DNA from: Aliarcobacter sp.
GTDB taxonomy: Bacteria > Campylobacterota > Campylobacteria > Campylobacterales > Arcobacteraceae
Length of the DNA stretch: 64,000 nucleotides
NCBI GenBank assembly: GCA_028690445.1
Contig: JAQVBE010000007.1
Coordinates: 1 to 64,000 of the forward strand
Reading direction: 5' to 3'
In this document: piece after piece, positions 1-64,000 of the stretch
Position numbering within the stretch: the first letter of the stretch is position 1
How the letters are laid out: every line of letters starts with the position of its first letter
Position numbers and translations under genes: made by a program
The notes under the pieces: generated by a model
Databases searched by the model: none
What the model saw: only the letters and a program-made list of their open reading frames with translations
Told to the model about the DNA's origin: nothing

Positions 1-756
1 ATAAAATTTTTTATACCAAACTGCTCAATTCCATTAGCCAATTTAGTATCAGGTTCATAACCAAAATCTTTGATTAAGTCATAAGTAGATACAACATCTC
101 CTGCTTGCATATCCATAAAATTCTTTTTAGCTTTTATCCCTATTTTTATTTCTAAAGTTTCTATAAAATCAAGTAATTGTACAGGAGCATTATTTCCTAT
201 ATTATATATTTTATATGGTTTTCAGATGGATTATCTATTCCATCAGCTACATAAGTAAAATCTCTACTCATATTTCCATGATTAAATACTTTTATAGCTC
301 TATCATTTAAAATAGCATAAACCGTGAAAAATCTCAATCCTGTAGTTGAGATATTATATACGTATGAGCCATCATTTGTAGCTGCATATAGTGAGATTGT
401 ATAATCCATATACAGAAGAACTAGATTTTTTATATCATAAAACCTTTTATATTAGAAGCATGGGGATTTTCTATAGAGTATCGCACACCTGCTTGTGCGG
501 CTAGATTACAAACTTTTGCGTTTCAAAAAGATTATATATAGAGTTTGTATCTGCTAAATCCATTTTTACAAATCTATGATTTGGGTAAGTTTTAGAATTT
601 ATTATCTTTATTTATACCAAGTTCATTTAATCTTGCATATTTTAGATTTACATCATAATAGTCATTTATATTATCAAGCCCTACTACTTCATCACCTCGT
701 TCTAGAAGTTTAAGTGCAAGATGGAATCCTGCTGTTCCTGTTACTAGTATTTTCAT
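1..756 (-). pseudogene. Decayed NAD-dependent nucleotide-sugar epimerase (UDP-glucuronate 4-epimerase type), continuing past the left edge
   Basis: Reading leftward from an ATG at 756, the translation starts [21 protein letters not shown], a short-chain dehydrogenase nucleotide-binding start in which residues of the usual GxxGFIG loop are missing. Further recognisable blocks appear in different frames: [35 protein letters not shown], then TTGLRFFTVYAILN and VFNHGNMSRDFTYV around 240-350, and finally FGYEPDTKLANGIEQF near position 1. In intact members of this family the catalytic YxxxK region and the YASSSSVYG strand lie between these blocks; here they are deleted or garbled and the frame is broken several times. 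An intact gene would make UDP-galacturonate from the product of the neighbouring UDP-glucose dehydrogenase. The gene is inactive as it stands, unless an intact copy exists elsewhere. Confidence 0.85.
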
Positions 757-765
757 TTCAATACC

Positions 766-1935
766 TTAACTATCACTATTAAATATGTCACGAGTATATA
801 TTTTTTCTAATACATCTTCTGAAATTCTATTTGCTACAATTACATCTGAAATTTTTTTGAACTCTTTTAAATCTTTGATTACTCTTGAGTTAAAGAATTC
901 ATCTTCTTGAAGAACTGGCTCATAAACAACAACTTCTATACCTTTTGCTTTGATTCTTTTCATTATCCCTTGGATCGCTGAACTTCTAAAATTATCACTT
1001 CCTTCTTTCATGATAAGTCTATAAACACCCACAATTTTTGGTTTTTTAGCAATAATACTATCAGCTATAAAATCTTTTCTAGTTGAGTTTGATTTAACTA
1101 TTGCTTCAATGAGGTTAGCTGGAACATTATTATAGTTTGCTAGTAGTTGTTTTATGTCTTTTGGTAAACAGTATCCTCCATATCCAAAACTTGGATTATT
1201 ATAGTGACTTCCAATTCGAGGGTCAAGTCCAACGCCTTCTATGATTTGTTGTGTATCTAGGTCATGTGTTTGTGCATAAGAATCTAGTTCATTAAAATAC
1301 GCAACTCTCATAGCAAGATATGTATTTGAAAACAGTTTTACAGCTTCCGCTTCTGTTGAATCAGTAAAAAGTATAGAAATATCTTTTTTTATTGCACCTT
1401 GTGCTAATAAATTTGCAAAAATTTTTGCACGCTCTGATTTTTCACCTACAATTATTCTACTTGGGTGAAGATTGTCAAATAGAGCTTTTCCTTCTCTTAA
1501 AAACTCAGGAGAAAATATAATATTTTGAGTATTAAATTTTTCTCTTAAACTTTTTGTATAACCAACAGGAATTGTAGATTTTATTATCATTACTGTACTT
1601 GGATTTATATTCAAAACATCTGCTATTACATACTCAATAGATTTTGTATTAAAATAATTTGTCACTGGATCATAATCAGTTGGAGTTGCTATTACAATAA
1701 AATCTGCATTTTTATATGCTTCATTTTTATCCAATGTTGCTTTAAAATTTAAATCATCTCTCAAAAGATACTCTTGTATTTCAACATCATCTATTGGAGA
1801 TTTTTTATTATTTATCATTTCAACTTTAGAAGCAATAATATCAAGAGCTATTACTTCATTATGTTGTGATAACAATAGTCCATTTGATAGTCCTACATAT
1901 CCTGTTCCTGCTATTGCTATTTTATATTTATTCAT
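766..1935 (-). CDS. ugd: UDP-glucose 6-dehydrogenase
   Basis: Oxidises UDP-glucose to UDP-glucuronate with two NAD+, supplying sugar acids for exopolysaccharide, capsule or LPS. The 389-residue protein has the N-terminal Rossmann motif [11 protein letters not shown] (residues 9-19), the STIPVGYT strand near 120, the substrate loop [11 protein letters not shown] (141-151), and the catalytic cysteine C256 in [10 protein letters not shown]. Length and motif order match the short bacterial Ugd class. It lies immediately upstream of the broken epimerase that would have used its product and just downstream of an EPS-type MarR regulator, all on the minus strand, so the three probably formed one unit. 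The C-terminus looks intact. Confidence 0.95.
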
Positions 1936-2250
1936 TTATTTTAAACCAATTTTAATATCTTGATCTAACTCAGATTGTAATTCTTCATATTCTATTTTTT
2001 TTCTAGCTATAAATTTTTGAGTTAAAAATATTTTTTCTTTTATACCTTCTTCTGTAAGTAAGTATTTATATTGAAGTTTATTTTTGCTGTTATAGAAATT
2101 TTCTATTTTAAGAAGACCTTTATCTCCAAGTGCTTTTAAGACATAGTTTATTTTTCCTACACTAAACCCTAGCTCATTCGCTATTGTCTTTTGAGTAGTT
2201 ACTTTACCAATACTTCGCAAAATAGAAAGTTCTAACTCTTCACAACTCAA
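1936..2250 (-). CDS. MarR family EPS-associated transcriptional regulator
   Basis: Small winged-helix protein of the kind found at the edge of exopolysaccharide clusters. It shows an N-terminal helix-turn-helix (TTQKTIANELGFSVGKINYVLKAL), a wing with KNKLQYKYLLTEEGI, and a C-terminal charged helix that may dimerise. I chose the TTG at 2250 (104 residues) because GGGA stands about 7 bases before it and because family members begin close to this point. The frame is also open to a TTG at 2295, but that lies inside a long inverted repeat. The next gene, ugd, follows with no gap, so co-transcription is likely. Its DNA target is unknown; control of the ugd region is an inference from position. Confidence 0.8.
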   Translation of the reverse strand: MSCEELELSILRSIGKVTTQKTIANELGFSVGKINYVLKALGDKGLLKIENFYNSKNKLQYKYLLTEEGIKEKIFLTQKFIARKKIEYEELQSELDQDIKIGLK

Positions 2251-2289
2251 TATATTCCCTTTTTTTAGTAATTTAATAATTACGATAAT

Positions 2290-2341
2290 AACCAATTCAA
2301 ACTTTGAATCTACTTTTAAAATAGATTCAAAATAATTGGTT
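2290..2341. terminator. Nested inverted repeat after glyS
   Basis: Two perfect inverted repeats are nested: outer arms AACCAATT (2290-2297) and AATTGGTT (2334-2341), and inner arms TTTGAATCTA (2303-2312) and TAGATTCAAA (2322-2331) around a 9-base loop. It begins about 10 bases after the glyS stop codon, so on the minus strand it can fold as a long hairpin with an asymmetric internal loop, followed by a moderately U-rich stretch. The simplest reading is a glyS terminator. It could also be a protein-binding operator for the MarR regulator that starts just downstream. Confidence 0.6.
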
Positions 2342-2350
2342 GTAGTTATA

Positions 2351-4366
2351 TTAAATCGTGATCTCTTTAATATCAGCGATTTTTCTAAATCCTTGATATA
2401 CTAAACCTATTAGATTTTTTCTATTAGTTTTGATTTTTTCATTTTCATGATTTACAAAAACATTATCAAAAAAACTATCTAATTGTGGTTTTAAAGCAAA
2501 TAGTGCTTCTAATTCTTCATCATAAGTTATAAAAGATTTGAATTTCACTTCATTATATTTTGTATATAACTCTTTTTCTTCACTATTTTCTAATAAATCT
2601 TCATCAATTGTAAGTTTAACTGTAGTATCAACATCTTTAATAATATTTGCAACTCTTTTAAATGTTGCAACATAATCTTTGAAATTATCACTTTGAACTA
2701 TTGGATTTAAAGCACAAATTTTTTGTGAAATTTTGTAAATATCTGTTTCTCCGCTTGCTAAAACTGCTTTTAAAACTGTTGGATTAACTTCAAAAATTTT
2801 AAATAATCTTTCATTAAAGAACTCAATTAATACTTTTTTATCTAAATTTTTATAGTTTATAGATAATCCATCAATAATTTTTGATAAATCTATTGATAAT
2901 TTATGCTCCATTGCAATTTTTACAATTCCAGCTGCTGCTCGTCTTAGAGCAAATGGGTCTTTTGAACCTGTTGGAATTTTACCAACACTAAATAATCCCA
3001 TTAAATTATCTAATTTATTTGATAAAGCTACAATAGATGAGAATACATTTGATGGAAGTTCAGAATCTTCTCCATCTGGTAAATATTGCTCTTTTAAAGC
3101 AGTATAAACCAGTTTATCTTCTCCTGCAAGTTTTGCATAGTAATAACCCATTAAACCTTGTAGTTCTGTGAATTCATAAACCATTTCTGACATTAAATCT
3201 GCTTTTGAAAGCATTACCGCTTTTTGTAAAAGTTCTTTCTCTTTTACATCAAAAACATCTGCTAAATAAGAAGCAATTTTTGCTTCTCTTTCACATTTTT
3301 CATAAGTTGAACCTAAACCTTCAACAAAAACAAGTTTTTTAAGTCCTTCATTTGATAAACCATTTTTAATATCATTTTTATAAAAGAACATTGCATCAGC
3401 AAGTCGTGGTCTTAATACTTTTTCATTTCCAGCAATAATGTAACCAAAGTCTTCTGTTTTTGAGTTTGAAACAACAATAAAATTATTTGTTAAATTTCCA
3501 TCTTTATAAACTGCAAAATATCTTTGGTTTTCTTTCATTGAAGTTACAATTACTTCTTCTGGTAATTCTAAAAATTCAACATCAAACTTTCCAATTAAAG
3601 CTGTAGGATATTCAGTGATTGCAACAACCTCTTCTAAAAGTTCACTATCAATTTCTATTTTAATATTGTGTCTTTGTTCTATATCTTTCATTTGAGAAAG
3701 AATTCTTGTTCTTCTTTCATCTGGATATAAAATTACTCCACTTTTATCAAGTTTGCAGAAATAATCTCCTGCAAAAGAGTAAGAAAATGGCTCATAAGAA
3801 ACCATTCTATGAGCAAATGAGAAATTAGATGATTTAACTCCAAAAAGTTCTGCATCAACTATTTCATCACCTAAAAGAATAGATAAACTTCTGATTGGTC
3901 TAATAAAACTATCAGTTCGGCTTGCCCATCTCATTGATTTTCCAAAATTTAATGAATGAACAAATTCATTAATCATGTCATTTAATAAAGTTTTAGAAGG
4001 ACTTCCTTTTACTTCTTGTTTAAAATAAAGAACTTCACCTTTTCCTAAATCAATTTTTCCAAGTTCTGAAACATCAACACCACATTTAGTAGCAAAACTA
4101 ATAGCAGCACCTGTAGGAATACCATCTTTATAAGCTATTTTAATAGGCGCGCCAAACTGTTCAACAGTTGAATCTTCTTGAGCCACTTGAAACTCTCTAT
4201 GCCACAATACTAACCTTCTTGGTGTATAAAAGAAATCAAATTCACAAAGCAATCTATTTTTTTCTAATATATCACTCCATTTTTTTTCAATATTTGGTAA
4301 TTCATTTAAAAATGGAATCGCTGGTAATTCTTCTACACCAATCTCAATTAATAATGGTTTATTCAT
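2351..4366 (-). CDS. glyS: Glycyl-tRNA synthetase beta subunit
   Basis: Beta chain of the tetrameric (alpha2beta2) glycyl-tRNA synthetase, which carries tRNA-binding and anticodon-recognition functions while the alpha chain activates glycine. The 671-residue protein begins with the family hallmark LLIEIGVEELPAIPF and continues with FDFFYTPRRLVLW, RWASRTDSFIRPIRS and ATEYPTAL-like blocks, an HD-like region with SKADLMSEMVYEFTELQGLMGYYYA, the GSKDPFALRRAAAGIVKI block, and a C-terminal anticodon-binding helical domain. Length is normal for the family. The start ATG at 4366 overlaps the stop of a 51-residue membrane protein by 8 bases, which suggests translational coupling. The alpha subunit gene is not in this window. 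Confidence 0.96.
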   Translation of the reverse strand: MNKPLLIEIGVEELPAIPFLNELPNIEKKWSDILEKNRLLCEFDFFYTPRRLVLWHREFQVAQEDSTVEQFGAPIKIAYKDGIPTGAAISFATKCGVDVSELGKIDLGKGEVLYFKQEVKGSPSKTLLNDMINEFVHSLNFGKSMRWASRTDSFIRPIRSLSILLGDEIVDAELFGVKSSNFSFAHRMVSYEPFSYSFAGDYFCKLDKSGVILYPDERRTRILSQMKDIEQRHNIKIEIDSELLEEVVAITEYPTALIGKFDVEFLELPEEVIVTSMKENQRYFAVYKDGNLTNNFIVVSNSKTEDFGYIIAGNEKVLRPRLADAMFFYKNDIKNGLSNEGLKKLVFVEGLGSTYEKCEREAKIASYLADVFDVKEKELLQKAVMLSKADLMSEMVYEFTELQGLMGYYYAKLAGEDKLVYTALKEQYLPDGEDSELPSNVFSSIVALSNKLDNLMGLFSVGKIPTGSKDPFALRRAAAGIVKIAMEHKLSIDLSKIIDGLSINYKNLDKKVLIEFFNERLFKIFEVNPTVLKAVLASGETDIYKISQKICALNPIVQSDNFKDYVATFKRVANIIKDVDTTVKLTIDEDLLENSEEKELYTKYNEVKFKSFITYDEELEALFALKPQLDSFFDNVFVNHENEKIKTNRKNLIGLVYQGFRKIADIKEITI

Positions 4367-4514
4367 CTATTTTATCCTTGTTAGAGTTCTTATTTTCATT
4401 TTCTTCGATTTTGTCTGTATGTTTTTTTATCTGTTGTCTATTAAAGTTGATAATGAACATTGCAACCATAATAACGAACATAATAAGTATTACTGTGTCT
4501 AATATATCTTTCAC
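4359..4514 (-). CDS. Small single-span membrane protein upstream of glyS
   Basis: A 51-codon frame starting with GTG at 4514 after AGGA, with a good spacing of five bases. It encodes MKDILDTV, then a strongly hydrophobic helix of about 16 residues (ILIMFVIMVAMFII), then a polar, lysine/glutamate/asparagine-rich tail ending KIDE. Its last codons overlap the glyS start (ATGAATAA), a coupling arrangement also seen elsewhere in this window. The predicted product is a one-pass inner-membrane protein with a charged tail, most likely cytoplasmic. I do not recognise the family and assign no function. Support is the ribosome-binding site, the coupling, and the clean membrane segment plus tail. Confidence 0.65.
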   Translation of the reverse strand: MKDILDTVILIMFVIMVAMFIINFNRQQIKKHTDKIEENENKNSNKDKIDE

Positions 4515-4562
4515 ATTTATCCTAAGTTTTATCTATTAAAAGGCTAATATTCTAGCCAACAA

Positions 4563-4904
4563 TCACTTATTTTTTAGTAAATCCATCAAACTTGAACCAT
4601 TGTTTATTGAAGAGTTTTTAAACAAATCTTCTTTATTTATATGACACTCTTTGCAAGATGCAAGATTTTGATGTTCTATTCTATTTGATTCTATTAATTT
4701 ATTTTGAGAATGACAAGCAAAACAATCTCCTCCACACTCAACCATAGTTGTAGGAGTTTTAGTATGACATGCAATACAAGTTGTCAAAACTTGATGATGT
4801 TTTTCTTTTATTGATTCTTTTAACACCGGATGACAAGACATACAATCACCACTACAAGCAAAAGAATAGAGAGTCAAAAAAATAAATAATAAAACTATTT
4901 TCAT
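4563..4904 (-). CDS. Periplasmic tetrahaem c-type cytochrome (small multihaem protein)
   Basis: A 113-residue protein with an N-terminal signal peptide (hydrophobic residues 2-16) and four CXXCH haem-attachment motifs: CMSCH (21-25), CIACH (43-47), CFACH (61-65) and CKECH (84-88). Extra histidines (HH at 36-37, H78) could be distal ligands. The size and spacing fit small periplasmic electron carriers of the cytochrome c3/NapC-associated type; the partner enzyme is not visible here. It is the last gene of the leftward run ribA-rsmG-PP0621-hypothetical-cytochrome, two bases after the preceding gene. Haem number is read directly; the electron-transfer role is inferred from the family. Confidence 0.85.
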   Translation of the reverse strand: MKIVLLFIFLTLYSFACSGDCMSCHPVLKESIKEKHHQVLTTCIACHTKTPTTMVECGGDCFACHSQNKLIESNRIEHQNLASCKECHINKEDLFKNSSINNGSSLMDLLKNK

Positions 4905-4906
4905 TT

Positions 4907-5278
4907 TTAATTTATCAACTCTCTATAAATCACCCCATCTATTTGAGAGATAGCTATTTGTTCAAACTCTTCATTTGAATCAATAATTACAAGATTTTTC
5001 GAATCAAACATATAATTATCAGCTATTTTTTGTATTTCGCAAGAAAGATTTTTTTCTGAAATTATATATTTGACATTTAAACTATTACAATAAATTGATT
5101 CTTTTATTGAGCTTACAATAACAGCTGATGAAAGATTATTTTTATAAGAATATTCTAAAGCTTTTTCATCATAATGAAATATAATTGTTGAATTAGCTTT
5201 AGTATTTTTTATATTTTCAATGTTTTTTATATATATTATATCTTCAAAAGGGACAAGTTTATCACCAATAATTATCAT
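4907..5278 (-). CDS. Conserved hypothetical protein
   Basis: A 123-residue soluble protein beginning MIIIGDKLVPFEDIIYIKNIE. It has alternating beta strands and helices with motifs such as STIIFHYDEKALEYSYKNN, SAVIVSSIKESIYCNSL and KYIIS. I have the impression of a family shared by Campylobacterota but cannot name a function. It lies in a tight leftward run between the PP0621-family protein and the tetrahaem cytochrome, with gaps of a few bases. No signal peptide or membrane segment is visible. A small alpha/beta domain is likely. Confidence 0.75.
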   Translation of the reverse strand: MIIIGDKLVPFEDIIYIKNIENIKNTKANSTIIFHYDEKALEYSYKNNLSSAVIVSSIKESIYCNSLNVKYIISEKNLSCEIQKIADNYMFDSKNLVIIDSNEEFEQIAISQIDGVIYRELIN

Positions 5279-5286
5279 TTTAATTC

Positions 5287-5505
5287 CTATTTATTTAACA
5301 AACATTCTTTTGAACAATAAAATTTTCCATTACTTACAATCGCTTCTTTTTGAGAAACATATATTTTGCAAGTTGGGCACTCTACCATTTCATCTTCAAT
5401 TTTCTCATTTTTTTTACTAATAATACCTTTTTCTCTGTTCTTTTTGAAAAAAAGAATATAAATTAAAAAAGCTATAATTACTACTGCAATTATTTTAAAA
5501 AACAT
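5287..5505 (-). CDS. PP0621 family protein: membrane-anchored zinc-ribbon-like protein
   Basis: A 72-residue protein with an N-terminal membrane anchor (residues 4-19), a basic linker (FFKKNREKG) and a C-terminal domain with four cysteines arranged CPTC and CSKEC (MVECPTCKIYV and GKFYCSKECLLNK), which suits a small metal-binding ribbon. This layout matches the short PP0621-type family. Its start overlaps the rsmG stop as TAATG, so it is translationally coupled to rsmG. No function is established that I know of. Confidence 0.8.
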   Translation of the reverse strand: MFFKIIAVVIIAFLIYILFFKKNREKGIISKKNEKIEDEMVECPTCKIYVSQKEAIVSNGKFYCSKECLLNK

Positions 5506-6089
5506 TATTCACCTTTTATATAAAGATAATTTCTATCTTTTCTATTTACTATTTTATAATCATTAATTTTTGCTATTTCAATCTCAGATTCAAGCATAGA
5601 ACCTTTATAAAACAGATATGAACTATTTTCTTTTTTAATATTTTTTGTAATATCTAAAAGCAAAGAAGTATTTGTAACTGCTCTTGAAGTAATTAAGTCA
5701 ACTTGTAAATCTTTAACTTCTTCGACTCTACTACAAATAACTGTTAAATTTTCTAATTTTAAACTAGCTTTTACAAAATTTAAAAATGAAACTCTTTTGA
5801 TTCGAGGCTCTATTAAGTAAGATTTCACTTCTTTTTGTGCCATTGCTAAAATAAGACCAGGATAACCAGCACCTGTCCCAATATCTGCAAAACTATTATA
5901 TTTATTTATAAAATTTAAAGGAAATATAGAATCCAAAATATTTTCTTCAATATCACTTCGTAAAAGTCTTCCACTAAGATTATGAACTTTCCCCCATTGT
6001 TGAAGTAATTTTATGAAAATTTCACAATCTTCATAAAATTTATCATCAAAAAAAAGGTTATTTTCTTCTAATAATTGTTTTAAAAGCAT
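5505..6089 (-). CDS. rsmG: 16S rRNA (guanine(527)-N7)-methyltransferase
   Basis: Methylates N7 of G527 in the 530 loop of 16S rRNA; loss gives low-level streptomycin resistance in other bacteria. The 194-residue protein has the family start with a helical N-terminus, VHNLSGRLLRSDIEENILDSI, and the S-adenosylmethionine loop FADIGTGAGYPGLILAMAQ, followed by LIEPRIKRVSFLNFV and the DLITSRAV motif. Length is slightly shorter than the E. coli enzyme but normal for Campylobacterota. It overlaps both neighbours by TAATG (ribA upstream, PP0621 protein downstream), so all three form one translation-coupled unit. Confidence 0.95.
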   Translation of the reverse strand: MLLKQLLEENNLFFDDKFYEDCEIFIKLLQQWGKVHNLSGRLLRSDIEENILDSIFPLNFINKYNSFADIGTGAGYPGLILAMAQKEVKSYLIEPRIKRVSFLNFVKASLKLENLTVICSRVEEVKDLQVDLITSRAVTNTSLLLDITKNIKKENSSYLFYKGSMLESEIEIAKINDYKIVNRKDRNYLYIKGE

Positions 6090-6664
6090 TAAAGCATATG
6101 TCCCATTTTTTCTTTTTTTGTAGATAAATATGCTTCGTTATATTTATTTGATTTTGTAATTGCTGGAATTCTTTCTATTATTTCAATTCCTAATGATTCA
6201 ACATATTGTATTTTTTTAGGATTGTTAGTTATTAATTTCAACTTTTTAACTCCTAAATCTTTAAAAATATGTCCAACTATTGAGTAATCCCTATCATCTT
6301 CACCAAAACCTAATTCTAAATTTGCTTGAATTGTGTTTCTTCCTTGGTCTTGAAGTGCATAAGCATTTACTTTATTTACTAAACCTATGTTTCTACCTTC
6401 TTGTCTATGGTAAATTACTAAACCACCCTGCTGTGCTATAAACTTTAATGATAAATCTAATTGATTTTGACAATCACACTTTAAACTTCCAAGTGTATCG
6501 CCTGTTAAGCACTCTGAGTGAATTCTTACATAAGGGGCATCAAGAGTTTCAAAATCTTGACTCATAATTGCTAAATGTTCTTGATTGCCATCTTTGTAAG
6601 CTTTTATTTTAAATTTTCCGTATTTTGTAGGTAAGTTTGCTATATTTGATTGAATAATATTCAT
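6089..6664 (-). CDS. ribA: GTP cyclohydrolase II
   Basis: Opens the imidazole ring of GTP to give the first intermediate of riboflavin synthesis. The 191-residue protein contains the zinc-binding cysteine cluster in HSECLTGDTLGSLKCDC, the catalytic YHRQEGRNIGL segment, and the C-terminal ITNNPKKIQYVESLGIEI motif. It is the stand-alone enzyme without a DHBP synthase domain. It heads the leftward run through rsmG; the divergent hemB starts 60 bases away, so promoters for both directions must lie at 6665-6723. Confidence 0.96.
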   Translation of the reverse strand: MNIIQSNIANLPTKYGKFKIKAYKDGNQEHLAIMSQDFETLDAPYVRIHSECLTGDTLGSLKCDCQNQLDLSLKFIAQQGGLVIYHRQEGRNIGLVNKVNAYALQDQGRNTIQANLELGFGEDDRDYSIVGHIFKDLGVKKLKLITNNPKKIQYVESLGIEIIERIPAITKSNKYNEAYLSTKKEKMGHML

Positions 6665-6723
6665 TTGTATTTAAACCTTAAACTGTTAAAATCATAGGAT
6701 TATAACCAAAAGAGGTAAATAGA

Positions 6724-7701
6724 ATGTTTAAACGATTTAGAAGACTAAGAATAAATGAGACTTTAAGAAATTTAGTTCAAGAAACTACATTAACACCAGA
6801 TGATTTCATATATCCGTTATTTGTAAAAGAAGGAAAAGGAATAAAAACAGAAGTTTCTTCAATGCCTGGTGTTTTTCAAATGAGCCTTGATGAAATATTA
6901 AAAGAGTGTGAATATCTAATAAGTATTAATTTAAAAGCAATCATTCTTTTTGCAATTCCTGATGTAAAAGATTCAGTAGGAAGTGAGTGTTTATGTGGTG
7001 AAAGTATAATTGCACGAACAATCAAAGCTATAAAAGCAAAATTTCCACAAATGTTTATCGTAACTGATTTATGTTTTTGCGAATATACAGACCATGGACA
7101 TTGTGGTATTTTAGACCCAAAAACACAAACCGTTGATAATGATAAAACATTAGAAATTTCAGCACAACAAGCATTAGTTCACGCAAGAGCTGGAGCTGAT
7201 ATGATTGCACCATCTGGAATGATGGATGGGATTATCACAACACTTAGAAATGCTTTAGATGAAAATGGATTTAAAAATCTTCCAATTATGGCTTATTCAA
7301 CAAAATTTGCAAGTGGATATTACGGACCATTTAGAGATGTTGCTGAATCAACTCCATCTTTTGGTGATAGAAGAACATATCAAATGAATCCTGCAAATAG
7401 ACTTGAAGCTATTGAAGAATCACTTGAAGATGAAAAAGAAGGTGCAGATATTTTAATGGTAAAACCAGCACTTGCATTTTTAGATGTAATTAGAGATATT
7501 AGAAATGCTTCAAATCTTCCTTTATGTGTTTACAATGTAAGTGGTGAATATGCAATGCTTAAACACGCAGGAATTGCTGGATTGATTGATTATGAAAGAG
7601 TTATGATGGAAACTATGATTGCTTTTAAAAGAGCAGGAGCAAATATAATCATTTCATATCACTCAAAAGAAGTTTGTGAAATTTTAAGAAAACAAAACTA
7701 A
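6724..7701 (+). CDS. hemB: Delta-aminolevulinic acid dehydratase (porphobilinogen synthase)
   Basis: Condenses two molecules of 5-aminolevulinate to porphobilinogen in haem synthesis. The 325-residue protein has the [15 protein letters not shown] start, the [14 protein letters not shown] metal-site region, the Schiff-base lysine segments [20 protein letters not shown] and [16 protein letters not shown], and the C-terminal [10 protein letters not shown] motif. AGAGG precedes the ATG by seven bases. It is followed after two bases by a PAS histidine kinase gene, so read-through is likely. Another haem gene, hemN, lies 6 kb downstream in this window. Confidence 0.97.
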
Positions 7702-7703
7702 AC

Positions 7704-8915
7704 ATGAATAATACTTATCTAGAAGCAATTGAAAATTCAAATATAGTATCAAAAACTGATATAAATGGAATTATTACTTTTGTAAATGATGAGTTTTGCA
7801 AAATATCAGGATATTCTTATGATGAATTGGTTGGTCAAAACCATAACATCGTAAGACATCCAGATGTTCCTACTTCAAATTTTGAAACTCTTTGGAAAAC
7901 TATATTAAATAAAAAACCATATAAGGCAACAGTTAAAAACCTCACAAAAGATGGAAAAACTGTATATTTAAATACTACAATTACACCTATTTTAGATGAT
8001 AAATCAAATATTATAGAATTTATTGCAATAAGATATGATGTAACTGCTGAAGTTGAATTAAAAAAACATTTAGAACTAAAAGACAAAGAACTTGAGCAGT
8101 TAAATCTAACATTAGAACAAAAAGTAGTAGAACAAACTAAACAATTAAAAGACTTAAATAAGACTTTAGAACAAAAAGTTGCCCTTGAGATTAAAAAAAA
8201 TGAAGAAAAACAAAAAATGCTTTTTTGGCAATCACGAATGGCAAGTTTAGGTCAAATGCTTGGAAATATAGCTCATCAATGGAGACAACCATTAACTGAG
8301 CTTAATCTAACTTTATTTAATATGAAAAGAGCCTGTACTAAAAATGATGAAAAAAAAGTAGATGAACTATATAAAGAAAGCAAACTTCTTATTTTAAATA
8401 TGTCTTCAACCATAGAAGATTTTTCAAACTTCTTTAATCCACAAAAAGAGAAAAAAAGTTTTGAAATAAAAGAAGCTGTAAATGAAGCTTTGGTTATTTT
8501 GAGAAAAGTAATAGAGATGGAAAATATAAACATAAAAATAGATGTTCCAATAAAATATAAGGTTTTAGGAGTATCTAACGAATTATCTCAAGTAATTATT
8601 AATCTAATTCAAAACTCAAAAGATGCTTTTAAAATAAATGATATTAAAAATAAAAAAATTACAATAACTCTTAAAGAAGAGCATATTTTAGATAAAAAAT
8701 ATTCGTTACTTGAAATAAGTGATAATGCAGGTGGAATAAGTAAAGAAAATGCTGATAAGATATTTGAACCATATTTTACGACTAAACATAAATCTCAAGG
8801 AACAGGACTTGGACTTTTTATGTCTAAAATGATTATTGAAAAAAGTTTAGATGGAGAGTTAATCCATGAAAATATAAAAAATGGTTCTTTATTTACCATA
8901 AAATTAGTTTTATAA
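7704..8915 (+). CDS. Cytoplasmic PAS-domain sensor histidine kinase
   Basis: A 403-residue kinase without membrane segments. Residues 1-115 form a PAS domain with the NIVRHPDVP motif typical of the Aer-like redox/energy-sensing type; residues 118-170 are a coiled coil; the H-box GNIAHQWRQPL places the phospho-histidine at H191; then follow an N-box (LSQVIINLIQNSKDAF), the G1 box EISDNAGGIS and the G2 box GTGLGLFMSK. All ATP-site motifs look intact. The cognate regulator follows 15 bases later. It sits between hemB and the convergent anaerobic ribonucleotide reductase genes, so a redox or oxygen-related signal is plausible but is an inference; the PAS cofactor is not proven. Confidence 0.92.
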   Translation: MNNTYLEAIENSNIVSKTDINGIITFVNDEFCKISGYSYDELVGQNHNIVRHPDVPTSNFETLWKTILNKKPYKATVKNLTKDGKTVYLNTTITPILDDKSNIIEFIAIRYDVTAEVELKKHLELKDKELEQLNLTLEQKVVEQTKQLKDLNKTLEQKVALEIKKNEEKQKMLFWQSRMASLGQMLGNIAHQWRQPLTELNLTLFNMKRACTKNDEKKVDELYKESKLLILNMSSTIEDFSNFFNPQKEKKSFEIKEAVNEALVILRKVIEMENINIKIDVPIKYKVLGVSNELSQVIINLIQNSKDAFKINDIKNKKITITLKEEHILDKKYSLLEISDNAGGISKENADKIFEPYFTTKHKSQGTGLGLFMSKMIIEKSLDGELIHENIKNGSLFTIKLVL

Positions 8916-8930
8916 AAAATAGGAAAATAA

Positions 8931-9611
8931 ATGAATTATGAATTACTAAAAACACTAAAAATTTTAATTGTAGAAGATGAAAAAAGATTAGCACAACTTT
9001 TAAAAGATGCTATTTCTGATTCATTTTTTTCTGTTGTAATTGCAAAAGACGGAAATGAAGGGTTAAAAAAATTCAAAAGCTTTAAACCAGATATTATAAT
9101 AACAGATATTATGATGCCTGTATGTGATGGATTAGATATGACAATCAAAATAAAAAAATTAGATGGAAATATACCAATTATAGTTTTAAGCGCTCATTCT
9201 GATAAAGAACAACTTTTAAAAGCTATTGATATAGGCATAAACAAATATTTTATAAAACCATTTGATCCAGAAGAAGTAATAGAGCATATAAATAAAATAG
9301 CACCTTTTTTAAATAAAAAAAGACAGGTAAAACTAAAAGAAGATTTTATGTTTGATAATAATTCAATGTCTTTATATAAAAATACAGTATTAATAAATTT
9401 AACAAAAAGAGAAAAAGAGTTTATTCATCTATTAATAAAAGTTAATAATAAAGTGGTCGATTCTGAATATATAAAAGAAAACCTTTGGAATGAAGAAGTA
9501 AATGATGAAAGATTAAGAACTTTTATAAAAAGATTAAGAATAAAAACATCAAAAGATATTATAGAAAATATATCAGGGCAAGGGTATTTAATTTCTATAT
9601 TGGATAGTTAA
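8931..9611 (+). CDS. OmpR-type response regulator
   Basis: Receiver domain (residues 10-125) with acidic residues in VEDEKR, phospho-acceptor D59 in IIITDIMMP, switch serine in IVLSAHSD and conserved lysine in YFIKPFDPEEV, followed by a winged-helix DNA-binding domain (about 135-226, LTKREKEFIHLL and RLRTFIKRLRIK). It is the partner of the PAS kinase 15 bases upstream. Its 3' end overlaps the 3' end of the convergent nrdG by 24 bases, so the two transcripts are complementary there. The target genes are unknown. Confidence 0.92.
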   Translation: MNYELLKTLKILIVEDEKRLAQLLKDAISDSFFSVVIAKDGNEGLKKFKSFKPDIIITDIMMPVCDGLDMTIKIKKLDGNIPIIVLSAHSDKEQLLKAIDIGINKYFIKPFDPEEVIEHINKIAPFLNKKRQVKLKEDFMFDNNSMSLYKNTVLINLTKREKEFIHLLIKVNNKVVDSEYIKENLWNEEVNDERLRTFIKRLRIKTSKDIIENISGQGYLISILDS

Positions 9612-10292
9612 ATTTTGGCAATCTATTTTATTTTTATCAATATCTGAAGATTTAGAAATATTTCCAATATTTGATGAGGTTTCTAAAAAATTTTGTAAAT
9701 AATATGTTTTTTTATAACCTAAGTTACTAATAGTTTTTATCATCTCATTAATATCATTTTCATCAAGTAAAGATTTATTAATAGTGGTTCGTAATTCAAA
9801 ATTAAAATCTATTTTTATCAAGTATTGTATAGTCTTAATAGTATTATCATACATATCAACCCCTACAATTTTTTTGAATTTATTGCTAGGTGCTTTAAAA
9901 TCAATGGCAATATAATCTAATAAATTTAAATCTATGAGTTTTTTTATTTGTGGTAAATTTGTTGCATTTGTATCGAGTTTTATTTTAAAACCCATTTTTT
10001 TTATTTCTATACATAGTGGAATTAAGTTATGAATAGTAGCTTCTCCACCTGATAATACAACAGCATCAAGAAGTCCTATTCTTGCTTTTAAAAATTCAAG
10101 AACATCATTTTGCGTATAATTACCTTTTTTTGTATAAACTATAATATCATTATAGCAATACAAACATCTAAAATTACAAGATACAAACCAAACTATGCAA
10201 GACAAATGCCCTACATAGTCAGTTGTTGTAAATTTTGTAATGTTATATACAATCTTTTGATTCAATAAATTTAATTCTTTGATTGTGTTCAC
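9588..10292 (-). CDS. nrdG: Anaerobic ribonucleoside-triphosphate reductase activating protein (radical SAM)
   Basis: Radical-SAM activase that installs the glycyl radical on class III ribonucleotide reductase. The 234-residue protein has the iron-sulfur motif CNFRCLYC (C39, C43, C46), the SAM-binding VVLSGGEATIH segment, and KLDTNATN and DYIAIDFKAP strands. It starts with GTG at 10292, inside the 3' end of the short glycyl-radical frame (overlap 50 bases), so the three genes nrdD, the radical tail and nrdG form a tight, translation-coupled set. It is longer than the E. coli protein but in the range of the group that includes pyruvate formate-lyase-activase-like NrdG proteins. Confidence 0.92.
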   Translation of the reverse strand: MNTIKELNLLNQKIVYNITKFTTTDYVGHLSCIVWFVSCNFRCLYCYNDIIVYTKKGNYTQNDVLEFLKARIGLLDAVVLSGGEATIHNLIPLCIEIKKMGFKIKLDTNATNLPQIKKLIDLNLLDYIAIDFKAPSNKFKKIVGVDMYDNTIKTIQYLIKIDFNFELRTTINKSLLDENDINEMIKTISNLGYKKTYYLQNFLETSSNIGNISKSSDIDKNKIDCQNLTIQYRN

Positions 10293-10410
10293 CTTTTTTA
10301 CCTAAATTAAAGCTCTCAACTGGTCTATGGTAACCCATAACCCTTGTATAAACCATACACTTTGTTCTTTTTTCACTATGCTTTTCAAGCAATTCTTGAC
10401 TTTTCATCAT
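10243..10410 (-). CDS. Separate glycyl-radical domain of anaerobic ribonucleotide reductase (C-terminal NrdD part)
   Basis: A 55-codon frame starting with two ATG codons at 10410, preceded by AAGGAG at good spacing inside the end of nrdD. It encodes KRTKCMVYTRVMGYHRPVE followed by SFNLGKKGEH. This is the segment that, in full-length class III reductases, carries the radical glycine (RVxGY; here G26) and closes the C-terminus. The upstream 705-residue NrdD stops at 10385 after its zinc-ribbon cysteines and has no RVxGY motif of its own. The short product is therefore needed for a working enzyme, either as a separate subunit or through frameshifting into this +1 frame. Split gene and motif are seen; the mechanism is inferred. 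Confidence 0.8.
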   Translation of the reverse strand: MMKSQELLEKHSEKRTKCMVYTRVMGYHRPVESFNLGKKGEHNQRIKFIESKDCI

Positions 10411-12502
10411 TTTTTAACTCCTTTTTTAAGATTTCATCATCACATTTTGGACAATATTCATGTTCACCTGGTAAGTACCCATGAATATCACAAACTGAAA
10501 ATAGTGGTGTTACAGTAATATAAGGCAATTTAAAGTTTGTTATTGTGTTTTTTACAAATTTTCTACAAGCATCTGTTGAAGATATTCTCTCATTCATGTA
10601 TAAGTGTAATACTGTTCCACCTGTATATTTACATTGTAATTCATCTTGTAAAGATAAGGCTTCAAATGGATCCTCTGTATAATCAACAGGAAGTTGTGAA
10701 GAATTTGTATAATAAATATTCTTACCATTTCCCGCTTGAATTATTTCTTTATATCTTTTCTTATCTTCTTTTGCAAATCTATATGTAGTTCCCTCCGCTG
10801 GTGTTGCTTCAAGATTGTATAAATTTCCTGTTTCTTCTTGAAATTTAATCATTTTTTCTCTCATAAAATCTAAAATTTCAATACAAAAATCATTTCCTAT
10901 TTTAGAAGAAACATCAATATCTTCTTTAAAATAATTCTTCACCATTTCATTCATACCATTTACTCCAATAGTAGAAAAATGGTTGTTAAAGTTTGGTAAA
11001 TATCTTTTTGTATAAGGATAAAGACCCCTTTCATACATATCTTGTACAAAAACTCTTTTCTTTTCAAGTGTCGATTTTGCAAGCTCCATTAACTCTTCTA
11101 GTCTTGAAAAGAAGCCTTTTGAATCATTTTTGTATAAGTATCCAAGTCTTGCCATATTAATAGTTACAACTCCAATACTTCCTGTCATCTCAGCTGAGCC
11201 AAAAAGCCCACCACCTCGTTTTAGAAGCTCTCTTAAATCAAGCTGTAATCTACAACACATACTTCTTACATGACCTGGTTTGTATGCTTTTTCATTTGGA
11301 ACTAGATTCCCATTTTCATCTTTTTCATATTGACTACCTATGAAGTTTTGGAAATATGAACTTCCTATTTTTGCAGTATTTTCAAATAAAACATCAGTAT
11401 TTTCTCCATACCAATCAAAATCTTCAGTAATATTTACTGTTGGAATTGGAAAAGTAAAAGGTTGTCCTGTTTTATCACCTTGTGTCATAACTTCATAATA
11501 AGCCTTATTTATTTGATTCATCTCTTTTTGAAAATCTTTATAAGTTAACTCTTCAAATGATTTATAACCTTTTTCTTTTATTCTTTCTAATAATTCTTCA
11601 TTTTGAAAATCTTTAAAAAGATGTTTTTGATTTTTCGTTGGAATTTGATCTTTTAAATCAGAAGGAACCGTCCAATCAATAGTAATATTTGTAAATGGGC
11701 TTTGTCCCCAACGAGCAGGAACATTTAAGTTATAAATGAAAGATCTAACAGCTTTTTTGATTTCACTATAAGACAAATTATCTTTAAACACATAAGGTGC
11801 TAAATATGTATCAAAACTACTAAAAGCTTGAGCACCAGCCCATTCACTTTGTAAAATTCCCAAAAAGTTTGCCATTTGTCCTAATGCTTCTCTAAAATGA
11901 CTAGGAGCTGTACTTTCAACTCTTCCTCTAACCCCATTAAATCCCTCATCAAGTAAAACTCTTAAACTCCAACCAGCACAATATCCACTTAAACAATCTA
12001 AATCATGAATATGATAATCAGCGTTTCTATGAGCATAACCCTCTTCTTTTGAATAAACTTTATCAAGCCAATAATTTGCAATTACTTTTCCAGCACTATT
12101 ATTTATAAGCCCAGCATGAGAATATCCAGTATTTGAATTTGCTTTTATTCTCCAATCATTTCCATTTATATACTCTTGAATAGTTTGAGTTGAATTTATA
12201 TATGTAGTATCAGATTCAATTTGAAGTATTTGTTCTCTTTGGATTTTATGTAAATGTCTATATAAAATAAAAGATTTCATAACATCAAAATATCTAGCTT
12301 TAAATAACTCTTTTTCTATAATATCTTGTATATCTTCAACAGCTACTAATCTTTTTTGTTTTATTTCAAATAAAACATTAAAAAATATAGAAATATCATA
12401 TTGGATATTTACACTTTTAAATGCTTTTTTTATTGCATCCTCTATTTTAAATGATTCAAAAATTTGTTTACTACCATCTCTTTTTAATATACTCTCAATC
12501 AT
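10385..12502 (-). CDS. nrdD: Anaerobic ribonucleoside-triphosphate reductase, catalytic body without its glycyl-radical tail
   Basis: Class III enzyme reducing NTPs to dNTPs without oxygen. Residues 1-90 form an ATP-cone allosteric domain (ILKRDGSKQIFESFKIEDAI). The catalytic barrel includes HIHDLDCLSGYCAGWSLR, GAQAFSSFDTYLAPYV, the VRSMCCRLQLDLREL cysteines and RGGGLFGSAEMTGSIGVV. The end carries VCDIHGYLPGEHEYCPKC, part of the zinc site. It stops there at 705 residues; the RVxGY radical motif that normally follows lies in the overlapping 55-codon frame downstream. AAAAAGGAAAT precedes the ATG at 12502. No conserved regulator site could be assigned upstream. Confidence 0.95.
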   Translation of the reverse strand: MIESILKRDGSKQIFESFKIEDAIKKAFKSVNIQYDISIFFNVLFEIKQKRLVAVEDIQDIIEKELFKARYFDVMKSFILYRHLHKIQREQILQIESDTTYINSTQTIQEYINGNDWRIKANSNTGYSHAGLINNSAGKVIANYWLDKVYSKEEGYAHRNADYHIHDLDCLSGYCAGWSLRVLLDEGFNGVRGRVESTAPSHFREALGQMANFLGILQSEWAGAQAFSSFDTYLAPYVFKDNLSYSEIKKAVRSFIYNLNVPARWGQSPFTNITIDWTVPSDLKDQIPTKNQKHLFKDFQNEELLERIKEKGYKSFEELTYKDFQKEMNQINKAYYEVMTQGDKTGQPFTFPIPTVNITEDFDWYGENTDVLFENTAKIGSSYFQNFIGSQYEKDENGNLVPNEKAYKPGHVRSMCCRLQLDLRELLKRGGGLFGSAEMTGSIGVVTINMARLGYLYKNDSKGFFSRLEELMELAKSTLEKKRVFVQDMYERGLYPYTKRYLPNFNNHFSTIGVNGMNEMVKNYFKEDIDVSSKIGNDFCIEILDFMREKMIKFQEETGNLYNLEATPAEGTTYRFAKEDKKRYKEIIQAGNGKNIYYTNSSQLPVDYTEDPFEALSLQDELQCKYTGGTVLHLYMNERISSTDACRKFVKNTITNFKLPYITVTPLFSVCDIHGYLPGEHEYCPKCDDEILKKELKNDEKSRIA

Positions 12503-12726
12503 TTATATTTCCTTTTTAAAGATTTCGTAATTGTAGACGAGATTTTCTTAATAAACAATGAGTTATTTTGTCACTAAAGTGTCATAAAATGGGCATTTTA
12601 AACAAAATCAAGGACTAAAAATATTAAAAATTAGAAATATTAAAAATATTAAAAATTTAAGTTTTAAGTAGTTCTAAAGTTAAATTAAATAGAATGTCCG
12701 TTTTTATTAATTACAGAGGGAATAAA

Positions 12727-13656
12727 ATGAGACATTTCTTAACATTAGCTGATTATACTAAAGAAGAGATTTTAGAAATATTAACATTAGCTAGACAAAT
12801 CAAAGATGAAACTAAAAGAAGAGACTTTAAAGATTACATGCCTAAAAAAACATTAGGAATGATTTTTGAAAAAAGCTCTACACGAACAAGGGTATCTTTT
12901 GAAACAGGTATTTATCAGTTAGGTGGTATCGGTTTATTTCTTTCATCAAATGACATTCAACTAGGTCGAGGTGAGCCAATGAGCGACACTGCAAGAGTGA
13001 TATCTAGAATGGTTGATATGGTAATGATTAGAACTTTTGAGCAGAGTAAAATAGAAGAATTTGCAAAATATTCAAAAGTTCCTGTAATAAATGGTTTAAC
13101 AACAGAGTACCATCCAGTACAACTTATGGCTGATTATATGACTATTCAAGAAGCAGGACTTGATAAAGATTTAGTTGCTGCTTATGTAGGTGATGGTAAT
13201 AATATGGCTCATTCATGGCTAAATTTAGCTGCAAAACTTGGTTTTGAACTTCGAATTGCAACTCCAAAAGGTTATGAAGTTGATGCTTCTATTTTGGCAA
13301 AATCTCTTGAAATGGCAAAATTAAGTGGTGCAAAAATCACTATTACAAATAACCCTAAAGAGGCAATTAAAGATGCAACTGTAGTAACAACTGATACTTG
13401 GGTTTCTATGGGACAAGAGTCTGAAAAAGAAAAAAGAGTAAAGGATTTTGCTGGATATATGGTTGATTCAAATATGATGAAATTAGCACAAGAAAAAGCA
13501 ATTTTCCTACACTGTTTACCTGCATATAGAGGTTATGAAGTTAGTGATGAAGTAATGGAAAGTAAACAAAGCTTAATTTTTGAAGAAGCAGAAAATAGAC
13601 TACATGCACAAAAAGGTGTAATGGTTTGGTTAGATAAAAAAAGAGATGAAAAATAA
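12727..13656 (+). CDS. argF: Ornithine carbamoyltransferase
   Basis: Transfers a carbamoyl group to ornithine to form citrulline in arginine synthesis. I use the ATG at 12727 (309 residues), because GAGGG lies seven bases upstream and [15 protein letters not shown] is the usual family start; an in-frame ATG at 12694 would add 11 unlikely residues. Visible motifs are the carbamoyl-phosphate loop [10 protein letters not shown], the [12 protein letters not shown] segment, and the ornithine-site [10 protein letters not shown] near the C-terminus. The stop codon overlaps the hemN start (ATAATG). Confidence 0.96.
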
Positions 13657-15023
13657 TGATAGATTTTAAAAAATTCGAAAAATATTCAAGACCAGGACCT
13701 AGATATACTTCATATCCAACAGCTCCTGAATTTAGTGAAGAGTTTACACAAGATGATTTAAAACAGTATTACAAAAATCAAAATGATGATAGAGCAATAT
13801 CTTTATATATTCATATGCCTTTTTGTAGAAGTGCTTGTTATTTTTGTGGATGTAATACTATTTTTACTTCAAAAGAAGATAAAAAAGTAAGATATATTGA
13901 GTATTTAAAAAAAGAATTAAATATTCTAAAAAATCATTTAAATACAAATAGAACTGTAACTCAAATGCACTTTGGTGGTGGAACTCCAACATTTTTTTCT
14001 CCAGAACAATTAGAAGAAGTTATAAATTCTGTAAAAGAAGTTTTCCCAAATTTTGCTTCTGATGCTGAAGTTTCATGTGAAGTTGATCCCAGATATTTTA
14101 CAGTTGAACATATGCAAGTACTTAAAAAAGGTGGCTGTAATCGTCTTAGTTTTGGGGTTCAAGATTTAGATGAAGAAGTTCAAAAAACAATTCATAGAAT
14201 TCAACCTTTTGAATTAACGCAAAATGTAATTAAAATAGCAAGAGATGCTGGAATTCACTCAGTTAATACAGATTTAATTTATGGTTTACCTTTACAAACA
14301 AGAGAGAGTTTCAAAAGAACTTTGGAAAAAATGCTTACTTTAAATACAGATAGATTTGCTGTATTTAATTATGCTCATGTTCCTTGGCTTATGAAAACTA
14401 TGAGAAAGTTTGATGAATCAACTTTTCCAAAACCAGAAACAAAACTTGAAATGTTAAAAGATACTATTGATTTTTTCACATCAAATGGTTATAAAATGGT
14501 TGGAATGGATCACTTTGCAAAACCTGAAGATGAGTTATTTAAAGCTATTGAAAAAGGTGAATTACATAGAAATTTTCAAGGTTATACTACAAAAGGTGGA
14601 GCTGATTTAATAGGAATAGGACTTACTTCTATTGGAAATGGTGTTGATTATTATGCACAAAATTTTAAAGAGTTAGAACCTTGGGAAAATGCTTTAGATA
14701 ATGGTGATTTACCAATATTTAAAGGTTATAGACTTTCAGATGATGACCAATTAAGACAATTTGTAATTATGGAATTAATGAGTAATTTCGCTTTAAATAT
14801 TGCAAGAGTTGAAAAAGAATTTAAAATAAATTTTAAAGAGTACTTTGCAGATGCCCTAGAAGCTCTTAAAGAGTTTGAAGAGGCTCAACTAATAGAAATT
14901 AGCAATGAAAGAATAAAAGTCTCTCAAACAGGAACTATGCTTATTAGAAATATTTGTATGCCTTTTGATGCATATTTAAATAAAATCCCTGAAGATAAAA
15001 GAAGATTCTCTAAAACTATCTAA
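13656..15023 (+). CDS. hemN: Oxygen-independent coproporphyrinogen III oxidase (radical SAM)
   Basis: Converts coproporphyrinogen III to protoporphyrinogen IX without oxygen. The 455-residue length, the start RPGPRYTSYPTAPEF and the cluster motif CRSACYFCGC (C57, C61, C64, C66) are those of true HemN rather than the shorter HemW. Further motifs are FGGGTPTF, the CEVDPRYFT strand and GLPLQTRESF. It is translationally coupled to argF and ends in a bidirectional hairpin terminator. Together with hemB upstream it covers two steps of haem synthesis. Confidence 0.95.
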   Translation: MIDFKKFEKYSRPGPRYTSYPTAPEFSEEFTQDDLKQYYKNQNDDRAISLYIHMPFCRSACYFCGCNTIFTSKEDKKVRYIEYLKKELNILKNHLNTNRTVTQMHFGGGTPTFFSPEQLEEVINSVKEVFPNFASDAEVSCEVDPRYFTVEHMQVLKKGGCNRLSFGVQDLDEEVQKTIHRIQPFELTQNVIKIARDAGIHSVNTDLIYGLPLQTRESFKRTLEKMLTLNTDRFAVFNYAHVPWLMKTMRKFDESTFPKPETKLEMLKDTIDFFTSNGYKMVGMDHFAKPEDELFKAIEKGELHRNFQGYTTKGGADLIGIGLTSIGNGVDYYAQNFKELEPWENALDNGDLPIFKGYRLSDDDQLRQFVIMELMSNFALNIARVEKEFKINFKEYFADALEALKEFEEAQLIEISNERIKVSQTGTMLIRNICMPFDAYLNKIPEDKRRFSKTI

Positions 15024-15051
15024 AATAAAGTAGCTTTTTTGCTACTTTATT
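15024..15051. terminator. Bidirectional hairpin terminator between hemN and the convergent small membrane protein gene
   Basis: Perfect 11-base arms AATAAAGTAGC (15024-15034) and GCTACTTTATT (15041-15051) around a T6 loop. It begins directly after the hemN stop codon and contains the stop codon of the convergent gene (15042-15044). Either strand forms the same hairpin followed by a U-rich tail. Confidence 0.85.
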
Positions 15052-15242
15052 CTTTGTGACTTTCCAAAAACTAAATACAAAATTGCACCCAAAACTGGAA
15101 AAAAAATAAGAACTAAAATCCAAATAATTTTATTATAACCTGTAAATTCATGTTTTAAAATATCTATTAAAATATAAATATATAAAACAAAAGTAAAAAC
15201 AACAAAGGTCATTAAAAATGATGATAATAGAATTGCTGACAT
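15042..15242 (-). CDS. PLDc_N domain small membrane protein
   Basis: A 66-residue protein with two hydrophobic helices (about residues 5-28 and 40-60) and the motif pair LIDILKHEFTGYNKIIWILVLIFFPVLGAILYLVFG, which is the short PLDc_N domain found alone or ahead of cardiolipin synthases. No catalytic HKD motif is present, so it is not an enzyme by itself. The start lies one base before the lpxK stop, at the end of a leftward lipid/cofactor operon. Its role is unknown. Confidence 0.8.
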   Translation of the reverse strand: MSAILLSSFLMTFVVFTFVLYIYILIDILKHEFTGYNKIIWILVLIFFPVLGAILYLVFGKSQRIK

Positions 15243-15243
15243 A

Positions 15244-16194
15244 CTAAACTTTCTTAAAACTATTTATATATTCATTCATCAAGAAAAAATCTACTTTTTC
15301 ATTAATTTTTATATCTAAATCCATTAAATATAAATTTGTAATATTAAACTCTTTTAATTTCACAAAATCTTTTCCTGTTGTAACGAAAGAATAATCTTTA
15401 TACTCATTTTGGATTTTAAAAATATCATCTTTTGTAAAAGTATAATGATCAGGAAATGAAATCATTTTTATATCTTTTGGCAAAAATTCCAATAATCTTT
15501 TTGGTTTTGAAATAGCTGTTATCAAAATAGTTTTAACTGGAAGTTCACAAACTTTTCCATCTTTTTTTATACTAATAACTCTTTCAAAATCTGTTCCTTC
15601 CAAAAGTTCAATATTAGCTTGAGAATAAAATCCTTTTGGTTCTCTATAACCTCCACTTGGTAAACAAAAAATATTCGTAGGTTCATCTTTTGGTCGTAAT
15701 AAAATATTAAATTTAGCAATTTGATATTTAGAAAATCCATCATCCAAAAATATGATTTTACATCCTAGTTCTTTTGCCTTTAAAATAGCTTTTATTCTAT
15801 TTTCGCTCACAATTATCGTAGCATTGCTTAAAGAGTTAGCTAAAAGCATAGCTTCGTCTCCACTTGTTTTTACATCTACTAAAATCTTACCATTTAAAGA
15901 AACAACATATAAACCTTTTGAAACTCTGCCATAACCTCGAAGAATTACACAAGCATTTTCATATTTTGAAGCTAGTTTTATTGTAATTGGAGTTTTTCCA
16001 CTTCCACCAACAATTATATTTCCAACTGAAATAATAGGTATTCCAAACTCTATTGGTTTTGCCATCGCTCTTTTAGTCAAAATAATTAACATATAAATAA
16101 AAGTCAAAGGAAGAAGCAAAAAAGAGATTATTTTTTGAAAAGTATTTGGAAAGAAGAGATAATCTTCAATCCATAAATATAATTTTTGTTTCAA
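15244..16194 (-). CDS. lpxK: Tetraacyldisaccharide 4'-kinase
   Basis: Phosphorylates the 4' position of the lipid A disaccharide precursor at the inner face of the cytoplasmic membrane. The 316-residue protein has an N-terminal membrane-associated helix (about 22-42), the P-loop GNIIVGGSGKTP, then VILRGYGR, SGDEAMLLA and FLDDGFSKYQI motifs, and a C-terminal ITAISKPKRL / SFPDHYTFT segment, all typical of LpxK. It sits six bases after the DegT-type aminotransferase gene, pointing to joint expression. Confidence 0.95.
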   Translation of the reverse strand: MKQKLYLWIEDYLFFPNTFQKIISFLLLPLTFIYMLIILTKRAMAKPIEFGIPIISVGNIIVGGSGKTPITIKLASKYENACVILRGYGRVSKGLYVVSLNGKILVDVKTSGDEAMLLANSLSNATIIVSENRIKAILKAKELGCKIIFLDDGFSKYQIAKFNILLRPKDEPTNIFCLPSGGYREPKGFYSQANIELLEGTDFERVISIKKDGKVCELPVKTILITAISKPKRLLEFLPKDIKMISFPDHYTFTKDDIFKIQNEYKDYSFVTTGKDFVKLKEFNITNLYLMDLDIKINEKVDFFLMNEYINSFKKV

Positions 16195-16200
16195 GCTATT

Positions 16201-17343
16201 TTATATCCACTCTGATGCAACGCTAATTACTTGGTCACAAACATAATTTACCTCTTCATCTGTAAGACCTGCATACATAGGAAGTGAAAGTATTTGTTGG
16301 TAATTATTTAAAGCATTTGAAAATGCAGTAATTTTAATAGAATATTTTGTTTTATAATAAGATAAAAGATGCAAAGGAATATAGTTAAGTCCTGTTGAAA
16401 CACCTCTTTCTTTTAATGCTCTTGCAAATGCATCCCTATTTCTTGAGATTTTAATTATAAATTGTGTAAAAATATGTTCATTATTATGTGGTAAAACTGT
16501 GATATGTTTTACATCTGATAATCTTTTTTCATAAAGTTTTGCTATTTCTTTTCTTCTTTTGATGAATTTTTCTGTTTTATTTAATTGAGCTAATGCATAA
16601 GCAGCATCAAGTTCAGATAAATCATATTTATGCCCAATATCAACAACATCATAAACATAATCTAAATTTCCATAACTATCATAAGTTGTTGTAAGTGCAT
16701 GAGTTCGTAAAAGTTTTGCTCGTGTTGCTATATCTTCATTGTTTGTTACAATTATTCCTGAACGACTAATTGCATATTTTGAATTTGATGGATTTGTAGA
16801 AAAAATCGTCATGTCTGCTCTTAAATTTCCTACTTTTTTACCATTATAAGTTGCTCCCAAAGATGAACGGCAATCTTCAATTAAAATAATTCCGTACTTT
16901 TTAGCAATATCATAAATTCTGTCTAAATCAGGAGATTGACCAGCTACAAAAGTAATAATAGCACCTCTTAATTTTTTTGAATCATTAACAGCTAGTGCTT
17001 CTTCAAATTTATTTATATCAATATTCATATCTTCCATATTTATATCAATAAAAATAGGCTCAGCATCAAAATGCCTTACAACTTCAGGTAAATTTACAAA
17101 AGAGTTAACAGACATAAGTATTTTGTCACCTCTTTTAAGTTTAATCGCACTTAATGCTAAATGAATAGCTGCCGTTGAAGTAGCAGTTGCTATTGCATAT
17201 TTTGCACCAATAAATTTTTTCATACTTTCTTCAAATTCTATTACTTTTGATAAATCATTTTTTGATTCTAAAACTGACCGAATTTGATTTAATTCTTCGT
17301 TATCTATAGATGCTTTGTATATTGCAATATTTTTATTAGCCAT
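16201..17343 (-). CDS. DegT/DnrJ/EryC1/StrS-family aminotransferase
   Basis: A 380-residue PLP-dependent enzyme of the sugar-aminotransferase superfamily. Visible: YAIATATSTAAIHLAL (cofactor phosphate binding), the DINMEDMNID segment, GIILIEDCRSSLGATYNGKK (the aspartate that holds the pyridine nitrogen), and the C-terminal GLTDEEVNYVCDQV block. The expected lysine region reads FSTNPSNSKYAISRSG; the lysine is present but shifted by about two residues from the common FxPxKN pattern. The substrate is unknown; the neighbours lpxK and nadE suggest surface glycan or lipid A-related sugar chemistry only weakly. Gaps to both neighbours are under ten bases. Confidence 0.85.
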   Translation of the reverse strand: MANKNIAIYKASIDNEELNQIRSVLESKNDLSKVIEFEESMKKFIGAKYAIATATSTAAIHLALSAIKLKRGDKILMSVNSFVNLPEVVRHFDAEPIFIDINMEDMNIDINKFEEALAVNDSKKLRGAIITFVAGQSPDLDRIYDIAKKYGIILIEDCRSSLGATYNGKKVGNLRADMTIFSTNPSNSKYAISRSGIIVTNNEDIATRAKLLRTHALTTTYDSYGNLDYVYDVVDIGHKYDLSELDAAYALAQLNKTEKFIKRRKEIAKLYEKRLSDVKHITVLPHNNEHIFTQFIIKISRNRDAFARALKERGVSTGLNYIPLHLLSYYKTKYSIKITAFSNALNNYQQILSLPMYAGLTDEEVNYVCDQVISVASEWI

Positions 17344-17346
17344 TAA

Positions 17347-18108
17347 TTAATTCCACCTTATTTTTGCTATTGTTGGTAATTTACCTTTAAAAGCATTTGC
17401 TTTTATTCTATATTCTATTTTATTTATAAACTCTTCTTCAAAACCAAGTTTTAATAACTCTTCTTTAGATTTATTTTCATCAACCATAACTTTTAATAAA
17501 TCATCCATCTCTTTATAAGAGTGTCCAAGTTCTTCTTCATCACTTTGACCTTCCCATAAATCTGCACTTGGAGCTTTATTTAAAATAGAATCAGGAACAC
17601 CTAAAAGTCTTGCAAATTCAAACTCATCACTTTTATAAATTTCACCTATTGGATTTATTGCACATGCAATATCACCAAAAATTGTTCCATAACCTAAAAG
17701 TATTTCACTTTTATTTGAAGTTCCAATAACTAAAGATTTTTCCCTTGAAGATACATCATAAAGTACTGACATTCTCATTCTTGCAGAAAAATTACCAATT
17801 CTAAGTTTATCTTCATCCATATTTTTTATAAAACCACTAACCATTGGTTCTATTGAAATAATTTCATATTTAATATCAAATTTTTTGCAAACTTCAAGAG
17901 CATGTTCTATTGAGCTTTTTGAAGAAAACTGTGATGGCATCAAAACACAATTTAAGTTATCGGCAAAAGCCTCTTTACATAAAATTGCAACAACAGCTGA
18001 ATCCAAACCACCCGAAAGGCCAACTGTTACTTTTTTTAGACCAGTTTTCTCAACTTCAATTTTTAAAAAAGAAATTAAATCTTCCTTAATTTTTTTCCAC
18101 TCTATCAC
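17347..18108 (-). CDS. nadE: NAD(+) synthase, ammonia-dependent type
   Basis: Amidates nicotinic acid adenine dinucleotide to NAD+. The 253-residue protein shows the ATP-pyrophosphatase loop GLSGGLDSAVVAILC, the RMRMSVLYDVSSREKSLVIGTSNKSE motif, the GDIACAINPIGEIYK segment, and KAPSADLWEGQSDEEELG, all diagnostic. There is no glutaminase domain, so free ammonia is the expected nitrogen donor. It lies in the leftward operon between a short hypothetical gene and the aminotransferase. Confidence 0.95.
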   Translation of the reverse strand: MIEWKKIKEDLISFLKIEVEKTGLKKVTVGLSGGLDSAVVAILCKEAFADNLNCVLMPSQFSSKSSIEHALEVCKKFDIKYEIISIEPMVSGFIKNMDEDKLRIGNFSARMRMSVLYDVSSREKSLVIGTSNKSEILLGYGTIFGDIACAINPIGEIYKSDEFEFARLLGVPDSILNKAPSADLWEGQSDEEELGHSYKEMDDLLKVMVDENKSKEELLKLGFEEEFINKIEYRIKANAFKGKLPTIAKIRWN

Positions 18109-18129
18109 TTTTAATCCTTTATTAAGTAA

Positions 18130-18342
18130 TTATATCTCATCTTTTTTTGTTTTTTGATAAATTTCATCTAAATAAGTATTGCTTATTTTAGAAATATTCT
18201 CTTTTTTAAACTCTAATTGTTTTTGAATATCTAAAAGTTCTTCAACGTCGAAATATTCTAAATAATTTGGGTTTATTTCTATTGTTTCTTCTGGATTTAT
18301 TTTTATAAGTCTTTTTATATTTTCGATTATTTCTTGTTTCAT
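18130..18342 (-). CDS. Short helical hypothetical protein
   Basis: A 70-residue acidic and lysine-rich protein, predicted mostly helical, with the motif NYLEYFDVEELLDIQKQLEFKK in its middle. No cysteine, signal peptide or membrane segment is visible. It is placed two bases after the BFD-like ferredoxin gene and 21 bases before nadE, on the same strand. I do not recognise a function. Confidence 0.7.
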   Translation of the reverse strand: MKQEIIENIKRLIKINPEETIEINPNYLEYFDVEELLDIQKQLEFKKENISKISNTYLDEIYQKTKKDEI

Positions 18343-18344
18343 TT

Positions 18345-18575
18345 TTATTCTTTATTAAATTTATTTAGTATTTCTTCAAGATATAGCTCTAATTTTTCTA
18401 CACCTATGTCACTTTGGGGATTTTTACAAGATTTACAACAAGTTCCAGCATCTGTAAAATTGCCTATATCTTCCAATGTTTTCGCATTTTTTTCTTTAAT
18501 AGCATAAACTATTTCACCCAAAGTTACATGTTTGCAAGTGCAAACTTCAAAAGAGTGGGGAAATTTTCTAGACAT
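18345..18575 (-). CDS. BFD-like [2Fe-2S]-binding protein
   Basis: A 76-residue protein with the cysteine pattern CTCKHVTLGEIVYAI then TDAGTCCKSC, the four-cysteine arrangement of the BFD domain (bacterioferritin-associated ferredoxin, and the same domain in nitrite reductases and NifU). It probably carries one [2Fe-2S] cluster and acts as a small electron carrier or iron-release partner. No bacterioferritin gene is in view, so the partner is unknown. The start overlaps the stop of the upstream TerB-DnaJ gene by one base. Confidence 0.85.
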   Translation of the reverse strand: MSRKFPHSFEVCTCKHVTLGEIVYAIKEKNAKTLEDIGNFTDAGTCCKSCKNPQSDIGVEKLELYLEEILNKFNKE

Positions 18576-19333
18576 TATTTTTCTCCTTTAGCTTTTTTTA
18601 TAATCTCATAAGCTTCATTTATCTCTTGGAGTTTTTTTGTTGCTTCATCTATAATATTTTGAGAAGCACCCTGCCCTGAAATAATATCAGGATGATGTTT
18701 TTTAACTAAAGTTCTATAATTTTTCTTTAAAGTCGCTGCATCATCACTTGATTTTGATTCTAAGATTTCATAAGCTTTTTCTAAAGTTATCGCTTTATTT
18801 GAAGCTTGTTGAGCATAAAAAGTCTCAAAAGTATTAATTAAATTGTTAAAGTCTTCAATTTTTATTTTTAAGGCATTTGAAATATCTTCTGTAATCATTT
18901 TTTCAGTTTGAGAAAACTCTTTATCAATAAATGCTAAATTTAATAAATACTCCATAATTTTAACACGCTTATGATATTCATTTTTTGTTAAATTGTATAA
19001 TTTATCACAAATATCAATTAAATTATCAAAACTATTTTTTTCATTTTCATATACAATTTTTAGTTTTGCTCTTATTTCTTCTGCATTTTGGAAATGACTT
19101 GAAATATCAAAAAAAGTGTGTTTTAAAACTTCCGCTTCAAGCTCACAAACTTTTCCATCTGCTTTTGAAACTTTTGCCATAAGTGCTACTAAAAGCCCAG
19201 CTTCATGGTGTAATAAATCACCATCAAATCTATCTTTTGTTTTTAAATTTATATTTTTAAACTCTTCTGTTTTATAATTTTTTCCTATAAAAAATAAAAT
19301 TGCAATTACAACTAATAAAACAACTATCTCCAT
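18575..19333 (-). CDS. Membrane-anchored TerB-DnaJ (DjlA-like) co-chaperone
   Basis: A 252-residue protein with an N-terminal membrane anchor (residues 3-17), a TerB-like helical domain (about 40-170, GLLVALMAKVSKADGKVCELE and YLLNLAFIDKEFSQTE), and a C-terminal J-domain with the HPD motif in LVKKHHPDIISG. This order is that of DjlA, a membrane co-chaperone that stimulates DnaK. I chose the ATG at 19333 because AAAGGG stands five bases before it; an upstream GTG at 19351 would add six residues. It is the first gene of the leftward seven-gene run that ends with the PLDc_N protein. Confidence 0.88.
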   Translation of the reverse strand: MEIVVLLVVIAILFFIGKNYKTEEFKNINLKTKDRFDGDLLHHEAGLLVALMAKVSKADGKVCELEAEVLKHTFFDISSHFQNAEEIRAKLKIVYENEKNSFDNLIDICDKLYNLTKNEYHKRVKIMEYLLNLAFIDKEFSQTEKMITEDISNALKIKIEDFNNLINTFETFYAQQASNKAITLEKAYEILESKSSDDAATLKKNYRTLVKKHHPDIISGQGASQNIIDEATKKLQEINEAYEIIKKAKGEK

Positions 19334-19394
19334 ATTTACCCTTTTTATCACTATTTTTTGATTTGGTGGGATTTTATCAAAATTTTGATTTATA

Positions 19395-19445
19395 TGTTTG
19401 TATTTTAAACTATTTTCTTTATTAAAATAGTTTAAAATACAAACA
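19395..19445. terminator. Perfect 22-bp inverted repeat between tpsB and the DjlA-like gene
   Basis: Arms 19395-19416 and 19424-19445 are exact inverse complements (22 of 22) with a 7-base loop CTTTATT. In RNA this gives a very stable A+U-rich hairpin. The last five bases are shared with a second hairpin (19441-19468), so both cannot form fully at once. Position between two leftward genes suggests termination downstream of tpsB, or control of the DjlA-like operon. Confidence 0.65.
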
Positions 19446-19468
19446 AGAAGAGGAGAATCTTCTTGTTT
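19441..19468. terminator. Hairpin downstream of tpsB (probable terminator)
   Basis: Arms AAACAAGAAGA (19441-19451) and TCTTCTTGTTT (19458-19468) pair perfectly around GGAGAA. On the minus strand it lies 45 bases after the tpsB stop and is followed by GTATTTTAAAC, so it is a plausible rho-independent terminator for tpsA-tpsB. It competes for five bases with the longer inverted repeat next to it. Confidence 0.65.
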
Positions 19469-19513
19469 GATTTAATAATTTGATTTCGAAATTAGAAGTT
19501 TTAGAATTAATTT

Positions 19514-21220
19514 CTAAAACACAAACCCTGCTTGAACAAGAATTCTTGAATTATCACCTACATTTTCTGATTCTATATCTTCACCTCCAACAACTCTAGC
19601 TGCTTGAATTTTTGCAAAAGCATTTTTATAGTTTGCGTAGTATCCAATTCCCACATCTTGAAGTGTTCTTTTTTGAAATTCTGCATCTGTTGAACTATCA
19701 CTCATTGTTCCTGTTCCTAAGTCATAAAACATTCCTACTTTATGAGTTAAGTTTGAAACATTTGGAAGTTTCGCAAAAAACTCTGTATTAAATACCAATG
19801 CATTTTCTACACTTTGTTCACTATCATTAAATACTTTTACACCTTCACTTCCACCAAGTGTAAAATCTTCACTTCCATCTAAATTTTTATTTTTAAATGC
19901 GTATTGTGTTTTTACATTTGTATTTAAAGAATAAGTTGGATTAAATAGTACTTCAGCTCCAAGATTTACATTTATTTTTGAATAAGTTCCTTGAGTATTT
20001 ACACCATTTTTATCATCTCTATTTGATTGTTCATCTTTTATATCAAGTTTTCCTAAAGTATAAAAAGTCTCTGCTTTTGTTAGAGAATCTAAACCAAATA
20101 TAGTTTGACTTTTACTATAAGCTAATCCTACTTTTACGCTATTAGTTTCTCTATCTTTTGAAACTGCATTATCATAATAATCTTTTAACTCTTTATTTGC
20201 ATAAAGTGTTGAGAAGTTTAAATTCTCATTTCTTGTTCTAATTATTGGATAAGTAACTCCAGCTTCAATAGTTGTCGTATTTCCATCATAAATACCATCA
20301 GGAGTATTTTGTCCCAAATCAACTAAATCATAATCTGTTTTAGAATAACTTGTTTGTCCTCTTAAACCATTTGCCATCAAAGGAAATTCATATCCAACTC
20401 TATAATTTTTTATATCTTCGCCATTAGTTACTAATCCACTAAGAGATAATTTGTCACCTATTTGCAAAGGAGAATTAAGATTAATTCCTGCCATTGCTCT
20501 ATTTTTACCTGTATATTTACTTCCTTGATTATCAGCTAATACATATCCATCATAAAAAGGTGTTTTTTCAGTTTTAATTAAAAAATCACTAGTCCCTACA
20601 TCTGTTCCTGGTTTTACATCTGCTTGAGTTACAACAGAACCTGGAGTATCATTGATAATTAACATACTTCTTTCAAGTGTATCAGTACTCACTATATTAT
20701 CTCTAGCTTTTGCATCATTAAGCATTCCTTGAACAATAAAATCTTTTACATTTGATTTATTCTCAAGTTTGAATTCACCATAATTACCTTCAATAACTGC
20801 AAATTTTAAAACACCATTACTTTCTTGAAGATTTTGTTTTGGAAGATACGCTCTTGCAACAAAATATCCTTTATTTCTATACTCTTTTGTAATAATTGAA
20901 GCAACATTTTGGATATCTGCAAAACTTAGTTCTTTATCTGTAAACTCTTTTGTTAAATTTTGTAAATCAGATGATTTGATATGGTCATTTCCTTCAAATA
21001 CAAAATCTTTTACTAATATCTTTTTACCACTTTTATCATCTATCATCATAGGAGCATAAGATTTTTGACCAGCAACTTCAATCAAATCTTTTTTATTTTC
21101 TTCTTTTTTATCTTCAACTGCTTTTGGAGTAGAGATAGAGTTTTGAATTGCATCAACATTTGGAGTAGCAGCTAGTAGTGAACTAGCTGCTAGGATTGAC
21201 AAAGTTAATATTTTTTTCAT
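19514..21220 (-). CDS. TpsB outer-membrane transporter of a two-partner secretion system (ShlB/FhaC/HecB family)
   Basis: A 568-residue protein with a signal peptide (residues 1-18, ending SSLLAA), a polar linker, a POTRA domain around 70-145 (VKDFVFEGNDHIKSSDLQNL and YRNKGYFVARAYLPKQ), a second POTRA-like region with FAVIEGNYGEF, and a C-terminal 16-strand barrel region with many alternating hydrophobic/aromatic strands and a terminal phenylalanine (VQAGFVF). The FDGYVLADNQGSKYTG-like block starts the barrel. It exports the adjacent TpsA across the outer membrane. The start overlaps the tpsA stop as TAATG, so the two are translationally coupled, with tpsA first. Confidence 0.95.
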   Translation of the reverse strand: MKKILTLSILAASSLLAATPNVDAIQNSISTPKAVEDKKEENKKDLIEVAGQKSYAPMMIDDKSGKKILVKDFVFEGNDHIKSSDLQNLTKEFTDKELSFADIQNVASIITKEYRNKGYFVARAYLPKQNLQESNGVLKFAVIEGNYGEFKLENKSNVKDFIVQGMLNDAKARDNIVSTDTLERSMLIINDTPGSVVTQADVKPGTDVGTSDFLIKTEKTPFYDGYVLADNQGSKYTGKNRAMAGINLNSPLQIGDKLSLSGLVTNGEDIKNYRVGYEFPLMANGLRGQTSYSKTDYDLVDLGQNTPDGIYDGNTTTIEAGVTYPIIRTRNENLNFSTLYANKELKDYYDNAVSKDRETNSVKVGLAYSKSQTIFGLDSLTKAETFYTLGKLDIKDEQSNRDDKNGVNTQGTYSKINVNLGAEVLFNPTYSLNTNVKTQYAFKNKNLDGSEDFTLGGSEGVKVFNDSEQSVENALVFNTEFFAKLPNVSNLTHKVGMFYDLGTGTMSDSSTDAEFQKRTLQDVGIGYYANYKNAFAKIQAARVVGGEDIESENVGDNSRILVQAGFVF

Positions 21221-24200
21221 TAATTTGCTCCTTTATTTTTATTGTTTTTATTGTTTTTATTATTACTTGTATCTGTTGCATCATTTTTTACTATATAGAA
21301 TTCTTGATCAACACCCTCAGGTAAACTAACACCTGAATTTACTAGTTCTATTATTGAACCTCCACCAAGAGCAATTCTTGTTTCTCCTGTTGATATTTCA
21401 TTTAAGCTCACTCTTTGTGATTCTTGACCTGATTGTGGAGCAGAAACTAAACTTACACTTGCACCTTCTGGAATTCCTAATCTTGAAGATAAACCACTAT
21501 TCAACACTATTGGTTGAGGAGGTGCAAAACTCATAACAGGTGGAGTAATAACAGGTAATACAAAATTTATTTGTTGGTTATTTACTATTGCTGTAATAAC
21601 TTTTTCTATCTCTTTTTCTGGTATTGGATCAACTGGTGTTGGGTCTACTGGATCTACTGGATCTACTGGATCTACTGGATCTACTGGATCTACTGGATCT
21701 ACTGGATCTACTGGATCTACTGGATCTACTGGATCAGCTTCTGCCATTACCCAAATATTTTCTCTATCTTCTGTAAAATTAAGAGTTGCATAATTTCCAT
21801 CTTCACCACCCATATCCCAAGCCGCATCTGCTAAAGCTGTTGTATATGTTGCCAATGTTTTAAGTTCAGTTGTTGATTTTCCATAACTTGTTTCATCACT
21901 CATACCTGTATTAACAGTTTTATCATAAAAACTGTTTGTAACTGTTGCAGTATCATTTCCAATTAATCCATTAACATTAGTTTGAATTTCACCTGTCAAA
22001 GTGATTTTTCCTGATGAATAACTGTTTGTTAATGTTGTATCTGCTGCTTGACCCATTAAAGAGCCTACATTATCGCCACTTGCTGTCACTTCACCACTTG
22101 AATAAACATTTTGAATCTCACTTCCACCATCTTGACCGATAAATCCTCCCACTCCTGTTATACCTGTCACTTTTCCTGTCGAATAACTCTCTTCAACTTT
22201 ATTCATCATACTCATACCAATCAAACCACCTACTTGTGAAGTTCCCGTCACTTGTCCTGTGGCATAACTTTGATAAATACCAAAATCACTTTCTGCACCT
22301 ATACCCATAGCATAAGCAAGCAATCCACCTGCATAAACTCCATCTGCATCTACTTCCCCAGTTGCATAGCTATTTTTAATCATACCACCCATAGCACCAC
22401 CAACTAATCCACCAGCACCTGCAAATATTTCTTCATCTACTTCTAAACCTGAAGCAGTTACTTTACCTGTAGCATGAGAATTTTCAATCGTACTACCCAT
22501 TGAGATTCCCACAAGTCCACCAACAAGTGCTTCACCCACTACTTCACTTGTTGCATACGAACCACTGATAGATGATTCCACTGCTTGACCAACTAAACCA
22601 CCAGTACCGGTAAATTCTCCTCCAGAATTCTCAGTACTTGTGACTTTTCCTGTCGTATGGTAGCTATCGATGATTTCACTTCCAGTAGCGTAACCAACAA
22701 GACCACCAACGGCATCTCGACCATCTACCGTACCTGTAGAGTATGATGTATCTATCATAGCTGTATCGGTATAACCAACTAAACCACCAACATATACTGT
22801 ACCAGTTACTGTACCTTCTGCATTAGAGTCAGCAATATTTGTCTCACTTGCATATCCAACTAGTCCACCTGCATTATCTCCAGCACTTGTGACACTACCT
22901 GTTGCTGAGCTATTAGTGATGGCACCTGTAGGTTGTTCTTTATAAAACTCCAAGCTACCACCAATTACATAATTTGAACCGTTGTTTCCGACATAAAGAC
23001 CGTCATATGTCATCTCATATCCAGGATTTACCGCTTCCTTAGCCAAAATATAAGCATCTTTTATTTCTGCCAGTTTTGCATCTGCTGCTGCACGACCTTC
23101 ATCTGTGAGTGCAAAAGTTAAGTCACCGATAGAATATGAGTCTTGAATATAGGTATAATTATACAAATCTCTACTTCCACCCTCGTTATACCCCACAAGA
23201 CCACCAGCATTTGCTTCATCTTCTGAATTTGCTTTTACATTGATAGCTGCATCTGAATCTGTTATATTTCCATAAGAATTATTTCCTACAAGTCCACCAA
23301 CACGGCTATATCCTTCAACTTTACTTGTATCATTTAAAGCCGCTACTGATGAGTTGATAATTTGCCCACCATCTTCAGTATCCATATTACCTACTAGACC
23401 ACCAACATTTTGAAAACTACCAGCTTTGATGTTTACAGATGCTGTTGAATCTTTGATTACTCCCCATTCCATCTCAGGAGTTACAAGAGAAAAATTAACT
23501 CTGTATTGATCTCCTTCATTACCCCATGAATTATCTTCTAGTGTATATCCAAGAGCTTTTAGAGCAATTACATCTGTTCTTAGGTCATACTCTGCCAATA
23601 ATGCTGTTTTTTGAGCTAATTTTTGCTCAGTTGTAAAATTTGCATCGATCGTTTTAGAAAAATTAGCATATTCTTTATCTTCTATATCCCCATAGTTATT
23701 ACCAACTAATCCACCAACATAACCAAACCAATTATCCTCTGTCTTAACTACACCACTTAAATCTATTGTTCCTGTATATGATGAACTTGTAATATTTGTA
23801 GTATCTGCATCACCAACAAGACCAGCAATACTTTGACCACCCCACATTGTAGAACCTGTAATAGTAATATTTCTTGTAGAATCAACATCTTTTAAAATAT
23901 CTCCTCTTGTTTCACCAAATGCACCACCAACACTATTGAACCAATTATCTTTTGGTTGAAAGTTTACTGAAATATTTCCACTTGTAGTAATTGTGTCATA
24001 AAGTGAATCAGAAGTGTATCCAGCAACTCCTCCAAGACCATACATATCGCCATTTGTGTTTAGTGTGATAGCATTTGTAGCAGTACTATTTTTAATATAA
24101 CTTTGTCCTATATTACCAAATAAACCACCTACTCCCTCTATTGAAACGTATCCTTCTTTATCCTCTGGAGTTACAGTCGTTTCAATATTTGCTGAAAGTG

Positions 24201-27200
24201 TAATATCTCCAGTTGATGAGACATTTTTTATAAGGCTATTATCACTTCCATCACCTATAACACCTCCAATATTTGAAATTCCTGCTTGATTACCATTTTT
24301 TGAAAGATTTGTATGAGCTTTTGCTAAAACATCAATATCTATAATCACTGATGATGTTGCTGTATCAAGACTAGAATTATACATACCTCCTAGTAATCCA
24401 CCTATATAATCTGCTGATACCCAATTAAACCTTTCATTGTTTGATGTAAGATTTACTGCAATAGTTCCTGAACCAGTTAGATTTGAAAGTCTACCATTTG
24501 AAACTTCTCCCGCTATAGCTCCGATATTATATACTGAGGTATCGATATGTTGAGTTGGGACATCAAACTCTCTTGTATGTGAGAAAGTAAAGTTATTAAC
24601 TGTCACATTTGAGATATTAGGTGATAAAGTACCAGCATAATTTTGTTTAGCAGACCCAACTATACCACCTACATAGCTATAACCGTTTAGAGTTGGTGAA
24701 GTAAGAGTTAGATTTTTAACTGTACCACCCTCTAATCTTCCTATTAGACCTATGTTACTATTGTAACTTTGAGATACATTTAATCCTGAGATAGTTTTAT
24801 TATTACCATCTAATTCACCTCTTAAAACAGCTAAATATAAACCATCTGTAAGAGCTAGATTTGATGTAAGTTTGAATTTATTTGCTGAATCATAGCCATA
24901 TGCAAGCATTTTTCTAAAATCAGCAACACTATTGATTTGATAATAATCATCTGTAAGTGTCAAACCCGAAACTGTCATGGTTTTATTAGCTAACCATGAT
25001 ACATATTCAGCATTATCAACACCCCCAAATGTAATAACACCCGCAACATTATCGCCAACATTAGCACCAGTTTTATCACCAATTTTAGTGTTGCTTAAAT
25101 CATAAAAACTGTTAGTAATCTTTACTGCTCCATCTTCATCCATATCCATGTAACCAACAATTCCACCTGCATCTTGCATCGCAGCTATAGTACTATTTTC
25201 AACTGAACTATTTTTGATTTCAGTCTCACCATATGCAGTACCAATGATACCACCTGCTCCATAACTTCCTTGGATAGTCCCTGTAGTATAAATAGATGAG
25301 TCTTTTACCGTAGAATTATCTACAATAACTCCATCTGTAGCAGGATTAGATCTTGAGGTAAATCCTACAATTCCACCTACTTTACCATAAGCTGATTTAA
25401 TAGTCGAACTTCCTACATAGTTATCAATGATACTTGCAGGAGCATAAAAACCTCTATAAACAGATCCAGCAATCCCTCCAACAGCATAATCATTAGCTGA
25501 ACTCACTGTCGTTGATGTTACTGCATTACCACTAATAGTAGCACTTTCTGCATATCCAACTATAGCTCCAACATTTCCACCTGTACCTGTTGCACTAATA
25601 GTACTATTTGTAACAATATTATTATGAATTGTTGGAGTATCTGTCACTAAGTTTTGTCCTACCATTTTTGTTAGGGATCGTGCACTACCAACCAAAGCAG
25701 CAGTTGGAGCTGAATTTGTCATACTATCATTAATACTAGTTACCCTATCTAGACGGATACTACTGATTAATGCATCTCCAGCAATATTTCCAAAAAGACC
25801 CGCAGCTTGTTTGGTTGTACCACTTTCAGATTTAAATTGATTATCACCAGCAGCTGTTGTTAGAGTAAGATTTGAAATAGTGTGACCAAGACCGTTAAAT
25901 GTACCCTTAAAATCAAGGCTGTAGTCTTGAAGTGTTCCATGACTTCGACCAATTGGAACAAATGAAATACCAGTCATATCCAAATCAGAAGCTAAAACAA
26001 AATTACCGTTTAGGGCAGTAGCAACTTCTTCAGAACCATTTACATTATAGCCTCTAGCATCATTGCTTAGTTCTTGAAGTTGTTCTTTCGTTCGAATAAT
26101 TGTTTGTTCTACATCATTTATCCAAATACCATTTGTTGTGCTTTCTGGTACTGGATGCATTGCAAAGACTACTTTTCCATCAAAATCAGTTTTAGTTTCA
26201 TTCATACCAAACGTGATTTTCCCACCGTTTCCATAAGTTGGTGTCTCAGTATTTCCATTCCAACCGTGATTTAATGACAATGTAGCATTAGGTCCAACTG
26301 TAATCACTTTATTGATATTAATATCATTTCCAGCCGTAAGCATTAAGTCACCTGAACTAAATGCATAACTTTCACCTGTGTCTGTATCTTCTGTATGAAT
26401 ATTAATAGCTTGATTTACTGTAATATCGTTTGTTGCTTGAATCTCAACATCTGCTTCAATCAAAGCTGTCTCAATTGCAGAAGCACTTACGCTTTCTGTA
26501 CCGATAGCTCCACCATTTGATTCAATTACCACATTTTCAGGGTCAATAAGCCATTTCTTCGCTTTGATAACTGTACCATCAGCTACACCTAGGTTTTTCC
26601 CTGAAGTCTCAACAAATCCACCTTTTGCTTCAATAGTCCCTGATACATTTGCAGTTCCACCATGGGCATATACTTCTACTTTTCCAGTTACATCATCAAG
26701 CGAGTTTGCTTCAAGAACTCCTGTATTATTTACTACACCTTTTAAAAGTTCATTTACTGCATTTGTTGTAAGATATATTTCTCCACCATTTGCAATGATA
26801 CTTCCTGAGTTTTCTACCATTGCATCTAATACACCTTTTGTTACTACTAAGTTTACAATAGAATTTTCATTTAGGTTTACAGTATATTCACTTGCTCCTG
26901 TTAGATGAACTTTACCTTTTACGGCTTTTATAGTTCCAGTGTTTCTTACTTCATTTGAAGCTAATACTACATATCCACCCTCAGCTACTTCTATTGTTCC
27001 TAGATTTACTACAGAGTTACCTGTCGCATTTTTAAAATTATAATTTCCATCTTGAAAATCTTTATCACTAAGTTGTGCTGTTGTTGCTACTATACCTGCT
27101 GTATTTATTTTTGCATCTTTACTAAATAAAACTCCATTTGAATTTAGAATCCAAACTTGTCCATTTGCGTTTAATGCTCCATCTATTACAGATTTTTCAT

Positions 27201-27531
27201 TTCCTACAACTCTATTTAAAGTTATTGAGTTTACATTTGGCTGTTTAAAATTTACAGTTTCGTTTGATTTTATAGAAAAATCTTGCCAGTTAATTGAAGC
27301 TTTATTAGAGCTTTGATTTATATTGGTTGTAGTTCCACTTTGAGAAATTGTAGCATTTCCAGTTGTTACAACTCCTCCTGTTGGAGCTGCACTTGCGATT
27401 ATTGCACTTCCAAGAAGTGCTGATACTACAAGGCTAACTTTCCCACCTTTTAGGATTCTAAATCTTGAGCTAAAGTCATGATTAAATCGTACCATTGGTT
27501 CCCATCCTTTATTATTTGTGTTTTTACTCAC
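21220..27531 (-). CDS. TpsA exoprotein: filamentous haemagglutinin-type adhesin with GLUG repeats
   Basis: A 2,103-residue secreted protein. Residues 1-49 form an extended signal peptide (MSKNTNNKGWEPMVRFNHD then a hydrophobic core ending ASAA). Residues 50-300 are the TPS secretion domain with SINWQDFSIKSNETVNFKQP and ILNSNGVLFSKDAKI. From about 560 to 1,900 there are many GLUG motifs (VGGLVGYxxxx...SYATG types), expected to build a right-handed beta-helix. A proline-valine-aspartate tandem (9-base repeats) leads to a C-terminal region rich in Val/Ser with SLPEGVDQEFYIVKN. Export is by the coupled TpsB. G+C is clearly higher in the repeat region than around it. Adhesion or biofilm is the usual family role; the target is unknown. 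Confidence 0.93.
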   Translation of the reverse strand: MSKNTNNKGWEPMVRFNHDFSSRFRILKGGKVSLVVSALLGSAIIASAAPTGGVVTTGNATISQSGTTTNINQSSNKASINWQDFSIKSNETVNFKQPNVNSITLNRVVGNEKSVIDGALNANGQVWILNSNGVLFSKDAKINTAGIVATTAQLSDKDFQDGNYNFKNATGNSVVNLGTIEVAEGGYVVLASNEVRNTGTIKAVKGKVHLTGASEYTVNLNENSIVNLVVTKGVLDAMVENSGSIIANGGEIYLTTNAVNELLKGVVNNTGVLEANSLDDVTGKVEVYAHGGTANVSGTIEAKGGFVETSGKNLGVADGTVIKAKKWLIDPENVVIESNGGAIGTESVSASAIETALIEADVEIQATNDITVNQAINIHTEDTDTGESYAFSSGDLMLTAGNDININKVITVGPNATLSLNHGWNGNTETPTYGNGGKITFGMNETKTDFDGKVVFAMHPVPESTTNGIWINDVEQTIIRTKEQLQELSNDARGYNVNGSEEVATALNGNFVLASDLDMTGISFVPIGRSHGTLQDYSLDFKGTFNGLGHTISNLTLTTAAGDNQFKSESGTTKQAAGLFGNIAGDALISSIRLDRVTSINDSMTNSAPTAALVGSARSLTKMVGQNLVTDTPTIHNNIVTNSTISATGTGGNVGAIVGYAESATISGNAVTSTTVSSANDYAVGGIAGSVYRGFYAPASIIDNYVGSSTIKSAYGKVGGIVGFTSRSNPATDGVIVDNSTVKDSSIYTTGTIQGSYGAGGIIGTAYGETEIKNSSVENSTIAAMQDAGGIVGYMDMDEDGAVKITNSFYDLSNTKIGDKTGANVGDNVAGVITFGGVDNAEYVSWLANKTMTVSGLTLTDDYYQINSVADFRKMLAYGYDSANKFKLTSNLALTDGLYLAVLRGELDGNNKTISGLNVSQSYNSNIGLIGRLEGGTVKNLTLTSPTLNGYSYVGGIVGSAKQNYAGTLSPNISNVTVNNFTFSHTREFDVPTQHIDTSVYNIGAIAGEVSNGRLSNLTGSGTIAVNLTSNNERFNWVSADYIGGLLGGMYNSSLDTATSSVIIDIDVLAKAHTNLSKNGNQAGISNIGGVIGDGSDNSLIKNVSSTGDITLSANIETTVTPEDKEGYVSIEGVGGLFGNIGQSYIKNSTATNAITLNTNGDMYGLGGVAGYTSDSLYDTITTSGNISVNFQPKDNWFNSVGGAFGETRGDILKDVDSTRNITITGSTMWGGQSIAGLVGDADTTNITSSSYTGTIDLSGVVKTEDNWFGYVGGLVGNNYGDIEDKEYANFSKTIDANFTTEQKLAQKTALLAEYDLRTDVIALKALGYTLEDNSWGNEGDQYRVNFSLVTPEMEWGVIKDSTASVNIKAGSFQNVGGLVGNMDTEDGGQIINSSVAALNDTSKVEGYSRVGGLVGNNSYGNITDSDAAINVKANSEDEANAGGLVGYNEGGSRDLYNYTYIQDSYSIGDLTFALTDEGRAAADAKLAEIKDAYILAKEAVNPGYEMTYDGLYVGNNGSNYVIGGSLEFYKEQPTGAITNSSATGSVTSAGDNAGGLVGYASETNIADSNAEGTVTGTVYVGGLVGYTDTAMIDTSYSTGTVDGRDAVGGLVGYATGSEIIDSYHTTGKVTSTENSGGEFTGTGGLVGQAVESSISGSYATSEVVGEALVGGLVGISMGSTIENSHATGKVTASGLEVDEEIFAGAGGLVGGAMGGMIKNSYATGEVDADGVYAGGLLAYAMGIGAESDFGIYQSYATGQVTGTSQVGGLIGMSMMNKVEESYSTGKVTGITGVGGFIGQDGGSEIQNVYSSGEVTASGDNVGSLMGQAADTTLTNSYSSGKITLTGEIQTNVNGLIGNDTATVTNSFYDKTVNTGMSDETSYGKSTTELKTLATYTTALADAAWDMGGEDGNYATLNFTEDRENIWVMAEADPVDPVDPVDPVDPVDPVDPVDPVDPVDPVDPTPVDPIPEKEIEKVITAIVNNQQINFVLPVITPPVMSFAPPQPIVLNSGLSSRLGIPEGASVSLVSAPQSGQESQRVSLNEISTGETRIALGGGSIIELVNSGVSLPEGVDQEFYIVKNDATDTSNNKNNKNNKNKGAN
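21641..21739. repeat. Tandem 9-bp repeat encoding Pro-Val-Asp units in tpsA
   Basis: Unit GGATCTACT repeated nine times without a mismatch from 21650 to 21730, flanked by one variant copy at each side (GGGTCTACT at 21641, GGATCAGCT at 21731). On the coding strand each unit adds three residues (DPV register). Because the unit is a multiple of three, slippage would change the linker length and not the frame. Confidence 0.95.
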
Positions 27532-27713
27532 AAATTATAAACAACCAATATCATTTCAAAATCATATTTATAAAAATTTTTAAAGTATTTTTTTATTTTT
27601 AATAGGAATAAATATTTAAATCAATTTTCTTTGCTAATATATTTATTAAAGTATTTGGTACTTAGAACAATATTTATGTAAAATAAAAAATAAAATTTAA
27701 TACAAGAACAAAA

Positions 27714-29288
27714 ATGAAAAAAATATTACTCTTATTATTTATCTCTTTCTCCTCACTTTTTTGTGAAAATATAGAATTAAATGAAAAACAACAAAACTAC
27801 TTAAAAGAAAAACAAATTATCACTATGTGTGTAGACCCAGACTGGGAACCCTTTGAAAAAATAAATAAAAATGGTATTCATGAAGGAATTTCTGCTGATT
27901 TAATAAAAATCCTACAAGAAAAATTAAATATAAAAATAGAACTAATAAATACTAAAACTTGGGAAGAAAGTATTAGTTTTTCAAAAGAAAAGAAATGTGA
28001 TATTTTAAGTTTTTTAAATGAAACACCAAAAAGAAAAGAGTGGCTTACTTTTACAGATCCTATTTTTACAGACCCGAATGTACTTGTTGGGCGAAGTGAA
28101 AAAAAATATATTGAAGATATTTCAAAGGAAAATCTATCTATTGCACTTCCAAGAGAAACAGCCATGAGTGAGAAATTTGCAAAAGATTTTCCAAATCTTA
28201 CAATTATTCCAACAAATACAGAAGATGAAGCTTTTAAATTAGTAGAAGAACAAAAAGCTGATTTGACCTTGCGTTCTATGATTATTACAGCTTATACTAT
28301 TAAAAAAAATGGATTGTTTAATCTAAAGATAGTGGGAGAACCTAAAGGTTATGAAAATAATCTTAGAATTGGTGTAAGAAATGATGAACCTATTTTAAGA
28401 GATATTTTAAATAAAGCTATAGTTACTATTACACAAAAAGATGTTGATAGTATAGTAAATAAATATGTAACTATCGTAATAGAAAAAACAAATACCTTTA
28501 CCATAGCATTGTGGATTTTTGGTGTTTTAGTAATAGTTATTTTTGTCATTCTTTTATGGAATTATATGTTAAATAAAAAAGTAAAAAATGAAATTAAAAA
28601 GAATGAAGAACAACAATTAATTTTAATAGAACAAAAAAGAAAAGCTGAAATAGGAGAACTTTTAGGAAATATTTCCCATCAATGGAAAAATGGTTTATCT
28701 CAAATTTCATCATTAAATCTAGAAATGATGTTTATGTATGAATTAAAACAAAATTTAAGTGATAATAAAGAGTTCTATCAAAGACTTAAAGAAACAGAAA
28801 ATTCTATAAAGTTTATGGTAGAAACTATGAATACGTTTTTAGGTTATTATAAAATAGATACTGATTATTCAACATTTGAAATAAAAGAAAATATCAAACA
28901 AGTTCTAAAACTTATTGATATTGAAATAAAAAGTTCTAAAACAAGTATAGAAATAATAAATGATTTTTCTTTATATGTTACTGCAAATAAAAATGAATGG
29001 ATGCATATTTGGTTGAATCTTATTACAAATTCTATAAAATCTGCAAAAATAGAAAATATAAAAAAACCACAAATCAATATAACTATAAATGAAAACAGTG
29101 TTATATTTACAGATAATTGCAAAGGTTTTAAAAATGACATATTAAAAAATGTACAAGAGTTTAAACAACAAGGTTTAGGATTAAAAATGTCTTTTAAAAT
29201 ACTAAAAAAATCTAATTGGTCAATGAACATAGAAAATTTTAATGATGGTGCAAAATTTATTATATTTAATAAAAATTCTATTTTGTGA
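27714..29288 (+). CDS. Sensor histidine kinase with periplasmic solute-binding (SBP_bac_3) domain
   Basis: A 524-residue protein: signal peptide/anchor 1-18, a periplasmic amino-acid-type binding domain about 25-252 (CVDPDWEPFEKINKNGIHEG, CDILSFLNETPKRKEWLTFT, ALPRETAMSEKFAKD), a membrane helix at 263-284, and a kinase core with H322 in GNISHQWKNGLSQ. The H-box, the N-box (WLNLITNSIKSA) and QGLGLKMSF are recognisable, but the G1 box reads TDNCKGFKND in place of DNGGGI, so ATP binding may be altered. The regulator gene follows after 55 bases. The pair is divergent from tpsA-tpsB with 182 bases between, so control of that locus is possible but inferred only from position. Confidence 0.9.
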   Translation: MKKILLLLFISFSSLFCENIELNEKQQNYLKEKQIITMCVDPDWEPFEKINKNGIHEGISADLIKILQEKLNIKIELINTKTWEESISFSKEKKCDILSFLNETPKRKEWLTFTDPIFTDPNVLVGRSEKKYIEDISKENLSIALPRETAMSEKFAKDFPNLTIIPTNTEDEAFKLVEEQKADLTLRSMIITAYTIKKNGLFNLKIVGEPKGYENNLRIGVRNDEPILRDILNKAIVTITQKDVDSIVNKYVTIVIEKTNTFTIALWIFGVLVIVIFVILLWNYMLNKKVKNEIKKNEEQQLILIEQKRKAEIGELLGNISHQWKNGLSQISSLNLEMMFMYELKQNLSDNKEFYQRLKETENSIKFMVETMNTFLGYYKIDTDYSTFEIKENIKQVLKLIDIEIKSSKTSIEIINDFSLYVTANKNEWMHIWLNLITNSIKSAKIENIKKPQINITINENSVIFTDNCKGFKNDILKNVQEFKQQGLGLKMSFKILKKSNWSMNIENFNDGAKFIIFNKNSIL

Positions 29289-29343
29289 TATAGAAATGAT
29301 ATTCAGAAACTATAATGATTAGATTATTTCTTAAAGGTTAAAA

Positions 29344-30033
29344 TTGAACAATTATAATATCCTAAAAACTTTATCAATTTTGTATGCAGAAGATGATTTA
29401 GTAATACAAGAGAGTATCTCAAGAATTTTAAAAATATTTTTTAAAGAAGTTTTTGTTGCAAATGATGGAAATGAAGCTTTAGAAATTTATCAAAATAATA
29501 AAATTAATGTACTTATGTTAGATTATGTGATGCCAAATTTAGATGGCTATCAAACAACAAAAATAATTAGAGAAATCAATAAAAAAATTCCAATAATACT
29601 TGTTAGTGCATATACAGATAAAGATAAACTTTTAAATGCAATTGAATTAAATCTTATAAAATATTTGGAAAAGCCTATTTTACATGAGGATTTAATAAAT
29701 GTTTTTAATAGTGTTATTTCATCTTTGGAAGAAAATAATCTACTTCAAATAAAATTGGATGAAGACATATTTTATTCATTTATTACAAAAAAAATCATAA
29801 AAATGAATGAAGAAATAGTTTTAACAAAAAATGAAATACTTTTTTTAGAATTACTTTTAAATAAAGCAAATCTTTTAGTTTCTAAAGAACTTATTGAAAA
29901 TAATGTTTTTGAAGGACCAGTTGATGAAAATACTATTAGAAATATGGTTTATAGACTAAGAAAAAAACTTGATTCTAAAATAATAGTAACAGTAAAAGAT
30001 TTAGGATATTTAATAAAATCTTCAGCAATGTAA
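29344..30033 (+). CDS. OmpR-type response regulator
   Basis: Receiver domain with YAEDDLV, phospho-acceptor D60 in VLMLDYVMPNLDG, ILVSAYTD and YLEKPILHEDL, then a linker and a winged-helix output domain (about 140-229, LTKNEILFLELLLNK and NTIRNMVYRLRKKL). The start is a TTG at 29344 preceded by AAAGG at normal spacing; a TATAAT at 29311-29316 could be a -10 element for a separate promoter. It is the likely partner of the SBP-domain kinase just upstream. Confidence 0.9.
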   Translation: MNNYNILKTLSILYAEDDLVIQESISRILKIFFKEVFVANDGNEALEIYQNNKINVLMLDYVMPNLDGYQTTKIIREINKKIPIILVSAYTDKDKLLNAIELNLIKYLEKPILHEDLINVFNSVISSLEENNLLQIKLDEDIFYSFITKKIIKMNEEIVLTKNEILFLELLLNKANLLVSKELIENNVFEGPVDENTIRNMVYRLRKKLDSKIIVTVKDLGYLIKSSAM

Positions 30034-30107
30034 ATTGATGTGTTTAAGTAATATTTTTAAACTTATTAGTTAAAATCACCTCCTTTAATTATACAATGGA
30101 GTTCTAA

Positions 30108-30515
30108 ATGTTTGGAATGGGTTTTACAGAAATTTTACTAATTGCAATGGTTGCAATTATTGCGTTGGGGCCTGAAAAACTTCCTACTACAATGGTGCAA
30201 ATTGCAAAGTTTATTAATAAAATAAAAACAGGTATTGCAGATGCCAAAACAACTTTAGATAATGAACTTAATATTTCTGAATTAAAAGCAGAAGCTACTA
30301 AATTCAAAACTCAAATTGAAGAAACAAAAACTTCATTAGCAGTTGATTCAAAAATAGATTTAGGTTTAAATGACATTATGAAAGATAATTTAGCTACAAA
30401 TTCTTCTACTGAAACTAAAAAAGTTGAAGAAGAACCAAAACAAGAAAAAGTTTCTTTCAAAAAAGAAGATAAATTTAAAATTAAATTAGATGAAAAAAAA
30501 GAGGATAATGCTTAA
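30108..30515 (+). CDS. tatB: Sec-independent protein translocase subunit TatB
   Basis: Part of the twin-arginine translocase that moves folded proteins across the inner membrane. The 135-residue protein has the N-terminal membrane helix with GFTEILLIAMVAIIALGPEKLP, an amphipathic helix, and a long charged cytoplasmic tail rich in Lys/Glu; the acidic residue in FTEIL and the tail length fit TatB rather than TatA. The stop overlaps the tatC start (TTAATG). A separate tatA is not in this window. Confidence 0.92.
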   Translation: MFGMGFTEILLIAMVAIIALGPEKLPTTMVQIAKFINKIKTGIADAKTTLDNELNISELKAEATKFKTQIEETKTSLAVDSKIDLGLNDIMKDNLATNSSTETKKVEEEPKQEKVSFKKEDKFKIKLDEKKEDNA

Positions 30516-31252
30516 TGTTTGAAGACTTAAAACCACATATTGCAGACTTGAGAAAAAGATTAGTTATATCAGTACTTACTGTTATAGTTATGTTTTTTGT
30601 ATGTTTTTCTTTTTATGAACCAATTTTAAATTGGATGATGGTTCCTGTTGAAGCAGCTCTGCCAAAAAATTCACAAATGGTTGCTGTTGAAATTCAAGAA
30701 ACATTTTTTACAGCTTTACAAGTTGCATTTTTTTCAGCTTTTATATTGTCTTTACCTGTTATATTTTGGCAATTATGGTTATTTTTTGCACCAGGACTTT
30801 ATGAACATGAAAAAAAACTAGTAGTTCCTTTTGTAATTTCTGGAACTTTTATGTTTTTAGTAGGGTCTGCATTTGCATATTATATTGTTGTTCCTTTAGG
30901 TTTTGATTTCTTAATTGCTTTTGGTTCTACTGTGGTTACAGTACTACCAAGTATCGGAAAATATGTGGACTTTTTCACTAAATTATTACTTGGATTTGGT
31001 ATAGCTTTTGAGTTACCTGTTATTACTTTTTTACTTGCAAAAGTTGGTCTAGTTGATGATAAAATGTTAAAAGATTTTTTTAGATATGCAATTGTTATTA
31101 TTTTTATCGTTGCTGCTATATTAACTCCACCTGATGTTTTAAGCCAACTTTTAATGGCGGCACCTTTACTTTTACTTTATGGAGTATCAATTTATATAGC
31201 AAAAGTATTTAATCCAGCTGCTAAAGAAGAAGATGAAGATGAGGAAGAATAA
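30515..31252 (+). CDS. tatC: Sec-independent protein translocase subunit TatC
   Basis: Multi-spanning core of the twin-arginine translocase that recognises the RR signal peptide. The 245-residue protein starts with HIADLRKRLVISV, has six predicted membrane helices, the QLWLFFAPGLYEHEKK motif with conserved aromatic and acidic residues, and FELPVITFLLAKVGLV. A very acidic C-terminal tail (KEEDEDEEE) ends the protein. It is coupled to tatB upstream and overlaps queA downstream by about 20 bases. Confidence 0.96.
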   Translation: MFEDLKPHIADLRKRLVISVLTVIVMFFVCFSFYEPILNWMMVPVEAALPKNSQMVAVEIQETFFTALQVAFFSAFILSLPVIFWQLWLFFAPGLYEHEKKLVVPFVISGTFMFLVGSAFAYYIVVPLGFDFLIAFGSTVVTVLPSIGKYVDFFTKLLLGFGIAFELPVITFLLAKVGLVDDKMLKDFFRYAIVIIFIVAAILTPPDVLSQLLMAAPLLLLYGVSIYIAKVFNPAAKEEDEDEEE

Positions 31253-32276
31253 AATTCTTGACCCATTAAAGACTTCAAGCTATGATTATAATTTACCCAA
31301 AGAACACATAGCAACCCATCCAGTAAGCCCAGCTGATAACGCTAGGCTTTTGGTTTATAATAGAGCTACAAACTCAATAATACATACAACTTTTAAAAAT
31401 CTTATGGATTTTTTACCAAATAAATTATCAGTTTTTCTAAATGATACAAAAGTTATAAAAGCTAGAATTTTTGGAACAAAAGAAACAGGTGGAAAAATAG
31501 AATTATTACTTAATAAACCCTTATTTATGGATAGATATCTAGTAATGATAGGTGGAAAAGTAAGAGTTGGAACAAAACTATTTTTTAATGAAAACCTAAA
31601 TGCTGAAGTTTTAGAAGTAAATGAAGATGGAAGTCGTATTGTACAATTTTTTCAAAATGACAAAAAACTTGATTTTTTAGCACTTGTTGATATTTTAAAT
31701 AAAATAGGTCATCTTCCACTTCCTCCTTATATGAATAGAAGCGATGAGAAAGAAGATGAAAAAGATTATCAAACTTTATTTGCCAAAAATTATGGAGCAG
31801 TTGCAGCGCCTACAGCATCACTACATTTTACACCTGAACTTTTAGAAAAAATAAACGCTAAATATGATGTAAATTATTTAACACTTCATGTTGGAGCTGG
31901 AACTTTTAAACCAGTTGATGTGGATGATATTTTAAATCATCCAATGCACAGTGAATATTTTGAAATAGGAATTGAAGCAAAAAAAGCTTTAGATAATGCC
32001 CAAAAAGTTTTAGCTGTTGGAACAACGGTAACTAGAACAGTTGAATATTATGCAAGAACAAATAAAATCCAAGGTGAATGTGATTTGTTTTTAAATCCAG
32101 CAAATAAACCAATAAAAGTTGATTATTTGCTTACAAACTTTCACTTACCAAAATCTACACTTATTATGCTTGTTGCATCATTTGTAGGACTTGAAAAAAC
32201 ACTAGAAATTTACCATGAAGCCATAAAAGAGAATTATAGATTTTACTCTTATGGTGATGGTATGTTAATTATATAA
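31233..32276 (+). CDS. queA: S-adenosylmethionine:tRNA ribosyltransferase-isomerase
   Basis: Transfers and rearranges the ribosyl part of SAM onto 7-aminomethyl-7-deazaguanine in tRNA, making epoxyqueuosine. The 347-residue protein contains TSSYDYNLPKEHIATHPV, FLNDTKVIKARIFGTKETGGKIELLL, the YQTLFAKNYGAVAAPTASLHFT signature, and LTLHVGAGTFKPVDV followed by TNFHLPKSTLIMLV. ATG codons at 31233 and 31239 both lie inside tatC; the second gives a start closer to the usual family start. Other queuosine genes are not present here. Confidence 0.95.
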   Translation: MKMRKNKILDPLKTSSYDYNLPKEHIATHPVSPADNARLLVYNRATNSIIHTTFKNLMDFLPNKLSVFLNDTKVIKARIFGTKETGGKIELLLNKPLFMDRYLVMIGGKVRVGTKLFFNENLNAEVLEVNEDGSRIVQFFQNDKKLDFLALVDILNKIGHLPLPPYMNRSDEKEDEKDYQTLFAKNYGAVAAPTASLHFTPELLEKINAKYDVNYLTLHVGAGTFKPVDVDDILNHPMHSEYFEIGIEAKKALDNAQKVLAVGTTVTRTVEYYARTNKIQGECDLFLNPANKPIKVDYLLTNFHLPKSTLIMLVASFVGLEKTLEIYHEAIKENYRFYSYGDGMLII

Positions 32277-32287
32277 AAAGGGAATAA

Positions 32288-33028
32288 ATGGCGTATTACG
32301 TTTTATTTGATACAGAAACAACAGGAAACCAAGATGATGATAAAATAATTCAATTTGGAGCAATGATTGTTGACCAAAAAGGAAAAGTTGAAGCTTTTGA
32401 TGAGTTATGTTCAACTGATGTTGCTATAAAACTTGAAGCTATGGAAGTTCACAATATCACTCCTGAATTATTAGTTGGAAAACAAAAAGCAGTTGAAACA
32501 AACTTTTATAAAAAACTTGAAGAGTTAAATTCAAACGAAAATTACCTAATAGCTCATAATATCTCTTTTGATATGGGAATGATAAAAAAAGAGGGATTTG
32601 TAAATCAATACCAATTAATTGATACTTTAAGATGTGCAAAACACCTATTTCCAGAATTACCATATCACAGACTTCAATATATAAGATATGCCCTTGAACT
32701 TTATAAAGTTGAAGAAATAGAAGCAGCAAAACATAATATTATTATAAAAGCGCACGATGCAATTGGTGATGTACTTGTAATGAAACTATTTTTATCAAAA
32801 CTTGTAGGAAAATGTAGAGAAATTTATCCTGATTATAATCCAATTGAAAAACTAGCAGAACTAACAAAAACTCCTGTATTTATTCAAACTTTTAAATTTG
32901 GAAAATATAAAGGAAAAGATGTTGAGCAAGTGGCACGAGAAGATGCAGGATACTTAAACTGGATGAGAAGTAATATGGAACTAGATGAAGATTTAAAATA
33001 TACTTTAGATAAGGTTTTAAAAGCCTAA
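32288..33028 (+). CDS. DnaQ-like 3'-5' exonuclease with C-terminal DUF3820-type domain
   Basis: A 246-residue protein of the DEDD exonuclease fold: motif I FDTETTG, motif II AHNISFDMGM, motif III HDAIGDVLVM (DEDDh type). Residues about 195-240 form an added domain with FKFGKYKGKDVEQVAREDAGYLNWM, the pattern that follows many RNase T/DnaQ-like repair exonucleases. Exonuclease activity is well supported; whether it acts in replication, repair or RNA turnover cannot be told. It follows queA after 11 bases. Confidence 0.88.
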   Translation: MAYYVLFDTETTGNQDDDKIIQFGAMIVDQKGKVEAFDELCSTDVAIKLEAMEVHNITPELLVGKQKAVETNFYKKLEELNSNENYLIAHNISFDMGMIKKEGFVNQYQLIDTLRCAKHLFPELPYHRLQYIRYALELYKVEEIEAAKHNIIIKAHDAIGDVLVMKLFLSKLVGKCREIYPDYNPIEKLAELTKTPVFIQTFKFGKYKGKDVEQVAREDAGYLNWMRSNMELDEDLKYTLDKVLKA

Positions 33029-33029
33029 T

Positions 33030-34265
33030 TTATTGAACATACAAATATAAATTAAAAGCTATAAGTAAAATATTCAAAATCCCAAAAGCCTTTTTATTAA
33101 AAACTGAAATAAGTGAAAAAATCATATAAATCAACAAAAAATAAAAAGGTGTTTCTACACTAAAAACATTCATTTTATAAGATAAAAAATCTTTTATAAA
33201 ACCATCAAAATATATGGCAAATCCAAAAATATGAGCAACTATTTCAAATACATAAAAAATTGCAAAAAGTATATTAATTATTATTGATAAAAATTGCTCA
33301 TTAGTTGTTTGTGGAAAATAAAAATGTACTATTGGATTAAAAACTAAAAACATCCAAAAATCAAAAAATATAATTTGGAAATATTTATTTAAATTTTTGA
33401 AATATTGCATAAATAAAAATATATAAAAGACTGCAATTATAGAAAACCAAAAACCCAAAGAAAACAAAAATTTTGGAAAAAGTGCAATAACAATCAAAAA
33501 AGTAAAAAACAAATTTGTATATGAAACGACTTTTATGTTTGAACGAAGAAAATAAATAGTTAAAACAAGCATTACAAAAGCTCTTAAAAGCGATGGAATA
33601 ATATCTGTTAAAATCAAATAATAAAAAAGAAAAACTAAAGAAATCAAAATCAAATCATATTTTTTATTTCTATATGAAAAATAGCGTTGGTGGAAAAATG
33701 AATATGGGAAATATAAAACCCAATAAATAGTAAATGATAAAACAGCTAAATGAAATCCTGAAAGTGCTACAACATGGCTAATTCCATAGTTTGTACAAAT
33801 ATCTCTTAACTCTTTTGAAATAGATGTTCCTAAAAATAGAGTTTGGAACAACTCTTTTATCATTTCATCTTCATGGTTTGAGTTGATTTTTTCTATGATT
33901 TTATCTATAAATTTTGGAGTTTTTTCTATTTTATCAAAATAAATAGCTTTGGTATAAAAACCTTTTAAATAATCCCAAAAACTAATATTTAAAGAGGCAA
34001 TTGTCATATTTAAGACATCAAATTTTTTAATATCTTCTGATTTATTAATATTTGCAAAAAAATCAAAATTTTGTGCTTTTAATCTCAAAATATTATATGT
34101 TGGCTTTTTATATATATTTAAAACTTCAACTTTTGTTTCATAAATTTCTTCATCTATAAAATCCAAATATTTATTATATTCTATAGAAAGGTTAATCAAA
34201 AAGATTAAAATTAAAAGAATAATTGATACAATTTGTTTACTATAATTTTTTATTTTAATAATCAT
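33030..34265 (-). CDS. ComEC/Rec2-type DNA uptake membrane protein
   Basis: A 411-residue polytopic membrane protein with the competence-domain core: ELFQTLFLGTSISKELRDI, the GISHVVALSGFHLAVLSF motif, and LTDIIPSLLRAFVMLVL. An N-terminal OB-like portion (about 35-110) precedes it. It lacks the C-terminal metallo-beta-lactamase domain of long ComEC proteins, as is usual in Campylobacterota. It likely forms the inner-membrane channel for single-stranded DNA during natural transformation. It faces the exonuclease gene tail to tail with a one-base gap and no hairpin between. Confidence 0.88.
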   Translation of the reverse strand: MIIKIKNYSKQIVSIILLILIFLINLSIEYNKYLDFIDEEIYETKVEVLNIYKKPTYNILRLKAQNFDFFANINKSEDIKKFDVLNMTIASLNISFWDYLKGFYTKAIYFDKIEKTPKFIDKIIEKINSNHEDEMIKELFQTLFLGTSISKELRDICTNYGISHVVALSGFHLAVLSFTIYWVLYFPYSFFHQRYFSYRNKKYDLILISLVFLFYYLILTDIIPSLLRAFVMLVLTIYFLRSNIKVVSYTNLFFTFLIVIALFPKFLFSLGFWFSIIAVFYIFLFMQYFKNLNKYFQIIFFDFWMFLVFNPIVHFYFPQTTNEQFLSIIINILFAIFYVFEIVAHIFGFAIYFDGFIKDFLSYKMNVFSVETPFYFLLIYMIFSLISVFNKKAFGILNILLIAFNLYLYVQ

Positions 34266-34324
34266 ACCAATTATTATACAAAAAATTAGTACAATAACAA
34301 GTCATTTCGTAAAAAGGATAAAAT

Positions 34325-34873
34325 ATGCAAATATCATCAACATCATTATTTAATACTTTAAGTGAAAATCTTTTATCAAAAAAAACAAATGAAACAGAAG
34401 AAAGTTCTTTTGATTCTTTGATAGAAAAAAAAGAAGATTCATCAACAATAACTTATAAAGAAACAACAGAAAGTTTAGTAAAAGACTTAATGTCATTATT
34501 AAAAACTGGATTTACTGAGCAAGAATTAAAAGATATTGAAGAGACTTTAAGAAAATTAGAAGCATTAAATAAGGACAAATCTTCAGGAAAATCTGATTCA
34601 TTAACAGATATTGAAAATAGAATTAAACAACTTCAAGCTCATTTAAAAGAAGCCCAAGAAAAAGCTACAGGAAGATCAGCTAGAAATTTAGATACTGATA
34701 CTGTTTTAAATAATACTTTTTCATTACACCAAGAACCTATAAAAAATTTGGATTTAAAAGAGAGTTTAAATAATATAAAAGATGGTTCAGTATTAAAAGA
34801 AAATCAACTAATAGTTGCAAGTGCTAGTGAGCAATTAAGATTATTAGAACAATTAAAACAAACGAAAAAATAG
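34325..34873 (+). CDS. Hypothetical coiled-coil protein
   Basis: A 182-residue soluble protein, rich in Lys, Glu, Ser and Thr, with a low-complexity start (SSTSLFNTLSENLLSKK), a predicted helical/coiled-coil centre (LVKDLMSLLKTGFTEQELKDIEETLRKLEAL and IENRIKQLQAHLKEAQEKA) and a helical C-terminus. The N-terminal pattern resembles secreted or flagellum-associated small proteins of Campylobacterota, but I see no diagnostic motif. AAAAAGGATAAAAT gives a good ribosome-binding site. It stands alone between divergent comEC and convergent ovoA, so it is probably its own transcript. Confidence 0.7.
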   Translation: MQISSTSLFNTLSENLLSKKTNETEESSFDSLIEKKEDSSTITYKETTESLVKDLMSLLKTGFTEQELKDIEETLRKLEALNKDKSSGKSDSLTDIENRIKQLQAHLKEAQEKATGRSARNLDTDTVLNNTFSLHQEPIKNLDLKESLNNIKDGSVLKENQLIVASASEQLRLLEQLKQTKK

Positions 34874-34893
34874 AGTTTTAAACCCTATTTTTT
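34865..34893. terminator. Bidirectional hairpin terminator containing both stop codons
   Basis: Arms AAAAAATAG (34865-34873) and CTATTTTTT (34885-34893) pair perfectly. The TAG stop codons of both convergent genes lie in the arms, and each strand ends with a U6 run. Confidence 0.85.
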
Positions 34894-36975
34894 CTTCCAA
34901 ATACTCATTTGAGAAATTGTATGTTGGTATTTTCTCGAAGTCTCTTTTATAACAAATGGAATATCAATTGTTTCTAAAAGTTCAAAATCTACTAGAAGAT
35001 TCTCTTTTAAAGTATCCAAAGTTTTTACTTCTTTATTATCTTTAATATATCCACCAAGCCAATTTTCTTTTGGTGTGTAATCTTCTAGCCATGTATATGG
35101 ACTTAAAAGAACTAATAATCCATCTTTATTTACTCGAGATGGAATATCATCTAAGAATTTTTGAGGATAATATAATCTATCAATTAAATTTGAACAAAAT
35201 ATTAAATCAAAACCTGTATAAATATCTTTTAAATTACAAGCATCACCTTGCATAAATGTTACTTTATCTTTGACTTTTTCTAGTCCTAATTCCTTTAAAG
35301 AAACAGTTTTTTCTTCGAAAATTTCACCCTCTTTTTTGACTTTATAAATTAAAGAATCATAGATTTTAAGTTTTACTCCAACATTTATAAAGTTTGTAGA
35401 AAAATCAATTCCCGTAACTTCATCAAATATTTTAGCTATTTCAAAAGTAGATCTTCCAACTGAACAACCTAAATCCAAAGCTTTTTTCTTATTTGTATCT
35501 TTTAAATAAGGTTTTAAAAGTTCAACTGAATTTAAACAGAAATTTTTAACTCCAAAATTTTCACTTCCATAATGGAAATCACAATATTGAGCAATTAATT
35601 CATCTGTTTCATAAACATTGTCATTTAATTTTGTTCTATATTCATTTGAGGATTTTACATATCTAAATCCAGCATGTTGGAAAAAGTGTTTTCTAAAGGC
35701 ATATCGAGCCTCTTTTAGTATTTCATTTCCTAAAGAGATAAATGAGCCACCTTTCATTAAAGCGTGTCTATCATCAAATGTAGGAGTCGTAAAATCATCA
35801 TAAATAGGATGTGTAATAAAATCATCAAAAGGATAAATAGGAGTTAAACTCCATTGCCAAACATTTCCTATTACATCATAAAAATCATCAAATTTATACT
35901 TATCCACACTACTTTGATTAAATTGAATAAGTCCAATATTCGCCTCTTTTTCTTGAGCATTTGTATAATTATATAAAGCATAATATTCATCTTCACTAGG
36001 AAGCCTTATTTCAAAACCTAACTTTAAAGATTTATATTTACAGAAGGCTTCCGCTTCATAAATATTTATATCAACTGGATAATTCAAAGCAAGTGGAATA
36101 ACTCTATTTATTTCTCTTAAAAAGTAACTATCTTCTTTTTTTATCCAAAAATGTGGATGTTTAGCTTGAGTAAAATCTAGCCACTCTTTTCCTTCTGTTG
36201 AGAAAAATTCAGGTTTATTATAACCGCCCTCTTTTACAAATTCTAAAAATTCACCATTTGAAACAAGATATTTTGATGCTTGAAAATCTTTTATAATAGC
36301 TTTATGAAAAGAAAATTCATTATCCCAACCATAAAAAATAGGATTTTCTCTATTCTTTTGTAAAGTTATAGTTGAACCTTTTACTTCTAATAACTCATTT
36401 TTGGGATAAGTAGTTAAAGCTTCATTTTTATAAGTAAAAATCTCTTCAGATTTTAAAAATTTAATATCCAACTCTCTTAGTAAAACAGAAGAGGTTTCAA
36501 TATGTATATTTTCATGCTCAATTCCCATCAAAATAATCCACATAGAACTATCCCAATTTATTGGCATTGTAAAAGCTAAAGTATCAATCAAATCTAAAAC
36601 TATTTGTTTTACTTCATTTCTATAAGCTTTTGTTTCTTCATAAGTTGGCCAAGTATAATGTCGTGAATTTAAATCATCCCAAGACATTTCATCAACACCT
36701 ATTGCAAAAATTGATTCAAATCTAGGATTAACTCTTTTTTTTATTATATTTGCAAGAGCTAATTTATTTATAAAAAATGTTGCTGTATGCCCAAAATAAA
36801 AAATCAAAGGATGTCTTAATCTATTTGGTTGTTGATATAAAAACTCTTTATCTTCTAATAAATCAAAAAGTTTTTCATCCAATTCATAGGTCTGTAAAAA
36901 CTGTTTTTTAATCTCTAATCTTTTTTCTTCTATTGTCCCTGTTGTTAGGTTTACACTATTTTTTATATAATTCAT
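34885..36975 (-). CDS. ovoA: 5-histidylcysteine sulfoxide synthase / mercaptohistidine methyltransferase (OvoA, ovothiol biosynthesis)
   Basis: Bifunctional enzyme that joins cysteine to C5 of histidine using oxygen and iron, then N-methylates the thiol-histidine to ovothiol A. The 696-residue protein has a DinB-like N-terminal domain with RHPLIFYFGHTATFFINKL and the iron ligands H154, H158, E160 in EHENIHIE; an FGE-sulfatase-type middle (KGGSFISLGNEILKEARYAFRKHFFQHAGFRYV); and a C-terminal SAM methyltransferase (KALDLGCSVGRSTFEIAK, QGDACNLKDIYTGFDLIFCSN). Domain order and length match OvoA rather than EgtB. It starts inside the end of the upstream TPR gene (20-base overlap), which points to co-translation. 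Confidence 0.93.
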   Translation of the reverse strand: MNYIKNSVNLTTGTIEEKRLEIKKQFLQTYELDEKLFDLLEDKEFLYQQPNRLRHPLIFYFGHTATFFINKLALANIIKKRVNPRFESIFAIGVDEMSWDDLNSRHYTWPTYEETKAYRNEVKQIVLDLIDTLAFTMPINWDSSMWIILMGIEHENIHIETSSVLLRELDIKFLKSEEIFTYKNEALTTYPKNELLEVKGSTITLQKNRENPIFYGWDNEFSFHKAIIKDFQASKYLVSNGEFLEFVKEGGYNKPEFFSTEGKEWLDFTQAKHPHFWIKKEDSYFLREINRVIPLALNYPVDINIYEAEAFCKYKSLKLGFEIRLPSEDEYYALYNYTNAQEKEANIGLIQFNQSSVDKYKFDDFYDVIGNVWQWSLTPIYPFDDFITHPIYDDFTTPTFDDRHALMKGGSFISLGNEILKEARYAFRKHFFQHAGFRYVKSSNEYRTKLNDNVYETDELIAQYCDFHYGSENFGVKNFCLNSVELLKPYLKDTNKKKALDLGCSVGRSTFEIAKIFDEVTGIDFSTNFINVGVKLKIYDSLIYKVKKEGEIFEEKTVSLKELGLEKVKDKVTFMQGDACNLKDIYTGFDLIFCSNLIDRLYYPQKFLDDIPSRVNKDGLLVLLSPYTWLEDYTPKENWLGGYIKDNKEVKTLDTLKENLLVDFELLETIDIPFVIKETSRKYQHTISQMSIWKKK

Positions 36976-39196
36976 CTAATTCCTTATTTAAAAATTCTAA
37001 TTTTTTTATTTTATTATTTCTTTCAAACTCTTTGTATATATTTAATAGTTGGTTCAACTCACTTTGAGTCAAATTTGTCAAATGATTTTCAAGTTTCATA
37101 ACTATATCTTTTGTATCAATTTTTAATAAATTTTTTACTATATAATTTTCAATTAAAACCATTCCTAATCTTTTTATAGATTTTGTTTTGTCAAGTATCA
37201 ATAAAGCTTCATTTGTAGTTTCTAAAACTTCATTACATAAAGATAAATCCATAACATTTGAGATTTTATATAAAACATTTAACGCAAAATTATGTAAAAC
37301 AACTGGCATTTCATCCCTATCACCAACTGATTGTTTTAAAATCATTCCTAGTCGTCCAAGTTTTATGGATTTATCAATAGTTTTTTCATCTTTTGAAGTT
37401 TGCAAAATATATTTACATCTATAAGAAATAGCCATATTTACGAAAGTTGCTCCATATTCAAATGCACCTAAAGTTGGTATTGATAAACATTTTTTATAAT
37501 ATTTTATAGCTTCATCAAAGTTTTCATTCCACTCTTGTAAATTTGCTTTTATATTGTAAAAATGCCATAACCATAAAGGATTATTATCTTCTCCATGTGA
37601 AAACAATAGATTTTCTAATTTATTTAATGAATCTATTCCTTCTTGTTTTAAACTCTCATTTCTTTGAGAAATTATAATCCAAGCAGCTTTTCTTTGATAA
37701 TATCTAACTTCAATATCAGAAGGTTTAGGATTTTTTCCTAAGTTTAATTCTTTTGGTAAACTATTATATGCTTGGTCAAATAAACCCATTCTTTCGTATA
37801 ATGAACAAATATTTAAAGCATATTTATTTGGATTTATTTCATATAAATATTGATTTAAAAGTATCGCTTGTTCAAAATGCCCATTTCTTTCAAATAAAAA
37901 TGCCAAATTATTTAAAGCTTCAATCGAAACCTTTCTATAATAAGAGTTATTTGAACTTTCAAAAGTATTTACATCATTAAAATCAAACATCAATCCAGCT
38001 ATTTCAAACCAATAAAAATTAATTAATTCATATTGCTGTTTTTGTTTAATTGAACTAATAAATTTTTCTAAAATTTTTATAGTTCTTTTTTGGTCTAAAA
38101 CAATATCTTTTACATAATAATATAAAATTAAAAATGATATTGGATTTTCAAAAGTTGCAACACACTCTTCTATGTGATTTCTCAAATAATAAGCCAATCT
38201 TTTTTCTTCATCACTTAAATCTTTAAAAGTAACATTAGAAGTAAAAAACACTTGTAATGATTTTTCTTGAGCTAAAAATTTAAAATCATCAAAACTTCTA
38301 TTTATAAAGTTTTGAAAACCAAAAATCAATTGATTTTTAGAATCTTGTTCATCTTTAGTGAAGTTTTTACCACAATATTCAAAAAGTTCTAAAGATATAA
38401 AAGTTTTTTTATCCCTTTGTTTTAAAATAACAGTAGAACAAAGTTGCATTAAAGAGTATAGTTTTTGCTCCTTTGCTGATAATAAAATCTCAATATCACA
38501 CTTTTTAGAGCTATTTTCATCTCTAATTATTTCTATATCTAAAATGCCAAGTTTTTTTAATCTTTTAGTAATATTTTGCAATTTATCGTTTCTAACATAA
38601 AAATTTACACTTAAAAACCTATTTAAAATAGTACTTGTAAATATCTTCCAAAGCCAATGATTTGAATCTTCTAAATCAAAATTATAAAGATGAATATTCA
38701 TTTTTTCATCAAAATTAAAAAGTGTTAATTCTAATTTTTTCAATTTTCTAATATCTTTATTAAACCAAGAAGATATTAGATTTTTAAACTCATTTCCTTC
38801 ACCATCTAAAATTGATGGCATCATTAATACACCAAAGAAAAAAACTATAACAAAACCCAAAGCTATATAATCATTTAATTCCCAAGAAAAAGGCATTTCA
38901 AAAATAACTTTTTTCAAAAAATCTTCATATACAGAAACCGATAAAAATGCTATTAAAATTACAAAAACAGAAATTACAGAAATAAAAGTTGATGAAAATC
39001 TTTTTTTAAAAAAATAAAAAAAAGATGAACTTCCAGCTAATAAATTTACATCCTGTTCAAATTTATCTAAACTATCATTCTCGCAATATGTTATATGCAA
39101 ATCATCATTTTTTTGAATAACACAACTCTCATCTAGGGTTTTTCTCTTTGAATTACAAAGTTTTGAAACATGGATAAAACAATTAGCTTGATTCAT
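36956..39196 (-). CDS. Large membrane protein with C-terminal TPR repeats, unknown function
   Basis: A 746-residue protein. The first 70 residues are polar; two membrane helices follow (about 72-92, ISVISVFVILIAFLSVSV, and 108-128, YIALGFVIVFFFGVLMM); the rest is mostly helical and probably cytoplasmic. From about 420 onward TPR-like pairs appear (ALNNLAFLFERNGHFEQAILLNQYLYEINP, ALNICSLYERMGLFDQAYNSLP, NIKANLQEWNENFDEAIKYYKKCL). I do not recognise a named family. It lies between the gamma-glutamylcyclotransferase-like gene (one-base gap) and ovoA (20-base overlap), so it is probably made together with ovothiol synthase; any functional link is inference. Confidence 0.75.
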   Translation of the reverse strand: MNQANCFIHVSKLCNSKRKTLDESCVIQKNDDLHITYCENDSLDKFEQDVNLLAGSSSFFYFFKKRFSSTFISVISVFVILIAFLSVSVYEDFLKKVIFEMPFSWELNDYIALGFVIVFFFGVLMMPSILDGEGNEFKNLISSWFNKDIRKLKKLELTLFNFDEKMNIHLYNFDLEDSNHWLWKIFTSTILNRFLSVNFYVRNDKLQNITKRLKKLGILDIEIIRDENSSKKCDIEILLSAKEQKLYSLMQLCSTVILKQRDKKTFISLELFEYCGKNFTKDEQDSKNQLIFGFQNFINRSFDDFKFLAQEKSLQVFFTSNVTFKDLSDEEKRLAYYLRNHIEECVATFENPISFLILYYYVKDIVLDQKRTIKILEKFISSIKQKQQYELINFYWFEIAGLMFDFNDVNTFESSNNSYYRKVSIEALNNLAFLFERNGHFEQAILLNQYLYEINPNKYALNICSLYERMGLFDQAYNSLPKELNLGKNPKPSDIEVRYYQRKAAWIIISQRNESLKQEGIDSLNKLENLLFSHGEDNNPLWLWHFYNIKANLQEWNENFDEAIKYYKKCLSIPTLGAFEYGATFVNMAISYRCKYILQTSKDEKTIDKSIKLGRLGMILKQSVGDRDEMPVVLHNFALNVLYKISNVMDLSLCNEVLETTNEALLILDKTKSIKRLGMVLIENYIVKNLLKIDTKDIVMKLENHLTNLTQSELNQLLNIYKEFERNNKIKKLEFLNKELDELYKK

Positions 39197-39197
39197 T

Positions 39198-39758
39198 TTA
39201 GTTTTTTATTCCTTCTCTTGCTACTTTATTTTGAATAGAATCTGTAAATGTATAAAAGCCTTCTTTTAAAGGAAATGGATAATTTTCAAAAGTTTTTTCA
39301 AAACCTTTTTTAAAGTCATCATCATAATTTTTTAAGGCTTCTTTTACCACTTCTATATATTTATTTGGTATAAAACAATTTTTTTGACCCAAATAAGCTA
39401 TTTTTTCCTTATTTGTTGTCATAAAAGCTATTAAATCACTATTTATAGCTTCATCTAAAACATCAGCTGATTTTATAACTATACAACTATAGTTTTTTTC
39501 TCTTAATTTTAAAACTTCTAATTCTTCATTTGAAATTTCTATTACAATACCATCTAAAATAGAGTCTTTATTTTTTTGAATATTTAAAAAAACTCCATTT
39601 ACTTTTTCTTCTTCAAAAGCAATAGATTCAATGGCATTCCAAACTCTTTCATAACCTTTTATTTTCACAGGTTTTAAATCATTTTGAGTTAAAACTCTTT
39701 TAAAAGATTTTTGAGCAGATGCTAAGTTTATTAAAGAACCAAAACCAAATAAATACAT
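39198..39758 (-). CDS. Gamma-glutamylcyclotransferase-like (AIG2/GGCT fold) protein
   Basis: A 186-residue protein beginning MYLFGFGSLINLASAQKS, the YGSL-type glycine loop of the GGCT fold, with VNGVFLNI, ILDGIVIEISNEELEVLKLREKNYSCIVI (the glutamate in REKNY stands where the catalytic acid is expected) and a helical C-terminal extension. Such enzymes cleave gamma-glutamyl compounds, for example glutathione or gamma-glutamylamines, to 5-oxoproline. The substrate here is unknown. Its place directly before the TPR gene and ovoA suggests a low-molecular-weight thiol context. Confidence 0.8.
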   Translation of the reverse strand: MYLFGFGSLINLASAQKSFKRVLTQNDLKPVKIKGYERVWNAIESIAFEEEKVNGVFLNIQKNKDSILDGIVIEISNEELEVLKLREKNYSCIVIKSADVLDEAINSDLIAFMTTNKEKIAYLGQKNCFIPNKYIEVVKEALKNYDDDFKKGFEKTFENYPFPLKEGFYTFTDSIQNKVAREGIKN

Positions 39759-39759
39759 T

Positions 39760-40239
39760 TTAAACCAATTTCTCTTTACAAATTACTATTCCATCAGGAT
39801 CAACATATACATAATCACCTGAATTAATTTCAACATCATCAATAACTAAAGGAACTCCAATTTGTCCATCTTGAACAGGAATATATTTTCTAGGGCAAGT
39901 TCCTTTTGCAATTAATCCAATTTCAAAATCTTTAGTTGTAACAGTATCTCTTACATAACCGTTTACAATAATTCCTTCATATTTATTATCACTTGCAAAT
40001 TTCATTAAATTATCACCAACAACAGCAAAATATCTCATATTTACATCAACAATTACAACTTTTCCTGTTCCATCATTGTTTTTTAAGAACGCTGCTAAAT
40101 CTTTATTGTTTTTATCAAGTTTTATAGTTATCACTTCACCTTTAAATTTTTTATTTCCACCATAAGATTGAAAATTAGGTCCTAAAACTTCTGTTTTATG
40201 GCTAAAGTTATCACATAAATCCGCTGTAAAAAATCCCAT
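39760..40239 (-). CDS. RraA-like protein (RNase E inhibitor RraA / 4-hydroxy-4-methyl-2-oxoglutarate aldolase family)
   Basis: A 159-residue protein with FFTADLCDNFSHKTEVLGPNF at the start, the central VVIVDVNMRYFAVVGDNLMKFA segment, YEGIIVNGYVRDTVT (the RD pair is part of the aldolase metal site) and IDDVEINSGDYVYVDPDGIVI. Members of this family are either class II pyruvate aldolases or regulators of RNA decay. The sequence alone does not decide; the GD...RD pattern is kept, so aldolase chemistry is possible. I chose the ATG at 40239 because it has an AAAGGAAAT site and begins at the family start; an upstream ATG at 40266 exists. It leads the GGCT-TPR-ovoA run. Confidence 0.85.
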   Translation of the reverse strand: MGFFTADLCDNFSHKTEVLGPNFQSYGGNKKFKGEVITIKLDKNNKDLAAFLKNNDGTGKVVIVDVNMRYFAVVGDNLMKFASDNKYEGIIVNGYVRDTVTTKDFEIGLIAKGTCPRKYIPVQDGQIGVPLVIDDVEINSGDYVYVDPDGIVICKEKLV

Positions 40240-40353
40240 AATATATTTCCTTTTATTTAAATTCATTAGAATACATTATTATCTCATTTTAGTATTAAAT
40301 TATTCTTATTATTCTCACAAATTAGCTACAATACAATTTTTTAAAGGATTCAA

Positions 40354-41337
40354 ATGAAACTTATTTTAAATACATTTTTACTGATTTTTATTTTATTTAT
40401 TAGTGGTTGTAGTTCAAAAAAATTAACAATAAGATCCCTTCAACCATCAAAAATAGAAAATGAAAAAATTCATACAATAAGAGTTGATAGATTTTATAGA
40501 GATGATGTAAATCAAACAGAAAGTATTACAGGTAAAATAGCAAATAAAATAGTTGATAATCAAAGAGTATTTGAATTAAGATATAACGATTTTGGAACAG
40601 ATGCCGTATTAGCTGGGGAAGTTTTAAATTCATCTTTAGATACTTATGTTTATTATAGAACTGAAGTAGATTATTCAAGATGTAGATTTTATAGATATGA
40701 TGAAAGAAATAAAACAAGAGAATGTATAGAATATCAAATCAGAAATATTCCTTGTGAAAAAAGAGAATATAACGTAACAACAAGTATAAAACTTATAAAA
40801 CCAATAACAAATACTTTGATATTTTCAAAAACATACGATAAATCAAGTTTTGATGATATGTGTTATGATAGACATCCCTATTATCCTTTCTACCCAGATT
40901 CAAGGGATAAATTTAGAGTAAATGCTCAAATTGCAAATGATATTTCAAGTGATATTTTAGATGATATTTCGCCACATTATGTGTATTATGACATTGAAAT
41001 AATTGACGAACTAAATAAAGATACTTTAGTTTTTTCAAAAGAACAAGAGAAAAGATTTGAAAAAGTTGTTGAATTAATTGTAACAAAAAATCTTGATTTA
41101 GCAAAAAATGAACTAGAACTTTTAGATAAAGAATTTAATCAAAAAAGTTTTGAAGTTATCTATAATTTAGCATTAATCCATGAAGCATATAATAATCTTC
41201 AAATAGCAAATGAGCTTTACAATGAAGCAAAAATGCTAACTTTAAATGTAAAATATTTAGATTTAGCCAATTTTGGAATAAGTAGAACAAATAGAAATTT
41301 AGAACAAAAAATAAAAGCAAAATCACAATTACCATAG
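40354..41337 (+). CDS. Outer-membrane/periplasmic lipoprotein, unknown function
   Basis: A 327-residue protein with a lipoprotein signal peptide (FLLIFILFISGCSSKK; lipobox ISGC, modified cysteine C22). The mature part has a CsgG-like beta-rich first half (IHTIRVDRFYRDDVNQTES, AVLAGEVLNSSLDTYVYY, several cysteines) and a helical TPR-like second half (VIYNLALIHEAYNNLQIANELYNEAKML). AAAGGA precedes the ATG. It is alone between divergent rraA-like and downstream Fe-S genes. I cannot name the family; an envelope assembly or stress role would be a guess. Confidence 0.8.
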   Translation: MKLILNTFLLIFILFISGCSSKKLTIRSLQPSKIENEKIHTIRVDRFYRDDVNQTESITGKIANKIVDNQRVFELRYNDFGTDAVLAGEVLNSSLDTYVYYRTEVDYSRCRFYRYDERNKTRECIEYQIRNIPCEKREYNVTTSIKLIKPITNTLIFSKTYDKSSFDDMCYDRHPYYPFYPDSRDKFRVNAQIANDISSDILDDISPHYVYYDIEIIDELNKDTLVFSKEQEKRFEKVVELIVTKNLDLAKNELELLDKEFNQKSFEVIYNLALIHEAYNNLQIANELYNEAKMLTLNVKYLDLANFGISRTNRNLEQKIKAKSQLP

Positions 41338-41441
41338 CTTATAAAATAGCCATTTACCAACTTTTAACCATTATTTTTGTATATTAAATTTTTATTATAA
41401 ATATTAAAATTTTTAAACTTAAAAGGTTAGATAAGGTGTCA

Positions 41442-42731
41442 ATGAATAAATTTAATTATACAGCTATTTCTGATGACTGTGTAAAATGTGGAAAATGTAA
41501 ACCTGTTTGTACAATCTTTAATATAAATCAAGATGAAGCTACAAGTCCTAGAGGATTTATTGATTTATTAGGAGCTTATGAAAGAGATGAATTAGAGCTT
41601 GACAAAACAACAAAAGATATATTTGAATCATGTTTTTTATGTACAAACTGCGTAGAAGTTTGTCCAAATGATTTACCAACGGATATGATAATTGAACAAG
41701 TAAGAAGCGATATTGCAAAAAAATTTGGAATTGCTTGGTATAAAAGATTATTCTTCTTTTTATTAAGACATAGAAAAACTATGGATTTATTATCGAAATT
41801 AGGCTGGGTATTTCAAACATGTGCTTTAAAAATTGATGAAAAGAAACAGTCTGCACTTCCTAGATTTTCTTTACCAATAGTTAAAAAGGGAAGAGTTTTA
41901 CCATATGCTGATTCAAGAAGTTTTCTAAATAAATACCCAGCAAATATTCCAGCTACCAATAAAAAAATAGAAGAAACTAAAAAAAATAAAGTTGCTATTT
42001 TTATAGGTTGTATGAGTAATTATACATACACAAATACAGGGGATTCTTTAGTTAAGATTCTAAAAAAACTTGAACTTGATATTATGATTCCCAAAAAACA
42101 ACTTTGCTGCGGAGCACCTGCATATTTTACAGGAGATTTTGATACAGTTGATTTTCTTGCTAAAAAAAATATCGAATATTTTGAAACTTGGATTGATGAA
42201 GTTGATGCTGTTATTATTCCAGAAGCAACTTGTAGTGCCATGATAAATCAAGACTGGGCACACTATTTTCATAATCAACCAGATTGGAAAAAAAGAGCTG
42301 AAAAATTATCAGCAAAAATATTTATGGCTACAAAATGGCTAGAAAATAATACTGATTTAAAAAATATATTAGCAAACAGTGGTAAAAAATTTGACCAACT
42401 TGTAACTTATCATGACCCATGCCATGCTAAAAAAATGCAAGGTGTTTGGAAAGAACCACGAAGTTTATTATCTCAAAACTATGTATTAAAAGAAATGAGC
42501 GATCCCAATAGATGTTGTGGATTTGGTGGAGTTACTATGCAAACAGAAAAATATAGTTTCGCAAAAGCAGCTGGAACTCCAAAAGCTGCCATGATAAAAG
42601 AGACTAAAGCACAAATTGTAAGTGCTGAATGTAGTGCATGTAGAATGCAAATTACAAACTCTTTATTTTTAGCAGATGTAGATGTTCAATTTAAAAATCC
42701 GATTGAATTAATCGCTGAAGCATTGGAGTAA
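41442..42731 (+). CDS. (Fe-S)-binding oxidoreductase subunit with two CCG domains (GlpC/GlcF/LutA-like)
   Basis: A 429-residue protein with two 4Fe-4S ferredoxin motifs (CVKCGKCKPVC and CFLCTNCVEVCP) and two cysteine-rich CCG domains (LCCGAPAYFTGDFDTVDF and RCCGFGGVTMQTEKYSFA), the arrangement of iron-sulfur subunits that pass electrons from glycolate, lactate or glycerol-3-phosphate dehydrogenases to quinones. The flavin subunit is not next to it, so the substrate is open. I use the ATG at 41442, preceded by AAGG; a GTG two codons earlier is possible. lgt follows after three bases. Confidence 0.88.
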   Translation: MNKFNYTAISDDCVKCGKCKPVCTIFNINQDEATSPRGFIDLLGAYERDELELDKTTKDIFESCFLCTNCVEVCPNDLPTDMIIEQVRSDIAKKFGIAWYKRLFFFLLRHRKTMDLLSKLGWVFQTCALKIDEKKQSALPRFSLPIVKKGRVLPYADSRSFLNKYPANIPATNKKIEETKKNKVAIFIGCMSNYTYTNTGDSLVKILKKLELDIMIPKKQLCCGAPAYFTGDFDTVDFLAKKNIEYFETWIDEVDAVIIPEATCSAMINQDWAHYFHNQPDWKKRAEKLSAKIFMATKWLENNTDLKNILANSGKKFDQLVTYHDPCHAKKMQGVWKEPRSLLSQNYVLKEMSDPNRCCGFGGVTMQTEKYSFAKAAGTPKAAMIKETKAQIVSAECSACRMQITNSLFLADVDVQFKNPIELIAEALE

Positions 42732-42734
42732 AAA

Positions 42735-43547
42735 ATGGAATTTTGGCAAAATATATATTCGCACTTTAACCCTATTGCTTTTAATTTAGGACCAATTGCT
42801 GTTCATTGGTATGGAATTATGTATGCACTTGCATTAATTAGTGCAATATATGTAGCAAAATGGTTTATAAAACGAGATAAATTACCAATTACAAATGAAC
42901 TATTTGACTCTTATGTTTGGTGGGCTGAAATTGGTGTGATTTTAGGTGCTAGAATTGGATATATTTTATTTTATGATACACATACAATGTATTATCTTAC
43001 TCATCCATGGCAAATATTTAATCCTTATATAGATGGTGTTTATGCTGGAATCTCTGGGATGAGTTATCACGGAGCATTTTTTGGTTTTATACTGGCTTCA
43101 TACTTATTTTGTAGAAAAAATAAAATATCTTTCTGGTTTATAACAGATATTGCGGTAATTGGAATTAGTGCGGCATATGTATTTGGACGAATTGGAAATT
43201 TTTTCAATCAAGAATTAGTTGGACGAGCGACAGATGTTCCTTGGGGAATTTATGTAGGACAAGTATTAAGACATCCCTCACAGATTTATGAAGCAATTCT
43301 TGAGGGACTAGTAGTTTTTGCAATTTTAGTTTATCTTAGAAAAAGAAAAACTTTTAATGGACAATTAGCATTAATATATGGAATTTCATATTCAATAGCA
43401 AGAATAATTGCTGAATTTTTTAGACAACCAGATACACAATTAGGATTTATATATAGTAATTGGCTTACAATGGGAATTTTACAATCTTTTGTTGTTTTAG
43501 TAATTTGTGTAGTTTTATATGTGAAAATAAGAAAAATAAATAGTTAA
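42735..43547 (+). CDS. lgt: Prolipoprotein diacylglyceryl transferase
   Basis: Adds diacylglycerol from phosphatidylglycerol to the lipobox cysteine of prolipoproteins, the first step of lipoprotein maturation. The 270-residue protein has seven predicted membrane helices, the VHWYGIMYALALI start, YHGAFFGFILASY, and the signature GRIGNFFNQELVGRATDVPWGI, then HPSQIYEAILEGL and GIAYSIARIIAEFFR-like ends. It serves, among others, the lipoprotein encoded nearby at 40354. Its 3' end forms a shared hairpin with the convergent gene. Confidence 0.96.
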   Translation: MEFWQNIYSHFNPIAFNLGPIAVHWYGIMYALALISAIYVAKWFIKRDKLPITNELFDSYVWWAEIGVILGARIGYILFYDTHTMYYLTHPWQIFNPYIDGVYAGISGMSYHGAFFGFILASYLFCRKNKISFWFITDIAVIGISAAYVFGRIGNFFNQELVGRATDVPWGIYVGQVLRHPSQIYEAILEGLVVFAILVYLRKRKTFNGQLALIYGISYSIARIIAEFFRQPDTQLGFIYSNWLTMGILQSFVVLVICVVLYVKIRKINS

Positions 43548-43564
43548 TTTTAACTATTTATTTT
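43533..43564. terminator. Bidirectional hairpin terminator between lgt and the convergent zinc-finger-like gene
   Basis: Perfect 15-base arms at 43533-43547 and 43550-43564, separated by only two bases (the tightest pairs will open to form the loop). The TAA stop codons of both convergent genes lie in the arms. Both sides are rich in A and T, so either transcript ends in a U-rich stretch. Confidence 0.8.
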
Positions 43565-43822
43565 AATCTCTTTTGTATATCCAGATTGAATAGCTAATTC
43601 AGCTATTTTATTTTTTAGTAAATCTAATCTCCAGCCATGCCTACTTGCAAAATTTTCTATTTCAGCTTCTCTTTCTTCAGGAGTACAAAATACAAAAATT
43701 CTCTTTAAAAAAGGTTTTGGTACTTGTATAGCTATTAATTGAAAATAATTTTCTTTACAGCTTCTTGAGCAAAAAGCCTTACTCATAGCAATCTTTTTTT
43801 TGCAGAATGGGCAATGCGACAT
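43550..43822 (-). CDS. Small cysteine-rich (putative zinc-binding) hypothetical protein
   Basis: A 90-residue protein with MSHCPFCKKKI and AFCSRSCKENYFQL, four cysteines arranged as CxxC...CxxxC that could bind zinc, followed by a basic helix region (PKPFLKRIFVFCTPEEREAEIENFASRHGWRLDLLKNKI). The N-terminal motif resembles the YacG/TRASH type of small zinc finger, but the rest differs. It overlaps the stop of the next upstream gene as TAATG. Function unknown; DNA or protein binding would be an inference from the finger. Confidence 0.72.
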   Translation of the reverse strand: MSHCPFCKKKIAMSKAFCSRSCKENYFQLIAIQVPKPFLKRIFVFCTPEEREAEIENFASRHGWRLDLLKNKIAELAIQSGYTKEIKINS

Positions 43823-44016
43823 TATTTATTACCTTTGATTATTAGTTTGTAGAACTTTGCATTAGTAACATCTTGAAGAAATTTCGGTTCTATATCATGT
43901 AAAGCTATTATATCAATAGCTTTACCATCTTTTAACCAACCTCGTCCTGTATCTTCTATGATTCGGTTTTCAAACAATTGGATTAATTCTTCTTTAGAAA
44001 CAACCTGTTCTTTCAT
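43822..44016 (-). CDS. Small hypothetical protein
   Basis: A 64-residue soluble protein (KEELIQLFENRIIEDTGRGWLKDGKAIDIIALHDIEPKFLQDVTNAKFYKLI). No motif I can name. It is coupled by TAATG to the cysteine-rich gene downstream and follows an orphan response regulator by about 40 bases on the same strand, so the three may be one transcript. Confidence 0.68.
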   Translation of the reverse strand: MKEQVVSKEELIQLFENRIIEDTGRGWLKDGKAIDIIALHDIEPKFLQDVTNAKFYKLIIKGNK

Positions 44017-44055
44017 ATTATAACTTTTTTATTAAGATTTTGCAAATAGCCATTC

Positions 44056-44760
44056 TTAATTTGACTTAAGAATATCTATTGTATAGCCTTTGTTTGAGTG
44101 GTTTTTGATAATTTCATAATAAGTTTTTTGTCTGATTTTATTCACTATATTTCGCATAGTATAAATAGACATATCTTTACCTTTCCAAACAATATCTTTT
44201 ATTGTATCATAATCTGTTATGTCATTTCGTCTTGTAATTAATAATTTTAAAAAAGATTTTTCTAATCTTGTAAAATCTATTAAAATTCCACCTGGTTTAA
44301 AAAATTGATCTCTATATTCATCAAAATACACACCATTTTCAAACTCAATTTTATCACCTCTTTTTGTTTGATTTAAACACATAATAACTGCTAATTTTAA
44401 ATCTTTTGCTCTTAAAGGTTTTGATAAAAATGTATATGCACCTGAATTAACTGCTGTAACAATATTTTGATTATCATCTGTTTCTGAGATAATAATTTTT
44501 GGTAAAGTTGGAGCTAAACTTGATAATTCAGAACATAATTCAGAAAAAGAAACACCTTTAATATCTGTATCTAAAATAACCATATCATAAGTATTTGAAC
44601 ATGCTAAAGCTAAGGCATCTTTTAAGGTTGAAGCTACTTTTAGTTCTTTAAAATAGTCATCAAATTCTTTTCCTATTTCTTCATTTATTCTTTCATCACT
44701 ACTTAAAAAAAGTAGTTTTGCGTTATATAACTTTCTAATATTTTTCACTGTTTTTAACAT
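44056..44760 (-). CDS. Orphan OmpR-type response regulator
   Basis: A 234-residue regulator with a receiver domain (phospho-acceptor D64 in YDMVILDTDIKG, KIIISETDD, AYTFLSKPLRAKDLK) and a winged-helix domain (about 150-232, LIDFTRLEKSFLKLLITRR and IYTMRNIVNKIRQKT). The usual acidic pair at the receiver start is weaker than normal (LFLSSDERINEE). No kinase gene is adjacent. It is transcribed leftward away from polA, which is on the same strand upstream. Confidence 0.87.
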   Translation of the reverse strand: MLKTVKNIRKLYNAKLLFLSSDERINEEIGKEFDDYFKELKVASTLKDALALACSNTYDMVILDTDIKGVSFSELCSELSSLAPTLPKIIISETDDNQNIVTAVNSGAYTFLSKPLRAKDLKLAVIMCLNQTKRGDKIEFENGVYFDEYRDQFFKPGGILIDFTRLEKSFLKLLITRRNDITDYDTIKDIVWKGKDMSIYTMRNIVNKIRQKTYYEIIKNHSNKGYTIDILKSN

Positions 44761-44863
44761 AATAATTCTCTTTATATATTGGTTTTAATTATTATAATAA
44801 CTAAATTTTAATAATTTGTCAAAATATTATTAATAAATATTAAATATTTTATTAAATTTAAAG

Positions 44864-47548
44864 TTACTTTAATTCTTGCCAAGAACTACCTATAGATACA
44901 GATACTTTTAAAGGTATATTTAATTTATACACATTTTCCATTATTTCTTTTAAATCAATAGTTATTTTTTCTATAACATCATCCCTGATTTCAAAGATAA
45001 GTTCGTCATGAATTTGTAATAGCATCCTCATATTATTATTATTTTTATATTTCTTATATATCTCAACCATAGATAATTTAATTAAATCAGCAGCAGTTCC
45101 TTGAAACAAAGTATTAACTGCTTCTCTTAAATATGCAGCTTTAATCATTGCATTTGCTGAGCCAAAATCAAATAATCTCTTTCTATTTAATAATGTTTTA
45201 ATGTAGCCATTCGTATATGCAAAATCTTCAATTGATTTTAGATAATCTTTTACACTTTTAAATGCTTCAAAATACGAATCAATATAAGTTTTAGCTTCTT
45301 TTGAAGGAATTCCTAAAGTATCTCCAAGTTTTTTACTTCCCATTCCATATAATAATCCAAAATTTATTGATTTTGCAATATTTCTTTTTTCTTTAGCTAA
45401 ATCTTCTCCAAAAATTTTGACAGCAGTTTGATAGTGAATGTCTAAGTCATTTTTAAATGCATCAACTAAAGCTTCATCTTTACTAAAATGAGCCAATAAT
45501 CTTAACTCTATTTGAGAATAATCAATTCCCACAAGTTTGTAACCCTCTTTTGGAATAAATGCTTCTCTAATTTTTGCTCCAGCTCCACTTCGTACTGGAA
45601 TATTTTGTAAATTTGGATTTTTTGAACTTAATCTTCCTGTTGCTGTTCCTGTATGTAAAAATGAAGTATGAATTCTGTTATCAGGATTTTTTAAACCAAG
45701 TTCTAAAAGTGGCTCGATATAAGTTGATTGTAGTTTATAAGCTTCTCTATATTTTAAAAGCCATGAAATAACTTCATGTTCATCTATTAAACCACTTAAA
45801 ACAGCTTCATCAGTACTATAACCTGTTTTTGTTTTTTTAGCAGTTGCAAGTCCTAAAGTTTCAAATAAAACAACACCTAATTGTTTTGGCGAATTAATAT
45901 TAAACTCTACACCTGAAATTTTATAGATTTGAGCTGTGAGTTCTTGAATATATTTATTATTTGTTTCTTTTAACTCTTTTAATAAATTCACATCAACTTT
46001 TATTCCATTATTTTCCATATCAGCTAAAACATAAATAAAATCAAACTCTAAATCAAAAGCAAGTTTTAATAACTCTTCGCACTCTTTTTCTTTGAAAACT
46101 TCTAATTGTTTATTAAAAAGTTTTAGAGTCATTAAAGCATCTTCAGCTGCATATTCACAAGCTTTGTAAACATCTACATTTGAAAAATTTTCACCTTTTT
46201 TTACTACATCTTTAAAAGCTATCATTTTATGATCAAAATATTTCTCTATTTGATAATCAAGCCCTACTTTTTCATTTGTATCTAAAAGCCACGATAAAAT
46301 CATTGTATCTGCATAAAGTTTTAGTTCTATATCAAAATTATTTCTAATAATTTCATAATCATATTTAAAATTTTGTAACACTAATTTATATCTATTTAAT
46401 TGAATAATCGCCTGACGCGCTGCATCTTTTGATATTTGTTCAGGAACACCTAAATAAGAATGAGAAAGTGGAACATAATAAGCAATATTTTCTTCATAAG
46501 CAAAAGAGAATCCTACTATTTGAGCTTTTTGAGCATCAATATCTGTTGTTTCTGTATCAAATGAAACTATTGCATCCCTTGGAATTGTGTTTATTATAAA
46601 TGATAATTTACTTTCATCATTTAATAAAACAAACTCTATTTTGTCATTTTTTTCTTTTTCTACTGGAATTTCTGTTTTAAATGACATCCCATTTTTATTT
46701 ATTCTATCAAGAATTTTTGCCATATCGTATTTATGTAAAATATCACTAATTTTTAAAATTGGATTTTCAACTGGCAATACAAACTCTTCAAGATTATCAA
46801 TAACATGACAATCTCTTGATAAAGTAACAAGTTGTTTTGAAATAAATGCCATTTCCCTACTCTCTTCTAAAAGAGTTTTCCATCTTTTTTTCTCGATATT
46901 TTCAAGATTAGCATAAATATTTTCTAAAGTTCCAAATTGTTGAATTAAAGCTTCTGCTGTTTTTGCTCCAATTCCTTTCACTCCAGGAATATTATCAGCA
47001 CTATCACCTAAAAGTGATTGGTAATCTGTAAATTGTGATGGATGAACTCCATATTTTTCTATACATTTTGCTTCATTTATAACAACTCTTTTTGTTGGGT
47101 CAAATAAATAAATAGTATCGTCATCTATTAATTGATATAAATCTTTATCGTGAGAAACAATTCGAACTTCTAAACCTTTTAATTTTGCATCGTGAGCAAT
47201 TGATGCCACAATATCATCGGCTTCAAAACCTGTTCTAATTGCTGTTTTAAATCCCATTAAATCAATCCATGAAATTGCAATTGGAAGTTGTTTTAATAAA
47301 TCTTCTGGAACATCTGGTCTGTGAGCTTTATATCCATCATATAAATCATTTCTAAAAGTATTACCTTTTGCATCCAGTGCAAAAACTATATAATCTGTTT
47401 GAAAATCTTTTCCAATATTTGCTATAAAATTTATAAATCCTGTTAATAAACCTGTTGGAAAACCATCTTTTGATCTAAGTGGAGGAAGGGCAAAATAACT
47501 TCTAAATAAAAATCCAAATGTATCAATTACTGTGATTGTTTTTTTCAT
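44864..47548 (-). CDS. polA: DNA polymerase I
   Basis: Repair and Okazaki-fragment polymerase. The 894-residue protein has all three domains: 5'-3' exonuclease (1-290, FLFRSYFALPPLRSKDG, HDKDLYQLID, GVKGIGAKTAEALI), a 3'-5' exonuclease with the catalytic FDTETTD and a YAAEDALMTLKL motif kept, and the polymerase (GRLSSKNPNLQNIPVR, KLVGIDYSQIELRLLAHFS, RNIAKSINFGLLYGMG, QIHDELIFEI). The proofreading residues look intact, unlike in several Gram-positive PolI proteins. Start ATG at 47548 follows AAAGAGA. Confidence 0.96.
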   Translation of the reverse strand: MKKTITVIDTFGFLFRSYFALPPLRSKDGFPTGLLTGFINFIANIGKDFQTDYIVFALDAKGNTFRNDLYDGYKAHRPDVPEDLLKQLPIAISWIDLMGFKTAIRTGFEADDIVASIAHDAKLKGLEVRIVSHDKDLYQLIDDDTIYLFDPTKRVVINEAKCIEKYGVHPSQFTDYQSLLGDSADNIPGVKGIGAKTAEALIQQFGTLENIYANLENIEKKRWKTLLEESREMAFISKQLVTLSRDCHVIDNLEEFVLPVENPILKISDILHKYDMAKILDRINKNGMSFKTEIPVEKEKNDKIEFVLLNDESKLSFIINTIPRDAIVSFDTETTDIDAQKAQIVGFSFAYEENIAYYVPLSHSYLGVPEQISKDAARQAIIQLNRYKLVLQNFKYDYEIIRNNFDIELKLYADTMILSWLLDTNEKVGLDYQIEKYFDHKMIAFKDVVKKGENFSNVDVYKACEYAAEDALMTLKLFNKQLEVFKEKECEELLKLAFDLEFDFIYVLADMENNGIKVDVNLLKELKETNNKYIQELTAQIYKISGVEFNINSPKQLGVVLFETLGLATAKKTKTGYSTDEAVLSGLIDEHEVISWLLKYREAYKLQSTYIEPLLELGLKNPDNRIHTSFLHTGTATGRLSSKNPNLQNIPVRSGAGAKIREAFIPKEGYKLVGIDYSQIELRLLAHFSKDEALVDAFKNDLDIHYQTAVKIFGEDLAKEKRNIAKSINFGLLYGMGSKKLGDTLGIPSKEAKTYIDSYFEAFKSVKDYLKSIEDFAYTNGYIKTLLNRKRLFDFGSANAMIKAAYLREAVNTLFQGTAADLIKLSMVEIYKKYKNNNNMRMLLQIHDELIFEIRDDVIEKITIDLKEIMENVYKLNIPLKVSVSIGSSWQELK

Positions 47549-47643
47549 AAAATCTCTTTTCTTTGCTTGTTTAAAGATTTTATATTATAATAATGTCACT
47601 AAAAATAAGATTTTGAAATTATAAAGTGATAAAAGGAATATAA

Positions 47644-48366
47644 ATGATAATAATACCTGCAAGGTTAAATTCAAGTAGATTTGCAAATAAAATAATGGTT
47701 GATATTTTAGGATTACCTATGGTAATTAGAACTGCTCGACAAGTAAGCAGTTTAGATAAAGTAGTAATCGCCACAGATAGCCAAGAAGTTATAGATTTAG
47801 CTTCACAATATGGTTTTGATGCGGTTATGACATCAAGTTCTCACAATAGTGGAACAGATAGGATAAATGAAGCTATAAATATTTTAAATCTAAGTGAAGA
47901 TGAAATTATCGTAAATGTTCAAGGAGACGAACCTTTTATTGAAGTTGAAGTTGTAGAAGCTGTAATAAATAGAGTAAAACAAATAAAAGAAAACAATGAA
48001 AATATTATGATAACTTCTTGTTATAAAGAGATCAGTTCAAGTTTAGCTGATGATCCAAATCATGTAAAAGTAGTACTTGATGAATACTCAAATGCTATTT
48101 ATTTCTCACGTGCAAAAGTTCCATATCATAGAGACCATCATGAAAATGCAATCTATAGTGGACATTTAGGGATTTATGGATTTACAAAAAAATCATTAAA
48201 TGAGTTTTGTAAACTACCATCATCTAAACTTGAAAACATAGAAAAACTAGAACAATTAAGAGCTATTGATAACGGACATAAAATTGCTATGGTAAAAGTT
48301 GTTTCTAAATCTTTTGGAATTGATACTCAAGCAGATTTAGATAATGCAATTAGAATCTTTTCTTAA
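47644..48366 (+). CDS. kdsB: 3-deoxy-manno-octulosonate cytidylyltransferase
   Basis: Activates KDO as CMP-KDO for the inner core of lipopolysaccharide. The 240-residue protein shows the nucleotide-binding start IIIPARLNSSRFANK, the VVIATDSQEV strand, SGTDRINEA, IVNVQGDEPFIE with the metal-binding aspartate, and YSGHLGIYGFTKKSLNEF. AAAAGGAATATAA precedes the ATG. It is followed at once by a decayed regulator remnant. Confidence 0.95.
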   Translation: MIIIPARLNSSRFANKIMVDILGLPMVIRTARQVSSLDKVVIATDSQEVIDLASQYGFDAVMTSSSHNSGTDRINEAINILNLSEDEIIVNVQGDEPFIEVEVVEAVINRVKQIKENNENIMITSCYKEISSSLADDPNHVKVVLDEYSNAIYFSRAKVPYHRDHHENAIYSGHLGIYGFTKKSLNEFCKLPSSKLENIEKLEQLRAIDNGHKIAMVKVVSKSFGIDTQADLDNAIRIFS

Positions 48367-48367
48367 G

Positions 48368-48496
48368 AATAAATCAACATCTAATATTAATGCTTCACAA
48401 GTTGCTTTTGAGTTGGCTATTAGTAGAGAACATTCAAGAATGTTTGGAATGCCACCTAAAGCACATATTAATCACTTAAAACTAAATCTAGCCTAA
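48368..48496 (+). pseudogene. C-terminal remnant of an AraC-family transcriptional regulator
   Basis: Directly after the kdsB stop, one frame encodes STSNINASQVAFELAIS and then REHSRMFGMPPKAHINHLK before a stop. This is the second helix-turn-helix end of AraC-type regulators (VAFEVGYxSxSQFSREYxRMFGxPP), with about nine residues, including most of the turn, deleted. No start codon, first helix-turn-helix or effector domain remains upstream, because kdsB occupies that DNA. It is a leftover, not an active gene. Confidence 0.65.
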
Positions 48497-48787
48497 TTTT
48501 GTAATTCATAGAATTAGACAATCTTTTAGACAAATTTTCTATTGAGAATTTTTTCAATAACTAGTCTTTTTTAACATCATTTATTGTAGATATAGAGTGT
48601 TTAGTTTGGGCATAGATACTCTTCAAGAGAAAATAATTTTGTTAAAAAATTCTAAATATCAAAAGGCTTATTCGAAAATATTAAATAATTTTTCTAGTAA
48701 CTTTATTATCGTGAATTATATAATAAAGTAATGTTAAAGTAATTTTATGTAAAACTTAAAAAATTAAAATATAAATTAAGGTAGTTA
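48497..48787. other. Intergenic stretch without a recognised gene
   Basis: About 290 bases of A+T-rich DNA between the AraC remnant and the c-di-GMP gene. I see only short open frames without recognisable motifs and a weak 6-base hairpin (TATTGA...TCAATA near 48542-48561). It may be further decay of the regulator gene plus the promoter of the next operon. Confidence 0.5.
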
Positions 48788-50779
48788 ATGCGTTATGATG
48801 TACTAATAGTAAGTGATGAGCAAAAACAATTTATAGATTTTAAAAGATATGCTTCCAAAATAATGAAGAATATAAACATCTCTCTCTCTTTTGAGTGTGA
48901 TAATATTTATGAAGCTATTGAGTATACTGATATACTAATAATTGACATAAATGTACATAACTATTTTAACCCTTTAGAAGATTATCTTGAAAGAAAAATT
49001 CATACAATATTTTTGGTTGAAGAGAATTTACATTTAGAAAAATACTCTATTATTAACAAAGATGATATTTTATATTATCCTTTGGATTTAGATAAATTAA
49101 TCTTAAAAATAAAATATTATACAAATTTAGTTCATTCAAATATTGTTCTAAAAAAAGAAGAAGAGTTTTCAAATTCAATAATAAATAATATTGACTATCC
49201 TATTTTTTCTATTGATAGTGAAAAAGTGATTTTTTCAAATGATCACTTTTTCAAACTTTTGAACTGTTCATCTTTAGAAGAAATCAATAGCAAATATAAA
49301 AATATTGCTGATATTTTTGAAAAAGAAAGAGGTTGTATTACAAACTTTGATAATAAAATATTTGAAAAATGTGAAAATAAAAATATTAAAGTTTGTATTA
49401 ATAGTAATAATATTAAAAAATATTTTTCATTACAAAAAATTGCTTTAACGCATAATAACACTTCAATTATCATATTACATGATATTAGCCATGAAATCGA
49501 ACATAAATACGAATTATACAAACTTTTATATAATGATAATTTAACTGCATTTCCAAATAGAGCAAAATTAATAGAAGAGTTGCAAAATAATAATTTAGTT
49601 TTAGAAGCTGTTTGTCTTTTAAATATCAACTCTTTTAAAGAAGTAAATGATTTTTTTGGTCATAAAGTGGGTGATGCTATACTAATTGATGTTGCAAAAT
49701 TAATTCAAGAAAAAATCAAAAATGAAGGCGAACATTTTAAATTATATAAATTTCCTTCTGATAATTATTGCATTACAAATACAAAAGATTGTCAAGAAAG
49801 TTTTGTAAGTTTAATAAAAAATATTGTTGAATCAGTTTATAAAAAAGTATTTATTTATGAATTGTATGAAATTGATATTAGAATAACTGCTGGAATATCT
49901 TTTTCAAATAAAAATAATAAATTAATTACAGCAGATATTGCATTACAATCAGCAAAAAAAGACCATAAAGATTATATTGTGTTTTATGATGAATTGGATA
50001 AATTTAGAGAATATGAAAATAATATGTTATGGACAAAAAAATTAAAATCAGCATTTATAAATGACAATATTGAAGTCTATTTTCAACCACTTGTAAATAA
50101 TAGAACTTTAAAAGTTGATAAATATGAATGTTTAGTAAGATTAATAGAAGAAGATGGAAAAGTTGTAGCACCTTACTTTTTCTTGGATATTTCAAAAAAA
50201 TCAAATCAATATACAAAACTAACCAAAATAGTTTTAGAAAAATCTTTTCAAAAATTCGAACATTTACCCTTTGAATTTTCAGTAAATATTTCTTATGAAG
50301 ATATAGAAAGTCCTGATTTCTTGGATTTTATAAAAGGTTTATTAAAAAAATATGATATTGCACCTAAAGTTGTATTTGAGATTTTAGAAGATGAAAGTAT
50401 AAAAAACTACAATCTATTAATCACATTTGTAGATGAAGTAAAAGCTTTGGGATGTAAAGTTGCGATTGATGATTTTGGAAGTGGATATTCAAACTTTGAA
50501 CATCTTTTAAAAATGAACATTGATTATTTAAAAATTGATGCTTCTTTAATTAAAAATATTGCAACAAATGAAAATTCTTATAAAATCACTAAAACTATAA
50601 TTGAATTTGCAAAAAACCTGAATCTAAAAACAATTGCAGAATTTGTTGAAAATGAAGAAATATTTAATATTGTTAGAAACTTAGGTGCAGATTATTCACA
50701 AGGTTACTTTTTCTCAGCTCCAATATCAGCTCCAAATATAAAAGAATACAATGAAAATGGAGATAAAAGTCATGAATAA
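48788..50779 (+). CDS. Receiver-like/PAS/degenerate GGDEF/EAL protein (c-di-GMP phosphodiesterase candidate)
   Basis: A 663-residue cytoplasmic protein. Residues 1-115 resemble a receiver (VLIVSDEQ, DILIIDINVH, YYPLDLDKLI), with D at the phospho position; 130-230 is PAS-like; 240-400 is a GGDEF domain whose active site reads FPSDNY instead of GGDEF, so cyclase activity is unlikely; 410-655 is an EAL domain with YECLVRL, FSVNISYEDI, EILEDES, IDDFGSGYSNFEHL, LKID, AEFVENEE and YSQGYFFSAP, keeping the metal-binding residues. It should degrade c-di-GMP. The end overlaps the next gene, a receiver-GGDEF protein with an intact cyclase site, by 8 bases (ATGAATAA), so opposing enzymes are co-translated. 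Confidence 0.88.
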   Translation: MRYDVLIVSDEQKQFIDFKRYASKIMKNINISLSFECDNIYEAIEYTDILIIDINVHNYFNPLEDYLERKIHTIFLVEENLHLEKYSIINKDDILYYPLDLDKLILKIKYYTNLVHSNIVLKKEEEFSNSIINNIDYPIFSIDSEKVIFSNDHFFKLLNCSSLEEINSKYKNIADIFEKERGCITNFDNKIFEKCENKNIKVCINSNNIKKYFSLQKIALTHNNTSIIILHDISHEIEHKYELYKLLYNDNLTAFPNRAKLIEELQNNNLVLEAVCLLNINSFKEVNDFFGHKVGDAILIDVAKLIQEKIKNEGEHFKLYKFPSDNYCITNTKDCQESFVSLIKNIVESVYKKVFIYELYEIDIRITAGISFSNKNNKLITADIALQSAKKDHKDYIVFYDELDKFREYENNMLWTKKLKSAFINDNIEVYFQPLVNNRTLKVDKYECLVRLIEEDGKVVAPYFFLDISKKSNQYTKLTKIVLEKSFQKFEHLPFEFSVNISYEDIESPDFLDFIKGLLKKYDIAPKVVFEILEDESIKNYNLLITFVDEVKALGCKVAIDDFGSGYSNFEHLLKMNIDYLKIDASLIKNIATNENSYKITKTIIEFAKNLNLKTIAEFVENEEIFNIVRNLGADYSQGYFFSAPISAPNIKEYNENGDKSHE

Positions 50780-52088
50780 AGAAATTCTAAAAGACATCTG
50801 TGTTTTGTATGTTGAAGATGAAAATGATGTTAGAAAATTTACAGCAAAATTACTTGATTCATTACTAAAAAAAGTTTATGTTGCACAAGATGGACTTGAG
50901 GGGTTGAAAATATTTGAAGAAAATAAAAATGATATTGATTTAATAATTTCTGATATAAATATGCCTAAAATGGATGGTTTATCAATGTGCGAAGCTATCA
51001 GAAAAATAAATAATGAAATTCCTCTTGTAATCACAAGCGCTCATAATGACACAAATTTTTTAAGAAGATCTATTGAAATTGGAGTTACTACTTATGCTAT
51101 GAAGCCTATTGATTTATATCAACTAGTAGAAAGTATCATAAAAGCAATGGAACCAATAATATTAAAGAAAAAATTAATGGAATTAAATCTATCCCTTGAA
51201 AGTAAAATTGAACAAGAAATAAATAAAATAAAATCTATTTTAGATGCACAAGATAACATTATAATTGTTACAAATAAAAAAGAAATAACGAATGTGAATA
51301 AAAAATTCTTAGATTTTTTTGGGATAAATGATTTTAATGAATTTATAAAAAGTAAAAAAGATATTTTTGATTTTTTCAAAGAAGAATTTGGATTTATATC
51401 AAAAGAACAAATAAATAAACAAGAATCTTGGATTAAATATATAAAAGAATTACATGAAATTGATAGAATTGTTAAGATAAAAGATTCTTTAGATGAAGAA
51501 AAAATCTTTGCAATAAATGTAGATTATTATGAAAATAAAGAAGATTATTATGTATTTTCATTAACAGATATTACAAAACTAAAAGAGAAATCTAACCTTT
51601 TTGAATATCAAGCAAGTCATGATAAATTAACAGGATTATTTAATAGAAATAAATTTGATGAAGTTTACTCAAAAGAGCTAAAACGATCAAAAAGATATAA
51701 TAATGAATTGTCAATGATTATTTTTGATATTGATAATTTTAAAATGGTAAATGATAATTATGGTCATCAAATTGGAGATGATGTTTTAAAAGAGATTGCA
51801 AAAATTATCCTAAAAAATGTGAGAGAGCAAGATGTAAATGTAAGATGGGGTGGTGAAGAATTTTTAATACTTCTTCCCCAAACAAATTTAATAGGAGCAG
51901 TTACTGTTGCATCAAAAATAAGAATAGCTATAAAAGAGCATCTTTTTACTACTGAAATTCTAAAAATTACTGCAAGTTTTGGTGTTAGCCAACTTTTAAG
52001 TGAAGATAGTGAAACTACATTTATTTCAAGAAGTGATATTCTTTTATATGAAGCAAAAAAAACAGGAAAAGATAAAGTAATATCATAA
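50772..52088 (+). CDS. Response regulator with PAS-like and GGDEF (diguanylate cyclase) domains
   Basis: A 438-residue protein: receiver (about 8-125, VLYVEDENDV, phospho-acceptor in DLIISDINMPKMDG, PLVITSAHND, YAMKPIDLYQLV), a helical/PAS-like middle (VTNKKEITNVNKKFLDFFG), and a C-terminal GGDEF domain with SHDKLTGLFNRNKF, FDIDNFKMVNDNYGHQIGDD and the intact site WGGEEFLILLP. It should make c-di-GMP when phosphorylated. I start at the ATG at 50772, which overlaps the upstream stop by 8 bases and matches the receiver start; an ATG at 50751 would add seven residues. The activating kinase is unknown. Confidence 0.9.
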   Translation: MNKEILKDICVLYVEDENDVRKFTAKLLDSLLKKVYVAQDGLEGLKIFEENKNDIDLIISDINMPKMDGLSMCEAIRKINNEIPLVITSAHNDTNFLRRSIEIGVTTYAMKPIDLYQLVESIIKAMEPIILKKKLMELNLSLESKIEQEINKIKSILDAQDNIIIVTNKKEITNVNKKFLDFFGINDFNEFIKSKKDIFDFFKEEFGFISKEQINKQESWIKYIKELHEIDRIVKIKDSLDEEKIFAINVDYYENKEDYYVFSLTDITKLKEKSNLFEYQASHDKLTGLFNRNKFDEVYSKELKRSKRYNNELSMIIFDIDNFKMVNDNYGHQIGDDVLKEIAKIILKNVREQDVNVRWGGEEFLILLPQTNLIGAVTVASKIRIAIKEHLFTTEILKITASFGVSQLLSEDSETTFISRSDILLYEAKKTGKDKVIS

Positions 52089-52106
52089 ATATTACTTCAT
52101 TTTTAA

Positions 52107-52829
52107 CTAAAAATTAAAATCATCACCCAAATAGTGTTCTCGAACTTTTACATCATTTTTAATCTCGTCACTTGTCCCACTTGCTAATAAACTTCCAGAT
52201 TTCATAACATAAGCCCTATCACAAATTTGTAAAGTTTCTCTTACATTGTGGTCTGTTATTAAAACCCCAATATTTATTTTTGTTAATTGATGGATTATTT
52301 CTTGAATATCTTTTACAGCAATTGGATCAACCCCAGCAAAAGGCTCATCAAGAAGTAAAAATTTTGGTTGTGAAACTAATGCTCGAGCTATTTCTGTTCT
52401 TCGTCTTTCTCCTCCTGAAAGAGAAACACCCATTCTTTGACGAATTGGTTCAATATTAAAAAGTTCTAGTAACTCTTCCACTCTTTTATTTTGTTCCTCT
52501 TTATCATTTGTAACAATTTGAGCAGCTAACATTAGATTATCTTCAACTGATAAATCTTTAAATATAGATGACTCTTGAGGTAAATACCCTATTCCTTTTA
52601 AAGCTCTTTTATGTAATGGAAATGATGTTATATCTTCATCATCAAAAAAAACTTTTCCACTTGTCGGTTTTACTAAACCACAAACGGTATAAAATGTTGT
52701 AGTTTTCCCAGCTCCATTTGGACCTAATAATCCAACAATCTCACCTGATTTTACTTCTATTGAAATACCATGAAGAATTTGCGTTTTTTTGATAGTTTTT
52801 GTTATATCTTGTATATGTAATTTATGCAT
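52107..52829 (-). CDS. lptB: LPS export ABC transporter ATP-binding protein
   Basis: Cytoplasmic ATPase that powers lipopolysaccharide extraction from the inner membrane with LptFG. The 240-residue protein has Walker A GPNGAGKTTTFY, Q-loop YLPQESSIFKDLSVEDNL, signature SLSGGERRR, Walker B KFLLLDEPFAGVDP and the H-loop ITDHNVRETL; these are the LptB-specific forms (YLPQE, NVRETL). It overlaps the tsaE stop by eight bases. LptA/C/F/G are not in the window. Confidence 0.95.
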   Translation of the reverse strand: MHKLHIQDITKTIKKTQILHGISIEVKSGEIVGLLGPNGAGKTTTFYTVCGLVKPTSGKVFFDDEDITSFPLHKRALKGIGYLPQESSIFKDLSVEDNLMLAAQIVTNDKEEQNKRVEELLELFNIEPIRQRMGVSLSGGERRRTEIARALVSQPKFLLLDEPFAGVDPIAVKDIQEIIHQLTKINIGVLITDHNVRETLQICDRAYVMKSGSLLASGTSDEIKNDVKVREHYLGDDFNF

Positions 52830-53235
52830 TTATTTTATATAGCCTTTTATTATCTTTTTTTTCTATTTCAATTAAAATCACTTTATATCCATAATCATTC
52901 AGAATCTCTTCAAGTTTTTCATCACCCCACTCTACAAAATGAACACCTTGTTTTTCAAACTCTTCAAGCATTCCTAGACTAATAAATTCACTTAAAGTTT
53001 TATTATAAACATCATAATGAAAAATATCATTTGAGTAAATAGCTTGTACTGAAAAAGTGGGAGAAGTAACTAAATCAGCTAAACCTAAGGTTTTTACATA
53101 ATTTTTTACAAGTGTAGTTTTACCACTTGCTAAATCACCTCTTAAAATTACAATACAATCTTCATTAATAATTTCTTTTAAATATTTTATTAAAACATCT
53201 AATTGATTTAATTCTAATTCAAACTTCTTTTGCAA
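52822..53235 (-). CDS. tsaE: tRNA threonylcarbamoyladenosine biosynthesis ATPase
   Basis: ATPase that, with TsaB and TsaD, makes the t6A modification at position 37 of ANN-decoding tRNAs. The 137-residue protein has the P-loop RGDLASGKTTLVKNYV, the TSPTFSVQAIY switch, HYDVYN, and the FVEWGDEKLEEIL motif with the conserved tryptophan. It is coupled to lptB downstream and begins nine bases after trpD. Confidence 0.94.
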   Translation of the reverse strand: MQKKFELELNQLDVLIKYLKEIINEDCIVILRGDLASGKTTLVKNYVKTLGLADLVTSPTFSVQAIYSNDIFHYDVYNKTLSEFISLGMLEEFEKQGVHFVEWGDEKLEEILNDYGYKVILIEIEKKDNKRLYKINA

Positions 53236-53243
53236 ACTAAACC

Positions 53244-54227
53244 TTAACTTAATCGATTAGATACTTGAATAATTTGTTCTAATTTATCTTTTGCTGCACC
53301 ACTTATAATTGCTGCTTTTGCCATATCAATACCATCTTTAAAATCTCTAGCTTTTTCATCTATAATCAAAGCCGCTGCTGTATTTATTAGAACAATATCA
53401 AGTTTTGCACCAACTATTTTTTTAGATAAAATATCCGATGTAAGTTTGGCATTAAATTCAGGACCCTCACCCATAATATCATCTTTAGAAGCAAGAGGAA
53501 TACCATAATGTTCAGGATTTATTTCAATATCTGTAATTTTTCCATTTATTAAAAGTGTTGCGTAAGTTATATCAGAAACTGAAATTTCATCCATTCCATC
53601 ATTTGATGATAAAATCATGGCTCTTTTTGTATCTAACATATCTAAGGCTGCTGCAATTTTATTTATATAACTTTTATCAAATACTCCAATTACTTGTTTT
53701 GTAACACCAGCTGGATTACATAAAGGTCCTAAAATATTCATAATAGTTCTGTGTGGAATTGTTTTTCTTACAGGAGTGATATATTGCATTGCTGGATGAT
53801 GATTATTTGCAAACATAAAAGCAAAACCTGTTTCTTCAAGCATTTTTGCAGTACTTTCCAAATCTAAATTTAAATTTATCCCTAAAACTTCAAGCATATC
53901 AGCGCTTCCTGATTTACTCGTAACACTTCTATTTCCATGTTTTGCAACATAACACCCACAAGCTGCAAGTAAAATAGAAACCGTACTTGAGATATTAAAA
54001 CTATAACTTTTATCTCCACCTGTTCCTACTACATCAATGGCTTTTGCTCTTAAATCTTCATGAATAGGAAGTGGTATAAGATGATCTCTCATAGCACTTG
54101 CAGCACCTGCAATTTCAGCAGCAGTTTCACCTCTTTCATAAAGTTCTAATAAATATTCTCGTATTTCTAATTGTGATAATCTATTCTCAAAAATATCATC
54201 AAATTTTAATTTAGCTGCATTAAACAT
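53244..54227 (-). CDS. trpD: Anthranilate phosphoribosyltransferase
   Basis: Joins anthranilate to PRPP in tryptophan synthesis. The 327-residue protein has the helical N-terminus with FDDIFENRLSQLEIREYL, the phosphate-binding VDVVGTGGDKSYSFNISS, KHGNRSVTSKSGSADMLEVLG, the FANNHHPAMQYITPVRKTI segment and NILGPLCNPAG. It stands apart from other trp genes, between tsaE and an S4-domain gene (one-base gap), as is common in this group. Confidence 0.95.
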   Translation of the reverse strand: MFNAAKLKFDDIFENRLSQLEIREYLLELYERGETAAEIAGAASAMRDHLIPLPIHEDLRAKAIDVVGTGGDKSYSFNISSTVSILLAACGCYVAKHGNRSVTSKSGSADMLEVLGINLNLDLESTAKMLEETGFAFMFANNHHPAMQYITPVRKTIPHRTIMNILGPLCNPAGVTKQVIGVFDKSYINKIAAALDMLDTKRAMILSSNDGMDEISVSDITYATLLINGKITDIEINPEHYGIPLASKDDIMGEGPEFNAKLTSDILSKKIVGAKLDIVLINTAAALIIDEKARDFKDGIDMAKAAIISGAAKDKLEQIIQVSNRLS

Positions 54228-54476
54228 TTAGTCTATCCTTTGCACATATTCTTCGATTTTTGATTTTGGAGTTGATTTAGTATTTGGTATTTGTAGTACT
54301 TTAAATTTTTCAGTTTTTTCTAAATACCTAATTTCGATTATATCTCCAACCTTAACCTCTTTTGCTTTTTTCACAGCTTGATCATTTATAAAAACAACCT
54401 TGTGTTCAAGCATATCCTCAGCCACAGCTCTTCGTTTTGTAATATTAACGGCATTTAAAAATTTATCTATTCTCAT
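54228..54476 (-). CDS. S4-domain RNA-binding protein (Hsp15/RqcP-like)
   Basis: An 82-residue protein that is little more than an S4 RNA-binding domain: MRIDKFLNAVNITKRRAVAEDML, VVFINDQAVKKAKEVKVGDIIEI. Proteins of this size bind 23S rRNA on stalled 50S subunits (Hsp15, RqcP). The role here is inferred from family. It leads the leftward run S4-trpD-tsaE-lptB. Its upstream side abuts the rnpB element remnant. Confidence 0.88.
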   Translation of the reverse strand: MRIDKFLNAVNITKRRAVAEDMLEHKVVFINDQAVKKAKEVKVGDIIEIRYLEKTEKFKVLQIPNTKSTPKSKIEEYVQRID

Positions 54477-54580
54477 GAAGTAGATTATAGCTAATTTAAA
54501 TTAAAATCGTCTATATTTTAATAGGTAGTTTTGGTAACAAAATATTTGTTAGGATGGTTTATTTGTAAGTATTTGCGTTG

Positions 54581-54602
54581 TTAGTAGGTAAACTAATAAG
54601 CC
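54581..54602. repeat. Displaced copy of the rnpB 3' end (attachment-site-like)
   Basis: TTAGTAGGTAAACTAATAAG plus CC matches 55432-55453 at the true rnpB 3' end in 21 of 22 positions, in the same orientation. Weaker similarity extends to the left (TTGTAAGTATTTG here, TTGTAGGTGTTTG there). The single change falls in the P1 strand, so this copy would pair less well with the rnpB 5' end. It is the left boundary of the probable element remnant. Confidence 0.75.
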
Positions 54603-54794
54603 TTACCTAGCAATTTAAAAATCCTATAATATAAGAATTATAGAATATAAAATAAAGTTATAACACGGTTTTTAACTGTCAAACAAATCGAAAGGAAGCA
54701 TAAATAAAGACTTAGAAAAATTAATTTTAAGCTTACAGTTTAGATCAACCGTCCAAGATTCAAGAAGTACTAATTTGTATTATTTATTATCTTT
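54603..54794. other. Non-coding part of the element remnant
   Basis: A+T-rich DNA between the displaced att copy and the transposase fragment. It contains TAACACGGTT (54661-54670), the exact inverse of AACCGTGTTA at 55301-55310 on the other side. No gene is recognisable. Confidence 0.5.
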
Positions 54795-55166
54795 AAACAA
54801 TGGGTTCATTATAAAATTAAAGAGTTTGAACCACAAATAAAAATTCATAATCCAAGAGCAGTAAACTTAATTTGTGATGCAACCTTTTATGGTAAAAGAA
54901 AAGATAAACTTAGTACTTTAGTTTTTATGGATAGTATTACTCATGAGATATTAATTTGGAAACATATACAAGATAAAACAAGATTTACAAAAGCACTAGA
55001 TATTTTGTATATAAAATATAAAGATTTCCTAAATGAAATTACTTTTCATCCTGATAGTGGAAAATATTCTTTCACTCACAAAAAATTAGTTTCTGCATAC
55101 ACAAGTATTAAAAATAATTTGCCATATCTTTTAAATTTAATTGAGGTTCATTACCTAAAGTTTTAG
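54795..55166 (+). pseudogene. Internally deleted IS transposase fragment (IS256-like, variant zinc-binding type)
   Basis: One frame, without a proper start, reads QWVHYKIKEFEPQIK, then NLICDATFYGKRKDKL and LVFMDSITHEILIWKHIQ, followed abruptly by the family's C-terminal part (KYSFTHKKLVSAYTSIKNN, LPYLL). The first catalytic aspartate (ICDATF) is present, but the middle of the protein with the remaining catalytic residues is missing, and so is the N-terminal zinc finger. After about 55140 the frame runs into DNA that on the other strand encodes an integrase start. This indicates insertion into the integrase gene followed by deletion. Confidence 0.7.
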
Positions 55167-55269
55167 TAGTATCTTTACCATCTTTATAAATCCTAGTAAC
55201 ATATACTTTTTTGCCATTTTTATCTAGTCTATAATATAATCCATCATGTTTTGTTTTTTCAAGTACCAC
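55141..55269 (-). pseudogene. Tyrosine integrase, N-terminal fragment
   Basis: Starting at a GTG (55269) preceded by AAAAGG, the frame encodes VVLEKTKHDGLYYRLDKNGK and then KVYVTRIYKDGKDTTKTLG. This is the arm-type DNA-binding domain (GVYYRxxxNGxxxYYxxYK) at the beginning of phage/island tyrosine recombinases. The core and catalytic domains are absent; the sequence passes into the transposase fragment. It points away from the rnpB 3' end, 160 bases from it, as expected for an integrase beside its att site. Confidence 0.75.
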
Positions 55270-55431
55270 AGTAAACCTTTTATTTACCGTGTAAAAAATG
55301 AACCGTGTTAGAACTTTAACACGACTTTTAACACGCTTCTAGTTGTAAATATATGTAATTTAACGTAAATTGTAGTGTGTTAAGTTTTAACAAAAGCTTA
55401 TTTTTGTAGGTGTTTGTAATGTAGTGTATTA

Positions 55432-55453
55432 TTAGTAGGTAAACCAATAAGCC
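55432..55453. repeat. rnpB 3'-end copy of the attachment-site-like repeat
   Basis: TTAGTAGGTAAACCAATAAG plus CC, the functional partner of the displaced copy at 54581-54602. It includes the 3' strand of the rnpB P1 helix, so an element that integrates here must restore the RNA end, which this copy does. Confidence 0.75.
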
Positions 55454-55757
55454 GCGTTTTGTTTTTAAGACAATAATTTATCTAGCTACTAAATTACTTT
55501 AGTAGTCTTGCGAAGACCAAAAATGTGAAGTAAATACCTAGTCTTCTTGCTGCAGGTTGGGTTTACAAAGCACTTAAGATTACTCAAAAGTCTGGTAGGC
55601 TCTTACCCCACCGTTTCACCATCACCGAAAAAATCGGCTGTCTATTCTCTGTTGCACTATCCCTTAGGTTACCCCAGCCATTATTTAAATGGAACCATAC
55701 TTCACAGCAGCCCGGACTTTCCTCTTGATTTTACTCAAGCTATTGTCTGGTTTACCT
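55435..55757 (-). ncRNA. rnpB: RNase P RNA (bacterial type A)
   Basis: Catalytic RNA that cuts the 5' leader from pre-tRNAs. Reading leftward it begins at about 55757 with GGTAAACC, which pairs with GGTTTACC at the 3' end (55445-55438) to form P1. The conserved P4/J3-4 block GAGGAAAGTCCGGGC lies at 55724-55710; GGTGAAACGGTGGGGTAAGA in the specificity domain near 55620 and the terminal GGCTTATTGG are also present. The length of about 320 bases is slightly short but normal for Campylobacterota. A TATAAT sits seven bases upstream of the likely start. Confidence 0.93.
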
Positions 55758-55764
55758 GATGTGC

Positions 55765-55770
55765 ATTATA
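55765..55770 (-). promoter_or_regulatory. -10 element of the rnpB promoter
   Basis: On the minus strand TATAAT is followed after about seven bases by the first base of RNase P RNA. It lies just after the lolA stop codon (55789), so rnpB has its own promoter. No clear -35 box is seen, as is usual for sigma-70 promoters in Campylobacterota. Confidence 0.75.
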
Positions 55771-55788
55771 GCTATATATTCTTAAAAT

Positions 55789-56322
55789 CTATTTTCTTAT
55801 AACGTCATAATTACTAGGTACTGTAAATTTAAAAATACCATCTGCAATTTCACCATTTTGAACTACATTTGAAAATTTAATTTCAACATCATTTTCAAGT
55901 TTATCTTTATATTTTATGAAATTTATTTTATCATCATCTTTTGAAGTTTTAATCAAATAATCGATATCTTCAATATTTGTAATATAACTATTCTCATTAA
56001 TTTTTTTTGAGTTATTTAGAAGTTTAATAATATTTATCTCACTTTCTAATTGAGTAAAAATCGCTTGTTCAAGTTCTGGTTCATCTACAATGGCGAAATT
56101 GTCATTTATATATACATTTTTCTCAACAGGAGTTTTATATTTCCATAAAATTTTGCCACTTTTTTTAATAAAAACTTCACCTTTATATTCAATCTTATTT
56201 TCTGAATTTGAAGTTATTACTTGTGTAAAACTTGCCTTAAAACTATCTAAATCTTTAATATCATTTGATGCAATACTAGCTATACAAAATAGTATTGTAA
56301 CAATTATCAATTTATAAAACAT
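55789..56322 (-). CDS. lolA: Outer-membrane lipoprotein carrier protein
   Basis: Periplasmic chaperone carrying lipoproteins from the LolCDE complex to the outer membrane. The 177-residue protein has a signal peptide (1-18, IIVTILFCIASIAS), then LDSFKASFTQVITSN, YKGEVFIKKSGKILWKYKTPVEKNVYIND and the typical concave beta-sheet pattern to the C-terminus. Its sequence is short but the FTQ...GxxxxxxPxKxxWxY pattern is clear. It is divergent from secA (57 bases between starts); a LolC/E-type permease lies 2.7 kb away. Confidence 0.9.
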   Translation of the reverse strand: MFYKLIIVTILFCIASIASNDIKDLDSFKASFTQVITSNSENKIEYKGEVFIKKSGKILWKYKTPVEKNVYINDNFAIVDEPELEQAIFTQLESEINIIKLLNNSKKINENSYITNIEDIDYLIKTSKDDDKINFIKYKDKLENDVEIKFSNVVQNGEIADGIFKFTVPSNYDVIRK

Positions 56323-56379
56323 ATTTTAACCTTTTTTTTTATATAATCTTAGCGATTATAACGAAAAGGAACTAATTTT

Positions 56380-58998
56380 ATGTTAAATGTGTTTTCAAAA
56401 ATTTTTGGTACAAGAAACGATAGAGAAGTTAAACAATATAGAAAAAAAGTTCAAGAGATAACCGCTCTTGAAAGTCAGTATGAAAATTTAAGTGATGAAG
56501 AGTTACAAAGTGAATTTAATAAGTTAAAAGAGCTTGTACAAAAAGAAGAAAAATCATTAAATGATGTATTAATGCAATCTTTTGCAATTACTAGAGAAGC
56601 TAGTAAAAGAGTTTTAAATATGAGACCTTATGATGTGCAACTAATTGGTGCAATGGTTTTACATGAGGGAAGAATTGCTGAGATGAAAACAGGTGAAGGA
56701 AAAACACTTGTTGGTTCTTTAGCTGTGGCGTTAAACGCACTTAGCGGTAATGGTGTTCATGTTGTTACTGTAAATGATTATTTAGCTTCTAGAGATGCAA
56801 ATGAATTAAAACCCTTATATAACTTTTTAGGATTTAGTGTAGGTGCTGTTGTTGGCGGATTGAAAAATGACCAAGAAAGACGAGATCAATATGCTAGTGA
56901 TATTACTTATGGAACTAATAATGAGTTTGGATTTGATTATCTAAGAGATAATATGAACTATGATATTAGTGAAAAAGTTCAAAGAGGACATAACTTTGTA
57001 ATCGTTGATGAAGTTGACTCTATTTTGATTGATGAAGCAAGAACTCCTTTGATTATTTCAGGACCAACAAATCATAAAAACTCAAACTATGTAAGAGCAA
57101 ATGAAATTGCTTTAAAATTAGAAAGAGGTCAATTAATTGAACCTAAGAGTGCTTCAGATAAGCCAACTACAACTGGTGACTTTATAGTTGATGAAAAAAA
57201 TAAAGCTGTACTTTTAACAGAACAAGGTCATGAAAATGCCGAAAATTTATTTGGTGTAGGTAATCTTTATTCTATTGAAAATGCAATGCTTTCTCATAGT
57301 TTAGATCAAGCTTTAAAAGCAAACTTCATTTTTGAAAAAGATGTTGATTATGTTATAAAAGATAACACAGTAATTATTGTTGATGAATTTACAGGAAGAT
57401 TAAGTGAGGGAAGAAGATTTAGTGAGGGATTACACCAAGCTTTAGAAGCAAAAGAAGGTGTTGCAATTCAAGATGAATCACAAACTTTAGCTGATATTAC
57501 TTTCCAAAATTATTTTAGAATGTACAATAAATTAGCTGGTATGACGGGAACTGCACAAACAGAAGCTACGGAGTTTGCAGAAATTTATAGATTAGATGTT
57601 GTATCAATTCCAACAAATGTTCCTGTTCAAAGAATGGATAAAAATGACTTAATTTATAAAAGTGAAAAAGAGAAATTTGAAGCTGTTTGTAATAGAATCA
57701 AACAATTACATGAAAAAGGGCAACCTGTTCTTGTGGGAACTGCTTCGATTGAAAAATCAGAAAAATTACATGCAATTTTAGTTCATAAAAAAATTCCTCA
57801 TACTGTTTTAAATGCAAAACAACATGAAAAAGAGGGAAAAATTATTGCTGATGCTGGGCAAAAAGGTGCGGTTACAATTGCTACAAATATGGCAGGACGA
57901 GGAGTTGATATTAAATTAACTCAAGAAATACTTGATCTTGGTGGATTAGCAATTATTGGAACAGAAAGACATGAATCTAGAAGAATTGATAATCAATTAA
58001 GAGGAAGAGCAGGACGTCAAGGAGATGTTGGTGAATCTCAATTTTATTTATCTTTAGAAGATAATCTTTTAAGAATTTTTGGAAGTGATAAAATCAAAGG
58101 AATTATGGAAAGATTAGGTATTGAAGAAGGTGAACATATCGAATCTAGAATGGTTACACGTGCAGTTGAAAATGCTCAGAAAAAAGTGGAACAAATGCAC
58201 TTTGAATCAAGAAAACATCTACTTGAATATGATGATGTTGCAAATGAACAAAGAAAAGTAATTTATTCATTTAGAAATGATTTATTAAAACATGATTTTG
58301 ATATTGAATCAAAACTTGATGAAAATATGCTTGAATATGTACAAAACCTATTATCAATAGCAAATATTATAAAAGGAATGCCAAGTGAAGATTTTGATTA
58401 TGAATTTATAAAAATAAAATTTGAAGAAGAATTAAGATTACTTGTAGATATTGAAGATATGGTAAGTAGCTCATATGAAGATTTAGAAGCAAATTTAACT
58501 TCATTTTTAAAAGAAGTTTATAATAAAAAAATGTTAATGGCAGCAACTGAACAAAAAAATGAAATTGAAAGAATCCTTTATTTACAAATTTTAGATAATG
58601 CATGGAGAGAACATTTATATGCTATGGATACATTAAAAACTGGAATTGGTCTAAGAGGATATAATCAAAAAGATCCATTAGTTGAATATAAAAAAGAATC
58701 TTATAATATGTTTATTGAGTTAATTGCAAATATTAAAAATGAAATTATTAAAATATTATTTACAATTCAACTTCAAACTCATGAAGATAAACAAAAAGAA
58801 CAAGAAACAATTGCTAGAATGAAAGAACAAATGGAAGAAGCAACTGAACATATCACTACAAATGTTGCACAAGAAGCCGTAAGAAATAGTGATAAAAAAA
58901 TTGCAAGAAATGAAACTTGTCCTTGTGGAAGTGGTTTAAAGTTTAAACAATGTTGTGGGAAAAGTGGTCCCAAAATTGGTTTAGCCGCAGGAAACTAA
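56380..58998 (+). CDS. secA: Preprotein translocase ATPase SecA
   Basis: Motor that drives unfolded proteins through SecYEG. The 872-residue protein shows [30 protein letters not shown] (Walker A region), [13 protein letters not shown], the DEAD-like [45 protein letters not shown], and the C-terminal zinc motif [13 protein letters not shown]. Length and domain order are normal. The next gene, a Lol-type permease, starts one base after the stop. Confidence 0.97.
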
Positions 58999-58999
58999 T

Positions 59000-60205
59000 T
59001 TGAATAAGAAATTAGTAAATTTTATTGTAAAAAAATATTTAAGATTTGACAAAAAAAATCCTTTTATTTCTATAAGTGCTATTTTAGCATTTGTAGGAGT
59101 TTCTATTGGTGTTATGGTTTTAATACTTTCTATGGCTATTATGAATGGAACAGCTAAAGAATTTGAAAAAAAACTTTTTACGATGAATTATCCTTTAACT
59201 ATTCATCCAAAATTTAGTACGATTTCTTTAGATCAAGAATTATTAAATAATCTTCAAAAAGAATTTCCTCACTTAAAGTTTTCTCCATTTATCTCATCTC
59301 AAGCTATTATTCAAAGTGGTGAAACTATGAGTGGAGGTATGATTTTTGGAGTAATTCCAGAAAAAGAAGCATTAATAAATCCTGTTTATAAAAAAGCTTT
59401 AGGGGATTTAAATCTTGATAAATTTGATATTATTACAGGTTCTGGAATATCTGATAAACTATTTTTAAATCCTGGAGCTAAAACAACTTTATATTTTACA
59501 GAATTAAACCCAACTGGTTTTTCAATGATGCCAAAAATGAAAAGATTTACCTTTGCAAATTCTTTTACATCTGGACTTAATGCTTATGATAAAGCTTATA
59601 TGTATACTTCTATTGAAGCACTTCAAACTTTATTAAAAAAAGACGAAGGTACATTTGATGGCATACATGTTCATTCAGATGATGCCTTTGCTGATATAGA
59701 GAAATTAAAAGCTTATCTAGGAAATAAAGCATCTATTGTTGGATGGTGGCAACAAAATGGTAATTTTTTTGCTGCTATGAAAATGGAGAAAACAGCTTTA
59801 TTTATTGTATTAATGCTTATTATCCTTGTAGCTTCACTAAATATTATTTCTTCTTTATTAATGACTGTAATGAGTAGAAGAAAAGAAATTGCCCTACTTT
59901 TATCAATGGGAGCAACAAGTAAAGAGATAAAATCTATCTTTTTAAGAGTTGGAACAATCATAGGCTTTTCAGGAATCTTAACCGGAATTGCTTTAGGTTT
60001 TATTGGTTATTGGTTATTAGATAATTTTGATATTGTTACACTTCCTGCTGATGTTTATGGAAGTGCAAAATTACCACTTGATTTAGCAATGAATGATTTT
60101 ATTTCTATTATTATTGGTGCAGTTGTTATCGTACTTGTTTCTTCTTATTATCCTGCTTCAAAAGCTACTAATATTGATGTAATTGATGTTTTAAGAAATG
60201 AATAA
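59000..60205 (+). CDS. LolC/LolE-type ABC transporter permease (lipoprotein release)
   Basis: Inner-membrane subunit of the MacB/FtsX/LolE superfamily. The 401-residue protein has an N-terminal membrane helix (about 22-50, ISISAILAFVGVSIGVMVLILSMAIMNG), a periplasmic domain, and three C-terminal helices with MSRRKEIALLLSMGATSKEI and SSYYPASKATNIDVIDVLRNE, the conserved ends of LolC/E. The start is TTG at 59000, one base after secA. The ATPase LolD is not nearby. Campylobacterota often have one LolC/E-like subunit acting as a homodimer; that is family knowledge, not shown here. Confidence 0.88.
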   Translation: MNKKLVNFIVKKYLRFDKKNPFISISAILAFVGVSIGVMVLILSMAIMNGTAKEFEKKLFTMNYPLTIHPKFSTISLDQELLNNLQKEFPHLKFSPFISSQAIIQSGETMSGGMIFGVIPEKEALINPVYKKALGDLNLDKFDIITGSGISDKLFLNPGAKTTLYFTELNPTGFSMMPKMKRFTFANSFTSGLNAYDKAYMYTSIEALQTLLKKDEGTFDGIHVHSDDAFADIEKLKAYLGNKASIVGWWQQNGNFFAAMKMEKTALFIVLMLIILVASLNIISSLLMTVMSRRKEIALLLSMGATSKEIKSIFLRVGTIIGFSGILTGIALGFIGYWLLDNFDIVTLPADVYGSAKLPLDLAMNDFISIIIGAVVIVLVSSYYPASKATNIDVIDVLRNE

Positions 60206-60233
60206 AATAAGCCTTTATTTTAAAGGCTTATTT
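60205..60233. terminator. Bidirectional hairpin terminator between the Lol permease and the AsmA-like gene
   Basis: Perfect 12-base arms AAATAAGCCTTT (60205-60216) and AAAGGCTTATTT (60222-60233) around ATTTT. It starts at the last base of the permease stop codon and includes the stop codon of the convergent gene. Confidence 0.88.
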
Positions 60234-63166
60234 ATTTGATTCTTTTTAATTTCTTCTTGCTCAATGGTATCTTTTCCTCTTATAAAATCAAAAAATATTG
60301 ATGGAAAACTTAATATTCTTTTACCTATATTCATAGGTGCACTAATTGTATCTTTAGTGAGATTTGTTGATATTTTTGGATTATCTGAATTACCACTTAA
60401 ATTAACTTCTGTTTCAACTCTATTATTATCACCTAATAACACATAATTTATTACAGGAATCATTCCAATTAGTTTTGAATAGTCTTTGAAAAATATAAGC
60501 TTAATATTTGAATCTATTGTATCATTCTTTAAATCAACTGTTCCACTTCCATCAAAATCAATACCATTTCCAATCGTAATTAATTTTGTAACATCTAATA
60601 GCTCTTTATCTTTATTATAGTTAAACTCTATTGTTCCATCTACGATATTATATGCCAAAAGATTAAATCCTGAATTTGTAGCTAATCCCACAACAGCTGG
60701 AATAGCTAATAAAGGATTTATAAGTGCAGGTGAAGTTTGAATAAATAATAAAAGGTTATTTAAGATAGTTACTCCCTCAACATTACTATTTTTAATTATA
60801 AATTTTCCATTTAAATCATTCATATAACCACTTGCATAAAACATCAAATTTCCACCACTAAAAATATGTTTTCCAATAAGTGCATTTATAAATTCATCAC
60901 TTACATTATTTGAAAAAATATCTATCTTTTTATTTTTCGATTCTCTAAAAGTGACACTAGTTTGTTTATAATCTAAACTAACGAATTTACTATCTTCTCT
61001 AATTCTAAGAACAAACTCATCTGCTAAAAGTTTATTTACTTCATCATAAAATATGATTAGGTTTTTACCTTTTATATCAATTTTTTTATATTTAATATTT
61101 TTGATTTTTTCACTATCAGTACTTGAATAATGTAAAGCATAATCTTCTGCATACAAAGAAACCGAATCTTTTGTTAACTGTAAAATTAAATCTTTATTTT
61201 TTGTTTCAATAAAAGTTGTATCATTTTTTAAACTTCCAACTAAACTTAATTTTTCAATTTTATTATTATTCTTTTTAATTGGTAAATTAAGATCTTTAAC
61301 ATCTGCTTCAAAATCAATGCCAGAATTTTTTATTAAAATTTTTGCATTTTCTAAATAATAAATGTCAGTATCCATTTTTAATTTAGAATTAAATAGACTT
61401 ATAATTACTTCTTGTTTTAAATTAGTTGTTTCTATTTTATTATTTTCAAAAATCACATCTAAATTTTGTAAATAAATATTTAATTTGTCATCTATTTCTA
61501 TTTTTATATCTTCATCTTTTGAAGATATTTTTGTTTTTCCATCTTCTATTTTTCCGTTAATCTCTAAAGAATCAATATTTGTATCATTTTTTTGAAGTGG
61601 TAAATTCAAACCTTTTATAAAAGCTTCAAAATTAATATTTTTTTCATCTTTTATTTGTAAAGCTATATTTCCTTCTTTAATTGAATTATCTTTTAAAAGT
61701 TTAGAATATGGATAAATCTTTGATAAATCGTCAATATTTACATATATTAAATCAGAAATTTTTATATTTGTTCCTAAATCTTTTAATAAAATATTCACTT
61801 CATTATTAAAATTTAAATCAATAGCTGTATTTTTATCTTTTATTTCAACAATGTTTTCTTTATTTTCTTCTTTTATTAGAAAAGATTTTATGTTAGCATC
61901 ACCGCACGATTTTAAAGTTTGTAAATCAAGATTAAGATTAACAGTTGCATTAATCATATCTTTATATTTAAAATCACCATTCTTAATTTTTATCAAAGAA
62001 TCATCTAAAATAACTTCAGCATTTTTACTTTCAAATTCAAAATTATTTATAGCAACTTTGGCATCATTTAGAAAAAATTCTCCATAGGTTGACATATTTT
62101 TTGTTGTATCATAGGGGAATTTCATGAGGAAAGAGGCTTGTGTATTTCCACTTTTTTGAAGAACAGGAAGAGTAATATTATAGGCTTTTAATATATCTAA
62201 AATATCTTTATCTAATTTACTATTAGTTTTTAAAAACACATCAACTTGTCCATTTTTTTCACTTGTTAAATTATTAATTAGGACAAAACTTCCATCAAGT
62301 TTTTTGTCTTTAAATATCGGTTCTATTAAATTAAAATGTAGTTTATTATCTTTAAAAAATATATCTAAGCTTTTTGTATTTACAACATCTACGTCCTTAT
62401 GAAACCTAATTTTTGCATCTTTAATTTGTGCTTTACCTTGGATTGAATTTTCAATTATATGATTATTTATTAAATCATATTCTGCATACAATCCTTCAAT
62501 TTTTATATCTCCTTTTACATTATCATACATCCATGACTCTGCAATATCAGGTAAATGTAGAAAATTTTTTAGAAATTTTAAACTTTTAAAAGGTTCGCTT
62601 ACTAAATAAAATTTAGCTATTTTTTTAGTCATTTCTACATGTATATTACTTTGTAAATTTTCATAATAAAAATTCCCATAATAATCTATTCTTTCGTTAA
62701 AATAATCTATTTTAACCTTACCATCAAATAATAAATTTAAATCTTTTAAGTACAAAGAGTATAACTCAAATACCACTTGATTCGATATTGTGTCGATTTT
62801 TGAAGCAATATTTATATATTTATTATCAAGATATAAAATCTCATCATCTAAAATTATTTCAAACTCATTATCATTAATTTTTAGCTTATTTATCTTTATT
62901 TTTTGGAAGAAATTTAAAACTTTTGGAAGTATTTCTATGCTATTCTTTAGCTCTTCGAAAGAACTACTTGTTGTCGTTTTCTCCGATTTATATTCGATGT
63001 TATCAATAGTTAAAATAAGTTTTTTATCCATTTTAATATAGAATTGCGAAACTAAAATATTTGAAAAAGAAAAAGAGTCTATTTTTATGCCTGTATACAA
63101 AAATGAAAAAAATGAAATTATTATTAAAAAAAGAAAGAGAAAAATAGGTTTAATCATCTTCAACAT
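60215..63166 (-). CDS. Large AsmA/YhdP-like (TamB-superfamily) envelope protein
   Basis: A 983-residue protein with one N-terminal membrane anchor (residues 6-26, PIFLFLFLIIISFFSFLYTGI) and a long periplasmic part made of repeating beta-strand patterns (KDKNTAIDLNFNNEVNILLKDL, SLEINGKIEDGKTKISSKDE), ending with the AsmA-like C-terminal block GGNLMFYASGYMNDLNGKFIIKNSNV and MIPVINYVLLGDNNRVETEVNLSG. Such proteins form lipid-conducting bridges between inner and outer membrane in other bacteria; that role is inferred. Start ATG at 63166 or 63157. Its 5' end overlaps the start of the divergent mltG by about 70-80 bases. Confidence 0.85.
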   Translation of the reverse strand: MLKMIKPIFLFLFLIIISFFSFLYTGIKIDSFSFSNILVSQFYIKMDKKLILTIDNIEYKSEKTTTSSSFEELKNSIEILPKVLNFFQKIKINKLKINDNEFEIILDDEILYLDNKYINIASKIDTISNQVVFELYSLYLKDLNLLFDGKVKIDYFNERIDYYGNFYYENLQSNIHVEMTKKIAKFYLVSEPFKSLKFLKNFLHLPDIAESWMYDNVKGDIKIEGLYAEYDLINNHIIENSIQGKAQIKDAKIRFHKDVDVVNTKSLDIFFKDNKLHFNLIEPIFKDKKLDGSFVLINNLTSEKNGQVDVFLKTNSKLDKDILDILKAYNITLPVLQKSGNTQASFLMKFPYDTTKNMSTYGEFFLNDAKVAINNFEFESKNAEVILDDSLIKIKNGDFKYKDMINATVNLNLDLQTLKSCGDANIKSFLIKEENKENIVEIKDKNTAIDLNFNNEVNILLKDLGTNIKISDLIYVNIDDLSKIYPYSKLLKDNSIKEGNIALQIKDEKNINFEAFIKGLNLPLQKNDTNIDSLEINGKIEDGKTKISSKDEDIKIEIDDKLNIYLQNLDVIFENNKIETTNLKQEVIISLFNSKLKMDTDIYYLENAKILIKNSGIDFEADVKDLNLPIKKNNNKIEKLSLVGSLKNDTTFIETKNKDLILQLTKDSVSLYAEDYALHYSSTDSEKIKNIKYKKIDIKGKNLIIFYDEVNKLLADEFVLRIREDSKFVSLDYKQTSVTFRESKNKKIDIFSNNVSDEFINALIGKHIFSGGNLMFYASGYMNDLNGKFIIKNSNVEGVTILNNLLLFIQTSPALINPLLAIPAVVGLATNSGFNLLAYNIVDGTIEFNYNKDKELLDVTKLITIGNGIDFDGSGTVDLKNDTIDSNIKLIFFKDYSKLIGMIPVINYVLLGDNNRVETEVNLSGNSDNPKISTNLTKDTISAPMNIGKRILSFPSIFFDFIRGKDTIEQEEIKKNQINKPLK

Positions 63167-64000
63167 TATTGATTTTGTCCTTGTATGTTTGATTGCAGTA
63201 TTATTTTACGTAACGATGCCTATTACTTCTACTAAAATATTATTCATCCCTAAAGGCAGTACTAGTCATATTATATCATACTTAAATAAAAATGGTTTTG
63301 AGATGGGTATTGTTGATGAATTAGTTATAAAATCATTAGGTTATGTTCAAAGTGGGTGGATAGATATTAATCAAAATAAACTAACAAGAATGGATTTTAT
63401 TTATAAATTGATTACTTCAAAAGCTGCACTTAAAAATATCACTTTAATTCCAGGTGAAACTTATTATATCTTTTTAAAAAAATTAGCATTAGAATTTAAT
63501 TTATCAGAAGAAAAATTAATCGAATTATATAATCAATATGCATATAAAGCAGATGGAAATATTTTAGCAGAGACTTATTCCTTACCTCTTGGAATGAGAG
63601 AAGATTATATGATTTTTTATCTATTTTCTCAAACAAATAAAAAATATGAAGAGTTCTCTAAAAAAATCTTTGGATACTATGATAAAAGAAAATGGTTTAA
63701 TTACTTAAGTTTAGCTTCTGTAATACAAAAAGAAGCAGCAATAACAAATGAAATGCCTATCGTTTCAAGTGTTATTTATAATAGACTTAAAAAAGGTATG
63801 AAACTTCAAATGGATGGAACTTTGAATTATGGAGAGTTCTCAAATACGATAGTTACTGCTGATAGAATAAGAGATGATAACACTACTTATAATACTTATA
63901 AATTTACAGGTCTTCCCAAGGATCCCGTTTGTGCAGTAAGTTTAGAAGCCATTAAAGCAGCAATTTTCCCTGTAAAGAGTGATTATTTATATTTTGTAAG
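63087..64000 (+). CDS. mltG: Endolytic peptidoglycan transglycosylase MltG (YceG), cut by the right edge
   Basis: Cleaves nascent glycan strands at the inner membrane. From the ATG at 63087 the protein begins with a basic segment (MPVYKNEKNEIIIKKRKRK), a membrane helix (about 21-43), a LysM-like part with FIPKGSTSHIISYL, then LIPGETYYIFLKKLA and the catalytic region LASVIQKEAAITNEMPIVSSV followed by YNRLKKGMKLQMDGT, where the glutamate of QKEA is the expected active acid. It runs off the window at about 304 residues, close to the end of the family length. The first 80 bases lie opposite the AsmA-like gene. No later in-frame ATG before the membrane helix was found. Confidence 0.9.
   Translation, partial: MPVYKNEKNEIIIKKRKRKIGLIIFNIIDFVLVCLIAVLFYVTMPITSTKILFIPKGSTSHIISYLNKNGFEMGIVDELVIKSLGYVQSGWIDINQNKLTRMDFIYKLITSKAALKNITLIPGETYYIFLKKLALEFNLSEEKLIELYNQYAYKADGNILAETYSLPLGMREDYMIFYLFSQTNKKYEEFSKKIFGYYDKRKWFNYLSLASVIQKEAAITNEMPIVSSVIYNRLKKGMKLQMDGTLNYGEFSNTIVTADRIRDDNTTYNTYKFTGLPKDPVCAVSLEAIKAAIFPVKSDYLYFV

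Follow-up and report, generated by a model that had tools for sequence, protein, structure and literature searches.

A class III ribonucleotide reductase of Aliarcobacter whose predicted glycyl-radical site is encoded by a separate small gene

The closest described counterparts of the reductase reported here are the NrdD/NrdG systems of T4, T. maritima and P. copri, with which it shares an ATP-cone, a barrel, finger-loop cysteines, a zinc ribbon, an RVxGY-type radical loop and an adjacent nrdG, and from which it differs in the placing of that loop: theirs forms the C-terminal end of the catalytic chain itself, whereas here it is the product of a separate gene. In the portions of the literature available to us, the glycyl radical of T4 NrdD is given at position 580 (by the title of a referenced paper), the radical domain of P. 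copri NrdD spans residues 676-739 with Gly711 (PMC11226230), and oxygen is described to cut these enzymes at the glycyl radical (PMC3019208). Free-standing glycyl-radical proteins that act in trans on a larger barrel enzyme are represented by YfiD/GrcA and by the phage-borne Y06I of T4; the accessible part of the source describing them reports validated spare parts for PFL only, and considers that such parts may exist for other glycyl radical enzymes (PMC8683613). YfiD, however, backs up a complete PFL, whereas the peptide described here would be obligatory and would have the reductase as its target. A second parallel is offered by NrdJa/NrdJb of Pseudomonas aeruginosa, a reductase likewise cut towards its C-terminus into two co-operating chains, although it belongs to class II (B12-dependent, with a small chain for disulfide exchange), whereas PF13597 places the present core in class III. 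The split NrdJ is stated, in the available text of one source, to be the only split ribonucleotide reductase outside viruses (PMC4520616). Within the literature covered (titles, abstract openings or passages, mostly from outside subscription journals), we recognised neither a split class III reductase nor a phage radical peptide for one.

In the window (i.e. the whole 64,000-nucleotide stretch of Aliarcobacter sp. DNA that was analysed), the reductase genes follow each other on one strand (Table 1). A preliminary description, made from the letters alone, had held that nrdD stops at 10385 after its zinc-ribbon cysteines and without an RVxGY motif, and the sequence bears this out: the zinc ribbon (CDIHGYLPGEHEYCPKC) precedes the stop codon, the C-terminal end is ...HEYCPKCDDEILKKELKNDEKSRIA, and by sequence reading the motif is absent from the core (the motifs that we take to be the finger loop and the zinc ribbon were named by comparison). 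The same description had proposed that the radical tail is a separate 55-codon gene, opening with ATGATG behind an AAGGAG in the +1 frame, and that the GTG start of nrdG lies inside it; both statements stood, and the former gained from the complementary Pfam halves presented below. The 55-codon frame starts with ATGATG, holds KRTKCMVYTRVMGYHRPVESFNLGKKGEH as a single contiguous stretch, shares 26 nt with the 3' end of nrdD (read there in the +1 frame), and has an in-frame TAA two codons upstream of the ATGATG, while the nrdG start (10292) falls within it. The radical glycine of the 55-aa peptide is predicted to be residue 26, and the computed masses of peptide and core are 6,601 Da and 81,732 Da, respectively. 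The activase is of the NrdG2 type (TIGR02495, 184 bits against a cut-off of 131), with a PF04055 match as well. At its 3' end nrdG overlaps convergently (9588-9611) with the end of a response-regulator-like gene (8931-9611, plus strand), which comes after a PAS-type histidine kinase-like gene (7704-8915, plus strand), both named by eye.

Table 1. Coordinates of the reductase genes and the associated ribosome-binding motif in the window
Feature	Position	Strand	Description
nrdD core	10385..12502	minus	class III ribonucleotide reductase catalytic subunit, 705 aa, without radical loop; comprises an ATP-cone and a barrel, a presumed finger loop (SMCC at residue 414) and a zinc ribbon (CxxH..CPKC)
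Glycyl-radical peptide gene	10243..10410	minus	separate gene, 55 aa, TRVMGYHRP
Shine-Dalgarno AAGGAG	10418..10423	minus	7 nt upstream of the peptide ATG, within the nrdD coding end
nrdG	9588..10292	minus	radical-SAM activase, 234 aa from GTG; overlaps the end of the peptide gene

Domain searches divide a single family between the two products. PF13597 (NRDD, 562 positions) is matched by the core over positions 2-531 (539 bits) and by the 55-mer over positions 530-562 (28.6 bits, above the gathering score of 26.2), the latter match being more than chance and beginning exactly where that of the core ends. The core further carries PF03477 on residues 4-86 and matches positions 2-660 of the 684 of NF006126 (1088 bits); NF006126 and TIGR02487 reproduce the complementary pattern seen with Pfam, with the 55-mer alone scoring far under these whole-protein cut-offs. 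NrdD relatives of the core were found in the PDB, whose sequences gave no match to the 55-mer up to an E-value of 10. From the attributes of a class III NrdD, the locus has the NRDD catalytic domain and fold (PF13597 on the core, and a Campylobacter concisus model), an NrdG radical-SAM activase as the next gene, and the RVxGY radical motif, but the last in the separate 55-aa protein, so that barrel and radical glycine do not share one polypeptide. Nor is the peptide a YfiD/GrcA protein, as it matches PF13597 and not PF01228 (E-values up to 1), which we take to be the defining domain of YfiD. The genome itself (99.98% complete) holds only two PF13597 matches, which are the two split pieces; a second complete nrdD, named in the preliminary description as a finding that would speak against the split, was looked for with PF13597 and is absent, and no PFL-type Gly_radical (PF01228) protein was found in this genome either. 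The peptide thus does not back up a complete NrdD, and there is no obvious other enzyme for it to serve (service to another glycyl radical enzyme was considered, and rejected as the genome gave no PF01228 match); since no NrdD that includes a radical loop was found in the genome, the core would depend on the peptide as an obligatory part.

Among 60 related genomes (its own included), the core was matched in 40, in two of them weakly (G034 and G048). All 30 close loci that were fetched (again with its own genome) are split, keep RVxGYHRP intact and have, by a loose pattern, a Shine-Dalgarno-like motif ahead of the tail ATG. Over the central 23 codons of the peptide, pN/pS came to 0.08 in comparisons with the window and to 0.07 when all pairs were taken (28 loci, 23 distinct), showing that the peptide is under purifying selection, and an alignment of 11 rows (A1) contains invariant peptide residues. 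Phylum-wide, 185 of 397 Campylobacterota genomes have a core over the NF006126 cut-off (209 with any match), and the peptide, counted separately, also occurs in 185 of the 397. Conservation across Campylobacterota had been proposed in the preliminary description as a check, and the split proved to be kept in 29 of the 30 best-scoring phylum loci (single-contig genomes included) and to reach beyond the phylum; the remaining locus is fused (L033, 922 aa), and a second fused form (L281) turned up outside these 30. The core match in the 922-codon fused frame of L033 covers approximately 860 residues, as against the usual 700 or so, an insert or an intein being candidate causes.

When named genomes were scanned for the aligned peptides, at least 577 relatives among 589 stretches were returned, the best 80 loci of which were used; because the query was a split peptide, this sample is biased towards split forms. 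In 79 of these 80 the peptide occupies its own stop-bounded frame, free of the core, and the last one (L133), truncated by a contig end, was excluded from the split count; the split loci include Campylobacter, Sulfurospirillum, Sulfurimonas, Flavobacterium, Algoriphagus, Cyclobacterium, Parapedobacter and one Akkermansia MAG. A core frame of more than 600 codons is present in 71 of the 80, the other nine consisting of six with a partial core and three with none (L078, L121 and L133), and in one split locus (L077) the core ends in another frame with TGA. Across 70 linked pairs (L077 left out), the core-peptide frame offset is 1 in 46, 2 in 14 and 0 in 10, and the spacing ranges from -107 to +852 nt (as starts were set at the first possible codon, large overlaps may be overstated). 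Two MAG contigs labelled Bifidobacterium breve (L093) and Klebsiella pneumoniae (L121) bear Flavobacterium-like peptide genes and are probably misbinned.

Outside Campylobacterota, the split is also present in Bacteroidota, Verrucomicrobiota and Pseudomonadota, with each of the three relative frames represented, and unbiased sampling reveals a patchy distribution. Of 296 sampled Bacteroidota genomes 17 match the peptide profile (eight in short frames of 56-92 codons, eight within fused frames of more than 700 codons and one weakly); Verrucomicrobiota match in 63 of 145, with 16 strong cases (E-values under 1e-22, frames of 72-117 codons) and a weak, mixed remainder. Within the latter phylum we observed a second, more distant split clade with VYSRVCGYFRPV-type peptides (L290-L294, L171, L173, L174 and L176), and one genome with six peptide matches, some of them orphan copies. 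For plasmids of Pseudomonadota (Cupriavidus necator pHG1, Bradyrhizobium, Sulfuricystis, Azospira and Shinella), the RefSeq annotation lists three separate genes, namely the core, a small 'nrdD' and nrdG, and a single fused protein is found in Acidiphilium, Actinomyces and Geoalkalibacter. Plasmids of Allochromatium vinosum and A. tepidum carry orphan peptide genes (L146:3998-4207 and L305:2460-2645) annotated as nrdD, with neither core nor nrdG annotated beside them, and one fused NrdD (L296, G822 C26) ends in what appears by eye to be a glutaredoxin domain.

In five Campylobacterota genomes (G125, G253, G234, G211 and G395) a cassette of peptide gene and nrdG lies far from the core. The cassette was read in all five and the core locus in four (the core of G211 was placed by search position alone), and in the four core loci read the peptide is absent beside the core. 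Genes as far apart as in these five genomes cannot be joined by any recoding event; core and peptide are likewise separated in some Verrucomicrobiota of the more distant clade. A tree was made of 59 hand-chosen cores (L301, a core fragment, was left out). Of the 33 rows in one well-supported clade, which come mainly from Campylobacterota and Bacteroidota but also include an Akkermansia MAG, a PVC MAG and one virus, 31 are split. The fused forms of L033, L281, Acidiphilium, Actinomyces and Verruc770 are nested in split clades, from which it follows that two parts and one chain interconvert. A single origin of the split was not borne out by this tree, which needs at least seven changes between split and fused states, at least five of them forced by well-supported branches. 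The natural fusion of the same two parts argues that core and peptide work together; in these fusions the tail sits exactly at the C-terminus.

For a structural view, the Campylobacter concisus pair was folded as one chain with AlphaFold, its single in-frame stop being read as Gln. This tethered model has a mean pLDDT of 72.9 (73 for the block with the peptide glycine), and values under 50 for residues 410-442 (about the finger loop) and 732-760, so that it is uninformative on the cysteine-glycine distance. Compared with solved NrdD structures it reached Z-scores of 22-26, and its alignments to T4 NrdD (1h7a) and to the T. maritima enzyme (4coi) end, respectively, at Gly729 (the peptide glycine), opposite residue 580, and at 730, opposite residue 622. 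In this model, which is of moderate confidence, the peptide glycine pairs with residue 580 of T4 NrdD, the known radical site; among 21 NrdD rows only these two align up to the peptide glycine, the other 19 ending at model residue 690 or before (the row of the ATP/CTP form of the P. copri enzyme, 8p23, covers model residues 1-679), and the pairing is consequently support rather than proof. The break between core and peptide comes after the zinc site and ahead of the radical loop.

Peptide genes also occur on their own. In Campylobacterota, 18 of the 185 peptide-bearing genomes list two or more matches (counted by eye), and seven extra copies in six genomes (L182, L183, L186, L193, L196, L197 and L199) lie beside neither core nor nrdG, mostly with neighbours whose translations look phage-like by eye. 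Viral contigs, whose records can be fragments or include host DNA, were scanned as well; 132 hits to the search patterns and 128 relatives came out, and the best 80 were used (L201-L280). In 79 of these 80 loci (fetched up to 5 kb to each side, less at ends) the peptide stands without core or nrdG, the sole locus with all three being L214. For 50 of the 80 the search extended over the complete record, and 49 have no core match beyond the peptide; NrdG2 was over the cut-off in one viral record (that of L214), with weak matches in two more. RVxGYHRP is intact in 80 of 80 viral tails, a count that the search patterns favoured. The downstream neighbours in 23 hand-picked viral records were lysis or lysozyme-like genes (8), head, packaging or tail genes (5), others (2), PHROGs of unknown function (4) and genes without a match (4); some of the viral peptide genes adjoin endolysin or holin genes. 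Both the peptide of the window (1.6e-9) and viral peptides (down to 7.9e-12) hit the profile phrog_4132 (179 positions, with no function assigned there), of which they cover approximately positions 110-163. Six viral peptides (L235, L239, L260, L270, L272 and L275) have a longer same-frame upstream part (some 49-129 residues from the first Met to RVxGY), often with a cysteine-containing stretch, and this part is possibly an N-terminal domain, as in YfiD. Among INPHARED phage records there was no match to the window peptide at 1e-5 and none to one viral peptide at 0.01; a third peptide, searched at E-values up to 10, retrieved 17 records (best 3e-4), several annotated as anaerobic reductases, and with these three peptides we found no named isolated phage bearing a lone peptide in INPHARED.

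The split is conserved, the peptide gene has its own start and ribosome site, and in some genomes the genes are unlinked; as judged from sequence, we consider it very probable that the locus encodes a class III reductase made of three gene products, with the glycyl radical carried in trans by a small subunit. Core NrdD would supply the ATP-cone, the barrel, the thiyl-radical finger loop and the zinc ribbon, the free-standing peptide of about 55 residues would bring the radical glycine, and NrdG would act as activase. Translation of the peptide would begin at its own start codon, probably in coupling with the end of nrdD, and the peptide would dock at the site of the C-terminal radical loop of an ordinary NrdD. 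NrdG would generate the radical at residue 26 of the peptide, the glycine, from where it would pass to the finger-loop cysteine of the core at each turnover; assembly, radical placement and catalysis of this three-part enzyme are steps that we infer. The preliminary description had left a choice between a tail acting in trans and ribosomes shifting into it, and the evidence came down strongly for the former. A programmed frameshift or stop readthrough that fuses core and tail into an ordinary NrdD would find room in the A-rich run (TTAAAAAAGGAGTTAAAAAA) at the junction and in the short +1 overlap, but we regard it as highly improbable: the relatives would need different shifts (+1 in some, +2 in others, or none where the frames agree but one or several stops intervene) and differ in the gap too, the peptide has its own Shine-Dalgarno-like motif and ATG in every close locus, the two genes are far apart in five genomes, and the TAA ahead of the ATGATG in the tail frame would confine any shift to the short overlap. 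A sequencing error or decaying pseudogene, for which nothing speaks except the interrupted frame, is next to inconceivable given the same split in all close loci and phylum-wide (single-contig genomes too) and the low pN/pS of the peptide. Relatives with one continuous frame, which the preliminary description had held would count against the split if joined by read evidence of a sequencing error, do exist (the fused L033, L281, Acidiphilium and Actinomyces); these are other species within split clades, and hence no sign of an error in the window.

A self-sufficient core, with the small gene encoding a regulator or an unrelated radical SAM substrate, is to our mind very improbable on sequence grounds, and what favours it comes from Cupriavidus necator. 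Siedow et al., in J. Bacteriol. in 1999, reportedly identified G650 of the 76.2-kDa C. necator NrdD as the radical site, with G650A being functionless. On pHG1, however, the core (L143:1762-3792, computed mass 76,191 Da) has G650 within the zinc-ribbon motif CPTHGYLAGEH, fused relatives possess this motif plus an RVxG[YF] loop, and RVMGY lies in a separate 66-codon gene (3935-4135); the core mass and the position of G650 make it more likely that the true radical glycine of C. necator resides in the small gene. The Aliarcobacter core itself is devoid of RVxGY, and the position of the tail in natural fusions speaks against self-sufficiency as well. According to the part of one source available to us, NrdDG is essential for complete denitrification in C. 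necator, and in C. metallidurans it corresponds to Rmet_5137 and Rmet_5139, with one locus tag between them skipped (PMC2864759); the skipped tag would be the small peptide gene. For the phage copies only, the peptide might be a decoy that poisons or redirects the host reductase. It could occupy the host site, and a number of copies adjoin late or lysis genes, a stage at which the supply of dNTPs may be less important; we nonetheless hold a decoy to be unlikely, as the radical motif is kept in all viral tails (though favoured by the search patterns) and T4 Y06I, the glycyl-radical spare part already known from a phage, brings enzyme activity back according to the accessible text (PMC8683613).

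Taken together, the multi-phylum split and the viral peptide-only copies suggest a replaceable radical part. With less confidence than for the three-part enzyme, we infer that its benefit would be that oxygen destroys just a cheap, replaceable peptide, of which phages likewise carry their own copy; the proposal that the peptide can be exchanged to counter oxygen, with phages carrying spares, is a reasoned hypothesis to which we assign about equal chances of being right or wrong. In hosts with the split enzyme the radical would then sit on an obligatory replaceable subunit, oxygen damage would be mended by a peptide swap, and phages would bring a spare, the lone phage or prophage peptide (approximately 50 residues) being, on an evenly balanced judgement, an exchangeable radical cartridge for the host class III reductase. 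If the cartridge reading is true, phrog_4132, a phage family without an assigned function, gains one. Oxygen kills glycyl radical enzymes by a chain cut at the radical, a replacement part having been validated, in the available text, for PFL alone (PMC8683613). The split class III enzyme would also correct the statement that split NrdJ is the sole split ribonucleotide reductase outside viruses, at least as worded in the accessible part of that source (PMC4520616). As core, peptide and activase could be added separately, they would allow radical transfer and the repair of oxygen damage to be studied cleanly in vitro, and the radical-site assignment reported for C. necator may require re-reading, given that G650 of the core is in the zinc ribbon. 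If the three-part enzyme is true, the radical would be a removable subunit of an essential enzyme, in several phyla.

What the first reader, a model, noticed from the sequence alone, without database searches (positions are those of the whole stretch)
54581..55453. Scar of an integrative element that used the 3' end of the RNase P RNA gene
Seen: a 22-base segment covering the rnpB 3' end is repeated in direct orientation at 54581-54602 with one mismatch. Between the copies lie an integrase N-terminal fragment next to rnpB and a transposase fragment. Known: tyrosine integrases of islands usually target the 3' ends of tRNA or tmRNA genes and carry a copy that restores the gene. Inference: this element used rnpB in the same way, and then decayed by insertion and deletion to about 850 bp. 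I know of few reports of rnpB as an integration site.
Basis: partly seen in the sequence, partly recalled or inferred. Interest (0 to 1): 0.7.

Follow-up and report, generated by a model that had tools for sequence, protein, structure and literature searches.

The report
Mobile-element scar at RNase P gene
An 850-base scrap beside the RNase P RNA gene is what is left of a virus-like element that had inserted itself exactly at the end of that gene, and intact prophages using the same spot exist in related bacteria, which adds an essential RNA gene to the known docking sites of mobile DNA.

Summary
Confirmed and extended. The last 22 nt of rnpB (55432-55453) recur at 54581-54602 with one mismatch, inside a 41-nt imperfect direct repeat. 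Between the copies lie both ends of an integrative element: integrase promoter, four arm-type sites and about 45 integrase codons on the rnpB side, a matching inverted arm site on the other, and a 340-bp transposase fragment in the middle. A 15-kb filamentous prophage in the same genus and a 35-kb tailed prophage in another genus sit at rnpB with integrases 73% identical to each other; the latter's arm sites stand at +118, +130, +143 and +159, the same spacing as in the scar. The closest relative has a broken integrase at rnpB, another genome an independent scar, another an empty site. A second integrase clade, oriented the other way and related to tRNA/tmRNA-targeting enzymes, lies at rnpB in nine more genomes, once in a tandem array with restriction and toxin-antitoxin genes. 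So rnpB is a recurrent attachment site in Arcobacteraceae. I found no report of rnpB as an integration site in the papers held. The scar itself cannot move, and the neighbourhood was also rearranged, so a fusion of two element ends is not excluded.

The parts
55432..55758 (-). rnpB, RNase P RNA gene; its 3' end is the attachment site
   Evidence: RF00010, 242.5 bits, full model length
55413..55453 (-). rnpB-side attachment site (core 55432-55453 = last 22 nt of rnpB, extended repeat to 55413)
   Evidence: 41-nt direct repeat; 22-mer
54562..54602 (-). distal attachment site (core 54581-54602, displaced rnpB 3' end with one mismatch that breaks a P1 pair)
   Evidence: P1 pairing; 54540-54676 aligns with the distal attachment region of the intact G029 element
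55287..55336 (-). four arm-type integrase sites (TTAACACGG / CCGTGTTAA) at +118, +130, +143, +159 from the core; also scores as a terminator-like hairpin (55301-55326)
   Evidence: same offsets in G035 and, one nt less, in G023; hairpin
55133..55269 (-). N-terminal 45 codons of a tyrosine integrase (arm-binding domain)
   Evidence: PF13356 E 4e-5; 95% nt identity to G023, 84% to G029 over the junction
54798..55137 (+). fragment of an insertion-sequence transposase gene
   Evidence: 95-96% to a partial copy at G000:C21:235255-235589; IS256 variant model
54603..54797 (.). distal end of the element, running into the last codons of a response-regulator gene that follows it in G023
   Evidence: 92% to G023 contig C99 beside S4 over 54637-54798
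54653..54670 (.). arm-type site of the distal end, inverted with respect to 55301-55318
   Evidence: 18-nt inverted repeat, 94%; motif 87 nt from the distal end, against 89 and 101 nt in G035
54477..54552 (.). chromosomal flank upstream of the S4-domain gene, conserved in relatives that have no element here
   Evidence: matches to window 54505-54552 in 30 genomes' S4 loci

Best explanation
The stretch is the remnant of an integrative element, probably a prophage, whose tyrosine integrase recombined its attachment site with the 3' end of rnpB. The element carried a copy of the rnpB 3' end, so after integration rnpB stayed whole and the old 3' end was pushed to the far side, where it has drifted. 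The integrase would bind the arm-type sites at both ends with its N-terminal domain and exchange strands at the core with its C-terminal domain (inferred from the family). The interior was later lost; only the N-terminal integrase codons, both attachment sites and arm sites of both ends remain around a transposase fragment, so the element can no longer move by itself. Shown: the repeats, the arm-site layout, intact elements at the same site in relatives, an independent scar and an empty site. Inferred: the recombination itself, the order of decay and any role of the insertion sequence.
For: Repeat beyond chance. Intact elements bounded by the same repeat at rnpB: G029, 15.2 kb, core at 304 and 15492; G035, 35.1 kb, 38-nt repeat with 4 mismatches at 307 and 35379. 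Same arm-site offsets in scar and G035, and arm sites concentrated at element ends. G023 with a broken integrase at rnpB. G025 with integrase-side arm and a cargo remnant, then gene X, which directly follows rnpB in G004. P1 pairs perfectly with the rnpB-side copy; the displaced window copy has a mismatch.
Against: The element's flank S4 is not beside rnpB in relatives, so the two ends need not come from one integration. In G023 the distal end lies on another contig and lacks the core. Nothing in the scar tells which kind of element it was. No recombination was observed.
Confidence: 0.88

Rival explanations
1. The scar is a fusion of two related element ends: one element at rnpB kept its integrase side, another next to S4 kept its distal side, and a chromosomal rearrangement or deletion, perhaps through insertion-sequence copies, joined them.
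For: rnpB and S4 are tens of kb apart in relatives with both on one contig. In G023 the two halves lie on separate contigs, C78 and C99, and the distal half is followed by a response-regulator gene. Genes after rnpB in G004 are on contig C8 here.
Against: The two attachment repeats are in the right orientation and the arm sites are inverted as in one attP. G023 contigs may be halves of one element split by the assembly.
Confidence: 0.3
2. The 22-nt copy is a chance match or a small local duplication of the rnpB end without any element.
For: The stretch is short and AT-rich.
Against: No match in shuffles; integrase remnant, arm sites and whole elements at the same place in relatives.
Confidence: 0.01
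3. The remaining sequence was kept because its arm-site hairpin now serves as the terminator of rnpB, which lost its native one when the element came in.
For: Element-free relatives G004, G022 and G001 have a terminator-like hairpin right after rnpB (sequences). The window has only one terminator-like hit here, at 55301-55326 (shuffle mean 0.2).
Against: The hairpin is made of arm-type sites that intact elements need anyway; no expression data.
Confidence: 0.15

Closest known systems
Genomic islands and prophages in tRNA and tmRNA genes (tyrosine integrases; Islander / TIGER sets, PMC4383910, PMC12424338)
   Same: Integrase gene next to the target, target 3' end repeated at the far end, target restored, tandem arrays at one site.
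   Different: Target is the RNase P RNA gene. The TIGER/Islander announcement sorts sites as tRNA/tmRNA, protein-coding or intergenic, so rnpB cases would not stand out there.
Filamentous prophages (inoviruses) with Zot/pI and pIV-type secretin
   Same: The G029 element at rnpB has Zot, secretin and a gpA-type replication protein.
   Different: It uses its own tyrosine integrase at rnpB; by established knowledge many filamentous phages, such as CTX-phi, use host XerCD at dif. Nothing of this content is left in the window.
Temperate tailed phages with lambda-type integrase and arm sites
   Same: The G035 prophage at rnpB: large-terminase-, portal- and helicase-like proteins read from sequence, integrase with arm-binding, central and catalytic domains, arm sites on both sides of the core.
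   Different: Target and core sequence; integrase about 25% identical to its best-ranked hits among phage records.

Membership tests
RNA-gene-targeting integrative element (tRNA/tmRNA-type island) | Direct repeat of the target gene's 3' end at both ends | tested here: met
   Window, G029, G035, G050
RNA-gene-targeting integrative element (tRNA/tmRNA-type island) | Tyrosine integrase gene adjacent to the restored target | tested here: met
   Whole in G029 and G035 (PF00589), broken in G023, N-terminal codons only in the window
RNA-gene-targeting integrative element (tRNA/tmRNA-type island) | Target gene stays intact | tested here: met
   Full-length RF00010 match; P1 fully paired
RNA-gene-targeting integrative element (tRNA/tmRNA-type island) | Empty site in relatives | tested here: met
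   Single repeat copy and no integrase in most relatives; rnpB followed directly by gene X in G004, by a scar and then X in G025
RNA-gene-targeting integrative element (tRNA/tmRNA-type island) | Target is a tRNA or tmRNA gene | tested here: not met
   Target is rnpB; no tRNA or tmRNA gene in the window
RNA-gene-targeting integrative element (tRNA/tmRNA-type island) | Excision and integration by the integrase | not testable with these tools
   Needs an experiment; the window copy lacks the catalytic domain
Filamentous prophage (inovirus) | pI/Zot ATPase, secretin, replication protein, coat proteins | tested here: inconclusive
   First three met in G029, coat proteins not identified; nothing left in the window, so the kind of element there cannot be told

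The most novel reading that the evidence does not exclude
The 3' end of rnpB is a standing integration hot spot across Arcobacteraceae. Two separate tyrosine-integrase clades came to use it, one of them related to tRNA/tmRNA-targeting enzymes, carrying filamentous and tailed prophages and restriction or toxin-antitoxin cargo that can pile up in tandem behind one rnpB gene.
Probability: 0.85. Interest if true: 0.65.

Novelty: new variant of a known kind. Interest (0 to 1): 0.58.

Why it matters
tRNA and tmRNA genes are the textbook RNA targets of integrases. A further essential RNA gene, used by two integrase clades and by unrelated prophage types, suggests that what matters is a conserved structured RNA end that the element can replace, not tRNA itself. 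It gives a concrete place to look for prophages and defence cargo in a family that includes food-borne bacteria. It also predicts that each integration swaps one strand of helix P1 of RNase P RNA and parts the gene from its native terminator, which can be tested. The outer relatives of the second clade at tRNA and tmRNA genes make the change of target traceable.

Tried and rejected
Chance repeat: rejected by shuffles and by intact elements. An older tandem element beyond the distal core in the window: the resemblance is largely explained by the attachment repeat being about 40 nt long, so it is left open. Searches of viral contigs and phage records for the integrases or the core found only distant relatives or nothing. 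The genome-contig scan returned the G023 contig, titled as an Aliarcobacter sp. MAG, and one distant hit. Literature: no held paper found that reports rnpB as an integration site; the rnpB hits that were opened concern typing, annotation or promoters; most subscription papers are not held. The class B integrase of G034 sits at another site with no rnpB-like core, so clade membership does not fully fix the target. No distal core was found for G043, G089, G054 or G025 in the stretches read.

Full report
Observation. rnpB lies at 55432-55758 on the minus strand. Its last 22 nt recur at 54581-54602 with one mismatch; no other copy exists in the window and 100 dinucleotide shuffles give none. The repeat is the well-kept part of a 41-nt direct repeat with spacing 851. 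The integrase fragment matches an arm-DNA-binding domain. The transposase fragment has a 113-codon open frame and matches an IS256 variant below its cut-off.

Anatomy. BLAST against relatives divides the stretch. 55117-55758 is 95% identical to the rnpB-integrase junction of G023. 54798-55137 is a transposase fragment, 95% identical to a partial copy elsewhere in this genome. On the other side of it lies the element's distal end (54603-54797), 92% identical to a stretch next to S4 in G023 over 54637-54798; it reads into the last codons of a response-regulator gene that follows there in G023. The distal attachment region 54540-54676 aligns with the distal attachment region of the intact element in G029 (70% over 144 columns, E 5e-12).

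Arm sites. The motif TTAACACGG / CCGTGTTAA (up to one mismatch) lies at +118, +130, +143 and +159 from the rnpB-side core and once 87 nt from the distal end. In the 35-kb G035 prophage the rnpB-side positions are the same, with two sites 89 and 101 nt from its distal end; six of its seven occurrences in the whole element are at the ends. G029 shows only one such site by this motif. The inverted repeat 54653-54670 / 55301-55318 (94%) is the same signal seen by another tool. The scar thus keeps both ends of an attP-like site.

Intact elements of class A. In G029 (same genus) rnpB is followed by an integrase, a small HTH protein, a gpA-type replication protein, a pIV-type secretin and a Zot/pI ATPase, and the core returns 15.2 kb on. 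In G035 (another genus) an integrase 73% identical to it starts a 35-kb prophage whose proteins read as phage replication, terminase, portal and tail proteins; the core returns as a 38-nt repeat with four mismatches. G023, the closest relative, has a broken integrase at rnpB; its contig appears in a public collection as an Aliarcobacter sp. MAG, which places the genus. G025 keeps the integrase-side arm and a broken Mrr-like gene resembling that of the G029 element, then gene X, which directly follows rnpB and its terminator in G004.

Second clade. rnpB was found in 98 of 104 family genomes. Downstream flanks were screened in 88 stretches plus those. Integrases or remnants of a second type (Arm-DNA-bind_2 in two of the three tested) lie tail-to-tail with rnpB in G041, G043, G050, G066, G076, G088 (whole or nearly so) and G040, G055, G089 (fragments, that of G055 very short). 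Of the seven genomes with a match of at least 40% over most of the query, six have it at rnpB; G034 does not. The two rnpB-using groups lie far apart in the tree, on opposite sides of a fully supported branch. Relatives of class B outside the family often lie beside tRNA or tmRNA genes. In G050 the rnpB 3' end returns three times (8692, 9615, 11297; no match in 200 shuffles), with restriction-modification, AAA ATPase, HepT/nucleotidyltransferase and Fic-type genes between. In all, 13 genomes in 8 of 20 genera carry an integrase or its remnant at rnpB, not counting G025.

Mechanism. The conserved core is the 3' strand of rnpB helix P1. The rnpB-side copy pairs perfectly with the 5' strand, while the displaced copy in the window has one mismatch. 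This fits a target restored by the element, with the displaced copy free to drift. The recombination itself is inferred from the integrase family, not shown.

Complication. trpD-S4, whose flank now abuts the distal attachment site, is elsewhere in all relatives on assembled contigs, and the genes that follow rnpB in G004 are on contig C8 here. A rearrangement therefore contributed, and a fusion of two related element ends is a live rival. That the window held an element at rnpB stands under both readings, because the integrase side alone shows it.

Novelty. Integrative elements at RNA genes are well known. I found no held paper naming rnpB as a target, with the limit that many journals are not held. 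I file it as a new variant of a known kind. The scar is ordinary decay; the recurrent use of rnpB by two integrase clades is the interesting part.

Noticed in passing
L228 (G050:C1:4000-23857; positions 318, 8692, 9615, 11297 on its reverse complement): Tandem array of four rnpB 3' ends behind one rnpB gene, with an Eco47II-type restriction-modification pair, an AAA ATPase, a HepT/nucleotidyltransferase pair and a Fic protein between them.
   Followed up: partly
L044 (G001:C1, rnpB 3' end at 307; second copy at 5983): The rnpB 3' strand of helix P1 has two mismatches to the 5' strand, while a displaced 22-nt copy 5.7 kb away would pair fully. Unexplained; perhaps a trace of an earlier swap of the 3' end.
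   Followed up: partly
L035, 15514-15820 (G029, beyond the distal core): Sequence resembling an integrase-side arm, a short broken reading frame starting like the integrase, and a transposase remnant like that of the window: perhaps an older scar in tandem.
   Followed up: partly
window 54477-54552 and S4 loci L165-L193: The gene upstream of S4 differs widely between relatives (argG in several), and so does the gene after rnpB: both are rearrangement points in this genus.
   Followed up: partly
G021 contigs C8 and C11; G041 contigs C1 and C12: Two rnpB copies in each of these assemblies, perhaps mixed strains (contamination 4% in both) or a real duplication.
   Followed up: no
L227 (G034:C38): A filamentous-phage-like element (Zot-, secretin- and Rep-like genes) with a class B integrase 60% identical to the rnpB-site enzyme of G066, sitting at the 3' end of a protein gene instead of rnpB: a possible change of target within the clade.
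   Followed up: partly
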